A stretch of 64,000 nt of DNA, taken from the NCBI GenBank assembly GCA_037042915.1, contig CM073196.1, positions 3,100,001 through 3,164,000 of the forward strand, read 5' to 3'. Of the stretch, positions 1 through 64,000 are shown in pieces. A program made the translations under genes and the position numbers. The notes below the pieces were generated by a model. That model was not told where the DNA came from and did not search any database. It was given only the letters and a program-made list of their open reading frames with translations. This stretch comes from Auricularia sp. M13. Its lineage: Eukaryota > Basidiomycota > Agaricomycetes > Auriculariales > Auriculariaceae. The first letter of the stretch is position 1. Each line of letters starts with the position of its first letter.

Positions 1-1646
1 GAGCACCGCCGTGATGCCAGTACTCACGAATTCATCGGGCTGCACGACAACATTGAACATGTTAGCACGGCAATCGGTCAAGAGCGCCATGACTCACCAG
101 GCGGACGGTATGGCCGCAGAGCCTGTAGTCGTTCGCGACGCTGTGACGGACGATGAGCCGGGGGGAGGTGCGCCACAGAATCACATGGACGCACTGGCGT
201 TCGTGGCACATTGTATGAGAGGCGAGGGGTAGAGCGATATAAGCTGCAGAGGCTTGTGGCAGGCGGCCTGAGTTGCAGTGAGGAAACGATACATGGGGTG
301 AAGGCAGACCGCTTTATATACCTTGGCAGCGCGCGAGCGCTCTTGCAAATCATCCCACGAGGCAGCTGACGCGCTCTGCCTAGGATACTGCCGGTTTGAG
401 CGCGATGGCATGGCCAGTCAGTGACTTCTCTTTTCGTCTTACCCGCGGCACGACCATCGCCATATCCAAGTTATCTCCGCAGCTGCAAATCTGGCATCCA
501 GGCCCCCCTCGGCGCCTCTGAGCCCCTTTGACCCGAAGTCACGACTCCTTGCCCCCGAGAACACGCCGGCCATCTCCGTGCGCGCGGGCTCACGCTGCTG
601 CAGCCCATGCCTGTCCTCCCCCGCTGCTTATCGCGCGCTTCCCGCGCGGCCTGCCGATGCAGCGATGCCGGGGGCCTGCTTGCGACTTCCGCTCTGCGCG
701 CGCCGCCCGTGGGCGTATCTGCTGCACGCTGCCTGCGCACGTTCAAGCCGCGCTCCCACACAGACCTCGTACCCCATGGCACGTCAGGCTACAGCGTCCG
801 AGGGCTGCCCCACAATCGAGCGCTGCCGTCGCCGCGTCTTGGAGCTGGGGGTTGGGGGGAGGGGGAGGTCTAGGCTGCTGCTTGCCTGCTTACCAGAGCA
901 CCGTCCATCCGCCGCGTTCCCCGTCCCGCAGCAGGCGCCCGGCCGCGCGCGTGGCGGCGCAGGGCTGCCCAGGCGCAACCGCACGCGCGCCCGGTAGCGT
1001 GCAGAGTTATTTCGCGGTCGTCGATCTGAGCCGCGAACCGCGAACCCGCAAACGTCATCCAGCTCCGGTGCCCCTAACATTGGCACCGCCTCAGATCCGG
1101 GACAATCTCTCCCGACCCGGCCCGGGCCTCCAGGACCTGACCTGGTGGCGGCTCGGACGGGGCTGCCGATGCAGCCATCGCATGCAGCTCTGCTCCTCGC
1201 GCAACGCAGTAATATCATGACAACGGCCCGGGCACAGGTGCGGCGCAGCACACAGCGTCACGCGTCGCGCAAAAGGCATCAGGCGCCGCGGGAGGGTTGG
1301 GCAGCCACCCCCGACGGGCTCTCTCCAGCTTCGTACCCACATCTGGTCTGCCGGCGAAGGAGCGCGCACACGGGCGTGCGCTCCGAGCAGTGGACGCGGG
1401 CAGGGTCGAGTAGTGTTCCTTGGCACCAGTCAACAAGATAGGCGCGAGCGCGTCGTGCCCCTCACGGCAGTTCTCATTCTGCCTCGCACCTCTTGCCGTC
1501 GACCACAAGCCGAGCTCCGCGGCCGCGTCCATGGGCCCCTCACGTGTACTGAATGAAGCGCGGGGGCAGGTCTTTCGGGCTTTTGCGAGAAGCGCGGCAC
1601 GGCCAATGAACAGACAGTCTTTCTGCGGCTGCGACGTCTAATCTTC
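1..1646. other. gene-free stretch, nothing identified
   Basis: GC-rich sequence with open frames on both strands, including one of about 230 codons on + from 528. These have no ATG-led start of note, biased Arg/Pro/Ala/Ser composition and no recognisable motif. I see no spliced gene here. It lies downstream of the eIF2B-alpha stop codon, so the last part probably holds that gene's 3' UTR. Confidence 0.5.
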
Positions 1647-3733
1647 TCATTCAAGAAACATGCTGACCAAGTACTGGCTCACGCCGTCTGGCGTCAAGAT
1701 GCCCACGTCGCTGAACACCATCGTGATCAGCTCTGGTTCTGAACAAATCGGCGTCAGCATCGATCGCAAGCGTAATAGGACGCGCAAGGAGGAGAACGCA
1801 TGGAGGGGTTTAGGGAGCACATTATCCCGCACGTAAAGCGCAGACTGGCATGAAAATGCGGTGCTGATACGAATAAGATAGGGTGGGACGGGCCAAACAC
1901 GCAGGTGATGGCGAACGAAAATGATACGCAAGCAGCAGAAGGAGAGCAGGCCGTCCAGGATGAGCGACCGGGCGCCAAATGTCGCCACCAACGAGGACAT
2001 TCCAGCCGGGGCGCATGATCGTCGGACGAAAAACTGGGGATCGCGCGCAGGAAAGAGGCATGAGGGGGGCGCGCGCACGAAAGATAGGCCGGGCCTGCTA
2101 ATTGCAGACCGCAAACGGCCGAAACAAGATTGCCAGAGAGGCGCTTGGGGGGGCACTTGGGGGAGCGAACGCCTGCACGGGGGGATATCGATGACGAAAG
2201 AATGCACGTACTCGTGTAGTCCACCGTCGGGGCAACCGAGGCATGCGGCCGTTCCTGTGACCCAGACGAGTTAGGAGCCCATGGCAAAACTCTGAACGCA
2301 ACGGGCTTCCTCTCACGTTCGCCGATGGTGATGGCTGTCGGTTCCCATGGCCCGCGGCGGCCACATCAAACTGCGAAAGAGGAAAAAGTCGATGGAATTT
2401 GTAGCTGTGGTGGGTCATGTGACGCGCGCCCGCAGCAGCACCAGCGTAATGCGTGAATCCGCACAGGGTTTGTTGTTGGGAAAGTAAAATCGCGATCGAG
2501 AAATATTATGTCAGTCTCCTGTGGCTGCGCGCATATTTGGGCCAGGGTAAGATGGATGCTGACCTCTCTGCCAGGGCGTAGAATGGCTTGTTGGCGTACT
2601 TTGCGACGAGGGCCATTTGATAGGAACCCACTGGGGAATGGTGAGTCATGCCGGGGGTGTGTGGCAGGTCTGTTCTGACCTGCGTTCACCAAACCGCCGC
2701 TCTAGGACTGGGCGTGAGAGAGTTTGGGAGCCCACGGGGGGTTAGCCTACCTCTACTACCGCCTCAGACCCGACGAGACAGACGTCGACCTTATCTATAA
2801 TGTGCGCGACCGCCGAGTCCAGGACGATGGTACACGGGATGCCGGCAGCCGTGAGGGCGTCATGTGTCTTTTGGCTAAGACAAGGTCAACGACGGGGCTC
2901 TGATCGGATGCTGCGGTGCTCACCCAAGCGAGCTGGGTCGTGCCTCTGTGACATAGACGGATATGCGCTTGTGCTTGTGGATGAGCAACAAGGCCTCCAT
3001 GACGACGCGACTGTATGAGTGGGTCAGGATCTGCACGGCAAGCCGAAAGTAAGGTTTTTGTTTGTTGCGTTGAGGGCTGCCGCTGAGGGCGTACCACACA
3101 GTCGTCCTCGACAAAGCTAAGTGCGAGGCGGGCAATCTTGGCGCGGTAGGACTTTGCTTCGTCGACAAACTTGTGGCCCTGGCGGACAAGCTCGGCCTTT
3201 TGGTGCTCAAAGTCCTGCGGCGAGGCGGAGGCGCGTCAGGAGGCGCCAGCAACAGCTGGTTTGAAGCGCACGCGGGCATGGTCGCGGTATTGGGCGACGA
3301 AGCGGGTGAAGAGGTTGCATCCTGCGGAAATGCCCTGTGGTGCTGTTGATGAGGCAATAATGACCCCAGAGCTGAAACACGGACTATCGCAGAATGGTGC
3401 TGTTGGAGCCTGGCGGCGGCGGAGTCGAGGGCGGTCAAGAGCTCAGCCATGGTGCCGACTGGGAGGCGCGTTAGTGGGCCTTGCGCGGGCTAGAACGGCA
3501 CTTGCTGTCTGAGCCAGAGATAACCGCGGTCAGCGCGAGTATAGCAGCAAGGGGCGCCGAGAGCTGGGTGGCGGTTAGCAGTGCGTTGCAGCGTGGGCGA
3601 ATGAAGCTAAGCTCGCGTTTGCGTCGTGTTTCACGGCCGCGTCGTAGGCGGAGACGACGCTGAACGCCGTTCTGGACGCCTGGACGCTGGGCGCTGCGGG
3701 CTGCGGGAGACTGGCGGTTGCGGCGGCGGCCAT
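1647..3733 (-). CDS. GCN3: translation initiation factor eIF2B subunit alpha (GCN3 type)
   Basis: Regulatory alpha subunit of eIF2B, the guanine nucleotide exchange factor that recycles eIF2; in the family this subunit senses phosphorylated eIF2. Exons, read downwards: 3733-3617, 3563-3506, 3458-3381, 3342-3272, 3214-3095, 3030-2924, 2874-2751, 2701-2680, 2630-2564, 2404-2317, 2254-2212, 1738-1647; 328 aa, the usual family length. Conserved blocks seen include ILTHSYSRVVMEALL, ISVYVTEARP, GIPCTIVLDSA, DVCLVGSEAVVESGG, KFHRLFPLSQFD and the C-terminal FSDVGILTPDGVSQYL. The start is the ATG at 3733, giving an Ala-rich leader before AFSVVSAYDAAVKHD. Introns 1 and 2 begin GC rather than GT (GCGAGC, GCAAGT), each with a CTAAC branch site. 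The last intron is 473 nt, far longer than the rest. The 38-nt intron at 3343-3380 is the weakest junction. Confidence 0.93.
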
Positions 3734-4108
3734 GACGATGACTCTGCGAACGCGTCCGGCGCTTAGCGCGGTTATTTCCGTCGCCGTGGCTGCGACATTG
3801 CACACGACGCGTCCGACGGCGAGAACGGGCCGCACGACGCGCTCGAGAATGTATGCTGCGAGCTCCATGGGAAAGCCGGGCGAGGCGGTGGGACGGTGGG
3901 GGTGAAGGGAGAGGCTGGGCACGTGCTGTATGCGGTCTCACCACGCGGCCTGGGCGCGGCTGCTGTCATCATGGCCGAGGCGGCGCTGCGGGCGGGTGAG
4001 AGGCGTCGGGAGGCGCGTTGCGGTGGGCGTGGTCATATGCGCTGGTTGCAAGGTGCCGGGCAGTTGCCGACGGCTAGCTACGTCGCGCCCCTTCAGCCTC
4101 AGCCGTCG

Positions 4109-4117
4109 GTATATAAG
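4109..4117 (+). promoter_or_regulatory. TATA box candidate
   Basis: The sequence GTATATAAG lies about 190 bases before the ATG at 4302, in the 568-bp region shared with the divergent eIF2B-alpha gene. Confidence 0.5.
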
Positions 4118-4301
4118 GGCCCAGCTCGTTTTCCTGGCCCGCCATCCGCCCCCATCTGCGCACCGTCGCGCCCGCCCCCCGCCCCCCGTCCCTCCCAGCA
4201 CCGCCGCGTCCCCCGGTGAGCCCGCCGCCGCCAGTCGCGCCCGCCGTCACCGCGCCCGTCCCGCTCACGCGCGTCGTTGCAGATTTTTCCCCGCGCCCTC
4301 G

Positions 4302-5053
4302 ATGTCGTCGAGCCCGCCCCAGGTCTCGTTCTCGGCCGACGTCCGCCTGCTCTCGTTCTGGGCCGAGCGCACCGGCCTCCAGCTGCCCGCGAGCTCAGAG
4401 GCCCTGGGCACGCCCTACGCCCGCGCCCACCGCTGGCTGCTCGCGCTCAAGAACGCGCTCGTCCAGCAGTTCGGCTGGCGCGAGTCTGCCGCTGCAAACG
4501 ACGGCCGCATGCTCTTCGCCATCGACATGCAGCAACGCTCCTCGTCGGGCGTCCCGCGCTCGCCCCCGCTCAACCTGTGCGTCCAGCCAGCCAGCCAGCC
4601 AGCCATGGTTACCGCGCCTATCAACTCTAATTTTTCTCGTTGCGCAGGATGCTGCCCAAACACCCGTCGTCCTTCTTCACGCCGGAGCGCAAGCTGCAGT
4701 GGCAAATGACCTTCCACGGCACCACCTTCTTCACGCTGCGGCACTCGTGCCCGCCAGTGAGTGTCCCCATACCCCGCGCACACACATACACACCCTGACC
4801 GCCGCGGACGCAGATCCAGGACATACTCTATCTGCTGCAGTGCTTAATCCCGGGCATGCTCGTCATCGCCAAGGTCGAGGACATCCCGCGCGAGGCCGTC
4901 TACACCACCTCGCGCGCCCTGCCGCCCGCAGAATGGGTCACCGCCCACCAGGAGATGCTCGTCGACATCTTTGGCGCCCAGCACTTCCGCCAAATATTCA
5001 AGGCCGCTTCCAACGAGCGCATGGCGTATCACGTCGACACCCAGCGCAGGTGA
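4302..5053 (+). CDS. uncharacterised protein, three exons
   Basis: I do not recognise the family. Exons 4302-4576, 4648-4756 and 4814-5053 join to 207 aa with clean GT-AG introns of 71 and 57 nt. The protein is globular-looking, without signal peptide, membrane segment or long low-complexity stretch. It has aromatic and Trp-containing patches such as LLSFWAERTGLQ, LQWQMTFHGTTFF and ALPPAEWVTAHQEML. Intron 1 holds a CCAG tandem run near 4583. The last codons end TQRR then TGA, but that TGA overlaps a possible donor (AG|GTGAAT), so a further 3' exon cannot be excluded. It is divergent from eIF2B-alpha and has a TATA box upstream. Confidence 0.7.
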
Positions 5054-7103
5054 ATCAATCCTCCCGAACGCAAAACCGCCCGCCCGTGGCGCCCCGAACC
5101 CGAAACCGAAACCGAATGCAACCGCTCGTGCTCGTCGCCCGCCTGCTGCTAATCATTATCACTGTGTTATAACACTTGTCCCGCCGGGATGTCGTGCTGT
5201 GTTTTTTTTTGGTGCACTCCTCGTCCTCCTCCTCTTCATACACTCACCCCCCGCATCCCCGCCTAATCTTGCCCTAGTTTCTCCAACCCTCATAGAAAGC
5301 TTACACCACCCGGTCTGGTCCTCCTAGTAGTCGTCTTGCATCCTCTCCTCCACCCCTCCTAGTCTTATCCCTCTGGCATGCATCCTTTTTTTATCCCCCC
5401 AATCCACCATCTCTGTCAAGCTGTATTTACTACGACCCATTTGCCCATCCCTCCATCCCGCCGTCCCCCGCCTCGCGCTCTTTCGTCCCCGTCGCTGCCA
5501 ACGTTGTTTTGATAGCAGAATATCACGCCCGCCATAGGCGGCTTTGCTGTCACCGTCTCTCTGTCAGTCAGTCTGTTGTGGGTGGAGGCAACGTCCGCTG
5601 TAACGAATGTATGCGCGGTGACACATGTGATCATCGTCAGGAGCCTCCTGCTCATCTCATCTCGTCTTCTGTCTTCTGGAGATCCATCGCCCATCACACC
5701 GGCTGAAGGCTAAGCGCCATTCAGTTCGCTTTTTTCCTGATCCCAAATTCCCAAATGCGCGGCGCGCCGAGCTGCCGGGGCGCGTTCTCCGCGGAGCGCG
5801 CCGCCACCAATTTCGCGAGGCCATGGAGACCGGCCTGCAATGCACATTGCAAGTGATGAGGAGGAGGGATGATCTCAGATCTCAGATTTCAATTCTTGTT
5901 ACTGTTAGTGTTACAGACGCACATGTCGGTGTCTGGGCCATGCCATGGCTCAAACTTCTGCAGCGAGGCCTTTGCGCAAACAGTGCAAATTTCGCATTCG
6001 CCGGTAAGGTTTAGGCGTCGACACTTCAACTGGACCCTGGCTGACAGGCGAACAACGACGGGACGCCCGCAGTGGACGTCCAAGTCGGTCCGGACCGTCT
6101 GCCCGGCGCGCGTGGTGACTAAGGACGCATATGGAACTCCAGTTAAACTTGGAGCGAGCGATGGCAATTCCCAGCTTCCTGCTGTTGGGCGCTCGGGGCC
6201 CCGACCTCAGCACGGAGGCGTGTCAAGTCGTTCTGCCACCAGTGAATCAGCCTGTCGTGGGGTTGGGACTTGGAAAGGTGACAGACTCGGATGCGGCAGT
6301 CTCATGCTCCAAGCTTAAGCGAGCAATGGCAATTCCCACCTTCCTGCTGTTGGGCGCTCGGGCGAGGTCAGACGACCACTGGCAGGGAGTGGGTTCATTT
6401 CTCAGCCTGTCGAAGGCTTGAGAAAGCAGTCTCAGGCTCCAAGCGAGCAATTCTCACCTTCCTGCTGTTGGGCGCTCGGGGCGAGGTCAGACGGCCGTTC
6501 GCAATGACTGGCAGTGATTCTCAGCCTGTCGCGGGATTGGGGAAGCAGTCTCACGCGACATTCTGACGTCCAGCCGTATCTCAGATCTGGCGGTGGACCC
6601 TCCGCTGTGTTGCCATACACGGTAATATGGGGGACGCTCAAGGCACGCTTGTTCCATGTTTCGAGGACGTACACACCCTACTTAGACGCTTTACATACTG
6701 TCCCGTAATCTCAGATCTGACTGTACGGGAGTGGCGAATCCGTTCCCACTGGCAGCGTACCCGCTATCCGCTGTATTACTTACTGGGGGCAGTAGGTATG
6801 AGGCTGGCGCTCGAGGATGCTTGTTCAGGTAGACGTTTTCCTGCCAGGGCTGGAGAACGCGAGGCTGAATGGCTGCGGGATCCTGAGAGCTTATTGACAG
6901 AATTGAGCCTGAAGCGCACCCGGACGGCGTGTGCTTCAAGTTGCAAAACGGGCGATTCCCACCCAGGGGGCGGGTGGGGGCTGGGATCGACGCGCGACAT
7001 GTTGAGGATGAGCGAGCTAAGGGAGAGTGCGATATGTAGGGGTGTCACGGGATCGCCCCGCGCGCGCGCCGATTATCGCCAATCGCCAATCGCAATCTTG
7101 CCG
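5054..7103. other. intergenic region with tandem repeats
   Basis: About 2 kb between two + strand genes. The first part is pyrimidine-rich, as expected of a 3' UTR. The middle holds the imperfect tandem repeat listed separately. Three copies of a CAGATCT-centred motif occur near 5876, 6582 and 6712. No spliced coding sequence was recognised. Confidence 0.5.
6151..6546 (+). repeat. imperfect tandem repeat, three copies
   Basis: A core reading TTCCTGCTGTTGGGCGCTCG recurs three times, preceded by GCGAGC(A/G)AT and followed by a run that ends near TCAGCCTGTCG. Unit boundaries marked by CAGTCTCA fall at 6297, 6427 and 6546, so the last two units are 130 and 119 nt; the first is longer and more diverged. 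Only the repeats are visible: no transposase or terminal inverted repeat was found. Confidence 0.8.
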
Positions 7104-7861
7104 ATGGACGCCATCCTGGACGAGCTGGCGCGCGAGCTGGACGCGAGGCAGCGCGCGCTGGCGCCCGGCACGCGGCTGCTCGTGGGCATCGCGGGCGGGC
7201 CGGCGAGTGGAAAGAGCACCGTCGCGCGCGCCGTTGCTGAGCGGGTGAATGCGCTCAGCGGGGACAGGGACGCGGAGGTCGCGGTGGTCGTCGGGCTCGA
7301 CGGCTGGCACCTCTCGCGCGCGCAGCTGGACGCGCTGCCGGACCCCGCGGCGGCGCACGCGCGGCGCGGCGCGCACTGGACGTTCGACGGCGCGGCGTTC
7401 GTCGCGTTCGTCCGGGCGCTGCGCGGGAGCAACTTCGAGGACTCGGCGGCGGCGCTCTTCGCGCCGTCGTTCGACCACGCGCTGAAGGACCCCGTGGCGG
7501 ACGACGTGGAGGTGCGGGCGGGGCACCGGGTCGTGCTGCTCGAGGGCCTGTACGTCTTCCTCGACGTCGAGCCGTGGGCCGCCGCGGGCCGGCTGCTGGA
7601 CGAGCGCTGGTTCATCGACGTCGCCGACGACGAGGCCGCGCGCCGGCTTGTCCGGCGCCATGTCCAGAGCGGCATCACGCCCGACGCGGAGAGCGCGCTC
7701 CGCCGCGCCGTCGAGAACGACTTGCCCAGTCAGTGCCGTCCACCGTCGCGCACTGGCATCCCGACTGACGCCTGGAAAATACAGACGGGCGGTTCGTGCG
7801 CGAGCATCTGCTGCAGCCCACCCGCTATATTACAAGCGTCACAGACCCGCGGTACACCTAG
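7104..7861 (+). CDS. P-loop kinase of the uridine kinase/phosphoribulokinase family (YFH7-like)
   Basis: Predicted small-molecule NTP-dependent kinase; the substrate cannot be read from sequence. Exons 7104-7728 and 7785-7861, joined by a 56-nt intron, give 233 aa. The Walker A loop GGPASGKST lies at residues 31-39. Further family marks are VVGLDGWHLSR (substrate-side Asp), VVLLEGLYVFLD (Walker B-like strand) and a lid with ARRLVRRHVQSGITPD. The C-terminus after the intron reads NGRFVREHLLQPTRYI and ends TDPRYT. Yeast Yfh7 and bacterial YggC-type proteins have the same plan. The start ATG is the first in frame just before the amphipathic N-terminal helix; the upstream frame is open but lacks conserved features. 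Confidence 0.85.
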
Positions 7862-7952
7862 CACCCAATGTAATTTGTATTTTGTAGATCGGAATGAGAA
7901 CGTCGGACTCGCAATCGGCCTCTTGTCCTCGCCGTCGACCCCACTGATCAGG

Positions 7953-8924
7953 ATGTCATCCGAGCTCTTAGAAGAGATCGAGATTCTCGAATCGATATAC
8001 CCAGACGAGCTCACCAGTGTGTTCCATCCGCCTACAGACTGGCCTCAGAGTTAACTCGCCGCGCTCTGCGCAGAGCTGTCCGACAGCGAGCTCTCATTCC
8101 GCGTCGAGCCCGATGAGCCGCCCGAGGATCCCGAAGATGAGAACTGTGTGTGTGCAGCTCATTCTCGCAGCAGGCACGCGATGCTGAAGCGTCGTGGACG
8201 CCTGCAGTAATCCTGACGCTCACGCTGCGCTACCCGCCCGACTACCCGAACGCGCTGCCCGACTTTGACTTGGAGCCGGTCGAGGGCGAGCTCGCGCCGG
8301 ACGAGGAAGAGGCGCTGCGCAATGGCATGCGCGAGCTGGTGCGCCGTGCATCTCATACAGTAGACATTCTGCTATAATGGCATTGCGTGCTGCAGGGCGA
8401 GCAAAACGTGGGCATGGCGATGACCTTCACGCTCGTCTCCTTCCTGCGCGACGAGCTGCTCGCGCTCACCAAGGCCCGGAGCGAGCAGCGGCGCAGGGAG
8501 GCGCACGAGCGCGAGCGCCGCGCGCTCGAGGCCGAGGAGGCCCGCACGCGCGGCACGCCCGTCACTCCGGCCAGCTTTGCGGCGTGGCGCGCGCAGTTTG
8601 AGAAGGAGATGGCGCTGAAGCGGCAGAGGGAGGAGGAGGAGCGGCTGCGTGGCCTCTCGGCCAAGGAGCGCGACGAGCTCAAGAAGCAGGAGAGCAGGCT
8701 TACTGGTGAGCGCTGCTGCTTCAACTCACTCTGTTCAGATCGGTGTTGACAACTGGATACCAGGCAAGCAACTGTTCGAGCGCGATCGCAACCTCGCCGC
8801 GTCCGACGCTGCGCTGGCGGACGAGGATGCCACGGCGGTCGACATCTCGCAGTACGAGCGCACGTACGACCGCGACAGCGACGACGAGAACGCCGAGCGG
8901 TTGGAGTTCAGCGACAGCGACTAG
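7953..8924 (+). CDS. GIR2: RWD-domain protein, GIR2/RWDD1 type
   Basis: In yeast Gir2 binds Gcn1 and the DRG-family GTPase Rbg2; RWDD1 is the animal counterpart (DFRP2). Exons 7953-8016, 8074-8145, 8208-8338, 8396-8705 and 8764-8924 give 245 aa. The N-terminal RWD domain starts MSSELLEEIEILESIYPDEL and contains the signature strand LRYPPDYPNALPDFDL. A long charged helix follows (EQRRREAHERERRALEAEEAR), then the conserved TPASFAAWRAQFEKEM and RLTGKQLFERD. The tail is acidic and ends LEFSDSD. All four introns are GT-AG and keep frame. It lies 91 bp after the kinase stop on the same strand. Confidence 0.92.
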
Positions 8925-9130
8925 CGACTGTTGCTTGTTGCTCGACATCGTCATCGTCTTTGCCACTGTTGAGCAATATTGTACGAATGAAAATTGCTTG
9001 TTTTCCCTGTACTGTCATGTCAGTATGAACCTGCTTTCTGTGCAGAAAATAAAGGATGATTCCGATTTCTCTGCCTCGTCGCTGTCTTCAATCGCGCGGC
9101 GCCGGACATCTCCGGATCGCTCTCCGTTCC

Positions 9131-10512
9131 ATGTCGCAGTGGCTGTTCGAGCTCGAACATCTGTACAAGACGCCGAGCCAGGACGAGGACCACAAGCTCA
9201 TTCACGATGAGCTCCAGGACCGCATGAAGGGCGTGGACTTTATGTTCCGCGTCGGCCTCAGCCTCGGCCTGTGAGCTGCCCTGTGTCTTCGCGCAGCGCT
9301 CCTTGGACTTACGGCGCGCGCAGCCCGCTGACGCCGCTGTACACGGCCGCAACGTATCTGCACCGGTTTTACATGCGGCATTCGCTCGAGGACTACAACT
9401 ATCACGTTCGTCCTTCGCTTATTGCTACACTGGCCCTCGGGGCCTGGCACACCCGCTGACCCGCCTGCAGGAAGTCGCGATGGCGTGCCTCTACCTCGCC
9501 GCGAAAATAGAAGAAACCAGCCGTAAAATCGCGGACACCGCGCGCATGGCCATGGTCAAGGCCCGCGGGCTCGACCCGGACAAGTACAACTTCAACAGCG
9601 ACGACGTGGGTCTCGGTTCGCGTGAATTAATACATTGCCAGTTAATTTCTGCCATTATTGCAGTCCAAACGCGAGATCGAGCGCTGGCAGACCAACATCC
9701 TCACGCGTGAAGAGATCCTGGTCGACACGCTCTGCTTCGAGTTTGTCGTGCGGCACCCGCAGACGCACCTCGCCCACATGTTCGCCCACTGGCCGCCCGA
9801 CCTGCGCACGAGCGCCGACCCCAACGACGACTTTATCCAGGGCGCAACCTGGACCGTGGCCAACGACGCGTGCGCTGCCCGTCACCCCACACTCGCCGCT
9901 CGCTCTCGCTGACCCCACCGCGCAGCTTCCGCACGCCCATCTGCGTCCTCGCGCCGCCCAACGTCGCCGCGTTCGCCTGCTTCATCGTCGCCGCGCACGT
10001 CCAGGGCCTCGGCACGCTCGACGACTTCCTGATCATGGCCAGCCAGGGCGCGGACGCGTGCGCGCGGTCGTACGCCGTCTGCGCGTGCGAGCTGCTCGAG
10101 GTGGAGTATGCAGACTTCGAGACCGTCATGGGTGGGCGCGCGTTTCTGCTGCTGCTGTCCATTGTTCATTGGAGTCACCCACGCTGACTGTCCTGGTGCG
10201 GTAGACTGCATGACGCTGCTGCGCGATTACTACGCGTCCACGCTCGAGCAGGCAGGCCGGTACGCGTTCATAGAGGATTTGGCTTCGGTACGCCCTGCGC
10301 GCTGTGTCGGCGCTTGCTGACGCGCCCCCCAGCTGCCCCTGCCTAACAGGGACACCAAGTTCTTCATCCCGTGCCCGCCCAGCGTGCTGCAAAATGGGCA
10401 CGCCAACGGCTTCACGAACGGCAACATGACGCCGCAGAGCGACGGCAGCAAGACGCCTGGCGCCTTCAGCGTCGGCGGGCTGTCGCAGGCGAGCACTGTT
10501 GATTCCTCTTGA
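9131..10512 (+). CDS. cyclin of the RNA polymerase II CTD-kinase type (cyclin K/T, Ctk2/Pch1-like)
   Basis: Regulatory subunit expected to pair with a Cdk9/Cdk12-type kinase that phosphorylates the polymerase II C-terminal domain. Exons 9131-9270, 9324-9405, 9471-9605, 9664-9869, 9926-10131, 10205-10287 and 10333-10512 give 343 aa. The start MSQWLFELEHLYKTPS is the W-F-x-L-x-TPS entry helix of transcription cyclins. The first cyclin box contains AATYLHRFYMRHSLEDYNYH and VAMACLYLAAKIEET; the second contains FRTPICVLAPPNVAAFACFIVAAH. The C-terminus is Asn/Gly/Ser-rich and probably disordered. Which of the Ctk2, Pch1 or cyclin K groups it belongs to needs a tree. Confidence 0.9.
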
Positions 10513-11086
10513 TATGCTGCGTTTGGTTTTGGGCGTCGGGAGCCACATTTTGTCTTGTATACTACACGCATGTATTGTACACGTCGTATCATTATTTGTT
10601 TCATCTTCGGGTTTCGTTCGATTTCTTGCAACGCTGGAAGTCGCAGATAGACTTGAACGGACTGACACAATGGGGGTGGCGAGTCCGGCTCGGACATCTC
10701 CGCAAGTTGACCTCAGCCCGCCATGATGACCAGTCCGCTCGCATCGTCGCTCGCATCGTCGCCACCGTCTGCAATGCGGGAGCTGAGGCACGCGCAGACG
10801 GGCCGCTGTAAATCGGCCCTTCTCTTCACGGCGCGCTGATATCAAGCCCGGGCCTCGCATGCGCCACGAGGCACGAGGCTGCCTGCCTACACGCCCGCCC
10901 CAAACTTGCATCATCATGGCCCCCGTCTCTCGCTTCCGCCAGCGCGTGACCCGGACGGGGACGCCTTAAAAGCGGCCTGGGACGAGCGCAGAAGTCTCTC
11001 AGAGCGCCGTGCCCTGCCACTGCTTCCCTTCGCCTTCTCGCGCAACTTCGCCCTTGGCCCTGTCCCTTGATCGTTGATCGCCAGGA
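10513..11086. other. intergenic, no gene seen
   Basis: Holds the cyclin 3' UTR and the promoter of the Cys-rich gene. A TATA-like CTTAAAAG lies at about 10965, some 115 bases before the ATG at 11087. Confidence 0.5.
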
Positions 11087-11463
11087 ATGTGCTATGATGT
11101 GCGTCTGCGCTGCTGTGTGCCTGTCTCCGTCGCTGTCGACTCACCGGGCCCGCTACTGCTCTACTAGATATTTGACGGCCGTCTCCACACGATGTGTGGC
11201 CATTTCGTCCCCATGTCCAGCGGACGCCGGGACTGCTATCGCAGCAACTGCGCCTTCAGCTGCAGACACGACCCAAGTGCGTCCTTGCTGTCTCTCTTCT
11301 CTCTCCCGCCGCTGACGGTTTGCTCTGTGCAGGATGTCGTTCGCCAGCGTGCGCACAAAAGCTCCAGCCGCCGCTGCAGAACCCCATCCGGATGAGCCCC
11401 GCGCGCTGCAGCGCCTGCCTCGAACGCTCGCATCACCAGCAGGCCAGCCTGCAGGGCTCCTGA
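11087..11463 (+). CDS. small Cys-rich protein with CGH motif, fungal family
   Basis: Three exons, 11087-11098, 11168-11276 and 11333-11463, give 83 aa. The first exon codes only four residues (MCYD). Introns are 69 and 56 nt with good donors and acceptors. Pattern seen: MC start, then MCGHFVPM, DCYRSNC, FSCRHDPRC, and a C-terminal RCSACLE. This matches a class of short basidiomycete proteins I know only as hypothetical, with CGH near the N-terminus and paired cysteines that could bind metal. There is no signal peptide, so a cytosolic or nuclear zinc-binding protein is more likely than a secreted effector. A second member of the same style lies at 53621-53986. Function unknown. Confidence 0.65.
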
Positions 11464-12311
11464 GCCCCGACGCCGCGGCTTCTCCCCTCTTGCCTCTTGG
11501 ATTCTGGGACCATTGATTATGACACTCTACGCTCTACACGCTACGCTACGCCTCGCCTCCCGCCCGATGCTGTCCAGTAATTCCCGCACGGCGTGCTGGC
11601 CCACGCAATGACACTCCTGGCGCTCTTGTGGTTTTATTCTAATTCTGTTGCCCCAGCACGCAAGCCACGTCGCAAGAAGAGCAGGAAGGTCGCGTGCGAA
11701 ACCGGTCCGAACCCTGCGAAGTCCTGACCTTCGATCCAGCTGGAGGATCGGCGCACTGCAAGAATAGAACCTTCAAGCCCGCGATTGCGTGCCTCAAGAG
11801 TCAAACATGAATGCCCTGCATCGTGCCTCCCGCCCTCTCGAAACCTTCCGGCAGTTTTCGCGTGATCAGAGACCCACTTCATTGCGAGCAAGATTGAATC
11901 TTGCCTTCCCTCAACCCTTGGAGTGATCGCAAGACCTCAACATAAGCTTTCTCCGCGTGCAGCAAGAGTCAAAGCGTCAAGCTTCAAGTGAACGCGGACT
12001 TGAGCCCTGCTTGCCTGATGGAATGAAATGAAATCTCTGAAGCATGACTGGAAGCGGGATTCCCCCGCGTGCATGCAGATCGCCATCGGAAGAATGCCTG
12101 GCGCGCGTGTCGGTGGCAATGCTAAAACTCACTGCTCGGCGGCGCTCGCGGCTTCAGTTCAGAATCCAGAATCCAGCGCGGCATCCGTTGCCGCGCGCGA
12201 CACGGATATTCCCGCGTCTGTCTACGTCCCCTACCAAGACCCAGCGATACCCACTTACTACAGCCAATAGCAGAGACCGCGCGCAACCTTGAAGCTTTGA
12301 AAGTCTATCCC
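11464..12311. other. intergenic, no gene seen
   Basis: Region between the Cys-rich gene and the RNA-dependent RNA polymerase. No coding exon with conserved features was recognised on either strand. Confidence 0.5.
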
Positions 12312-15300
12312 ATGGCCGTGGATCTGCAAGAGCTCGTGCTCTCGCCGCGCGCGCGGCGTATTCAAGCGCAGATTGACGCAGCGGGGATCTTACCTCGGCG
12401 GCAAGAGCCCGCACCTCAAGCTCAAGCGCCACCTGCTCCTCAAGAGGCGGAGGCCGAAGATGCGCAGACCAGCAGTGGCAAGGAAGTGCACATGGAAGAT
12501 GAATTCGAAGATGCTGAGTCCTGGGGGGACTTCTCAATGAGCCAGCTGGATGCGATTGACCCGCCGCTGGTGAAAGCGAACCCGCCGCCGTCGTCTAGTG
12601 TTCTCCTTGACCCTGCTCGCGCCGATAGAGAGACTGGTCTCGCAGGTGAGGATTATTGTCTGCGACAGGTAGAGCGTTCTTTGTTGATGACTTACGCAGC
12701 GGACGTCGACGACTCAGGTTCAGAAGAAGTATGTGCCTACTTTGTCCTTTTGCCAATGGGCAGTTTTACTGATATTTTTTGGACTCGACTCTAGGGACAC
12801 GATGTAGATTCAGATATCTTTGTGTCAGATGAGCAGTTGGCGGGACTCTCGACGCAAGACTTCAACTCCCTCATCAGCGGCAGAGTCGAGCTTCCTGAGG
12901 AGCTCGACGATGAAGAAAGTGAGGCTCGCAATATCCTCCCATTACTCGTCGCACGGTCTGATCATGCTCGCTCCTTTGTTTTAGTGCGCGAAGCAGATGA
13001 AGACCTACCGCTGCACCGCCGCCGCCCGCAAGCCCAACCGCGAGAACCCCTGCGACCTCTATTCGCGCGACCCGCGCCGGTGCCAGTGCAGCCGCTGACG
13101 CGACAGACGACAGCGAGCACCCTCCGCTCCGCGTCGTCCGCGGAATCAATCGAGCTTCTTCTCAACAGCGGCCGGTGTGGCAACGGCAAGCGACGCTATT
13201 CGGACGTCGACACTGAGGCGACCAGCCAGTCGACGAGCAACGACTCGCCCAAGCGCCGGCAGCTCAGCGGGCAGGCGTCCTGGACTGCGGGCGGGGCGTC
13301 CTCTGCGACGGCGGCGGCTAAGTCGCCTATATTCTTGTCGTACAACGAGCAGCACCTGCCGGCCCTCGCGAAACTCCCTTTCGTCGTGGGCTGGGAGATC
13401 GCTCGCCGTATGAGCGACCCGGAATTTCCTCTGGCTTCATTACCGCTCGACGACCCCGCGTTCGTCGAGTCGGCGGCGCGCGGCGTCGAATTCCTGCATT
13501 CGCTGCCAGGCGGCAATGCTAAGCTGCTGGCAAAGCTGCAGCGCGTGAGTCTGGAATGCGACAGCGCTTCAGCTGTTTCCCTATACGTGCACTTGGCTGA
13601 TTTCCTGGCATAGGACGGCGTCCTGAAAGAACTCGACACCGAAGACGACGTGCTCGCGCGCGACCCCTTCGGCTGCGTCGGTGGTCTTCCCGACAACGCG
13701 TATTACGGCGGGAAGGTGACGTTCTCCGCGAACGTCAAGGTGCTCGACGCCAAAGCGCTCGCGAGCGGCGGGAGCGAGGCTATTGCCATCACCCTCAACG
13801 AGCCCACTGTCGGCCCCTCGACGCGTCTGACGCGCCGCTTCGGCTCTGACCGCGTCCTGCGTCTGCGCGTCCCAGACGTCGATGGCATCACCAGCATTCT
13901 GGAGCAGCCGTTTATCTTGCATCATCATGTTTATCGGGCTTTCTTTGGAAAGGAGGTGCGTTCGCCTGTCCGGTGGTTTGAAGTTGGGTGGACGGTCATT
14001 TCATGATGGTGCAGGGTACTGCGTTCCTGATTCGCACGGACGAGACGTTGGAGGAGCTCGGTATCTACACGGGCGCGCTCCCGCCGTCTTACAAGCCTCA
14101 TCTTACAAAGCTTCCAAAGCTCACAGTTGATTCACTCATGATGTGGGCCAACAATCCCATTGTGAATTGCCATCAGGTTCGTAGGGATCTTCCTTCATCT
14201 GCGTATCTCGGGCTGTTCATAACGGCCTTGATAGGTTACTGGCAAGTGGGCGGCGAGGTTCAGTCTATTTCTTTCGTCTTCTGTGCCTGGATTCCGCGTC
14301 AAGAAAGAGAACCTGAGACGCCTTCCAGATATCGGTTCGTGCATCCTTTCGCCTACGTATGTGCCTGGGCATTGCTAACGCCGTGTAGCTGGAGAAGGTT
14401 GTCGTCCAGGCGAGAAGGTACCCACTGAGAAGTGCATGACGGATGGCTGTGGCTTCATGAACCGGGCGGCTCTTGAAGCTTGTCAGAAAAGACTTGACCA
14501 GGAGCGTCTGGTGGCTGGGTATCAGGGCCGCCTTGCTGGGGCCAAGGTGCGCATAACAACGATATCTCTCAGACATGTATCCATTTCCTGCAGGGTCTTT
14601 TTATTCGACATCCGGGTGATGACGACTTCTGTGGATCGAAGGAGCCGATCGTCTGGATTCGCCCTTCGCAGGACAAGATCAAGTACCCAGCGCTCAGTCC
14701 GGACTCGAGTGAAGAGGTCGACCCCGCGTTCTTGACCTTCGACATCTTGCAAAGTGCAGCAACACTCCCGGCGCGGTTGTCTATCCAACTCATCCTCAAC
14801 CTGGCCGCGAACGGCGTGCCACCGAGCGTTTTCAGCGCATTGCAGCGTGGTGCGCTCGACTTGTTGGCGGCCCACCTGACCACTTGGGAAGGCGCCCGGG
14901 CCATGCCCAACTTGGCTGCCAAGTTGGAGCAGAGGGGGCAGCTCTTCGCGCGGAGACAGGCTGCGATTGCAATTGGCGCTGCTCGTGCCCGCGGCCACCG
15001 CTCCCGCGACGCCGACGACGCTGTGGAGGATGATCCCGACGCTACGTCCGAGTCCGCGTTGGCGGCGTGTTTTGATAATTGGGAGGAGCTCTGCTTGCGC
15101 TTGCTCCATGCGGGTTTCCACCCACATCGCTGCCAGTTCCTTCATAATATGTTGCAAAGGGTCATCAAGACGCATATCGAGTCGTACGTAAAGGTCAGTG
15201 GCTTAATGCCTGCCTGTTCTTTGGTAACACGTGTCGCAGGACTACCATATCGACCTGCCGTTGTCAGCGTCAGGTGTGTTTATTCTCGCTGACAAGGCCA

Positions 15301-17014
15301 TATTCTCACTGCATCCTAGCGTTCATCGCTCCAGGTCATTATAGCGATTTGGCTCTAGCGGACTGATCTGACTGACGGTTTTGGTAGACCCGTTGAATAT
15401 ACTTGAAGAGGGCCAAATCTTCTTCCATCCTAGGGCGTTCACCCTGAAAGACGCGCATGGACACGAGTTTGACGACAACGTCCTTGTAGGCGATGTGCTG
15501 GTGCGCGAATACAAGCGCCTAACATGATATCCTACTTACGCTATGGCAGGTCGGACGTCACCCGTGTTTGCTCCCCACGGACGTGCGGAAGGTGCGGGAA
15601 TTGGAACATGGATAGTGGTCAAGTCTGATTCAGTCTAGGTTGTCGCAGTTGACTCGTTTGCGCTGCGAAAATATCGGAACCTTATCTTGTTCTCCACGAA
15701 AGGCACAAGGTCACTCGCCAATATCCTCGCTGGCGGTGACTATGACGGTGGTAAGTGGCAGCACGCGAATCCCGCCAAAGCTCCATGTTGATGGCGATGA
15801 AGACACCGTCGTGGCCATTTGGCAGCCCGAAGTCGTGCAGGCATTCCAGAACGCGCCGTTGGAACTGGCAGACCCTCCCGAAACTGTCGCTGAATGCTTC
15901 GAGGCCGCCACGCAGACAGTGGAAGACCTACTTGCCAACGGAGATTTCCCCGACAAGCAGCACTCCTTTCTTCTCGCCGGGTTGGAGAAGACCCATGTTG
16001 GCATGTACTCGAATTTCCACCTGCTTTGCTGTTATATAAAGGTACGCCGTTCCCGACAGATGACATTATGTGCATACTAACACCAAGCCAGGGCTATGTA
16101 AACAAGGAAACGCGCCGTCTCGCTCACATGTGAGCTCCCATTCACCATTTATAGTCTCAAAGCTGACACCACGTCCTATCAGTGCAGGCCAACTCCTAGA
16201 TGCTCCAAAGAGCGGCAAACGGCTCATACACAAAGTCTGGGATCGGGACAGGCGCGAGTATAATCGTCGCATGCCTGCCTGTTTTGCCGAAACAGAAGAA
16301 GTTGCTCAACGGGCTGAGCGTCTTAACCTCAATTTCCCCGATCCCGCGGATGATCAGCCTACTTTCGTCCTGGACATCTTGAAGAAAGCGGGGAAGACTG
16401 CTGCCGACCACCACCTGAGGGTTCTTGAGGGACTGGTCCCATCGCCATTCGACAAGGATCCCGATCTCATCAAACCTTACTTCGTGCGACGGGAGACTGC
16501 GGCCCGGGTGAGATCGCAGCTGCCCTTGTGGATGGACCATCTCGAGTTGGTCTGTGAGCACGTCGATGCTGTGTTCGCCAAGTACAGGAAGATCAACGTC
16601 GAGTATGCGAAAGACAAAGACTCGCACATGGCTGCTGTGCAGACACCCTCGAAGAAGGCCGCACGCTCCCGCGCAGTGCGCTCGCCGTCCAAGCGCGGCG
16701 AGGCCATCACCATTTTCGCCGACAGCCCGACGCGACAGCGCCAGCTGCAGGAACTGCGCGCGGAGTTCAACAGCGGGCCCGTCTTGCCGCCCAAGTCGCC
16801 CGTCCAGGCGGAAGACCTGCCGATGCTCCGGGCCAGCTATGCGTACTACAAGTGCACGGAGGCGGGTTATGACGTGAGCGGCAAGTTTGCGTTCGACATG
16901 GCGCTGCACGAGCTCTGCAAGATCAAGGTCGACGCGCTCGGGCCCGGCACGGATTATCATGTCCTCTGCGACGAGTTCTTCGTGCAGATGCGCTCGGCGT
17001 ACATCGACGTCTAG
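12312..17014 (+). CDS. RNA-dependent RNA polymerase of the cellular RNAi type (QDE-1/RDR)
   Basis: Makes double-stranded RNA for silencing. Seventeen exons: 12312-12645, 12700-12728, 12795-12918, 12985-13544, 13614-13955, 14015-14176, 14235-14334, 14389-14546, 14594-15193, 15240-15273, 15320-15334, 15388-15500, 15550-15591, 15639-15750, 15803-16041, 16092-16129, 16183-17014; about 1277 aa. The acidic N-terminal region is poorly conserved. The polymerase core has EKCMTDGCGFMNRAAL, the double-psi barrel catalytic loop LAGGDYDGDTV (DYDGD near residues 905-909, its last Asp codon split by an intron) and RRLAHIAGQLLDAPKSGKR. All catalytic aspartates are present, so it should be active. Exon 11 is only 15 nt. 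The intron at 12919-12984 is 66 nt and in frame, so its retention would add 22 residues without a stop. Confidence 0.95.
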
Positions 17015-17283
17015 CTTGCACACTTTGCTCCTCTTCTGGCTAAGTTCCTCTTCTTGGATCGGATCGACACATAAGTACTCGCCGCCAGCCGGCTTTGTAC
17101 ACCTTCCGCGCTCCCAACTGTCGCGTTGCTTGCTGCTTTTCGAACGTTCGGGTTTCACCACATCGCTCTCCATCTTGCCTGCCATCTGTCCGCATATTCG
17201 GACTGTTGTTGGTTGTTTTCCGTGCTACAGTAGTACTACTCGTACATATCTTGTAGAGGACGACCTGTGCTGTCTGTACGCGA

Positions 17284-18929
17284 TCAAAATTCGTCGCCCC
17301 GTCTACACGCCTCCAGCACACCCCGCGCCACACGTCTCCGCTCCTCCCACAACGCATGTACAGTATCCCGCGCTTCTACAGCCCATTTTGGCGGTGGATA
17401 TTCTGAATCAGATACCCTTGGCGGGTGATTATTCCGACTTTCTGCGTCGCGCAGGATGCCGCTGCAGATGTCCTCGAGCGTGGAGCGCACGCGGGCTTCG
17501 TTGTCGGAAGAGACGATGGCGGCGAGGCCGGTGAGCGTGTTGTGCCAGCGGCGGAAGTCGGGTGAAGACGCGAGGTCGGAGGAATGTTTGACGGTGACGT
17601 GCAGCAGTCGGAGGGCGGTCATGGTCCGGAAGGAGGGGTGCGGCGTGGGCGTGAGGTGCAGCGTCCAGTCTCTGCATAAACCCAACGCGGTGTTAAGTGT
17701 CAGGATTTGGAAGTGGGGCTGGAAGGCAGAGTTGCGTACCCCCAGTACCCCGCGCGCTCGAGCTCGGCCCTCTTCAAATTCGCGTCGGCATTCAAGTCGT
17801 TACTAGAGTCCAACTCGAAGAGCGGCTCGAGCTCCGGCCCAAGGTCGACCTGCGCGCGCGCCTCCGCGCCAGTGACGAAGCCGTACTCCGCGAAGAGCGT
17901 GCTGTCTGCGTGCGGGCCGTAGTTCAGGAAGACTTCATCGCCGGGCTGCAGCGCGGTGGGCGCGTGGAACGTCGGCACGCTCGAGCCGGCGTTGCACAGA
18001 GCGTCGTTGCTGGCTGCGGGGTGGTTCGCGAAGTCGAGGAGGGGGCATAGGGTGATGTTGTCCGGGCTCTTGGGTGAGGGGGAGAGTTTGTAGTATATGG
18101 AGCGGGTGTTGACTGTGTGATTGACTGGGTGGTTAGAATGGTGGCCTGCGGGGAAGATACCGTGGGCTGATGGACGAACCGCATAACCAAGCCCATAGGA
18201 AAGCTCGTAACCGGTCGTCGTCATTCTGAAGATGATGCAGACAAGCTGTAGAGAGATGCCCCTGTTGTCCCAGTTGTTCCTACGAGGTCGTATGCATATG
18301 GTACGGCTTGTACGGGACGGCCGTATGCGCACCACAACCGGAGACACTGTCCGCCAGTCGTTCAGAAATCGCGCGTGAACGGCTTCGACGACGCGTCGAA
18401 TGCTTTGTGGAAGAGATTCCAGTAGTTCTCGCGCCATTGGGTCGTCTTCAGAGCGAATATGCCATGCCAGTGGATGAGTATCGAATTCCCGCGGCAGGGA
18501 GTCAATGTATGGGCCAAAATCGGGGACCGTGGATGGCTGGCGATGGACGAAGAGATGGAGAGCAAGCAGCTGAGGCGCTGTGAGGCCCTTCTTCAACTTG
18601 GTCTTGCCGTCGAAGAGGGTTGGGTATTGCGGATGTAAGGTCCTCAGGTTGAGCAGTGCAGCGTTGGGAATCGTAAACAGCGGCGCTCCAGACTGGTACG
18701 CGTCGTCGGCGGATTGAAGTCTCAGGCATACCGTTCAACGCACTGCTACGTGCTGGGTGGCCGTGAGACCGCGTCCTCTTCCTGTGAGCATTAAAATATG
18801 AGCATAAGGCATCCAATTTTTGCAGCCGAACGCGCCTGGAATATTGCTGACCTCAACCAGACACTCCTTCATGCCTTTCGCGCGCAGCCATTGGAGCAGA
18901 GCAGCGTCGGGGGCAGTCTCCGGGGTCAT
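17284..18929 (-). CDS. SET-domain protein methyltransferase, RKM/Rubisco-LSMT type
   Basis: Predicted protein-lysine methyltransferase; targets in the family are often ribosomal proteins. Exons, read downwards: 18929-18832, 18777-18744, 18692-18339, 18225-18180, 18112-17740, 17671-17284; 430 aa. The SET fold shows NIPGAGRGLTATQ at the N-terminal strand, then FLWAWLCVNTR, CPLLDFANHP (the SAM-binding N-H pair) and VFLNYGPHADSTLFAEYG (catalytic Tyr). A helical LSMT substrate-binding region follows. The intron at 18226-18338 (113 nt) is tentative: its ends fit and frame is kept, but the protein between DWRTV and FLWAW varies in the family. Its start lies 79 bp from the SDR start on the other strand. 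Confidence 0.88.
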
Positions 18930-19008
18930 GGAGAGAGGGGAAGACGCGCTCCGGGCCGGGCTCGCGGCCTTCCGTCTCCTCCCTCGCTCCCCCACTCGCC
19001 CGGCGCCC
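18930..19008. promoter_or_regulatory. shared divergent promoter of SET and SDR genes
   Basis: Only 79 bases separate the two start codons, so core promoters and 5' UTRs of both genes must overlap or run into each other's coding sequence. The stretch is C-rich on + and has no clear TATA box. Confidence 0.6.
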
Positions 19009-20434
19009 ATGTCGCTCTTCAACTTTTCGAGGCTGCACAACAAGATCGTGCTCATCACCGGCGCGTCGGCGGGCATCGGAAAGGTCAGCAACGGCCTCGG
19101 CAATGCCTCCCAGGGCGAATGTGGCTGACAACGGCGCGATCGCAGGCGGCGGCTTTGCTCTTTGCCAAGGTCCATCCAGTGCATCACGCCCGCTCTTATG
19201 CAGCCTGACTGTGTCTTCAGGCCGGCTCGAACTTGATTTTGGTCGCACGTCGCGCTGAGGCGTTGAACGACACCGTCAAAGCGTGCACGACCGCCCACAA
19301 AGAATCTGGCATCAACGCTGGCGGCAAGGTCAGCCCTGTTACCAGGATCGTACTCCTGGGTATGGCTCTGATGCGTGCGGCGTCTCCAGTTTGCTAGCAT
19401 CACGCTCGATGTCTCCAAGCGCGACCAGGTAGGCCCCCGCAATAAATGTGCATCTAGGCAGACAATGCTTACTCTCCGTTATAGATCGCGGGGCTCCTCA
19501 ACCAGATTCCCTCGGAGCTTCGCGCAGTAGACATCCTCGTCAACAACGCTGGATTCGTGTTCGTCACATCCCCCTCATTTGTTGAGCGCAGAGCTCAAGC
19601 GTCTTTAGCTATGGCATGGATCGCGTGGGCAGCATCGCCGAGTCCGACATCGACGCCATGTTTGCGACGAACGTCCTGGGCCTGATCTCGCTTACCCAGT
19701 TGTTCGTGAGAGGTCAGTCCACCAGCCCGCGGTCACCTCCATCCTGACCATAACACCACTTGTACAGAGTTCAAAGCGCGCAGCTCCGGCCACATTATCA
19801 ACCTCGGCTCCGTACGCACGCGCCTTGTCAGCCTCTCCCCAAGTTGCTGAAAAGAGGATCAGATAGCAGGCAGGGAGCCCTACGCGGGCGGCGCGATCTA
19901 CTGCGCCACGAAGCATGCGTATGGCTTGTCCCTTCCTCCTTGAAATGCACGCGGAGGCTCACTGCGCGTAGGGTCAACGCATTCACCGGCTCGCTGCTCC
20001 GCGAGCTGGTCGACACGCCCATTCGCGTAACCGAGATCCAGCCCGGCATGGTGGAGACGGGTAGGGATACCGAACCTTCATCGCCGCCAGTTGAATAATG
20101 CGCGCGCGCAGAGTTCTCCATCGTCCGGTTCCGCGGCGACAAGCAGGCCGCGGACAACGTCTATGCCGGCCTTGACCCCCGTAAGTTACGTTCGCGCATC
20201 CCTCATCAGACCGCATACTGACCTCCCTGCCATCTGCCAAATCAGTCACCGCCGAGGACATCGCGGAGGAGATCGTGTGGTCGGCGTCGCGCCCGCCGCA
20301 CGTGAACATCGCCGAGGTATGCGCAATTCCCCTCCATGAGCAGCTCGTCCTGACCGGCCGTCTTGCGCCAGCTGTTCGTGCTGCCGGTGAACCAGGCGAC
20401 GCCGACGATCAACTACAGGCGTCCGTCGAAGTAA
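19009..20434 (+). CDS. NADP-dependent short-chain dehydrogenase (YMR226C/YdfG-like)
   Basis: Classical SDR, likely a serine/3-hydroxy-acid or general alcohol dehydrogenase like yeast Ymr226c. Exons 19009-19083, 19146-19169, 19221-19328, 19390-19428, 19485-19558, 19609-19712, 19768-19815, 19867-19918, 19972-20060, 20112-20180, 20246-20316 and 20372-20434 give 271 aa. The cofactor motif TGASAGIG is at 17-24, NNAG follows the central strand, and the catalytic YCATK lies at 169-173 with the Ser in INLGS before it. The C-terminus has the NYRRPSK ending common in this group. The intron 19816-19866 does not splice in frame from the GT at 19812; using a GC donor (GCACGC) restores frame, giving GSVPGREPY. 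Exon 2 is only 24 nt. Confidence 0.88.
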
Positions 20435-20511
20435 CTGTGCGAAACGGATGGAATGTACAGTACCATACCATGTGCAATGCAAGCTGTAGGAAATACACGA
20501 TTTCACGTCGT

Positions 20512-21439
20512 TCAGACTTCAGACTTCAGTGTTGCAAGACCGCCTTCCTGCACGCGCACTGGCAAGACCCACTCGTCGGCGTCGTCGTACAGCCACCAGT
20601 ACTTCTTGTCGTGCGGGGCATAGCCAAGTTTCTGCAACACTCTGGAGAACGGAGGTGAGCGGCGTCGACGCGGTGTTTTGGCAATCCATTGAATCGACGC
20701 TGGGACTCACCGTCGCGACCCCGCATTGGACTTGATCGTCACGCCGAGATACCTCTTCACGCCAAAGTTGTCCGCGCCCCACGCGTGCAGGGCGCGCACG
20801 ACCTCCGTCGCGAAGCCCCTGCCCCACGCGTCGGGGTGGAAGCCGTACTTGACCTCGACCATCTCCTGCCACGGCGGGAGCTCGCCGTCGTGCGCGTTCG
20901 CGGGGAGGCCGCCGTCCGGGTGCGCCGCGCGGTACTTGGCGCGGTCGCGGAGGATCCAGTTCGTTGCGTCTCTGTGCGGTGTAAGTAAACGATGATGAGC
21001 TCGTCATTTGCGCGTCCGATGTGGACGCAGACGCAGACGCTCACCGGATGCCGGCATACCCGACCCAGCGCAACCGATCGAGCTCGACAACACCCTCGCG
21101 CCCAACCGCCGCGGCGTCCAGCTGCACATACTCCCCCTCCGGCGCCCTCCCCCTTAACGCCTCCGGCAACTCCGCAACGCCACAATCGCCCATACCGCGC
21201 ACGTCCCAGAACTCCGCATTCTTCTTCCTGAGCACAGCAAGACACAGCGCGGCGTCCATCGGCGGCGGGGCGGTTTCGCCCCAGCCCATGGCCGTCACGC
21301 GCGCGTCGGAGACGACGGCGCGGAAGAAGTCGACGTAGGATGGGAGGGTGATTGCGAGCGGTGTGGGGATTAGGATGAGGCGGGTGGTGAGCAGGACGGG
21401 ATACTGGCTGCTAGTGCTGGTGGATTCGGAGGTGGGCAT
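20512..21439 (-). CDS. GNAT N-acetyltransferase, copy A of a three-gene cluster
   Basis: Acetyl-CoA-dependent N-acetyltransferase of the RimJ/RimL-like GNAT_3 group; acceptor unknown. Exons, read downwards: 21439-21045, 20971-20711, 20641-20512; 261 aa. The start LLTTRLILIPTPLAI is the first GNAT strand. The acetyl-CoA loop region reads YGFHPDAWGRGFATEVVRALHAWG (shown here in part: WGRGFATEVV), followed by GVKRYLGVTIKSNAGSRRVL, the typical R-x-x-N-x-x-S strand-helix. It is the most diverged of the three copies (compare 21980-22819 and 25716-26554) but keeps both intron positions, each phase 2. It converges on the SDR gene with 77 bp between stops. Confidence 0.9.
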
Positions 21440-21506
21440 GGGTATGGGTATGGGCGAGCGTTTGCGGGGAAGGTTCGCCTTGCATTGCCTGGGATCGCAC
21501 GACCTT

Positions 21507-21979
21507 TTACGGTCGACTGAACTGCGCAGGGTGGAGAGTCACTGGCCCCATTCTTCTGGCGCGCGGCCGCCAGCGCCGCGGTAGCTCGCACGCCCAGAAA
21601 CGCAATTGGAAGTCCCTCAAGCGGCACACCGTGCGCAGCTCTGCGCAGCAACTGACAGGAGGACCGCGTGCTCGCAACGTAGGAGACGTGATGAAGACGG
21701 AATGGAGTCTGAGGAAGACCACCGAAATGGACATGTTCTCGAGTGCTACTGGCGGAAACGCAATCACTGCGACAAGCCACAGGATGTGCAAGAACTCAGC
21801 AGCCAAACCCCCAAGTAGAGCCAGACCTACGAATCCGCACTGAACAGGCCCTTACGTCGAGAGCAGCCAGGATTGTTACGGTATTCATTCATTCAACACA
21901 TCAGATATTCCGGAGCAGGGAGAGCAAGCAAGATTGTAAGCCAGGACGATTAGAGCAGAGGTCGTGCCATCCGCGGCAG
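21507..21979. repeat. duplicated 3' flank of GNAT copies B and C
   Basis: Downstream of copy B the stretch around 21823-21880 (AATCCGCACTGAACAG and CAGCCAGGATTG) matches the stretch downstream of copy C around 25588-25630 (AATCCGCACTCAACGG and CAGCCAGAATTG). A minus-strand open frame here has a hydrophobic run but no start or splice plan I can defend. It may be a decayed gene copied with the acetyltransferases. Confidence 0.5.
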
Positions 21980-22819
21980 TTACTTGTCGACATGGAAGAC
22001 CCACTGGTCAGCAACCTCCGTGTACGCCCACCATAGCGTCTTGTCGTTGGGAACGTATCCAGTCTTCTGAAGCACTCTGCGCGCACCATATTCAGCAAAG
22101 GAGTGATAGCACAGGGGCGTGTGACTTACCTGCGAGACCCTACATTGCTCTTCAGTGTCGCGCCAATGTACCTCCGGATACCGAATCGGGTGGTTCCCCA
22201 GTTGTGCAGAGCCTGGACGACCTCGGTAGCAAGTCCCTTTCCCCACTGTGACGGGTCGAAACCGTACTTGATCTCGACCATTTCTTGCCATGGCGGCAGC
22301 TCGCCGTCCACCGCGTTTGGTGGTGGCTCGGTATGCTTCTTGAGATAATTGTCGCGCTGGGCTAAGACGCGCTGCGTTGCGTCGCTACAGGTCCAAAGTT
22401 CAGCAAAGAACACCGCGCTTTAATGCGCGAGGAAATGGCACAACATACCGTATACAAGCATAGCCCACCCAGACGAGCGACTGCAGTTCGTCCGCAGACA
22501 AGGCGTCGGGGTCCAGCTCGACATAACCGCCCGGCTCAGTCGGTGCCCTGTCCTTGAGCCGCGCAGGCAGCTCAGCCGCACCAAAATCGCCAAAGCCGCG
22601 CAGCGCCCAAGTACTCTGGTTCTTCTCCCTCAGAATCTCAAGGCCCTCTTCCAGCGATACAGGCTCTGGGTTGTGATCCCCAGAGTTCATGCCAGTGACA
22701 CGCCCGTCCGAGATGAGGCCACGATAGAAGTCCACGTAGCTGGGCAGGGAGATAGCAAGAGTCGTGGGGACGAGAATGAGGCGAGAAGTGAGCAGGAGAG
22801 GCGCGTCGGTCGTGGGCAT
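21980..22819 (-). CDS. GNAT N-acetyltransferase, copy B
   Basis: Exons, read downwards: 22819-22449, 22384-22130, 22076-21980; 240 aa. Strand 1 reads LLLTSRLILVPTTLAISLPS, the acetyl-CoA loop QWGKGLATEVVQAL, and the last strand GATLKSNVGSRRVLQKTGY. The middle exon is 255 nt, exactly as in copy C, and identity to copy C is high through the protein. The second intron uses GTAAGT, whereas the equivalent site in copy C is GCAAGT. Upstream, ATTATAAGAGTCTCGCAGCGGATCAT (shortened here: GAGTCTCGCAGCGGATCAT) is shared with copy C, so the promoter was duplicated too. Confidence 0.92.
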
Positions 22820-23445
22820 TCTGGCGGTACTGCAGCAATGGCCACCAGCGATTGCAACAGATTATAAGAGTCTCGCAGCGGATCATACTTAATAGAGTCA
22901 TATGACCTCGCGCTGCGCGTACCGGCGCCATGGCGCGCACGCAAGAGCAACCTGGCGACAGAATGAGCACAGCGGACTACGGAGTTTTGATCGGGGCAAT
23001 GCCGCTGACTTTGAAAGTATTTGCGTTCCTCAATCCTGCTCGCCGTCTATGCGCGAGAATTATACACACTTTCCCAACGCGCGCACTGCATTGCCCGGTA
23101 AATACGTTCCGCAATGAACGGTGTCGATGTGTACTGTACCCTGCGGGCTTCCAGCGTCAGAATGCGCCCTGAAAACACAAACACCGAGTCGCGGGGCGCC
23201 GGGTTGACTGCTCACTGCACTTGATGCCTTGAACTAGCTTCTCTGCGTTATCAACACTGTTCATTATACCGTTTCTGGGAGAACCCGCCTCGCTTCTCCA
23301 CCTGAGACGCCCGGTAGGCCCGGTGACTCTCAGTCGCGGCTGAGGGTGGCCGCAGAGGCGCCGTTCCGAGTGCCACTGTGAGCGCTCTCTTTTCCTGTTC
23401 GATATTTGCTTACAGACGTACCTCTTCTAGCCTCTTTTCATCTCC
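22820..23445. other. intergenic between divergent GNAT B and DUF6534 genes
   Basis: About 620 bp holding both promoters. A TATA-like element for copy B lies at about 22860-22868 on the minus strand. No other gene seen. Confidence 0.5.
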
Positions 23446-25203
23446 ATGAGCGACGTGAACGACGTCTACGGTGCTTGGTACATTGGCCAGCAATTGGCTA
23501 CTTTACTCCTCGGCGCGTCGATTGTGCAGTCGTGGATATATCTGAAGAACTACCATCAAGATCCGTGGTACCTGAAAATCGTGGTAGGCGAGTCTTTCCC
23601 CTTGAAATCCGCCATCTGACTTCGTCAAGGTATTGGCACTATTGTAGACCTCTTTCCCATAGCATCTGAACTTGACTAAAGCAAGTGCCAGGGTCCTCGG
23701 AGTGATGATCACTATCCTGGTGTCATCGGGCCTATACCAACTCCTTGTGACCGATATTGGACACCCCCCAGATCCGAGCGCGCTGCCGTGGACTCTCAGA
23801 GCCGGTCTTTTCGTTATATCAGTGAGATATCTCAATCGAGAGTTCACATCGGATCTCCCGCTGACACTGAGCATAATCTCAGCCCATAATCATCGCACTT
23901 GTGCAATGGTTGGTACCTTATTGTTCGCTTGAAACAATATCAACTCACCTGAGTAGCTTTTACGCATACAGGCTGTTACGTCGTATGCTAGGTGGCCAGT
24001 CGCGTTGGTCAAGCGCTGATTCAGACCCACTCCTCCCTCAGTCACCAAGAATGTTCACCTTTTCGTTTTGATCGTAAGCTGAACGTACATCGCGTTCCCT
24101 TTATATGCTCACTATCATTGCAGTTAGCGCTCGCCATATCGCCGTTGCGTGAGTTTATATGAAGCATCCAGCACGCCAGCACTGAGCAGTATACCTGAAT
24201 TTTTTTTTTCCCCATACATGCACAGCCCTAGGATTCAGTGCGTATTTTCATGTTTCGGAGACGCACTAGCATTTTCTCGTATTGATGGACTACAGCTGTC
24301 TCAGCGGTGGAGTGCGCATATTTGTCCACCAATCTATGCGCTCCAAATCGTTGACGCAGCCTAGACTTGGACAAGCATCAGGTTTAATCTCAAATACTCA
24401 ATCAGGGGAAAGTTTACCTTTTGGCGCGTCCGATTGTCTTCTTGAACTCTTATCCACTTCTCATAGAACATGGCAATTGCTGCACTCGTCCTCATGATGG
24501 TGTGCGACGCTGTTATCGCCATCGCTATGGTGCACTGGTTGTACACCCATAGGAGTGGGATAAGATCGTAGGTCATCTTGTTCACCTCTAGGCGATTAAG
24601 TCAATGACGAAGAGTAGGACCGAGAACTTGATGTCCTCGCTCACCAATTACACCATCGCGTCCGGATTTACAACGTTCCTTATGACGTGCGTGGTCCTTG
24701 CAACGGTGGGTTAGATGCAATGCGTGACCGGCTAGTTTCACTTGGCTGATACGCGCGCCCAGTACTTAGCTTTGCCACAGAAGCAGATATACTCAGGAAT
24801 GAGCTTTCTTCTCTCGCATCGTGCGTCGCCTCCTTCCGAACAGGTCTCCACGATCAGCCTTGCTTACTATGCTGTGCCAGTCTACGTGAATTCCTTTCTC
24901 GCCATGTAAGCCTTCAAAATCTGCAAGGCTTCTGAATCCAGGCTTACACCAGACAGGCTCAATGCACGGCGCTCTCTGCGTCGAAGAACATCGGCAACAA
25001 CATCTCTTGCTGTTGGTGACAGAGCGCAGGCTGAGATGCCGCCGTTTTTCTCTCCGTGGGATGCGCGGCACGACACTTCAACATGCCGCTCGGCGTCGAT
25101 GGAATTTGAACTGGTTCGTTCATACAACGCAACGCAGACCGTTAGCGCAAAGCTGAACTGGAATTCCAGGCAACAAGACGTACACAGGGCGAGCACGTCC
25201 TGA
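23446..25203 (+). CDS. DUF6534-type multi-pass membrane protein, model partly unresolved
   Basis: Basidiomycete family of seven-helix-like membrane proteins of unknown function. Supported exons: 23446-23583, 23663-23821, 23883-23908, 23954-23991, 24042-24073 and 24124-24148. The 3' part includes blocks around 24480-24570, 24600-24710 and 24780-24840, then 24890-24914 and an exon from about 24965 to the TGA at 25201. Readable pieces: GAWYIGQQLATLLLGASIVQ (helix 1), YQLLVTDIGHPPDPSALPW, FYAYRLLRRML, HLFVLILALAIS, ALVLMMVCDAVIAIAM, LMSSLTNYTIASGFTTFL and LYVNSFLAMLNARRSLR, which is the family's C-terminal signature. I could not join 24149-24480 or the junction near 24575 in frame, so either small exons are missed or the gene has begun to decay. 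Confidence 0.62.
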
Positions 25204-25715
25204 ATCTGCAGTACTCTCATGCTGCGCCGTCTGATAGTGGGACGAAAGACGAGTCATGTCAGAAGCCGAAGTCGGACACAGTCTGTGTATAATTCATATT
25301 AAATGATACTGTACGGCGAATATGGAGGTATTTGCCGCAGATATACCGCCAGCTCGACGACGCGATGAATCTCCGGCAAGAAGACAGGGCGGCATGATAG
25401 GAAGAGCGCTGGCGCAGGAAGTTCAATTGGGTTCCCTACGGCGCTCTGAGCCGAAGTGCACGATTTACTACATGCTGCCATTGGCGGACTCTGCAGTTGC
25501 TGCCAGAAAACAAGCCAGGAGTGTAAGGACACACTGACAGAAGGTGAACCGAAGGAACAAGCAACCTCGAATGCTCGACCAACAAATCCGCACTCAACGG
25601 ACCATCGCGTCGTCCCAGCCAGAATTGATCTCCAAGTCCAGTACCGCATTCATCATCAACGCGAGAAACTAGAATTCTGAGCCAGAACGGTTTGAGACGC
25701 GATGATCTGTGGTCA
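25204..25715. other. intergenic, 3' flank of GNAT copy C
   Basis: Contains the counterpart of the duplicated flank found after copy B. No separate gene is supported. Confidence 0.5.
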
Positions 25716-26554
25716 TTATTTCCGGACGTGCAAGACCCACTCGTCATCGTCCTCGTACGCCCACCATAGCTTCTTATCATTGGCAACGTATCCGGTCTTC
25801 TGAAGCACTCTGCAGGCGTGATAGAGATAAGCAAGGGAATTATAGTAGTACGCGGGCGCGAGACTTGCCTGCGAGATCCGGCGTTACTTTTCAGCGTGGC
25901 ACCAATGAACCTGCGAATGCCAAATCGAGCGCTTCCCCACTTGTGCAAAGCCTCGACAACCTCGGTAGCATATCCCTTTCCCCATTGCGACGTGTGGAAG
26001 CCGTACTTGATCTCGACCATTTCTTGCCACGGCGGCAGTTCGCAATCGAATGCATTCGGTGGCGGCTCGGCATGTGACTGGAGATATTCGTCTCGCTGCG
26101 CCAAAATGCGCTGCGTCGCGTCGCTGATATAATGAGCGTCCCGCTTCAATACTTGAGAGAACAATACGACACACCGAATACAAGCATAGCCCACCCAGCT
26201 GAGCGATTGCATTTCGTCCGCACCCAGAACATCCGCGGCCAGCTCAACATACTCTCCGAGTTCAGTCGGCGCACTGTCCTCGAGGCCCGCAGGCAGCTCA
26301 GCAGCGCCGAAATCGCCAAAGCCACGCAGTGCCCAAGTACTCTGGTTCTTCGTCTTCAGGATCTCGACGCACTCTTCCGGCGATACCAGCTTAGGATTCG
26401 CATCCGCCCAGCCCATGCCAGTGACACGCCCGTCCGAGATGAGACCACCATAGAACTCCACATAGCTGGGCAGGGAGATCGCGAGAGTCGTGGGAACGAG
26501 GATAAGACGAGAGGTGAGCAGGATAGGCCCTGCGGTCGACATGCTGCTGCTCAT
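25716..26554 (-). CDS. GNAT N-acetyltransferase, copy C
   Basis: Exons, read downwards: 26554-26175, 26123-25869, 25809-25716; 242 aa, starting MSSSMSTAG (a second ATG four codons on is also possible). Motifs match copy B: LLTSRLILVPTTLAIS, QWGKGYATEVVEAL, GATLKSNAGSRRVLQKTGY. Intron 1 is 51 nt and happens to be in frame, so retention would insert 17 residues. Intron 2 begins GCAAGT at the position where copy B has GTAAGT: a GC-AG intron that arose within the duplication. The minus-strand TATATAA at about 26577-26585 is a likely TATA box. Confidence 0.92.
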
Positions 26555-26978
26555 GGCCCTCTGCGATTGCGCTAGATTATATACGAGTCTCGCAACGGAT
26601 CATGGTAAGTAGAGTCATGCTCAGGCTGCCGTTACGCCGGCACCCATGAGTCTAGACGCCCATGGCGACGAATGCGAGATGCAGCATCGGAAGGTGGTGA
26701 CTGAGCAAAAGACAGGAGCCTGAGAAGACTGCGGACTGAGTTTGAATGAGAACAAACCGAGTAGTGACTTTGAAATACGTTTCATTCGCAGGGAGAAGGT
26801 TCAGCGCATCCGCAAGGCATACATACATCCAGACGAGGAAAGAAAAGACGCGGCGAAGAAAAAAAAAGACAAAGACAGATGATCTAGGTCATACTTACAT
26901 ACCGTAAACGTGAGGGAGGCAGGCAAATTCAAAGCATGAAAGCATCAAAAAGGAGACAGCGCAAGGCCCATTCGTCTC
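26555..26978. other. intergenic, no gene seen
   Basis: Holds the promoter of GNAT copy C and the 3' UTR of the Pro-rich gene. An A-rich run lies near 26855-26880. Confidence 0.5.
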
Positions 26979-29836
26979 CTAAGCGGTCTCAGCAGTCTTG
27001 CGCTTGCGCGGCTTGGGCTTGACAGGTGCAGCGGGCACAGCGGGCTCGGGCTCCGAGGACGAAGCGACGGCCTCCAGTATCGCGTCGTCGTCATCGTCGT
27101 ACACAAACTTGGAGATGACGACCTTCTCCCTGCGCACCTCGTGCAGCGGCACCCTCGGCTGCAAATAAAAGAGGAATCAACGGCCGCCCCGTCATGCAGA
27201 CCAGGCTCAAAGCACATACCTTGCTAGGCGCAGGGGTCAAGCAGCTCTTAGGCATCCTGAACGACTCGTCCTCGCCGCGCCGCAAAGGCGTCGACACCAG
27301 TCCCGGATCCCACCGCACGGCCCGTCCAGGCTGGAGGACCCTTACGCTCTCGGGCGTCTCATAGTCGCTCTCCTCGCCGGGGCCCAGCGCGTGCCGCCGG
27401 CGCGGCTGCTCGCCGTCGAGCGGCTCGCCCGCACGGCGCTTCGCGCGCATCTCGCGCTCGCGGCCCGCCTCCTCGCGCTTCTTCTCCGCGGCGGAGCGCA
27501 TGCGCGTGCTCGGGCTGGCGGGGCGCGCGCCCGGCCGCCGCACAATGACCGTCTCGAGCGTCGTCGTCGTCCACGCCTGGTTCTTCAGCGTGTTGGCGTT
27601 CGTCAGCGCCTTGAGCTGCGGGCCCTGCGCGGGCAGCTCCAGCCGGTGCTGCGCGACGGGCTTGGTCGTGCGCGCGCGGGCCGTGCGCCGCGTCGATGGC
27701 TCCGACTGGGGCTGCTCTGCAGCGGCTGCGGGGAGCGCGGGCACCGTGGGGAGCGCAATTTCCGAGGGAGGCGTGCGCGCGCGATGTTCCCGTGGCGGCG
27801 GGGTCGGCGAGCTGGGCGGAAGCGTTGCAATCGGCGGGAGCAGCGGAGGCGGCGGGGGAGGTGCTGGTGCAGGCGCGGGCGGTGGCGTCGTCGGGCGTCC
27901 CTCATAATGCCTCAACGTCCCGGGTATGACCTGCCGTATCTTAATCGGCTCCTGCTTCGCCGCAGGGGCGTGCGCATTTCCAAAGCTGAGCAGCGGCCGC
28001 TGCGGCGAGCCAAAGTGGGTGGCAGCGAGGGACGGCTTGGAGATGCGCGCGACCGGCGGCGCCTTGTCGCGATTCCCACCCAGCATACCAGGGATAACCT
28101 GGCGAATCATGATCGGCTTGACGGGCGACGGCGGCTGGGCGGGGTGCGGCGGGGACGGCACGACCTTCGTCGCGCTCACGCTGAAGCCCTTTGCGGCGCG
28201 CGTAGGCAGTGCACTTGTGCTCGCGGTCGGCTTAGCTTTCGATGGCGGGGCTGCGTACGGTTTCGGCTGCGGGATGCGGCTCACGTTGCGCACAGTCGGC
28301 TGGCGGAGCTGGGATGGCTTCGGGCGTGTGGTGCCCAAAGTCGAACTTGTGCCCGTCTGAGAGCTAGAAGGCCTAACAGGACTCGACTGGATCTGCAACT
28401 GAGGTGCAGGTTTAATGGGACTGGACTGCGGTGCAGGCAGCTGCGAAGCTGCCTTCTGCAGCGGAAACGGTAGCTTGCGCGTCGCCATCAACCCCGTGGG
28501 CTTCGGAGGTACAATGTCTGTGTGCTTCGGCGGAGGCGAGGGTGAGGGAACGCGTGCAGGCGAAGATACCAGCACGCGCCGTGCGGGCGACGGCGAGCGG
28601 AAGATAACGCTCACGGGCACGCGTTTGGGGCTGCCAGGACGCGAAGTGGGAGGGTCATTGGCCTGAAGAGATGCGCCACTTGTACCCAGCGACGGAAGCG
28701 GAGAGAGCTTGTGGCTAAAGTCGATATTGATGTTGAGGTTGAGTTCTGGACGCCCGCCGCTAGTCGAAGGAACCAACAGGCGTGCAAGTACACCGTCCGT
28801 TTCAGGGCTGAGTGATCCCAGCATCGGGGGTCGAGGGGCGGCCTTGACTGGCGCTGACGTGCTGGCCTTGGGTCGGGTTGGGTCGGCAGGACGCAGACGC
28901 GGTCCCGCAAACGGTTTCTTGCGGACTTCGCCAGGCGGCGCAGCTGCGTTGGGAAACGCATCAGCGTGCTTTCGCTTTGGCGTGTGCATGCTGTTAGGGC
29001 TGAGCGTGAGCGAGATGTTGAGCACGGGCTCTGCTGGTGGCTGCGGTGTAGCATCCACTGGCGGCGGAGATGGGCGCTGGGGCGTAGCAGGGGGAGATGT
29101 AATCATGGGCGCGTCTGTCGGAGCAGCTGGAGGAACGTCGACCTGTGTCGACAAAACGGGCAGCGCGTCTGTGCGGGTCGGGGTGGCCGGCTGAGCAGCA
29201 GCCTGTTCCACGTCCGGCGCTTCCGGCAGCGCGTCTTCCACGTGGACTGCAAGCTGATTGGGCGATGGCTTCTGGAGCTTGCTCGGGGTGAGCAGCGTCT
29301 CGACGGACATGACATCGAGCGGGCTGTCCGGCAGCTGAACGTGAGTGGGATCGGCCGGTGCGCTCTCGGCGACGACGGGCGGCTCGTCGAGCACGACCGT
29401 TGCGTCCAGCAGGTCCACTGGAGCCGGTTTGGTGCTGACTGTTGCGCCGACATCGGAGGGCAGCGTGGCCAGCGGGCTGTTGTCGAACGAGATGAGGTTG
29501 GGCGAGGTGTCTTGGGCCACCGGCTGCAGTCGCTGCGCGGACGGCGTCGTGTGCATGGGCCCGTTGCCGACGTCTGCAGCGCCGAGCAGTGAGCAGAGAA
29601 GGAGCAGCGAAGCGTGGCTGGCTGGGCGTACCGTTGAGCGGCCTGTGGGCCTTGGGCGTGTGCAGGTGGGCAAAGCGCTTTTCCGGCGTCCGCAGCTTGC
29701 CAAAGAAGACGCGGGCGTTGCTCGTGTTGACCTCGTCGTCGTCGTCGTACTCGTCGCTGTCGTCGTCGTCGCTGGCGCCGGGGCGGGGCCAGCGGGTGTC
29801 TGGGGGTGGTGGGGTGGACATGGTTGCGGCGGCCAT
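26979..29836 (-). CDS. Pro/Ser-rich low-complexity protein, function unknown
   Basis: Exons, read downwards: 29836-29632, 29573-27220, 27158-26979; 912 aa. The N-terminus is acidic (DDDDSDEYDDDDE) and followed by RVFFGKLRTPEKRFAHLHTP. Most of the protein is predicted disorder rich in Pro, Ser and Thr. Ordered-looking islands are LNLNINIDFSHKLSPL, FAGPRLRPADP and two copies of a motif (MIRQVIPGML and KIRQVIPGTL). The last exon carries VPLHEVRREKVVISKFVYDDDDD and a Lys/Arg tail KPKPRKRKT, a likely nuclear localisation signal. I do not recognise the family. It is divergent from DPP3, with 211 bp between starts. A second ATG at 29821 is equally possible. Confidence 0.8.
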
Positions 29837-30047
29837 CACGTGATACGCGTTCCAGTCTCCGACGCGGACTCGGCTGGGCGGTGTGCGTCTAAAATCTTTC
29901 TGTGGTGGGCGCGGCGAGGACGGGTGTATGCTGCGTACGGTCGGACTCGCCCTGGCAGTCGCGCGCGGTGTCGGGAAGAGAGCAGGAGGAAAAAGCCGCC
30001 CGCTGTTTGGTGCCCATACAAACCTGACAGTGACCCGGTCTGCCGCC

Positions 30048-33000
30048 ATGTCGACCCAGACGGTGAACGAACGCTTTCTGGCAGACGCCAGCCCGCCGCT
30101 CAGCTCGCTCAACATTGCCGCCTCCTTCAACCTGCTCTCAGACAAAGAAAAGGCCTATGCGCACTGGTAAGAGCCCGCTGTATGCTGCCAGGCACTGCCC
30201 ATCGCTGACGGCGGCGGCGGCAGGATCGGCAAGGCATCGTGGGCGGGCGGCCGCATCATCGCCGACCAGGTCTCGCCGTACGGCACCAGGCTCTACGATC
30301 TCCTCCAGCTCGTCTTTGCCGACGAAGGCCGCACTACCCTCGGCGATGTCGCCACCCTCAAGGCCAAGTCCGGCGTCTCCGACGACGACTGGAAGCTCAC
30401 GCTCGAGTATGCCGCCCAGGTCAGCCTCAAATCCTTTGAATTTCTTCTTTGTGGCGCTGACGACGCAGGCACTGAGCAATCTGGGGAACTATCGGTGCGC
30501 GCGCGGGCGGCTATCATAATCCTCATCGCAATCTCATCGCCCAAAGCTCCTTCGGCTTCTCCAAGTTCGTCCCCCGCGTCGCCCGCGACCAATTCCAGAA
30601 GGTCGTCGACGCCTCCGTCAACGCTGCCGACGCCCGCAAGCTGTGGGATGAAGTGCGCAGCACGCCCCCCATGCGGCACGAGTAAAGAGTACTGATCGCG
30701 TGCAATGAATACGGCAGCTGGCAGACCACATCTATGCGCTCGAACCCGAGGCAAGTCTGCTCATCGGCGACCCCAACAAGGGCCACCTCTCCAATTACTA
30801 TCTCGGAGACGAGCCCTGCACCGCGGAAGAGGTTGCGCTCATCCAAAAGGCCGCAGAGCAGCTCAAGGTCGACGTCCTCAACACCCGGTGCGTCGATCGT
30901 TCCTTCCACTCTTTTTTTCGCTCACAAATCCATTTAGTATCCGCAAGCATTCGCCCAGCAAGTTCACCCTGCTAGTCGCCTCTGCCGAAAAGTCGTCCAA
31001 GTCGCACGACCTGGAGGTCGACGGCAAGAAGATCGAGCTCATTGTCGAGTACGGCGACTTCAGCGCCGAGCTGGCGAAGAGCGCAGAGTATCTGCGCGAG
31101 GTCCGCCCACCTCGCAATCGCAACCCATGGCCATATGCTGATTGTGCGGCGCAGGCGCTCAAGTACGCCGCGAACGACCACCAAAAATCCATGCTCTCGC
31201 ACTACATCAAGTCGTGCGTCCCTCCTCCCGCCCCGCACACCCCATACCGTGTACCCACCCTTCCACGCGCAGCTTCGAGACGGGCTCGATCGAGGAGCAC
31301 CGGAAGGGCTCGCGCGACTGGGTGAAGGACGTCGGGCCCGTCGTGGAGAGCTACATCGGGTTCATCGAGACGTACACCGACCCGTTCGGCGCGCGCGCAG
31401 AGTGGGAGGGCTTCACGGCCATCGTCAACAAGGACCTCAGCGCCAAGTACGAGAAGCTCGTCGACCGCGCGCCGGAGCTCATCAAGGTCCTCCCGTGGGG
31501 CGAGAGCTTCGAGGTCGATGTGTTCAGACGGTAAGCCGTCCTTTGCGTGTGGTTTGATTTGCTCATTCGAGATTGATCGAAGGCCGGACTTTACTGGTAT
31601 GCGTGTTGGATGCTGAACGCCGTGGGGCTTATGCTGACGATGTATAGCGTTGGAGATTGTGTCGTTTGCGACGCCTGGTACGTCGACCCGCGTCAACCGC
31701 GATTAGGTGAACCGTCCATTTACCTTCGCGCGGCCAGATCCCCCCGCCGGCATCAACATCCCTGTGCGTCCTCTACTGGACACGTTCTAATAATCTAAGT
31801 CTGACCCAATCTATCTCGCGCCTTAGAAGTACGCACCAGCCAGCGCTGGTCTATGCGCCCCAAAGCTAACGCGCACTGCAGCTACTACGAGATCCGCGAG
31901 AAGGACGGGTTCAAGAACGTCTCGCTCGCGAACATCCTCGTCGCGAACCCGCCGAACGAGCCCGTCACATTCGTCCGCCGTGCGTCTTTCCCCTACACTA
32001 TGTATCGCCATCCAATTTTTTTTTGGCTTATTCGGGACATTGGGACGTTTAGCCGAGCTGCACGAGCTGTACCGCAAATACGTGAGCACGGCGTTCGAGG
32101 TCCAGGTGGCGAACCACGAGCTGCTGGGCCACGGCACGGGCAAGCTCTTCTCGGAGGACGCGGACGGGAAGCTCAACTTCGAGCCGGCCAAGGTAGCGTT
32201 TCCCCGCATGTTGCCTTCGTATTTTTCGGCTGGTGCTAACGCGTTGGAAGACGATCAACCCGCTGACGGGCAAGCCGGTGGAGACGTGGTACAAGCCCGG
32301 CCAGACGGCCGGCTCGGTGCTCGGCTCGTGCTCCAGCTCGCTCGAGGAGTGCCGCGCGGAGACCGTCGCGATGTACTGTACGTCCAGTCCTTCTTTCTGC
32401 ATGATTTGTCTGCTGTCAGTGCTCATGCGTCCTGTACTTGACAGTGGCGGGCAGCAAGGAGATCATGGATATCTTTGGCGTGCGTTTTCTCCGCGCTTTC
32501 TGGGCTTGGAGAGGCTCATGACAGGCGCGTTTCTAGTATACAGATGCGCAAGTGCAGTCCGACTTGCACTACGTCTCGTTCCTCACCATGGCCCGCGCGG
32601 GCATTCGTGCGCTTGAGTACTGGGACCCCGTCGCGCGTAAGCACCAGCAGGCGCACATGCAAGCCCGGTCCGTCCTTCTCTCCCACCAACCTCCGCTTTC
32701 CCTCTTTTCTAACCTGTTCCTTCGCACACAATTAGCATGGGAATCACGCTCTTCATGATCGAGGAGAAGCTCGCCAAGCTCGAAGAGACGCGCGACGCGG
32801 ACGGCAAGCTGACCGAGCTGTACATCGCCGTCGACCGCGAGGCGGTGGAGAAGCACGGGACGCAGAGCATGGGCAAGCTGCTCGTGCGGCTGCAGGTGCC
32901 CAAGAGCATCGCGGACGGCGCCGGCGCGCGCGCGTTCTACGAGGCGCTCACCACGCCGCCCAAGAGCTGGGACGGCGACATCAGGGACTTTGTCATGTCC

Positions 33001-33175
33001 AAGCGGCTCGTACGTCTCATCCTCCCCCAAAACGCAAATATTGATGCGTTTTGGGTAGCCGCGCCGCAAGTTCGTACAGCCCAATACGGTGCTCGAGGGC
33101 GACAAGGTCGTGCTCAAGGAGTACCCGCTCACGTTCGAGGGCCTCATCCAGAGCTGCATCGAGCGTCAGATCTGA
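30048..33175 (+). CDS. DPP3: dipeptidyl peptidase III (M49 zinc peptidase)
   Basis: Cytosolic aminopeptidase that removes dipeptides from short peptides. Nineteen exons: 30048-30166, 30224-30419, 30469-30494, 30547-30652, 30718-30887, 30938-31100, 31155-31213, 31273-31530, 31583-31596, 31648-31677, 31738-31763, 31827-31828, 31882-31979, 32053-32192, 32251-32377, 32445-32479, 32537-32667, 32736-33009, 33059-33175; 696 aa, normal for the family. The zinc motif HELLGH is at 444-449 and the second ligand motif EECRAE at 501-506, both intact. The conserved AGINIPN-Y block requires a 2-nt exon (31827-31828, AA) between introns of 63 and 53 nt. Exon 9 is 14 nt. Confidence 0.95.
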
Positions 33176-33521
33176 TCGCGAATACTTTGGCGGAAAATTG
33201 AAGCTTGAACTCCGAGGTGAAGGACGGACGGTGCTGTGCTATTTAGCTGTTTTATATCTGTAGGGTGTAAAGCTGTTGCAAATCAATGTCATTGGCAGTG
33301 AGGGTTATCCGCATAGTTCAAAGGCTTCGGTTCTCTGTCCCGCGGGATCTTGGTGCAGTTTCTGTTGCGGATTCCGAGGGATTTGGCTGAGTTCAAAGTC
33401 TGGAAATAAGGTTTGAGCCGACGTGACAAGCTGCTTATATTAGCCACACTAGTCATCGGGGTTCCATCCAGTCCAAAACATCCAATCGCAAGACGAACAC
33501 ACTGAGCATTCCTTCTACGCC
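33176..33521. other. convergent intergenic region
   Basis: Holds the 3' ends of DPP3 and the PNGase A-like gene. No gene seen. Confidence 0.5.
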
Positions 33522-35884
33522 CTAAAGAAACCCACTTCCAAAGCGCCTCGCCGCGCGCCCAAGTGGGAGGCGGGCTCCCGCGGTCGGAATCCTGCCCGGC
33601 AGCTGCTGCGAGACGAACTTGAACGGCCGGCCGGCGAGCGAGCCGCCGACGCGGTCGTACGAGATGGTGTTGTTGGTGACGGCGACGTCGCGCGTGTACG
33701 TGTTGCCGCGCGCGTCGAGGTACTTGAGGCTGTTGACGTTCGTGCCGTTGCCCGTGCGCCCGCCCGTGGGAAGCTGCCAGATGCTCCCGTTGGCGTGCTG
33801 CCAGGAGTTTGTCGTGGTCAGGATGCTCAGTGGGTTGGGGAGCAGGGCGCGGGTGTAGGTGTGGTCGAAGATAGCGGTGTCTGTGGGGTAGTTTAGCTAG
33901 GAAGAAGGGGAAGCTGCTTTAGGCGATGTGGGAGATACGTACAGCCTGTACCGTCGGGGTAGCCCAGGAAGTCTACTTCGACGGGGTAGGTGAAGACGTC
34001 GGAGACAACAGGAACGCCATTGTGCAGGGAGATGCTAGATCCGCTGCTTCTCTGCTTGACAGTCTATCCCGGACTTAGCAAGCGCCCCACTGAGCGGAGG
34101 ACTAGAGACTCACCTGGGTGTTGGCGTCGTCCGTAAAGACTTGGTCGTTTCTGAATGAGAGATCCTGCGACCAGTGCACCAGCGTCCTCTTGCCGCTGCC
34201 GGCGATAATCTCGGCTTCAATCGTCAACGAGCGAGACGCAGAGACCGTGACATTGACGTCCCCGTTCTCAGCCACATTTCCAGTGACCTTCGCGACGGGA
34301 TACGGGTCCGCCTTGTACTTGGTGATCTTGCCCTTAGTGGGCTTGGAGCTGCTGTCGAGCAAGACCTATCGCCATGCCATTCATTCCTTCAGCGGCTGGA
34401 ATTGCGTGGTTGCTAAGCATACCTGTATGTTCCCGCTGACATACCAGTTCTATGTACTAATCTCAGCGTCCAGAAGCCAGGAGGGCTGCAGGGGCGCACC
34501 TGATTAGTGGTATGGTCATCTTCGGCAGATATAATGTCGATGGTGATAGTATGGTTGAGCCCGTCGGCGAGCTTGGGAATGAATGGCGTGAGATCGACGT
34601 AGTAGCGCGGCAGGTCGAGAGCTCCGTATGCAGGGATGGGTCTGCACAGAACGCGGTATCTCAACTCCCGACTAATGTAAATTGGTCATGTTGCATACCT
34701 CCAAACGAGCGGATTGATGGCACCGGTGAAGAATACGGCCCAGGGCAGCGCCGAGCCCGCGAGCTGGCCGTCCACGAGCAGCCGGACCTCGCGGTACGGG
34801 CCCTTGGGCGATGCCGCGCCGGGAGGGAGCGTGGGGATGTACGCGTTGGCGGTGTCGAAATACTATTCGCCGTTAGTCGCCGGAGTACTGCTCCCCCACT
34901 TTCCCAAAGCAGGACGCACCCAGAACTCCTCATCCTGACTGTTTCCGGACGCGTACAGCTCGGCGAAGGCCTTGACTGAATTGCGTGGGAACGTGACCAC
35001 GGTCTGCCAAGCGGCGTGAGCGAGCTCCCGCGCCAGTTACGGTGCAAGAAGGGAGAGACGTACGTCGAGTGCCGGGGGGATCGAGACGTAGTTGGCCTGG
35101 TCCGGGGAGAAGTTGGACAGCGGTAAGATCACGTCTGCCGATTTGGCTGGCGGGTGGGCCGTGGTCGACGCGTAGTATGTGATGCTCAGGCGCACTACCA
35201 CCCGCACTCAGTGTCAGACGCGTCCCATACCATCGACTGTCATACGGCACGCACCGTAGTATTCTCCGGTTATGCCCTGCGAGGGGTCCACGATGTTGTT
35301 CAGGTCGAGGATGAGTCTTCCGGGCTTCGCGAAGAGCGGGGTGTACAGCGTCACGTCCTTGATGTACGTCCAGATGATGCCGGCCAGGGTGGGCTCGGGC
35401 GTCGATGTCCGCCAGACTGCAACCGAATCGCTTAGACTCAGGGGGCGACGCGAAGGATGTAAACGTACTTTCGACATTTTGGAACGAGATAGCGGAAAGC
35501 CTTCGACCTGTTCAGCGCGGCATTCCGATATATACATACGTGAATTAGATACTGACCTGTCATACTGCGTGCCATTCGAGGTCGCCGTCCAGTTGAGCGT
35601 GATAGCAGACCATGAGCCCGGCGCGCCACAGTCCGTCGCAGGCACATATTCGACGATTTCGGGACTGCATCCAGGCGCAAGCGATAAGTAACTGTACGGG
35701 GCACGCAGGAAGAAAACAGGACTGACTGGTAGTACGAGTTGGCAAAGTTGCGCTCGAGCAGCTGGTGCGTGCAACTCTGGACACCGGTCGGGACGACGGG
35801 CGGCTGCGTCACCGCGAAGTTCACGAGCTGGCCGAGCGCGGGCGCGGTGAGCGCGAACGCGAGCGCGAGGGATGCCCGCGACAT
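33522..35884 (-). CDS. secreted PNGase A-like peptide N-glycanase (amidase A)
   Basis: Predicted peptide-N4-(N-acetyl-beta-glucosaminyl)asparagine amidase A, which frees N-glycans from glycopeptides. Exons, read downwards: 35884-35727, 35664-35557, 35500-35469, 35416-35255, 35194-35064, 35003-34920, 34862-34699, 34641-34500, 34449-34423, 34365-34114, 34063-33943, 33880-33522; 579 aa. A signal peptide is clear (MSRASLALAFALTAPALGQ). Family blocks: IWRTSTPEPTLAGIIWTYIKD, LFAKPGRLILDLNNIVD, the strand with GEYYVRLSITYYAST, and INPLVWRPIPAYGALDLPRY. Several N-x-S/T sites support a secretory route. The acceptor at 35501 was chosen past a nearer AG because it restores RLSAISFQNVEIWRTS. Confidence 0.92.
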
Positions 35885-35931
35885 GCTGAGGACAAGACTC
35901 GGGGCAGCACGCCATGGGGCGCGTTCACGCG

Positions 35932-35937
35932 TTTATA
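35932..35937 (-). promoter_or_regulatory. TATA box candidate of the PNGase A-like gene
   Basis: Minus-strand TATAAA about 50 bases before the ATG at 35884, in a stretch reading CATATAAACGCG. Confidence 0.55.
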
Positions 35938-36488
35938 TGGCGAAGATCTATCAAGTTCGCTGCTGGCGCCAATCACGACCGTGGTCCTTGATTCGGATTT
36001 GAGATGCCTGCTCACCCAGGGACTGTTCTTGTTACTTGCAAGTACAGGATATCTGAACCCGGACATGATCAACTCAGGTGCGCAAGGATCGACTAGTTTG
36101 TAAACGTTGCTTCCTGGACACCACAGTCACATTCCCTCGACCAGAGTGATGAGCAGGTTGTGAGCGATCTTATCAATGTCCCTGACGCGATGCACATGGT
36201 AAGCAGCGCCGCAGCGTGTGTCTGTGAACAAAGTAGCGGCGATGATTTAATGCTGTCTAATAGAGGCTTCCGTAAAAACAAACCTATTCTTGACAAGTAT
36301 TACAATGACTGAACCATTGGACGCATACGGGGAGGGGTCAAAGGTAGCCCAGCAAGTGACTGGAGCAGACTGGACGATGCAAACGTTGAGATCGAGAGAA
36401 CCAAGAAACAGTCCCATAAGTTAGACCGCACAACGACGAAAATACCGTACATGGGCGTCTAGATTAGCGCCTCTTTGTGCGGACAGGA
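35938..36488. other. intergenic, no gene seen
   Basis: Lies between two minus-strand genes: upstream of the PNGase A-like gene and downstream of the Pmp3-family gene. AT content is higher than in flanking coding DNA. Confidence 0.45.
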
Positions 36489-37571
36489 TTAGAACTGGTG
36501 GTTGAAGAGCTCATCGTCAGCTTGGCGGGTCGCTTCCTCTCGCGAAGGCTGGGCGGTGGGTCGGCTGGGACCGTACAGGCCACCGACTGCGTCCTCTGGG
36601 CCCTCGGGGATGGAGTCGTCTGTGCTCGCTCGCCGCTCGAGCTCCTGGGGCTCCTCGGTAACGCGCTTCGACCGCTTCTTCTTCTTCTTCTTGCGCTGGT
36701 ACTGCTCGTCGAGCGTGCCTCGATGAGCGTCTTCACTGAGCTCCCAGCGGTCCTTCTTCTTTTTCTTCTTGGACGGGACCGCGGGGCCGGGATCAGCGTC
36801 GTCAAAGTTGGCTGGGTAGTGCCATCGGCCGCCGCCTGACGAGGCGACGCTGACGGAGGAGCCGGCTGCCCTGCTGCTAGAGCCATAGTACTGCTCCTCC
36901 TCGGGGTTCCAGAGCGTGCCGTCGGCGTTGCGGCGCGGCGTCTCGCCATCGATGATGGAGTCGGGGTGCGAGCCCGGCTGCTGGTCTTCCTCGTACGGCT
37001 GGCCCTCGAGCACCGAGTGCGGGAGACGCTCGTTGTAGCGGTTCGCCCACTGCGACTTGCGCTCCTTGCGCCTGATCTCGGAGTCGTCGACGAGGCCGTA
37101 GCGGAGGACCCACTTGGGCGTGCGCCTGTGGTTCTTGTTGTTGCGGATGTTCTGCGATGCACAAGCCCATTAGAGCAGGATAAAGATTGGAGCGTTCAGA
37201 GTGCATGCCTGGATGTAGAAATTGTGGCCGTGGCCTTTGGCAAGCGTCAGGCTCGGGTGCTGCGGGTGGGGTGGGTGACGCACCGGGTATGTAGCCGCAG
37301 ATGGTGAGCAGTAGGTTCAGCCAGAAGTCGGTGCCGATGCCAAAGCGCGCCGCGACGGCTGGGAGGTGTCAGCGCTGGCCGGGGCGACGAGGCGCGACGC
37401 ACCCAGTGGCGGGAATAATGTCCCGAAAATGAAGAGAATAACGGCGTATCCATGGTGTTTCCTGGGCGTCAGGTCGACGCTGCCCTTTTTCTGCGCCGCT
37501 GCTCAGCGTTTCCAGCAGCGACCGCCGCGGTGTGCACTCACGAAAGGGCCCCTGCCAGCGTTCGAAGACAT
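36489..37571 (-). CDS. Pmp3/RCI2-family (UPF0057) membrane protein with long charged tail
   Basis: Exons, read downwards: 37571-37542, 37490-37403, 37358-37284, 37234-37209, 37151-36489; 293 aa. The two-helix Pmp3 unit reads GYAVILFIFGTLFPPLAVAAR and FGIGTDFWLNLLLTICGYIP, then GHGHNFYIQNIRNN. Canonical members are only about 55 aa; here a tail of some 210 residues follows, with Lys runs (KKKKKK twice), acidic patches and KNHRRTPKWVLRYGLVDDSE. Similar long-tailed members (Sna2/3-like) exist in fungi. The first exon codes just MSSNAGRGPF. Intron 4 (37152-37208) begins GC (GCATGC) and must be spliced to join YIQ to NIRNN. Confidence 0.85.
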
Positions 37572-39273
37572 GCGGATCCAAGTGGCAGTGTTCGCCTTGC
37601 GAGTCCGAGCCGTCCCTTGGCCTGACGGCGGCTTTTCCGCGGAGCGTATAACGAAAAACAACAATATTAAGCATTTTGCAAGTCGCGATTTACACTTCTC
37701 ACAAACTCGCGTAATGACGGTAATATGACTGATGGCTGCATACGTCTTCTCCATGAACTCTCTCCATTTATATACACCTGCGGCGTGCTGCTCACCGAGA
37801 CGCGCTTCCGAAGGACGCTTCCCAATTCGCAATAAGTGTTGGACGGCGTCATGCAGGCGGTCAGCGATTTCCCCCCATCCCAGGTGACCACTCGGGGCCT
37901 GCCACAGACGTCCACGAGACCGTGTCATCGCTGTAGACCGTGACGGGCATCCTCATCCGATTCATCACAGCCGATCGCGCGCAGACTGAACAGGCTCTCA
38001 CCCGTTTCCGGTCACCACGGTGCGTCACCGCTGCATGCAACGGGAGGTACCACATGTATGCGCGCGGAGGTCAGAGGTCAGGGCAGCGCTGAAGCAGTGG
38101 CGCATCACGCTGCTTGGGGAGCGGCTCTGGCCACATGTCTCACCGATCCGCACGCAGTGGCAGAAACACGGTGCCAGAGGACGGAGTAATCGAGATGACC
38201 CACTGCGCTCAGGCAATAGAGAAGCTTGTGCTGCCACAGATACACAGATGTGATAGAACGATAGCTGGAGGTCTAGTGGCGCTAGACGCCGCAGGGAGGG
38301 TATTCCTGCGACGGGATTTCCCTGGACATGGCATGGTCAGGTGCTGCGAGCGGGCCCGCCGAGATGGGACGGTCGGAGAGGCAGGCGGGAGGCCCGAGAG
38401 GATAGCGATGTAGAGCAAGCACGTCTACGTCGGGGCGTAGCAGGAAGGCAAGAGACGACCCTAGGAGCTCCATCTAGCCACGAGCGCTGCTGCTAGAAAA
38501 CGAAATGGCTGTTTAAGCAGGCCAGATCGTGGGAAGCGTTTCCGGTAAGTTTGCGAGAATGACACGCCGGCCGGAGACTTAAGAAGCTGACGCGAGGGCC
38601 CGCCCACACAAGATAGTGGTCATAGACAGCCTGAGACATGCACGGACTGTGCTGGCGCCCAATGGTGCAAGAGGTATCGTGGATACAAGGAAGAGACTCT
38701 GTCACCCACGTGTTGGCAGACGATTAAACTTGGATTGAGAGTCGGCGGGAGGGTGTAGACGGTGCTCGCGAGGTGACGTGTGCGTTCGGATGCTCGGTGC
38801 CAGCTCACCAGCCGGCGAGCGACGAGCGAAGAGTGGGAAACCTCACGTGAGGTTGTTGAATGGCAGCCTAAAGAAGCCCGCTGGCAGAGGCTGATCCGCT
38901 GGGACATAAGACGCTGCCTCTCAGCCCTTGGACTGCGCCGTTGTTCGCACTTCCCAGCGAGCCAGGGCGCTGTTGAGAGGCGCACCCCCCGAGCCAGCCG
39001 TCGGTTGTCACACCACGTGACGTCGCGCGTCGTGTCGCCCTCCCGGCTTTTCCGCGCCGCCCCCGCCCCCGCCGCCGTCGCCGCCAGCGGTGCCCGCGCG
39101 AGCAAGACGATCGGCACGCCCGCGCCAGGATCAATCCACGAGAGCCGCGCGCCCAGCAATGTGCGTAAAAAGCCCGGAGTTTCTCCTGCGAGCGCAGAGT
39201 CGCGTGGCTGACAGCGTGCCAACAGCTACAGAATCGCCTGCCCGACGTCCTGGACACCGCGGTGTATGCATTC
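37572..39273. other. long divergent intergenic region
   Basis: About 1.7 kb upstream of both the Pmp3-family and zinc-finger genes. A TATATA element lies near 37768. An intron with good ends (GTGCGT at 39163, acceptor CAACAG at 39228) probably sits in the 5' UTR of the zinc-finger gene, since the frame after it leads straight into its ATG while no ATG precedes it. No other gene seen. Confidence 0.5.
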
Positions 39274-40890
<1,617 letters not shown>

Positions 40891-41145
40891 GATGCAATTT
40901 CCGAATTATCTCGTATGGCCGGTGTGTCAGTACTGTTTAGCCGCGCTGCTGCCTGTGCTAAGGGTTGTGTTTGTACCCGGGCACCGCGCGCGAGAGGGGG
41001 TTTACTGCGGACATTGGACGCTGGCTCGGTCTTTCGTGTTCTGTCTCGTGCTGCTTCTTCGTTGTTCTGCTTTCGTCGCATCCCACTGTCACTGTAGCCA
41101 ATATCTCCATAGCGTGCACTGCGCATCTACAACCAAGACCAACAT

Positions 41146-42582
41146 ATGTCGCTGTCCGTCGCTCCGCCGCCCGCGCCGCTGCTGCCACCGGTGTACGAGC
41201 ACCACGCGCTGCAGGCGCCGTCCTACGCCGTGCTGCCCCGCATGGGCGAGCAGCGGCTAGCGCTGAGCGGCCGCGTGCCAGCGCGCGCTATGCAGTCCGG
41301 GACGTTCGAGAAGCGCACTAGAAGGCTGGTGCTGGCGCTCTACGGCCAGCGCGCCGGCTGCGACGCGCCCACGCTCGACCGCGGCGGCTGGGCGTCCGGC
41401 TGCGTCGGCCTCGCACAGTGCCAGGACGTACAGAAGGTCGAGGTCAAGGTGCGCCCCCGCGCCGGCGCCCTGCCGCGATTTGCCGCACTGAGCGCTGAGC
41501 GCCACTTGCACAGATTGAGGGCGAGATGAGCGCCGCGGCCGATCGCAGAGACGACAAGTACAAAGTAACCTTCCTCGCTGAGACTGCCGTCCTCTGGCAG
41601 CGGACGGCGCAAGACTCTGTATGTCCCAGCGAAATTCCGTTCCGGATGCGCATTCCGAAGACCTTCATCGACAACGCGGGGGAGATTTGGCCGCTGCCTC
41701 CATCTTTCGAGTTCAAGATGAAGACGATATACGGCTTCATTGCATCCTCTCAATGCACCATCTCGGTCGCCGTCACGCTTGCCAAAGGCGCTGATAAGTT
41801 CTGGTTAAGGGATAAAACGTGCGTTTCGCCGGCCTTGTGTCGGCGGGTGATTGATCAACAACACCACAGTTTATCTACCCCATTTATGCTGCAAGCACGC
41901 TCGCGCCCGCCTTATGCGACCATCGACATGTCGGCGCGTCTCCTGGACACGCTGAAGATATGTCCGGAGGCGTGGTCGCAGCACAACCTCACCATCCAAA
42001 CAACGTCTCACGTCTCCGCGCAGGTACGCTCTCTGAGTCTCAGCCTAGCGCGGTTATGGCTGAAACTGAGACGCGTACCTGGAACAGCTCTACATCCCCC
42101 GCCCGATGGTGTACTGCATGACGGACCCGATCCCGTTCCACCTGCAGCTCTCGGGCTCCGCCAGCGCGCTCGCGCCCTTCCGCGAAAGCACGCCCGCCGC
42201 AGAGCGCGGCGCGGTGCACGTGACGCTGCAGCGGCAGATCTCGCTGCACGGCGCCGAGGGCGCCATCGTGCACGCGTTCACTGCGAGCCGCAGCAGCTCC
42301 GAGTCGCTCCGCGTCGTCGAGGCCGAGACGGCGGACGACCGCGACGTGCTCGCGTGGGCGGGCGAGCTGCTCGTGGACGCCGCCGCAGTGCAGGCGGCAA
42401 GCTTCCGCGTGGGCCCCGTCGCGTTCGCTGATTTCGTCGCGGTCGCGGTCGACCCGCCGCGGACGAAGAAGACGCAGAAGGCTGCGTTCGTGCAGACGCT
42501 GCGCCGCGTCGGCATCGCGCTCACGACGGACCGGTGGCAGGACATGGGCGAGGCGGGCCCGTCGTACGACGTCGACTCATAG
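41146..42582 (+). CDS. arrestin-fold protein
   Basis: Exons 41146-41448, 41514-41818, 41870-42023 and 42088-42582 give 418 aa. The N-terminal half fits the arrestin-like N domain: a strand with LALSGRVP, VQKVEVKIEGEM, then FLAETAVLW and the conserved turn PFRMRIPKTF. The C-terminal half has YIPRPMVYCMTDPIPFHLQL, which fits the start of the arrestin C domain. No PPxY motif was seen, so binding to a Rsp5-type ligase, known for fungal alpha-arrestins, is not indicated. All introns are GT-AG. Assignment rests on fold-level pattern, not on a close orthologue. Confidence 0.82.
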
Positions 42583-43416
42583 CACTCCTCTCTCTCTCTT
42601 CTCATCTCCTCTCATCCAGTTCAAGGTGTAACAGTAGGAACATAGGATAGGACCCTCTCGGAGAACATCGCCCCGTCATGCATGCTGTAGAATTCGAACG
42701 GAAGCACTATATGCAGATTCTCTGGAACATTTCTCTGCTGGCCGGTGCGATATACCAGCGCTCCCAGTGCCCGCTATTTTCAAAGCGCCGCGGAGGCGCG
42801 GAGATCTCCCTCGGTGGGCCGTGGGAAAGGATTGTGGCGATAGAGTTTGCGAACTGTATGCGCGGCGCACTCAATCCTCCGACGATCTGGCGAATGCTAG
42901 GCGGATTGCACCTGTGCAGCGTCTGTGGGAGATCGGATGGCGTCGACGTCTACTATGGGCGCATTGTTTTCGTCGTCGACGAGGCTTCTGCGAGCTGGCT
43001 CCGGGCCGGGAGCGGGCCGTCATCTTACCGAGTCTGCGTGGCTAGATTTATGATTGGCCAGATGGTGACCGGTGAGGCACGAGAACACCGTAAGTGCTTA
43101 CTCTCCGACTCGTCAGAGATGCTCTGTAGCTGGGCATGGCATGAGAATTTCTATCTTGAAGCGGATTCCGACAAGTCTAGACAACATTTCCTGGCCAGAT
43201 GGTTGAGTGAGATCCGGGAGAGGGCGGGACGGGCGTCCGAGGGGTCGGGCTGGGACGGGTGGGTGGAGGAGGATGGGCGGGCGCCCGGATCTATTCCCAA
43301 TCACGTGGCTTGGACCGTCCGCGTACTAAGGAAGCTGCCGCCATGGCGTCCAGACACACTACTCTACCTATCCTCCCTCCTCCCTGCTCACTGTCTCTGA
43401 CGACGACGGCGACACG
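42583..43416. other. FBPase upstream region with an unspliced open frame
   Basis: An ATG-led open frame of 240 codons runs from 42678 to 43400 on +. It has ordinary amino-acid composition (LGGPWERIVAIEFANCMRG, MLGGLHLCSVCGRSDGV) but no motif I know, and it would be the only long intronless gene here. It stops 16 bp before the FBPase ATG, so it is more likely chance. CCAATCACGTGG at about 43296-43307 contains a CACGTG box. Confidence 0.35.
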
Positions 43417-44729
43417 ATGGCGGCCGACGAAGAGCTTCCGTCCACGGAGATCATCACGCTCACGCGGTGCGCATACAGACGACCAGACCGTGTGGCGCGG
43501 CGGCGGCTGACACAGCGCGTGCAGCCATGTCCTCAGCGAGCAGATGCGGCTGGGCCCCGTCGCGACGGGCGACCTGACCTTCCTGCTCAACGCCATCCAG
43601 CTCACCTCCAAGTTCATCTCCACCAACGTGCGGCGCGCGCGGCTGATTAACCTGTGCGCCACCTTGACCTTGTTCATCGCTGCGTGTATGCGCTGTTGCT
43701 GACCGCCGCCGGCAGCGTCGGCCTGGCGGGCGAGACGAACGTGCAGGGCGAGGAGCAGAAGAAGCTGGACGTGCTCTCGAACGACATCATGGTCAACGCC
43801 CTGCGCGCGTCGGGCAAGACGGCCGTGCTCGTTTCCGAGGAGCTCGACGACGCCATCATCATCGACGGCCGCCACAAGGGCAAGTACTGCGTCGTCTTCG
43901 ACCCGCTCGACGGCTCGTCCAACATCGACGCCGGTGTGAACATCGGCACCATCTTTGGCGTATACCGGATTGTACGTTGCCGCCAACAAGCTCTGTGTCC
44001 CCATTGCCGCTGACGGGCTCCCGCAGAAGGACGGCTCGGAAGGCACGATCCAGGATGTACTGCGCCCGGGCAGCGAGATGGTCGCGGCCGGCTACACCAT
44101 GTAAGTTGACCCGCTTCGTCCAAGACCACCGGCTCCAGTCGCCCTCACGCAATCCAATTCGCGCGCTCTTCTCACACAAATCTAACCCTCCCTCCCTCGC
44201 CAGGTACGGCTCCTCCGCGAACCTCGTGCTGAGCACAGGCAACGGCGTGAACGGCTATACGCTCGACACGGCGCTGGGCGAGTTCATCCTGACGCACCCC
44301 AACATTCAGATCCCTCCGCGCGGCAAGATCTACTCGTTCAACGAGGGCAACAGCAAGTACTTCTACCCGCCGACGCTCAAGTACCTCGACTCGATCAAAT
44401 ACCCGCCGGGCGACAAGGCGCCGTACAGCGCGCGCTACATCGGCTCCATGGTCGCCGACGTGCACCGCACGCTGCTCTACGGCGGCATCTTCGGCTACCC
44501 GGACGACCGCAAGAGCAAGAGCGGCAAGCTGCGCCTGCTCTACGAGGCCTTCCCCATGGCCTTCCTCACCGAGCAGGCCGGCGGGCTCGCCACCACCGGC
44601 CGCGGCCGCATCCTCGACGTCGTCCCCAAGAGCATCCATGAGCGCTGCCCCGTCTTCCTCGGCAGCAAGGAGGACGTGCAGGACCTGCTCAAGTTTTACC
44701 AGGAGGACCAGGCCGCGCCTGCATCGTAA
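43417..44729 (+). CDS. FBP1: fructose-1,6-bisphosphatase
   Basis: Gluconeogenic enzyme hydrolysing fructose 1,6-bisphosphate to fructose 6-phosphate. Exons 43417-43466, 43525-43653, 43716-43971, 44027-44100 and 44204-44729 give 344 aa, the normal length. Motifs: [29 protein letters not shown] (metal-binding Glu), the metal and phosphate site [45 protein letters not shown] and GGIFGYPDD. The C-terminus keeps [17 protein letters not shown] and [14 protein letters not shown]. All active-site residues I can check are present. It is convergent with the Nur1-like gene. Confidence 0.96.
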
Positions 44730-44891
44730 TCTTTCTTCTGTATGAGTAATAGTAGTATCGCTAACTGAAACAATGCATTGTATTGTACGTGCGGTGGAAC
44801 TGCTGCAGGGAGGTAACGCTGGGACAGTGACATGGGAGATTGCTACAAGCCATATGCATAGGAGACCGTGGGAACTGTGAGGGGAAAATGT

Positions 44892-46329
44892 TCAGGAGTA
44901 TCGTCGCCGGCTGCCGCGATAGTTGACCATCTCGGCCTCGTGCGTCTGCACGCAGGCGTCCTGTCGTATCACGTTTATGCGTGGTTGGACGAACTACCAG
45001 AAAGAAACAGAGCTGTTAGTCTGGGTGCGAGTGCATAGAGCTCGGCACCGACCTTCTCGTCGTATTCTTGCAATACGCTCGCGCCGAGGATACGGGTGTC
45101 CTTCACGAGCGCGTCGTATGCTTTCATGAGTATGCTCAACTGCGCGAAAGACTTGGTATGCATGAAGCAGAGCATGGTAGGCACACACCTGCACGCCCAG
45201 CACGGCCAGAGCAACGAATGTGCCGAGCCAATTGGCCGGTGTCCAGAAGTACCATAGCAGGGCGTGTACGGGGGAGTATATCCTTCACGTACTCATGAGC
45301 AAAGCAATGCGTAACGGCGAGAGCGCACGCACGCAAAGAAGGTCTTCTCGAACTCCTCCGGCACCCACATGTCGACCTTCTGCACGACCTGTCCGTCGAC
45401 GAACGCCTCGACGGGCGGGCCCGCCTCCGCGCCGATCAGCCACCTCCTGCAAGCGACGGCTCCGTTCAGCTGAAGAGCAAGAGCGCGCAGACGGGACTCA
45501 CCACGCAGCGCCGAGGAGCTTCCACGCCCAGCCCGCGCCGCCGCCGTCCAGGCGGCCGAAGACGTCCTCGGCGGGCACGAAGCGCGCGTGCTCGGACGGC
45601 AGCGGCGCGCGCGCGCGGAAGTGGGTGTACTCGCGCGTGCGCGATGCCAGGTACGCCGCGTTCGCCACGCTCGCGCCCACCAGCGCCCAGTTGCACATCG
45701 CGAGCTGCGCAAACGGTTAGCCCACGCGTCGAGATGCAGAAATTCAGAATGGCGCGACGGGACGCACCCAGTTGGAGTTGGCGCCGGAGTCCGCCTCGCG
45801 CAGCATGTCCTCCCAGCCGAGCTGGTCGTCGCGCAGCGCGCTCGTCTGGGCGTAGCGCACGGCGAGGTGCAGCGCGTGCGCCGCGCCCGCCGCGATGCGC
45901 GCGCTCGTGCGCGGCGCGGGCAGCGGCACGTTGTGCGGGAAGAGCGCTAGCTGGAACGCGATCTGCTGCGGGATGCTCTGCAGTCTGCGTGTGCGCTCGG
46001 CGTCAGTGCTCAGCAGGCGGATGGGACAGCCTGGTGGGTACGAACCGTTCGAGCCACCCAGCAGCGCGCACGACGACCTTCTTCTTAGTCGGCGAGAGCG
46101 CCGCGACGCCCGCGCCGACGCTCTTGCGCAGCCGCGAGCCCTTGCCGTTGGGCGTCGCGTACGGCGGCGGCCGCAGCCCGCGCGCGGCGTCCCAGTCGAA
46201 CGGAAGCGCCGGGCCCAGCGCAGACGGCGAGCCCGTCGCACCAGAATCGTTGCCGACGCCCAGACTGTGCCGCGGCGTCTTGTGCCCGTTGAGAATCGGC
46301 CTGCGCGCCGGAGTCGAGTGCGACGACAT
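44892..46329 (-). CDS. NUR1: nuclear rim protein of the Nur1/Mug154 family
   Basis: In yeast Nur1 is part of the CLIP complex anchoring rDNA and silent chromatin at the inner nuclear membrane. Exons, read downwards: 46329-46046, 45984-45768, 45704-45502, 45446-45333, 45282-45189, 45139-45053, 44993-44892; 366 aa. The N-terminal third is Ser/Pro/Lys-rich and soluble. Family signatures are FQLALFPHNVPLP, CNWALVGASVANAAYL, VQKVDMWVPEEFEKTFFA and IYSPVHALLWYFWTPANWLG, with membrane helices around NWALVGASVANAAYL and WLGTFVALAVLGVQ. For exon 1 the GT donor at 46045 was preferred to a GC donor a few bases on; both keep frame but GTTCGT is the better site. Confidence 0.85.
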
Positions 46330-46691
46330 GGTCGGAGAGCAAGTGCGTGTTGCGTGTGGCGGAGTTCGATCACGCGCTCAGAACTTCTTATTGTGCACGC
46401 TGACCCTGAGAAAATGGGAATTTTTTTCTCGGTTGAGGCAATGGGAACATGAGTATATTTCACTGTATGGAAAGGGGGCGCGGGCAGGGTAGAGACATAG
46501 AGGCCAAGCTACATCGACGAGTCATAGATAGTCCGAGTGCGTCAGTCAGATGGGAGTTCAAATTGCAAGATCGTGTCGCGTCGTCCTTCCACCAGAAAAT
46601 GAAGTAAAAAAGTGGGAAGCAATACGTGAGGGAAAGAGAGAGAGAGATATAGCAGGAAACCATCCAAAGTAAGACCGCTCTATACAGGCCG
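46330..46691. other. intergenic, no gene seen
   Basis: Holds the upstream region of the Nur1-like gene and the 3' UTR of the membrane coiled-coil gene. A GA-rich run lies near 46630-46650. Confidence 0.45.
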
Positions 46692-47910
46692 TCACCATCC
46701 GCCGAGCCAGCGGCGGGGAGGGGGCGTCGGTCGTGCGCGGTTGTGGATGACGGTGACCGTACGCTCGTGCGGCTCCACCTCCTCGACGACCTCGTCCACG
46801 ATGAACTCGATGGCGGTGGTCTTGACCCCCGGCTCGTCCTTCGTGCTCGTAATTTCGGGGCTGGGCTGGGCCGCAAGACGGGTGCCGGTGGGCGCGGGCG
46901 CCGGGATGGTGACGGTCTGGGTTTCGGCGGAATGGCTCTGGATGATCGTTTTGGTTTCGGTGACAACGTTGACAACAGGATGGTGAAGGAGGCGGGAAGG
47001 CGGAAGTTCCTACAGTGGCGCGTCAGCGGACGGCCGAGTGGAGGTCAGATAATGTCGCCCGCGGAGCAGTGGAAGACCTGACGGACTCGGAAGGTGAATA
47101 TATACTGAGCAAATACAGCAGCGCCGGGTCGCGTCCAGTCTACCGCTGCTCCGAGCGACGCAGGACGGGCGGTACCTTGGGTGCAGGGCGTCTGAGCGGC
47201 GGCGGCGGGCCTCCTTCGTAGATGTATTCCTCGGTCGTCTCTGCGATCTGGGGTTGTTCCCTGAAAAAGAAAAAAAAACAATGCATGTGAGAAAAACAAC
47301 CTTGTGGTCGAAAAAAAAAAAACACGACTAACATAAGATGTTCCATAATCCAAGCCTCACGGCGCGTCGCGTCCGATTCACGCTTGCCGACGACCTCCTC
47401 GCGGCGGCCGACCTCCTTTTCGCGCTCGGAGACGCGGGCCTCGCGCTCGAGCACGTCCTCGACGCGGAGATTCGAGTCCTTCCACCAGGGCGGGCTCAGC
47501 GTCTCCATTTCCTTGACGACCTCCTTGATGATGGTGACCGGGGCCTCGGTGGGCACGGCGTACGCAGTCTGGGTGACGGTGAACGGCAGGCAGGTGCCGA
47601 TGGTGACGCCGGCGGGGATGCCCGCGAGCAGGTCCGCCTCGCGCTTGGCGACGTCGGACTCGCGCTGGGCGACGGCGGCCTCGCGCGCGAGCACGTGCTG
47701 GTTGCGCTTGGGGCTGAACATGCCGAGGATGCCGCTGGGCGAGGCGTCGGCGGCGACGGCGGGCGAGGTGCGCGGGATGGAGAGCATGACGGCGAGCACG
47801 GCGAGGATGAGCGAGAGCACAAGCAGCAGCGTCGTGCTGGAGATGGTGCGGTGGTGGTGGTGCGACGACGAGCGCTCGCGGTCGCGGTGCGTGGACGACG
47901 GCTGGGCCAT
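46692..47910 (-). CDS. single-pass membrane protein with coiled coil
   Basis: Exons, read downwards: 47910-47333, 47260-47176, 47009-46692; 326 aa. A His/Ser/Arg-rich head is followed by one membrane helix, TLLLVLSLILAVLAVMLSIP. Then come two heptad-like Glu/Arg repeats, LAREAAVAQRESDVAKREAD and LEREARVSEREKEVGRREEV, which should form a coiled coil. The C-terminal part has VEEVEPHERTVTVIHNRARP and ends PRRWLGGW. Intron 1 is unusually T-rich (long poly-T tract before the acceptor). Intron 2 is 166 nt and might hide a small exon. The frame upstream of the ATG stays open to about 48053, so an upstream exon is possible. Family not recognised. Confidence 0.78.
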
Positions 47911-48637
47911 GGAGCGCGGCGATGTGGTCTCGGTCGACGGCGTGACGGGGCGGATGTGGCGAGCTTGCGACAGCTTGGAAACCGTGCTTGACAGCGGCGA
48001 CGGGGCTTCGGGGGACGGGGGGAACGGCGAGGGCGGAGGGAAGGCGAACGGGCGCGCAAACAGCTACAAATCAACCAAGTCGTGCTTTTGTCCCCCCGCT
48101 CAACTGGTCATGTGACCCCCATCATCACAATAAGATTTACTCAAAAAAAGAAACTCTATCCACAATGGCCCATCGTCTACAAAACTCTAGCCTATTACTC
48201 TCTTTTCTTCGCTCGCCCTCATACAACTCATTGACTGGCTCCCGCCACGCGTCAGCCTCGTGTCCGACAGCGGAAGTGCCCATTGTGCGCACGCTCATCC
48301 CATGCGCTTCCCCGCCCGCGATAGGTATCGGGTGCATCTGCAAGTGAGGAAGCCCAGCGACCCTGCATAGACGCCCAGCTCATCACGATTTATCAAGATT
48401 TACTCCGCAAGAAAAAATCCTGCCTCATCTTGCAAGACTGAAAACTGCATACCCATGTGGTCAATACGTCGCAAAAAAAACCTGCAAGCAAGTGGCGTGA
48501 GGTAAGATGGCGATTCGGAACCAGATTGAGATCTTTTCCTTGTCTCCCACCACGTTCTATCGGGCCCTTATAGATTGCGCTCTTCCCGGTCTACCGTCGA
48601 GGTTCCAGGCTGCGCATAGCTCGACGCTCTTCCGGCG
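47911..48637. other. intergenic, no gene seen
   Basis: Upstream region of the minus-strand coiled-coil gene. Nothing else supported. Confidence 0.4.
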
Positions 48638-51600
48638 ATGTCGTCTGCCGTCGAACTCGTTGTCCCAAATTTTAGACTGCGGGCAGTGGTTGTGCTTCTT
48701 GCTTCTTGCTTCGTGCTCTCTACCAGCCGGGTTCACCCTTCCTCGTGGCTGCCATGATGATGATGAGTTGCAGATACCGACGTTGCCCCGCTGCGAGTGC
48801 GGTCTTGCAAGCCTATGTGTGGGGCAGACGACTGTCTCCCTGCTTACAGGGCTACCATAGCGCCTTCACAGTTACTTTCAGTGGCCGTTCGCAGCCTGAA
48901 CCACGAACAGCCCACGAACCGCCGTCATCCTACTCATGCTCATTGCAGTCTCAGCCTTGTATACCTCCCGGCTCCACCATCAGCGCCGGCGTGATGCCCT
49001 CTGTACCTGGAGTGCCTCCTGTCCCTGCCCCATTACTTGCTAGCTGGCACCCCGACTCGGAGCAAGGAGCGCCCTCCTGCCCTGCCCAGATCGCGTAGCA
49101 GCAAATGTGCTGGCTCTCTCGTCGCTGCCGGTCTGAACTTGCAGGAGCCTTGACCTTGCGCGCGTTAGGAAATGCTGCCTAACTGCACCAATTGGCCGTA
49201 GGTGAACTATGACTTCCAGTTTCACTGTCCCGCTGGCACCGCAATTTGCGTCAGGACGCCCGTCTCCCTGTTCGGTGCACGACCACTATATGCACGAAGT
49301 CTGCCCACCGACTCCGCCATGCGCCTGGAGTTAATTATGATGCCCCTCGATCGACAACTAGCTCTGCGAAATTCCTGCGCTCAAATTACTAATGCCATCC
49401 TGCCGCTGCCTTGAACCCGTCTCCACTCCGACGGCCCTCACGTTGTCGGCCGCCACTCATCAGGCTATCACCCTCATTCGCATCTGCTAGAATCGTCAGA
49501 ATCCGGCCTTCACACTGATTCGCGCGGCCTGGAAATCATAGTTCCCTCCTGCGGCCTGCTAGGGCACCCCAACGCCACATGGGGGTCAAACGGAGTCTCG
49601 GATAGATTTTATTATCGACGGTTTATCTCTGCAATAATCCTCAATGCTGCGGCTTGCGGGGCTCCCGGCATTGCCATCCGCTCCAGCTTGCGAGGCTCGT
49701 GCCTGCCTGGTGCTCTTCCGAATCCGGGTTTGGACGTATGTATGTATGTGGTGCTCGGTCAGACTCAGGCGCCGTTGCATTGGCTCTCTGCATTGCAAGC
49801 ACGACGCCCTCATTCGTCACCCACCAGGAACCCGTGCTTGTGGGGGCTCAGCAAGTGCAACAACGTCGAATTGACGTGGCAGTGGCTGAGAGTCTCGACA
49901 CCTCCCTCGAGCTGCACTCTCACTGGCGATTCCCACTCTTCATAACGTCTGCGCCCCCCATTTTCAAGGTCGACTACAATGTCATCCGGCTTTCGACGAC
50001 AGCGTGCAGCTCGGCCCCCCATTCCCCCACCCACTGGGCAGGTCCACATCTACACCTGCCATTTACAAGGCCGAGTACTTGTGTTGCCAGCCGGCTTTCG
50101 ATCATCGGAACTCTCAACTCATGATGTTCTTGTTGTAACCAGCGCTAGCGTCCCTTTGGCTCTGCGCAGCGGGATTACTCGTGCTGCTGCTGACGAACAC
50201 GGCGCTACGGCGCGGTCCCCGACTCCGGAAAGCTTCGTTTATCGACTTGACGTACATAGTCGAAGAATTCTGGCGGGCATCCCGCTTTCCTCATATCGGG
50301 TACTTGGGTCATCTACATCTCGATGCTGGCGACTACGAGCTTCAACTCGCATATGTCCTCCGAGTCATCGTCCGCGAAGATAGGAGGCCTCGTACTGCTT
50401 ACATATACAAATACCCGGTGAATCTGCGACGTCTTACTTTGTCTCGTTGCTCGCCGTCGTTGTCATCAACGGTTTATCCGACCGCTGGCGGAGACGGCGA
50501 ACATTGCTGGAGAAATCGCCGGCGTCGCGGAAAAGATTGGGCGATGCTTGATTCTCAGCCTCTCGCCGGTGTCTTGACTCTTATGACTACACCCACGGTA
50601 GTCGTGATCCTGAAGATATGACCTACTGGGCGGCGTTCGTCGTGATTCTCCAAATTATCGACGTTCCACGGTGGCCGCGGCCCACATGAACTTCTGCGAA
50701 AGACCGACTCGCCGTTCTGGCGCTCCTGGGTCGATCTGTTAGCTCTGCTCTGGAATATCTGCACCTTCGCAATTTCGCGAGAGGACGAGCGGAGTGTCGT
50801 GATCAGACGACATGGCTTTTCTACGGGTACTGGTGGGACGACGGTCCCGATCCCATTGACAATCTTATAGGTTCTTCGACTGCTTCTCCGCTCCTCAGTT
50901 CAGGGTTGACCCACACGCCATGCCGTCTATTCTGCTACTTCGCAAACAAAGACATTCATTCGGACCGGTCCCTTCTGGTCAAGTGATGAGCCCTCGCGCG
51001 GAACCGTCTTGCTCACCGTCTCAAGTTCGCACTGCACCACAAACAGATTGTCCAGCCTTGGCTCGCCTGCTGGCTCCTCTGAGCGCTCTCCGCACTTCTC
51101 ATTCCTGGGTTCGCGTTCAGGGATGCTGTTTGTTGTCTGCCTTCACGCGTGGAGCATCTCAATGAGGTACGTCGTTGCTTGGGATTCCTGGTCTAAAAGT
51201 GTATTGGCCGGCGCGGCTCGAGTCCTATACTACAGTTCCCTGCGCCCTATCGTTTACTGCTGGAACTGGTCCCGTCTCAGCCGCAGGAGTGTTGCCGAAT
51301 GGCCGTTTAAGCTTCAAGCTTCGGCTCTGTGACGCCACCACCCACTCGCTATTGGCTGGGCTGCAGGGTGGCTGATATTGGCAACAGAACACAGAATACG
51401 TCTTGTTCCAGGCAACCGTTCGGATCTCGACGTTCTTCCCTGTTAGGGCCGCTGTCGGGCGCGAATGGCTTTTGAATGCGGCGTTCTTCCTTCGCGCTCC
51501 CTGCTCCACGGCTCGCTGGCACATGATTGTCCCCTTTCTGGCTGGCCATGCTACTTCCTCGCGACCGTACATCGTCCAATGGTCTAGGCAGCCACCAAGT

Positions 51601-51983
51601 CATGCATTTAATACCAGCCAAAGCCACTTCCTTAGTCAGCCATGGCGATCGAAGGGCAGCAGTTGACGCGTTGACGCCGCTCATGCAGTATGCGTTCAAT
51701 GTTTCGGGTCGCCGACAGCTTGAATCAGATGAATAATCTGCAGAAGCTTCAGGACTGCAGAGACTTCCTCGCAAACAACCCCTCTGCCCCCCTCTGCGTC
51801 GAGACGGCGGATAATCCATGGACCCGAGCGCTCCCTCCTGATTGGCCGTCTGCGACCATGATCCCGGAAGCAGTCGAGAATTTTTATTCGTCTGCAGCGG
51901 CGCCGTGCGCTGCTGTTCCCCGCACTGACGATGGCCAAATACAGCCGCTGTTAGGCATCTCGGTAGTCTATCTCGGAAATTGA
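48638..51983 (+). other. unresolved candidate membrane-protein locus
   Basis: I could not build a full gene, but several pieces look coding. An ATG at 48638 opens MSSAVELVVPNFRLRAVVVLLASCFVLSTS, a signal-anchor-like start (given here as seen up to 48727), followed by an intron-like GT...AG stretch. Near 50150-50215 a frame gives LWLCAAGLLVLLLTNTALRR, then an intron-like 44-nt stretch to VEEFWRASRFPHIG. Near 50690-50870 a frame gives FWRSWVDLLALLWNICTFAI and FSTGTGGTTVPIPLTIL. Stops break every long reading. Either this is a multi-exon membrane-protein gene with many small exons, or a decayed one. No known family was recognised. Confidence 0.35.
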
Positions 51984-53620
51984 CGTTCTCTTGGCGTCTC
52001 TCAACAATCGCACATGATCGCAGTGTATTACTTTACACCGCGATAAGTAACGATCCCAGCGGCTGAGAATCGCCATTAAGATTCATACGATGCGGGTCAG
52101 GCTCGCGGCGCCGACATCGATGAACCTGCGCGTTTCTTTTTCTCCTTCTGTGACCCCTAGGGACCAAGGCGCGAGATTCTCACTCAGAATTCCCCGATCT
52201 GTGCACGCGGTTCGCGGGCGCGAATAATGCGAGCTGTCTTGTGCCTTTTCTCGTCATATCACTCCAATATCACTCCCAGGATCAACGGGCTGCTCTTCCG
52301 CTTGAGTCTCATGCTGCTCGCCTGCTGCGACCCGTGATATGCACCTTCTATTATTCTATTCTCCGGCGTGCTGCAGCCCTGAGGACTGTTTGATGCTGGG
52401 CTCGCAGGTGCCGACGGAGAGCACGCAGATGAGATGAACCAAAGCTCAGCGGACGAGCGGTGATGTCGATGACAGCGCGATGACAGCTGCTCCAATGGAG
52501 GATTGATTGGACAAATCCCCGCCGTCATTGCAGCACCTCTTGCGCTTGCAATCGTTGCGGTCCCCAGGATTACAGGACGTCCTTACCGTCCGCCCTCTCG
52601 ATCTCGAACGCGCTGTTGCACGTGCGACCGAGGTCACGTGCACAGCGGGATCTTGGGGAGCCTCCGATCTCCTGGTCGTCATGCGGACCCAAGGCCGATG
52701 TCCCGAAGGCCGCAGCGAACTGGCCCTTTCTCTGGGGCCTGAGCGCATCGCGTGCCTGCAGCTCGATCCCATCGATGGATCTGGACGTGGGCGGTCTGTA
52801 AGGGGGCCGTGTGACGAGCTTGTGTGTTCTCAACTCTAACTCCAATCTGAGATTGCGCTCAACACGGGTACCTTCGGCGCCACCGCCTGGCTGGCTGGCT
52901 GAGCTGGGCAGGCCCCGATGACTGCTGTCTCCGCGCCACGGAATGGGTGGCGGGCCCTTGCAGTTCTGTTACGGGCCAACGGGTACGTATGCAGTCCTGC
53001 ACGTCGCATCGAGGTCAGGCTGAGGGATTCTGCCGCGCGATGCCGAAATAGAATCAATCGAGCAATGTCCCGGCAGGGCCTGTTTTGACTTGGCGACAAA
53101 TTGCTCGAGGCCTTCCGCGCATGTGGGCGGCCTGTCCGACGCGTCGCAGTCTTTTCTGGCTGGAAAATTCCATGGATTGCAGCATTTTGCCCGACTGTTC
53201 ACGGGACTTGCTCCGAGACCCGCTAAGATCACGGCTCCCGCTTATCGCGGTAGAAAAAGGTCACAGGCGTCTCGCCGTCTCTGCCTGCGCCGTTTTCTCG
53301 CCCAGACACAGCATCGAACGCGATCTCGTCCTATCCCAGGGTGAGCCGGGAGCGTGACAAAGCCGTAGGCTTTGCCGAGGCCGCAATTCAGAATTTTTTC
53401 ACGAGTCCCAGGGATACACGCGGCCCAGGGTGTGCTGTGGATATTCACATTTTTTCAAACCCGTGTCTAACGTGTGCACGTCTGGTTCCGGTCAATCGAT
53501 GCTCGGATTTGCCTTTTGAGCCCTCTTTTTATACGCCCGCGTCGGACCAAGCCCAATCTCCCCCGTTCCCCCGCCCACCGCCGACGCCTCTTCCATCCAA
53601 CACACAACCACACCGCCTCG
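51984..53620. other. intergenic, no gene seen
   Basis: About 1.6 kb. Open frames here are short and overlap on both strands without conserved features. Confidence 0.4.
53524..53533 (+). promoter_or_regulatory. TATA box candidate of the second Cys-rich gene
   Basis: CTTTTTATAC lies about 90 bases before the ATG at 53621. Confidence 0.45.
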
Positions 53621-53986
53621 ATGTGCCACCGGCAGCTTCACTATACTCGTCATGCCGGATGTGGCCACCTTGCCTTCATCGGTCAGTGCATAATCCTACT
53701 GCTGTTTTACTGCTCGTCGTCGTCGTGCTCACTCTCACCGTCTCTCACCAGGCGATCACAAAGTCGATTGCAACTCAGCCACCTGCGCGAATTCCGCGGC
53801 GCACCCTGCTAACTGTGCGAATTGCGCACAGTCACTTCCAGGCTGCGTACGCTGGATGAGGTCCGTGCACTCTCACCTCCTCACTGTCGCCCACGATGCT
53901 GACCTTGTCCATGTCCATATAGCCAGCCTCAGCGCCAGGTCGTCCAGACAGTTACTACCCGCTGCCAATACTGCACAACAGGTTGA
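53621..53986 (+). CDS. small Cys-rich protein with CGH motif, second family member
   Basis: Exons 53621-53681, 53752-53860 and 53923-53986 give 77 aa with GT-AG introns of 70 and 62 nt that restore one continuous frame. Pattern: MCHRQLHYTRHAGCGHLAF, then DCNSATC, HPANCANCAQ, GCVRW, and the ending QRQVVQTVTTRCQYCTTG. The MC start, the CGH, the middle C-x4-C and the final C-x2-C match the layout of the protein at 11087-11463, though identity is low. No signal peptide. Likely a small metal-binding protein of a family widespread in mushrooms; function unknown. Confidence 0.75.
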
Positions 53987-54066
53987 CACGGCACTGCTGA
54001 GAGACGTTTTCTCCGCACAGCGGAACGATTCTTCGACGACCCTCCCACGCATGTATTCATACAAAC

Positions 54067-57000
54067 CTACAACTCCAGGGCGAGCAGCTCGCTGTCGCTG
54101 ATCCCCATGTCCCCGTACTCGTCCTCATCATCATCATCCTCGTCCGCGTCCCCTGCTCGCGTCGCACCGGTAGCTGTCCCATCGTCAGTCCGCTGTCGCG
54201 CCGCTTCCGCCTCTGCCTCTGCCATCATCGCTTTCTGCTTTTCCTGCGCTTTTGCACGTCCTCGAGAGTCCACAATGAAATGCCTGTTTGGTTCTCATTC
54301 ACGTTCTGTGAGATGCTTCGCATGAAGAGCTTCGAGAGGACGATCGCCATGTCAGTCGATAGATTCGAGGCCGTGTCGGTGATGTATTGGTTTATCCACC
54401 GCGGGAGCTTGGCCCTCTTGTCTGCACGCGCAAATCGCTGGTGTAGGCTCTTCAGTCCCCACCCAGGCGCCGCAAAAGTAACTCCCACCTTGTCGGCGAA
54501 GACCATCAAGCCCCAGTCGGTCTTGCCGCGCAAAACACGTCCCACGCACTGGGCAGCGTTCCGCATGGCGTCGAAGCCGAGGAATTCCGACTCTCGAATG
54601 CGGTAGGCGTCCCGTAGATACTCGAGGCGTGCCTGTGCGGTGCAGAGTATGCAAGTGTCAGTGCGCTCCACGTCAGATGGTCGGCAGCCAAAAAAATATT
54701 CTGACCTTCAGTATTCGGCTCTCGGTATACTGGTAGGGAACGCTTCGGGACGCTCATTCAGTAGACTGCGAGCCTATGGAGTGCCGCACTCACCCAAACA
54801 TGATGACAGCGCGCCCGTAGTGGTGATCGAAATCAATGCCTTCAGAAACCTTTCCACGAGCGACTGAAAGAAGTACGGCACCGCGGCCGTTGTTGCAAGC
54901 CTGGAGTTCACAAAAGACGTCACCAAGACTGCTCCCACCGCGTGTTAGACGTCGGGCAAGTCCGTGCACGCACCCTTCTGTAGTTCTCCAATGCGATACT
55001 AGTCTCGTTCGCGTCGGGCGTCTCAACGAAGATCAGCTTGTTCTTCCAGACCTCGTTCAAAATCCCCTGTAACAGCGTCAGACCACATGGCTGAACGGTC
55101 TCGACGCGGGTCCTACCATGTCGTTCCACGCCGCGACGATTGACTCCATATAGAGATAACTCGGGAAGAATGCGACGATTCCGTCTGGCACAATCTTGCT
55201 GTATTCAATGAGGATGCTTCCGAAGTTGCGCACTACGGCTGGATCGTTGCGAACTTCAAATCGGGAGCTAACGGCTACTTGGTCGCTCCCACGGGTGATG
55301 ACCTTTGCATAAAACGCGGGCGTTCAGAAGACGTTGGCAGCTCCCAGAAAGGTAGGAGCGTACCAGAGGTAAGAATGCATCACGTGTAAGTGTCATCGGA
55401 TAGGTTTCTTGAACGACCGGCGTGAATTGTAACATTTTGGGGTACATGTCGAGCGGCGAGATCGTGCCTGAAGTGATAACAACGCTGCTGAAGCGTTCGA
55501 AAATAGGCTTTATGGCCAGTGACGGATCGAGACAACTGGGGCCGTGCTCAGTAACATGATCCATTGGGTCAGGACCGATTCCTGCATGACATACGTGAAA
55601 TGGAAGACGGGATTGGGAACCGTGGCGTTGTCTGTTTCGAAAGGTTCGAGAATGAGAAGGAACCCTGTGGCGAAGGGTCAGGACTCATCCAGGACGGCGA
55701 TCGCGATCACTCTCACCCTTCTCATAAGTGGCCACGAGTGTCGCAAAGCTGGCGACCTTTTGGAGCGACCGCATCTCGTCCAAACGAGTAAGCTCCAATG
55801 TTCGTACCAGCGATTGCAACCGTTCGGCACAGAATCTGGAGCACAATCTTAGCGGATGGCCGTGCGCGGGATAACAAAATTGATGACATGCCTGAGCGGA
55901 CGCCGCTCGATAAACGTGATGTCTTTCAGATGTTGGAGGAAAGATAGGGGTGTTTCTGCGACCACATGTAGGACGCGCATGCGAGTCTGGAAAACAGAAT
56001 AAACATTCGACGAGACAAGCAGCTTGGACCCGTAGAACGGGAAACCGCAGCGAACCTTCAGATATTCCACAAAGCGCTTCAGGAAGGCGACGAAATGCTC
56101 CGCTTTACGAATATTTCCCGGGACGGCCTCTGTTAGAAGGTCGTCGGGAAGGACTGAGACGCGCTGTCAGAGCGACACTAACATGGACTGCCCGCAGCAG
56201 ATTCAGGTCGGCTTACTCGGATTGGCAATGAACGCATCCTCGTCCCGGGCGTCGCTGGCCTCTTGTAGACCTTCAACAAGTTTTGCATATTCCTCTTGAA
56301 GCTTTGATGCGTCCGTCTTCTTGATCCTGTCACCGATATAAGCATTGCGGGGGAGCGCGACGGGCCGTTCGCGTACTCTTCTATCTGGTCGCCTAATCGC
56401 GTGACGCTGCGGGCTGCCGAATCCAACATGGGGCGGGTCAAATCTATGCTGAGCGACTCTATACAGACGTTGTCTAAAGCAAGTCGTCCCGATATCAGCC
56501 TGGGTAGCCCGGGATTGCTTGGAGGCAGTACCAATGTTGTGGGCTTCGTCGAATACGACGATGGCATCTTTGGACAGTTCCTTCGAGACCTGCTCTGCCA
56601 CTTTCGGGTCGAGCAGGTAATGGAAGGAATAGATTATGACGTCGACAAACGGCATCTTGCAAGCCATGTTCAGCGTCGCATGCAATCTTAAAGCCCCTGC
56701 ATACCATGCGCCGGATGGTAAAATAGGGACAGACGCCGTTCTCCTGGCCGTAAGCTTGGACGTCGGCAAGGGTCCAGATTCCCTGAGGGATCAAATTGCC
56801 GGGTTCCATCTCGCCCAGTTTCTGCGAACGTCGCCGTCAGTCCGGTTGCAGACAGCGTCTTAAGCGAGCTCACGTCGTGCCATGTACAAACAGGGACAGA
56901 CCCGGGGTTGGCGCGGGCCTTCTCGCAGTTCGCGGTGCAGGTCAGGTCGCGACACCGCGCGTCGACAACCCAGCCCTTCTTCTCCTTCGAGACCTGAGTC

Positions 57001-57635
57001 AGGCTTTCAGTAAGCCGTCGGCGCTACCACAACTTGGCGTAGCTGACCTCTGGGTGCAGACATAAGTTCTTTCTACTGGTAAGGCCAAGGCCAGTGAAGG
57101 CCTTCTCGCGCTCGCGCTCTTCGTCTGTCTCTGCGCATTCGATACGGTAGGCCATGAGCCGTTTCAACTCGGCCAGAGCCTTCTCGATTTCGGGCACCGT
57201 TCGCGAGCAGTAAATCAGCTTGCGCTTGGTGGGGAAGAACTGGACAAGGCGAATGTAAGCGAAATGGCTAAGCAACGGAAATCGGCACGCACCTGTTGGT
57301 ACGAGACGATGAGCGACAGCAGCGACACCGTCTTGCCCGTCCCCGAGGGCATTTCTAGGACGCAGTGACCCTAGCCGCGTACGTTCAGTATGGACGCAAC
57401 GCATGTCAGGCTACAAACTCACCGTAGCGTCCAGCGTCCGCTTGAGGTCGCACATGTACGAGTACTGCTCTGCACGGTGCTGTCAGCGCGTTGTGGCGGG
57501 CGGCGACGGGATGAAGGGGCGTGCCTGGATATATCCTGTCATAAGGGAAGATAATCTGGGTCGCGGAATGAGTACTGGGCCTCTGAGCTGGGTATGCGCG
57601 AGCCTGACCGGAAGATTGTCGATGAAGAACTTCAT
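54067..57635 (-). CDS. RAD3: TFIIH DNA helicase Rad3/XPD
   Basis: 5'-3' helicase of TFIIH for transcription and nucleotide excision repair. Exons, read downwards: 57635-57609, 57555-57525, 57469-57423, 57370-57293, 57239-57048, 56993-56874, 56821-56705, 56655-56532, 56473-56377, 56326-56217, 56153-56056, 55986-55892, 55835-55717, 55664-55595, 55535-55364, 55302-55117, 55066-54974, 54900-54794, 54742-54706, 54632-54489, and 54437 to a TGA at 54225; 758 aa as read. Start MKFFIDNLP; Walker A GTGKT at 45-49, DEAH at 240-243, four Fe-S cysteines (NLCLHPE, DLTC, VCTWHD, CPYF) and motif [16 protein letters not shown]. After LEDVQK the frame ends, but the acidic tail that follows to 54067 ([17 protein letters not shown] ... 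[10 protein letters not shown]) is open one base out of phase. Introns 2 and 12 start with GC. Confidence 0.94.
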
Positions 57636-58288
57636 CGCGTCCCGAACTCCGCAACTGCTGCCGGAGCGAGAGCTTAAATGTTCTCTAGTAACGCGATCGC
57701 GCTTTCCCTCGGCATAGCAACTTCCGTTCTGCGTGGAACACGGGCGCCAAACCTGAGTTTAACAGCTTATGCTCAATATCTGGGGAGGAGGCGGAGTACA
57801 CGGACTTATCGGATATGAAGCCGGGCTTTACGGATCATAATCTACAGAACCTGTCTTCGAATCCTTCCGCGTGGCTTTGCCGCAATTGGCCGTGTTTGCT
57901 TGGAGTTTGGACCCGCGAAGCACCCTCGGAGGCGCAGAAGCTGAAGTTTGATTTGTGAGATTAGTCCATATCCGGAAAGGGATTCCTTGACAGCCAGGCC
58001 TCCTCTCATGCGAGTTCAGAGCGATGTCTTTGCAGACATGTGGCATACTGTCTGTATTGCCATAGTCGAGCTGAGATCGTTTCTGAACGTCTGTTGTCTA
58101 GTAATAGCCTTCAATCGCAACTCAGAATCGTAGCCACCAATTACCAGTCACTGCGAACGCTGACATGGCTGTGTATCCAGACAAACTACACGTGCATTAC
58201 TGTTACTCCAATAGAGGCATCTACTGCACAAGGAATATACTTAATGATTGTGGGGAGAGGTAAAATGGAGGGTTAAAGTTGGGGGGAT
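57636..58288. other. intergenic, no gene seen
   Basis: Between two minus-strand genes; holds the Rad3 promoter and the peroxygenase 3' end. Nothing else supported. Confidence 0.45.
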
Positions 58289-59784
58289 TCAAGGATAAGG
58301 GAATGCTTGCGTGCAGTTCACAGGTGAGAGGAAATTTTCGAGGTTCTTCTGGAGCGCCTTGCGGAGGGAGCCCTTGGGGTTAGGGTATTGCTCGAGCGTC
58401 TTGTTGATGAAGGCATGGTAGACGGCGCAGTTCTGGGCGTGGGAATGGCTTAGCTCACATCATCTCACATCAATCAATATAGCGTCCAGACGTACCGTGT
58501 CGGCGAACTCATTCAGCGGCGCCGAATTCTCAACCCAGTGGAACGAGCCATCCGGGTTCTGGACGTTGGAACCGGGACGCACTTCAGGGTGCGCGCCGAT
58601 GAGAGTGCCGAGTTCAACGTTCAGGTCCTCGATGAAGAAGCCCCCGTCGCGGCGATGGAAACCGTCCGGGAACTTGTTCTCCTGGAGGAACCGGCGCGCC
58701 GTCTTCAGGTCAAGGTTCTTGTCGTTCTTGCGGCCGTCTACGAAGAACACGAGAGCAAACGCAGCCTCCGCGTAAGCAATCGGGAAGCGAGGAACCTCGA
58801 AGTAGAACGTGGGGTTGGTTGCGTTCGACTGAACGATACGCCTGTACCGAACTTCCGCGGCGGCAGTCTCGTTGAAGATGCCGCCACCGAATTCATGGCT
58901 GATGTTCGAAAACTGCGTTGTAGCGCACATCAGCTGTTGAGCCACAATCCACTACGCGGAGTGCACTTGCCTGCTGGAACAAGCCCTCGTTGAAGTCAAC
59001 ATTCGAACCGAAGTAAGCGTCCAGTCTCGTCATGCTCGCATCACCTGTCTAAAGTGTCAACTCCACCCGTCAATGGCCGGCGCCGCATTACCTTCGAAGG
59101 TGTTGTGAGTGCTGAGACCACCCGCGATGGCGGGCTTCGGTGGCTCTGGGCCCGTGAGGGGGGTGAGAGTGCCGATGCTCATCAGGTTCGTCAGATGGTT
59201 TCCGTTCACAAGCATGTTCGCGAAACTAGAGGTTCGTCAGCGTCACAGACACCTTAGCAAGCATCGGCGTACGTGACGAATGTAGCTAGGTTGTGACCCA
59301 TGTTGAAGCCTGCGTTAATTGATCAGCCTTGGCGCGTGTATGCTACGCCGGTCAACTCGCACCTTTCTCCGAGGCGGTGATGATCTGCTGTGGGGTGGCG
59401 ACTCCCGAACGAGGCAACCACTACGGAGCATAAGCGGCATGCGGGAACCATGCTGACAACTTACGCCGTGGTTTGCGAGTGTGTTCATGCCGGGGCAGGG
59501 ACCTAGAGCGCACGGTTAGCGATGAGAGAAACATGTAGACTAGTGTGCGCACCTCTCGCATCGCCCGGCCTGGGAGCAATGTACGGGTGGTCCTTGTCAA
59601 ACACCAAGCTTTGCCGGAGGTCCTTGATGGGAGGCGGCGGAGGGCTCGCGCCAGGGGTGGGGAAAGAACGGCCAAAAGCCTCGATCTCCTCGTCGGAACG
59701 TCCGGCGAGCGATTCATATGGCTTGATGCTCAGCGCGGTCGCCCCGATGGCGAAGAGACCGAGAGAAACGCTGGAAAGCAACAT
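58289..59784 (-). CDS. secreted heme-thiolate peroxidase / unspecific peroxygenase
   Basis: Extracellular peroxide-using heme enzyme that oxygenates or halogenates organic substrates (chloroperoxidase/UPO family). Exons, read downwards: 59784-59553, 59502-59465, 59420-59363, 59309-59273, 59225-59092, 59044-58971, 58912-58496, 58432-58289; 377 aa. A signal peptide is clear (MLLSSVSLGLFAIGATALS). The heme-ligand motif GPCPGMNTLANHG puts the proximal Cys at 80. EGD at 166-168 is the magnesium/heme-propionate site, and Arg233 with Glu240 (VPRFPIAYAEAAF) match the acid-base pair, with the same seven-residue spacing, as in Agrocybe aegerita UPO. This arrangement, with Glu and Arg, marks the long UPO group. 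Two C-terminal cysteines (NCAVYHAF, NCTQAF) may form the stabilising disulfide. Intron 6 begins GCAAGT. Confidence 0.95.
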
Positions 59785-59834
59785 GATCGAATGGAGAGAA
59801 CGGGGTGAGGGGCTGGCAGTGGAGAATGCGTCCT

Positions 59835-59842
59835 CTTTTATA
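59835..59842 (-). promoter_or_regulatory. TATA box of the peroxygenase gene
   Basis: A perfect minus-strand TATAAAAG lies about 50-58 bases before the start codon at 59784. Confidence 0.65.
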
Positions 59843-61483
59843 CGCTCGCCGCGCTTTCTTTGGCCCTGAGCGCCTGTCTCGTACCACAGATTTCATGGTT
59901 TCCTGTGACATGTGCGGCTCATAGATCAGGACTACATCAGTAAGCGAGACTCTCACATCGCAGCGCCCGTCGCAGTTTAGCGGGGCTGGCAGTTCCAGCA
60001 CCGTCATTCATCCTGCGGGCGTCCCGAGCTGTCCTTTGATCTGTTAGAGGCAATTTCACTGCACCCGGCCTGACGCCTCACTGACTTGGAGTGTTACAGT
60101 GTTAGAGAGAAGGAGAGCATCCACAAATGGCTCCTTCAAGAAGCCACCGAACTCTACGCAGGTACTGGGAATACAACTGGGGCAGGGGAGATGAAATATT
60201 CATATGCATCCGACGTCGGTCCGATCTGCCACCAACAGCGCATGCCGATATATCTGGCAGCGCCCGGGCTCGCTTAGGATTCATGGATTTGGGACGGGCA
60301 TATAAACGCGAGTTGATTGGTCGACGCTGCTGCGGTGAGGTGTGGACAGCGGAGGCAATGCCCTGTTAGACGGTCATGTCAACATCTCCATGGTGGCGCG
60401 CGCTCATCAGGTGTTGAAGGCCCATGAGGTCTCAGAGGACCATTGTAGACCTCTGTAGACGATGGCTACGCGAGTACACCAACCCCAGACGCCCTCGAAC
60501 GGGATGTGTCTGAGCGCATGTGGCTAGCCTCCCTTTCGCTAAGAAAAGGCTTTGATGGTTGTAAATAAGCGAACCCGGGAAAGGTCCTCTGCAGCTCGAT
60601 TGACGGCCACCAGATCGAAGGTCAATGGCGTTTCCCCGCGGATTTTGACTAGATGGTTTTGTTTTGAGGGTATCGATGGTACCATTCGGTATCCACCAAT
60701 AGAAAATCATTTCGAATCGGTCGTTGTGAAGCAATGCATAGAAGACTATCCTATACCTGCCAAGTGACTCCTCCGTGCTCAGTAATCGCGAAACTCGCGC
60801 CATATCGGTCCGGGATGCTAAAATCGAACCAAATTTCAAACTGAGCCAAAGGCTCCCAAACAATCACCCCTATGGCCGTGCGAAACCAGCGGCCAGCGGG
60901 TCGAACGATGTTTCAGGTGCAAGCTCCCTCCGAGCGCGGCGAGCATGGGACGGGAACTCCAATGCGGGAGGAGAAAAGGAAAGAACACGCCGATTCGCAA
61001 ACCCAGGCACGCCTGTCATCGCCGGCGCTCATGTCAACGCGCGCCGACATGAACTCTTGCAGCTGTTAGCAGGTGTCAGACCCTGTCCATCATAAGCGCG
61101 AATGCTGTTTACTGCGGCACATGTACATCGGGGATGCCATCGCGCCCCTAATTGCAACAGTGCCATGTCGGCTGCCCCGCAACATTGGCCTGCCAGTGTC
61201 GCGCCGCGCGCAGCGTAGTTGCCTATTCGGGAGTTCGCGTTCTCACTCCGGCCCACGGTCAGGATAATGATAGAGAGGCACAGCACACAGCATTGAAATG
61301 TCCGAGGAGTCCGGCTAGTGTAAATCCTACAACAACAGTACCGGTGATAAGCCCACTGAATAGCCGATGGCGACGCATCGACGTCACTCGATATAAGCAA
61401 CCCTCCCGCAACTCGTGTAAGCATAAAAATTGTCCTCAGAGTCTGGGTCGTACGGTCCGTCGCCGATCAACGACGTGGCGGGC
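59843..61483. other. intergenic, no gene seen
   Basis: About 1.6 kb between the peroxygenase promoter and the end of the GH5 gene. A + strand CATATAAACG lies near 60298-60307 but no gene downstream of it was recognised. Confidence 0.45.
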
Positions 61484-64000
61484 TCAGCCGCCGCTGTTGA
61501 ACGCAGTCTGCTGCTGTATGCCCTGCTGGAAGATGCTCTCGAGGGTGCTACCAGGGAACACACCGTAGCCATCGTCCGGACTGACGAGGGAGGTATTTCC
61601 GGTGTTCCCAATTTGCGTGAGCGGGCTTCGGGTGATGATCGGACTCGTCGACGACGACGGAAATACCTGCCCGTGCTGATACTGGCCAATCTGGCTCACG
61701 CGTCCCTGTAGGCCAGCTACGGAACAGCGATGTTAGACGCAGATGCGGCGAACGATCCGGGGCGCCTCGGGATGGACTCACCGCCAATGTACGCCGAGTA
61801 TGCGTCAGCTTGCTGCGTGTCATTGAAGCCAATAATTTTGACCACTGTATGCGGAGTCTCAGTCAGCGTGCAGATCCAATGCGTGCATAAAAGTGGGCTT
61901 CGCAGGTACCATTCGACAGGATGTCCGCGATCGTAACACTCGAGTGGTTGAATGGTACGAACTGCTGGGAGCTGTTCTGCGAGACGAGGCCAAAAGCAGT
62001 CAGCGCCGATGGTTTGCCAGCACTATTCGCGGTTTCGGCGACGACAATGAGCGCGTGAATCTTGGCCAGCTCGACAGGCGCACACACCTTGCCGCGGCCG
62101 CGCTGTTTGCCTGGATCCATGCGACGCCAGAGTCGATTGCTTGCGTAACAGGATCGACATCCGGCGCGTCGACGCCCATGTATTGATTCTGGTCAGGAAA
62201 CAGCTGGCTGCGGTTGACAACGTGAGTAATCATACAGCAACAACGCTCCCAGCGCGTAAACGTGAACGCACAACGTCGAGAAATCGATCTGCTTGATGGC
62301 ATTGATATCTTCCGAATCGACGCCCTGAGCGCCGTTGAACGCTGTGCCCTGGGAACTGGGCGACAGCTGTCTGCGCGTTTCTGCGAGGGAAGCGCGCGCA
62401 ATTAACATTGGGTTCCTCCATGCAGTCTGGGGAGAGGCGCCCGTACCAGGTGCAGCCCAGCGTCCACGGATAGTGCGCTTGACGGCGCCAGGACGAGGAT
62501 TAGCCTTAGCATCTGCTCGCCATTTCTTCAGCAGGGCGGTCCGCATGGCGAGAACCTTTGCAGGCGTCAACAAGGCACCAGTGCCGCGCTTCTTCAAGCC
62601 AGATCCCGACGCCGAGGGAGACGGCGAGGGTGCAGTAGGCGTCGCAAATAACTTCGGGCAGCCCACACACATAAAACCTCCCGAGCTGATTATCTCGGGC
62701 TCAGTAATCAGTAGCACCAGTGAAAACACGGCACGTACCCAGAGGCAACAAGATGGAACGGATCTGCCAGTGCGCATTGAAGAGAAAGAGGAACCGGTTA
62801 GTATTCGCGCGCTCCGGAAGCAGCGGGGGAGGTACACACCCAGCTGCTTGACGTGCTGGCTCTGCAAGAATGGAGCATGAGATCTGGAGCGCGCGGGTGC
62901 AGTTACGGCAGGTATATAGACGCACGATTCTAGACACCCAGCGCGTGATGTTTTGCGGATTGCACCCCGGCGTTGTGGGCTGCGTGGAAATGCAACGTGG
63001 GTCGTTTGCGATTTCCCAGGCGAAGACGGCGGGGCTGCTCGCATAGCGCTTCACCACGGCCGAGACGTAGTTTTCGAATATCGTGATTAACTGGAGGGTG
63101 TTATGCGGTTTAGCCCTTGCACGGGACCGCAATGCGATCAGGATCGGCAGGAACACGCACAGTTTCATTCGTAAAGAAGTGATCGTGTTCTCCGTCAGGT
63201 CCTATGAAGTTCCGAACATACGCATCCATCCCACCTGCGCACGTTCAGGAATGCATAGAAAAGAAAGCGCGGGGGATGCGGCGCACCATAGTTGTTGGAG
63301 AGGAAGCCAGAAGGGAAATCGAGCGTCGCCGACGCGGGGTTCTTGAGCGCGCTCCAGTTGTTCGTTAGCGTCAGATGTATCTTGAGGCCCAGCTTCTCTG
63401 CTTCCGCGATGACCTTGTCCAGGCGCTGGAGGCCGGTCGGGCCCTCGTTGATCGTCGCAGTGCCATTTGCCAGGAGCTAGGGTCGAGGACTATGAGCACG
63501 ATGGCCGCAGCGAACAAAAGAATTTACCTGGAAATAAGTGCCATTGTTCGGAGGGATTTCGGTTACGTCGTTGAACGCCCTGCATGGTGTCATTGTGTTC
63601 AGCGTCAAGTTGACTGCAGAGCGAAAGAGCGGACGCACCAGGTGCGGACGACCTTGAAGCCCTGGTCGCATATCGTCTTGAGCGTGGTCTTGATATCGTC
63701 ATCGCTGAGCTGGGCGAGCCAGTAGGCAGTCGTGGAAAAGTGGAAAAACTGTAGAGTGGGGGTTGACGTTGAGCACGGCGTGTGAGTGACAGGCAGCGAA
63801 GACGTACCGGTCTGGACGGGTGGCGGGGCGATCGCGGGATCAACTAAAGTGAGTATCCTGGGGCTCAGGACGGCGGCGGCACGAACTTTCCGCCCAGATG
63901 AAATTGGCCGTCCTTCACGGAGACAAAATTGTTATGTCTCTTGTCCAGCGGCGCCGCCACGGTGCGGGTGGGCTCTTGGGCGGCCCAGGCGCTGAGAGCG
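61484..64000 (-). CDS. GH5 mannanase-like protein, 5' end outside the window, probable pseudoenzyme
   Basis: Partial at its start. Exons, read downwards: 64000-63887, 63811-63808 (4 nt), 63748-63639, 63579-63528, 63476-63287, 63234-63161, 63090-62926, 62861-62840, 62763-62739, 62685-62447, 62380-62272, 62207-62088, 62022-61910, 61844-61782, 61716-61484; about 543 aa here. It follows the beta-mannanase plan: FVSVKDGQFHLGGKP, TAYWLAQLSDDDIK, GFKVVRTWAFNDV, LGLKIHLTLTNNWS, NYVSAVVKRYASSPAVFAWE. Where active GH5 enzymes have Asn-Glu (acid/base) it reads AWEIANDPRC, and the strand expected to carry the nucleophile reads LTAFGLVSQ, without Glu. A basic, likely unstructured insert (SGLKKRGTGAL to KRTIRGRW) and a Gln/Ser/Gly-rich C-terminus are extra. 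Confidence 0.9.

Follow-up and report, generated by a model that had tools for sequence, protein, structure and literature searches.

The dipeptidyl peptidase III (DPP3) gene of the basidiomycete Auricularia sp. M13 very probably contains a constitutive internal exon of only two nucleotides, flanked by two ordinary short GT-AG introns that would be removed sequentially (Table 1). The window that we analyzed is a stretch of 64,000 nt, C4:3100001-3164000, of a genome of 52.1 Mb in 14 contigs whose genes are intron-rich. Besides DPP3, the window has predicted genes with Pfam matches to PNGase A (33522-35884, - strand), fructose-1,6-bisphosphatase (43417-44729, + strand), a cyclin (9131-10512, + strand), and family 2 peroxidase (58289-58930, - strand). 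The predicted product of the gene matches the Pfam profile PF03571 at 720.4 bits, covering positions 1-548 of 548, and its translation contains HELLGH and EECRAE, motifs of peptidase family M49; profile match and motifs together place it in that family. All eight M49 matches reported for the genome fall inside this gene, and no second M49 gene was reported. Searches that find close relatives only gave 5 pattern matches among viral contigs (one scan) and 47 among contigs of prokaryote genomes (one scan, 207 aa of the protein serving as query), with no relative confirmed in either set. Among structures in the PDB, the product aligns best with 5yfb_A (E = 3.2e-272) and also with human 3fvy_A (E = 1.7e-153); 5YFB is described as fungal in PMC10454320, and the source which that paper cites for it has Armillariella tabescens in its title.

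Table 1. Features of the DPP3 gene (positions in the window) and of aldo-keto reductase genes elsewhere in the genome; slashes mark splice junctions
Feature	Location	Strand	Description
DPP3 gene (peptidase family M49)	30048..33175	+	696 aa encoded by 19 exons, with 18 introns; frame open along its whole length after splicing
DPP3 exon 9	31583..31596	+	14-nt microexon (PDFT)
DPP3 exon 11	31738..31763	+	26 nt; ends GGC ATC AAC ATC CCT (AGINIP), codon complete
DPP3 intron 11	31764..31826	+	63 nt, from GTGCGT to CCTTAG; GTCTGAC at 31799-31805 is the best branch-like site
DPP3 exon 12 (predicted)	31827..31828	+	two-nucleotide exon AA; with C31882 forms codon 390, AAC = Asn
DPP3 intron 12	31829..31881	+	53 nt, from GTACGC to CTGCAG; AGCTAAC, with its last base at 31870, is branch-like
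DPP3 exon 13	31882..31979	+	98 nt; starts C TAC TAC GAG, completing Asn390
Aldo-keto reductase L028	G000:C10:1000001-1010000, gene 4824-6309; exon at C10:1005926	-	predicted 1-nt exon A between 61- and 53-nt introns
Aldo-keto reductase paralogue L034			no intron at Tyr codon, AAT AAC TAC CAG
Aldo-keto reductase paralogue L031			single 55-nt intron within Tyr codon, TA/T
Aldo-keto reductase paralogue L030	C10:245750-246100	-	predicted 4-nt exon, AAT G/CCTA/C CAA; donor GTACGC after exon
Aldo-keto reductase paralogue L033	C8:137650-138130	-	predicted 4-nt exon, AAT A/ATTA/C CAG; donor GTACGC after exon

The reading frame depends on the two bases. When AA is omitted from the transcript, the frame shifts and a stop follows residue 548, while retention of intron 11, of intron 12, or of both leads to stops after residues 397, 450, and 397, respectively; AA is required for both the frame and the protein. 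A preliminary description of this DNA had placed the two introns, with their GT donors and AG acceptors, on either side of AA and had held that the frame breaks without it, and our re-reading of the sequence agrees with it to the base. The CTAAC branch site it named in the second intron is likewise present, at 31866-31870, with 12 nt between the branch A and the intron end. Intron 11 carries a branch-like CTGAC, absent from that description, with 22 nt downstream of its A. All 18 introns in the gene model measure 49-73 nt, and exons 9-12 (31583-31828), at 14, 30, 26, and 2 nt, make up an intron-dense stretch that leads into the substrate-binding AGINIPNY motif.

Usable spliceosomal sites lie on both flanks of AA, in keeping with a microexon. 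Against 110 reference introns from other genes, the total scores of introns 11 and 12 fall at the 17th and 53rd percentiles. For intron 12 both sites are middling (donor 45th percentile, acceptor 50th), while intron 11 combines a donor at the 67th percentile with an acceptor at the 5th; this acceptor is weak, yet those of DPP3 introns 13 and 17 score lower still. The donor hexamers of the two introns are common ones in the reference set, GTGCGT ranking first (22 of 110) and GTACGC fourth (10 of 110). The donors common in this genome follow GTRCGY rather than GTAAGT: in the window together with loci L010-L029, with DPP3 left out, GTGCGC and GTACGT occur 13 and 11 times and GTAAGT twice (n = 110).

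The codon assembled across the exon specifies a conserved residue. AGINIPNY is matched without insertion by the fungal chain 5yfb, the yeast chain 3csk, and the aligned human chains, and Asn390 aligns with residue 394 in the numbering of human PDB chain 5e2q_A, as counted by hand along the alignment; the earlier statement that this Asn is conserved to human DPP3 thus holds. In human DPP III, Asn394 binds the N-terminus of the substrate (PMC8518066; PMC9101112); the corresponding residue is Asn388 in the Bacteroides enzyme and Asn324 in that of Caldithrix (PMC5805324). Judged by sequence alignment, Asn390 of the fungal enzyme is the equivalent of this substrate-binding residue. Because that equivalent binds the substrate N-terminus, skipping of exon 12 or a change at codon 390 would be expected to be selected against.

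We wrote a semi-Markov gene model for this analysis in which exon length has no minimum. Seeded on the other 16 DPP3 introns, it placed 17 of the 18 exactly, the two focal introns among them; these two had been held out of splice-site training, but the spliced coding sequence had been available to the coding model. A first large-scale round of self-training added introns in non-coding DNA (783 introns, with 27 of 738 internal exons at most 3 nt long) and was discarded. Retraining used 200 kb of the same genome (of which 9,669 positions are N) plus the rest of the window, penalized introns more strictly, applied filters to their flanks, and kept 110 of 142 predicted introns, with DPP3 excluded from the final training data. 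The retrained model called 16 of the 18 DPP3 introns exactly, again including both focal introns; its two errors were at acceptors, one in intron 5 and one in intron 16.

We also enumerated every in-frame, stop-free model of the region 31738-31979 with one or two introns of at least 38 nt, GT or GC donors, and AG acceptors. Among the resulting 383 models (22 with one intron, 361 with two), the model with the two-nucleotide exon had the top score, 14.8 versus 12.6 for the runner-up, and it alone produced the conserved peptide AGINIPNYYEIREK. Since a lead of 2.2 log units in splice and coding score is modest, it is the protein evidence that decides between the models. Pfam M49 fragment scores were computed for seven of them: the Asn-encoding model reached 151.0 bits, compared with 138.4 for intron 31784-31881, 134.0 for 31768-31829, 130.8 for 31764-31891, and 120.0 for 31764-31903, the other two being given below. 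The donor at 31784 scored poorly among the enumerated models and was rejected.

To gauge how often such an arrangement arises by chance, we left the six outermost bases at either end unchanged while randomizing the interior by 20,000 mononucleotide and 20,000 dinucleotide shuffles, and we also examined 8,223 real genomic slices. AG-AA-GT at any score was found in 98 and 97 of the respective shuffles and in 63 of the slices; with an equal or better score it was found in 2, 1, and 2. When any two bases were allowed between AG and GT, an equal or better score was reached in 9 mononucleotide shuffles, 15 dinucleotide shuffles, and 10 slices.

The runner-up among the enumerated models removes a single 80-nt intron, 31764-31843 (GTGCGT...AGCCAG), so that the 38 bases at the 3' end of intron 12 would be translated and 13 residues would stand where the active-site loop has its Asn. 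It is the closest rival, stronger than the GC donor considered below, and does not appear in the preliminary description. In its favor, it uses the identical donor to the two-nucleotide-exon model, keeps the frame without a stop, and yields a protein of 708 aa. It would, however, insert residues at a place where the yeast, human, and fungal enzymes lack any, lose the substrate-binding Asn, and lower the fragment Pfam score to 136.3 bits; moreover, intron 12 has a good donor that would go unused, and its branch-like site and acceptor would end up coding. Whether as main product or as minor isoform, we consider it very unlikely. The GC donor two bases into intron 11, which the preliminary description had raised as an alternative, would define a single 116-nt GC-AG intron, 31766-31881, with Val replacing Asn. 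Frame and length would be kept, and 2 of the 110 reference introns do have GC donors, but this donor (GT/GCGTCC) scores -5.62, under all 110 reference donors, and lacks the otherwise strong consensus of the GC-AG class. With a model score of 2.4 versus 14.8, a Pfam score of 146.6 versus 151.0 bits, and a change at the substrate-binding residue, the GC-AG intron is scarcely credible. Any single intron of 116-118 nt would be an outlier in this gene, given that the remaining 16 introns span 49-73 nt; in the reference set, 6 of 110 introns are at least 116 nt long.

That a single assembly underlies our reading leaves room for a sequence error, by which the gene would have one intron here and two junction bases would be missing or altered in the assembly. 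Such an error would have to coincide with AA between an acceptor and a donor that are both good and correctly spaced, as happens in 1-2 of 20,000 shuffles, next to flanking exons that are both intact and conserved; a separate one-nucleotide exon of the same layout is moreover predicted elsewhere in the genome (see below). We therefore regard an error as most improbable. A further reading takes its cue from the AG and the GT lying only 2 nt apart, and from the documented existence of stwintrons in fungi: all 118 nt would be removed in two nested steps, at a zero-residue recursive site or from a stwintron. Excision of all 118 nt shifts the frame, however, and this reading has a very slight chance of being correct. 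A recursive zero-length exon, with AG and GT juxtaposed and nothing retained, does not describe AG-AA-GT, where AA is needed for the frame, and the residue-free removal that characterizes a stwintron would break the frame as well. The term recursive splice site in the preliminary description, taken strictly (zero-length exon, AG directly followed by GT), thus named the wrong class, as AA must stay in the mRNA.

For the two-nucleotide exon, its small size need not be an obstacle to splicing. Short introns are normally recognized across the intron, and introns 11 and 12, at 63 and 53 nt, would each be recognized in this way rather than across the exon, so the exon itself may not have to be defined as an exon. 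The earlier suggestion that it strains exon definition is accordingly of little consequence here, all 18 introns being of a size for which intron-wise recognition is expected. The 3' splice site of intron 11 and the 5' splice site of intron 12 lie 2 nt apart, a distance at which simultaneous assembly of two spliceosomes would hardly be possible, and from this spacing we infer that the two introns are likely removed one after another. Whichever intron goes first, the other would remain normally spliceable. With intron 12 out first, the acceptor score of intron 11 rises from 2.08 to 2.89; with intron 11 out first, the donor score of intron 12 falls from 5.34 to 4.72. These splice-site scores lean slightly toward removal of intron 12 first, short of a demonstration. 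Intron definition with stepwise removal was proposed by Guo and Liu for a one-nucleotide exon of Arabidopsis (PMC4674806), and the same source notes a 9-nt exon of potato invertase for which the downstream intron is reported to leave first. As to origin, exon 12 may have arisen when a second intron settled beside an existing one. Tandem duplication as the source of introns 11 and 12 was rejected; their observed similarity score was reached by 309 of 500 shuffles.

Exons of one nucleotide have already been published, both from plants (PMC4674806; PMC8831610) and from Fusarium (PMC12940212); the Fusarium paper adds that Arabidopsis, Drosophila, and human have known exons of 2-5 bp. DPP3 exon 12 is a rare but known kind of structure. 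The one-nucleotide exon of Fusarium CYP621A resembles it in being fungal, in placing a minimal exon in a conserved motif, in having been betrayed by a frame-breaking 'intron' of double length, and in restoring the frame; it differs in belonging to an ascomycete P450 whose orthologues span many species and which has RNA reads behind it, where ours has two nucleotides and is read from the DNA of one genome (PMC12940212). The plant exons, in APC11 (PMC4674806) and VPS55 (PMC8831610), are likewise ultra-short and required for the frame, although that of APC11, sited 333 nt from the start of a 422-nt sequence once taken as one intron, was established in RNA (PMC4674806). In P450 genes of Phanerochaete chrysosporium, a white-rot basidiomycete, small introns, of 45-55 bp, and microexons are likewise frequent, but the shortest exon given for them is 6 bp (PMC1184071). 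Fungal stwintrons also consist of two short introns that almost touch, and one has been explained by the appearance of an internal intron within the donor of an older, host intron (PMC5639578); in stwintrons, however, nothing between the introns is kept in the mRNA, whereas DPP3 keeps two bases.

Recursive splice sites, too, bring an acceptor and a donor into near juxtaposition and lead one to expect stepwise removal; classical recursive, or ratchet, points leave no exon sequence and are located in long introns. The titles and abstracts that our searches of the open-licence literature brought up describe no two-nucleotide exon in a fungal gene, and none describes an ultra-short exon in an aldo-keto reductase or in DPP3. 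Annotation software readily overlooks exons of one or two bases, with frameshifts or false insertions as the outcome, in DPP3 at the active site. Such exons mark how small an exon can be, and they speak against a need for exon definition in genes of this kind.

Applied to 264 kb, the retrained model predicted 57 genes, 190 introns, and 139 internal exons, and called two exons of at most 8 nt: the DPP3 exon and a one-nucleotide exon in an aldo-keto reductase gene, L028. The L028 protein matches PF00248 at 246.1 bits. Its predicted exon completes the frame GCC AAC TCT T/A/C CAG, encoding DTANSYQ with a Tyr codon built from three exons. This Tyr, five residues after the Asp, is presumably the catalytic Tyr of the aldo-keto reductase superfamily, and it is kept in four PDB alignments. 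The introns flanking the exon were outside the training set. Enumeration gave 32 one-intron and 1,046 two-intron in-frame models, and a single one of the 1,078 encodes DTANSYQEES, with a lead of 6.6. In 15 control runs with shuffled introns, exons of at most 2 nt appeared once and exons of at most 8 nt 11 times (mostly 7 nt), compared with 2 and 2 in the real sequence, the 2-nt cut having been chosen post hoc. Against shuffled introns only the shortest class, of at most 2 nt, stands out, and because the shuffled introns yielded 11 exons of at most 8 nt, model calls of 5-8-nt exons mean little.

We read the corresponding stretches of five close L028 copies in the same genome, leaving out L032, in whose stretch the motif was not seen. 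The remaining four carry no intron, one intron, or two introns at or next to the Tyr codon (Table 1). Across eight pairs of aldo-keto reductase introns we found no similarity beyond that of shuffles (the observed score was reached by 116 to 500 of 500). Since the introns of the copies lack similarity, the layout would either predate the intron sequences seen today or have arisen repeatedly. Nelson and Syed suggest the adoption of a cryptic exon to restore the frame (PMC12940212). The paralogue series is explained no less well if a second intron settled 1-4 nt away from one already present, a scenario close to a published proposal for a stwintron (PMC5639578).

Tentatively, and with more doubt than confidence, we suggest that the genome carries a whole class of exons of one to four nucleotides, each made when a second intron settles near an existing one and kept in active-site codons where a change of frame or residue is not tolerated; the paralogues would then be snapshots of such exons being made, shortened, and lost. 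This possible class is the part that we consider worth following up: with several ultra-short exons in one genome, and paralogues with zero, one, and two introns at the same codon, their origin and splicing order would become testable. In 10 more distant copies of the aldo-keto reductase gene, the Tyr codon, as read from the sequence, is uninterrupted; one of them, L035, has a single intron just before Val-Tyr.
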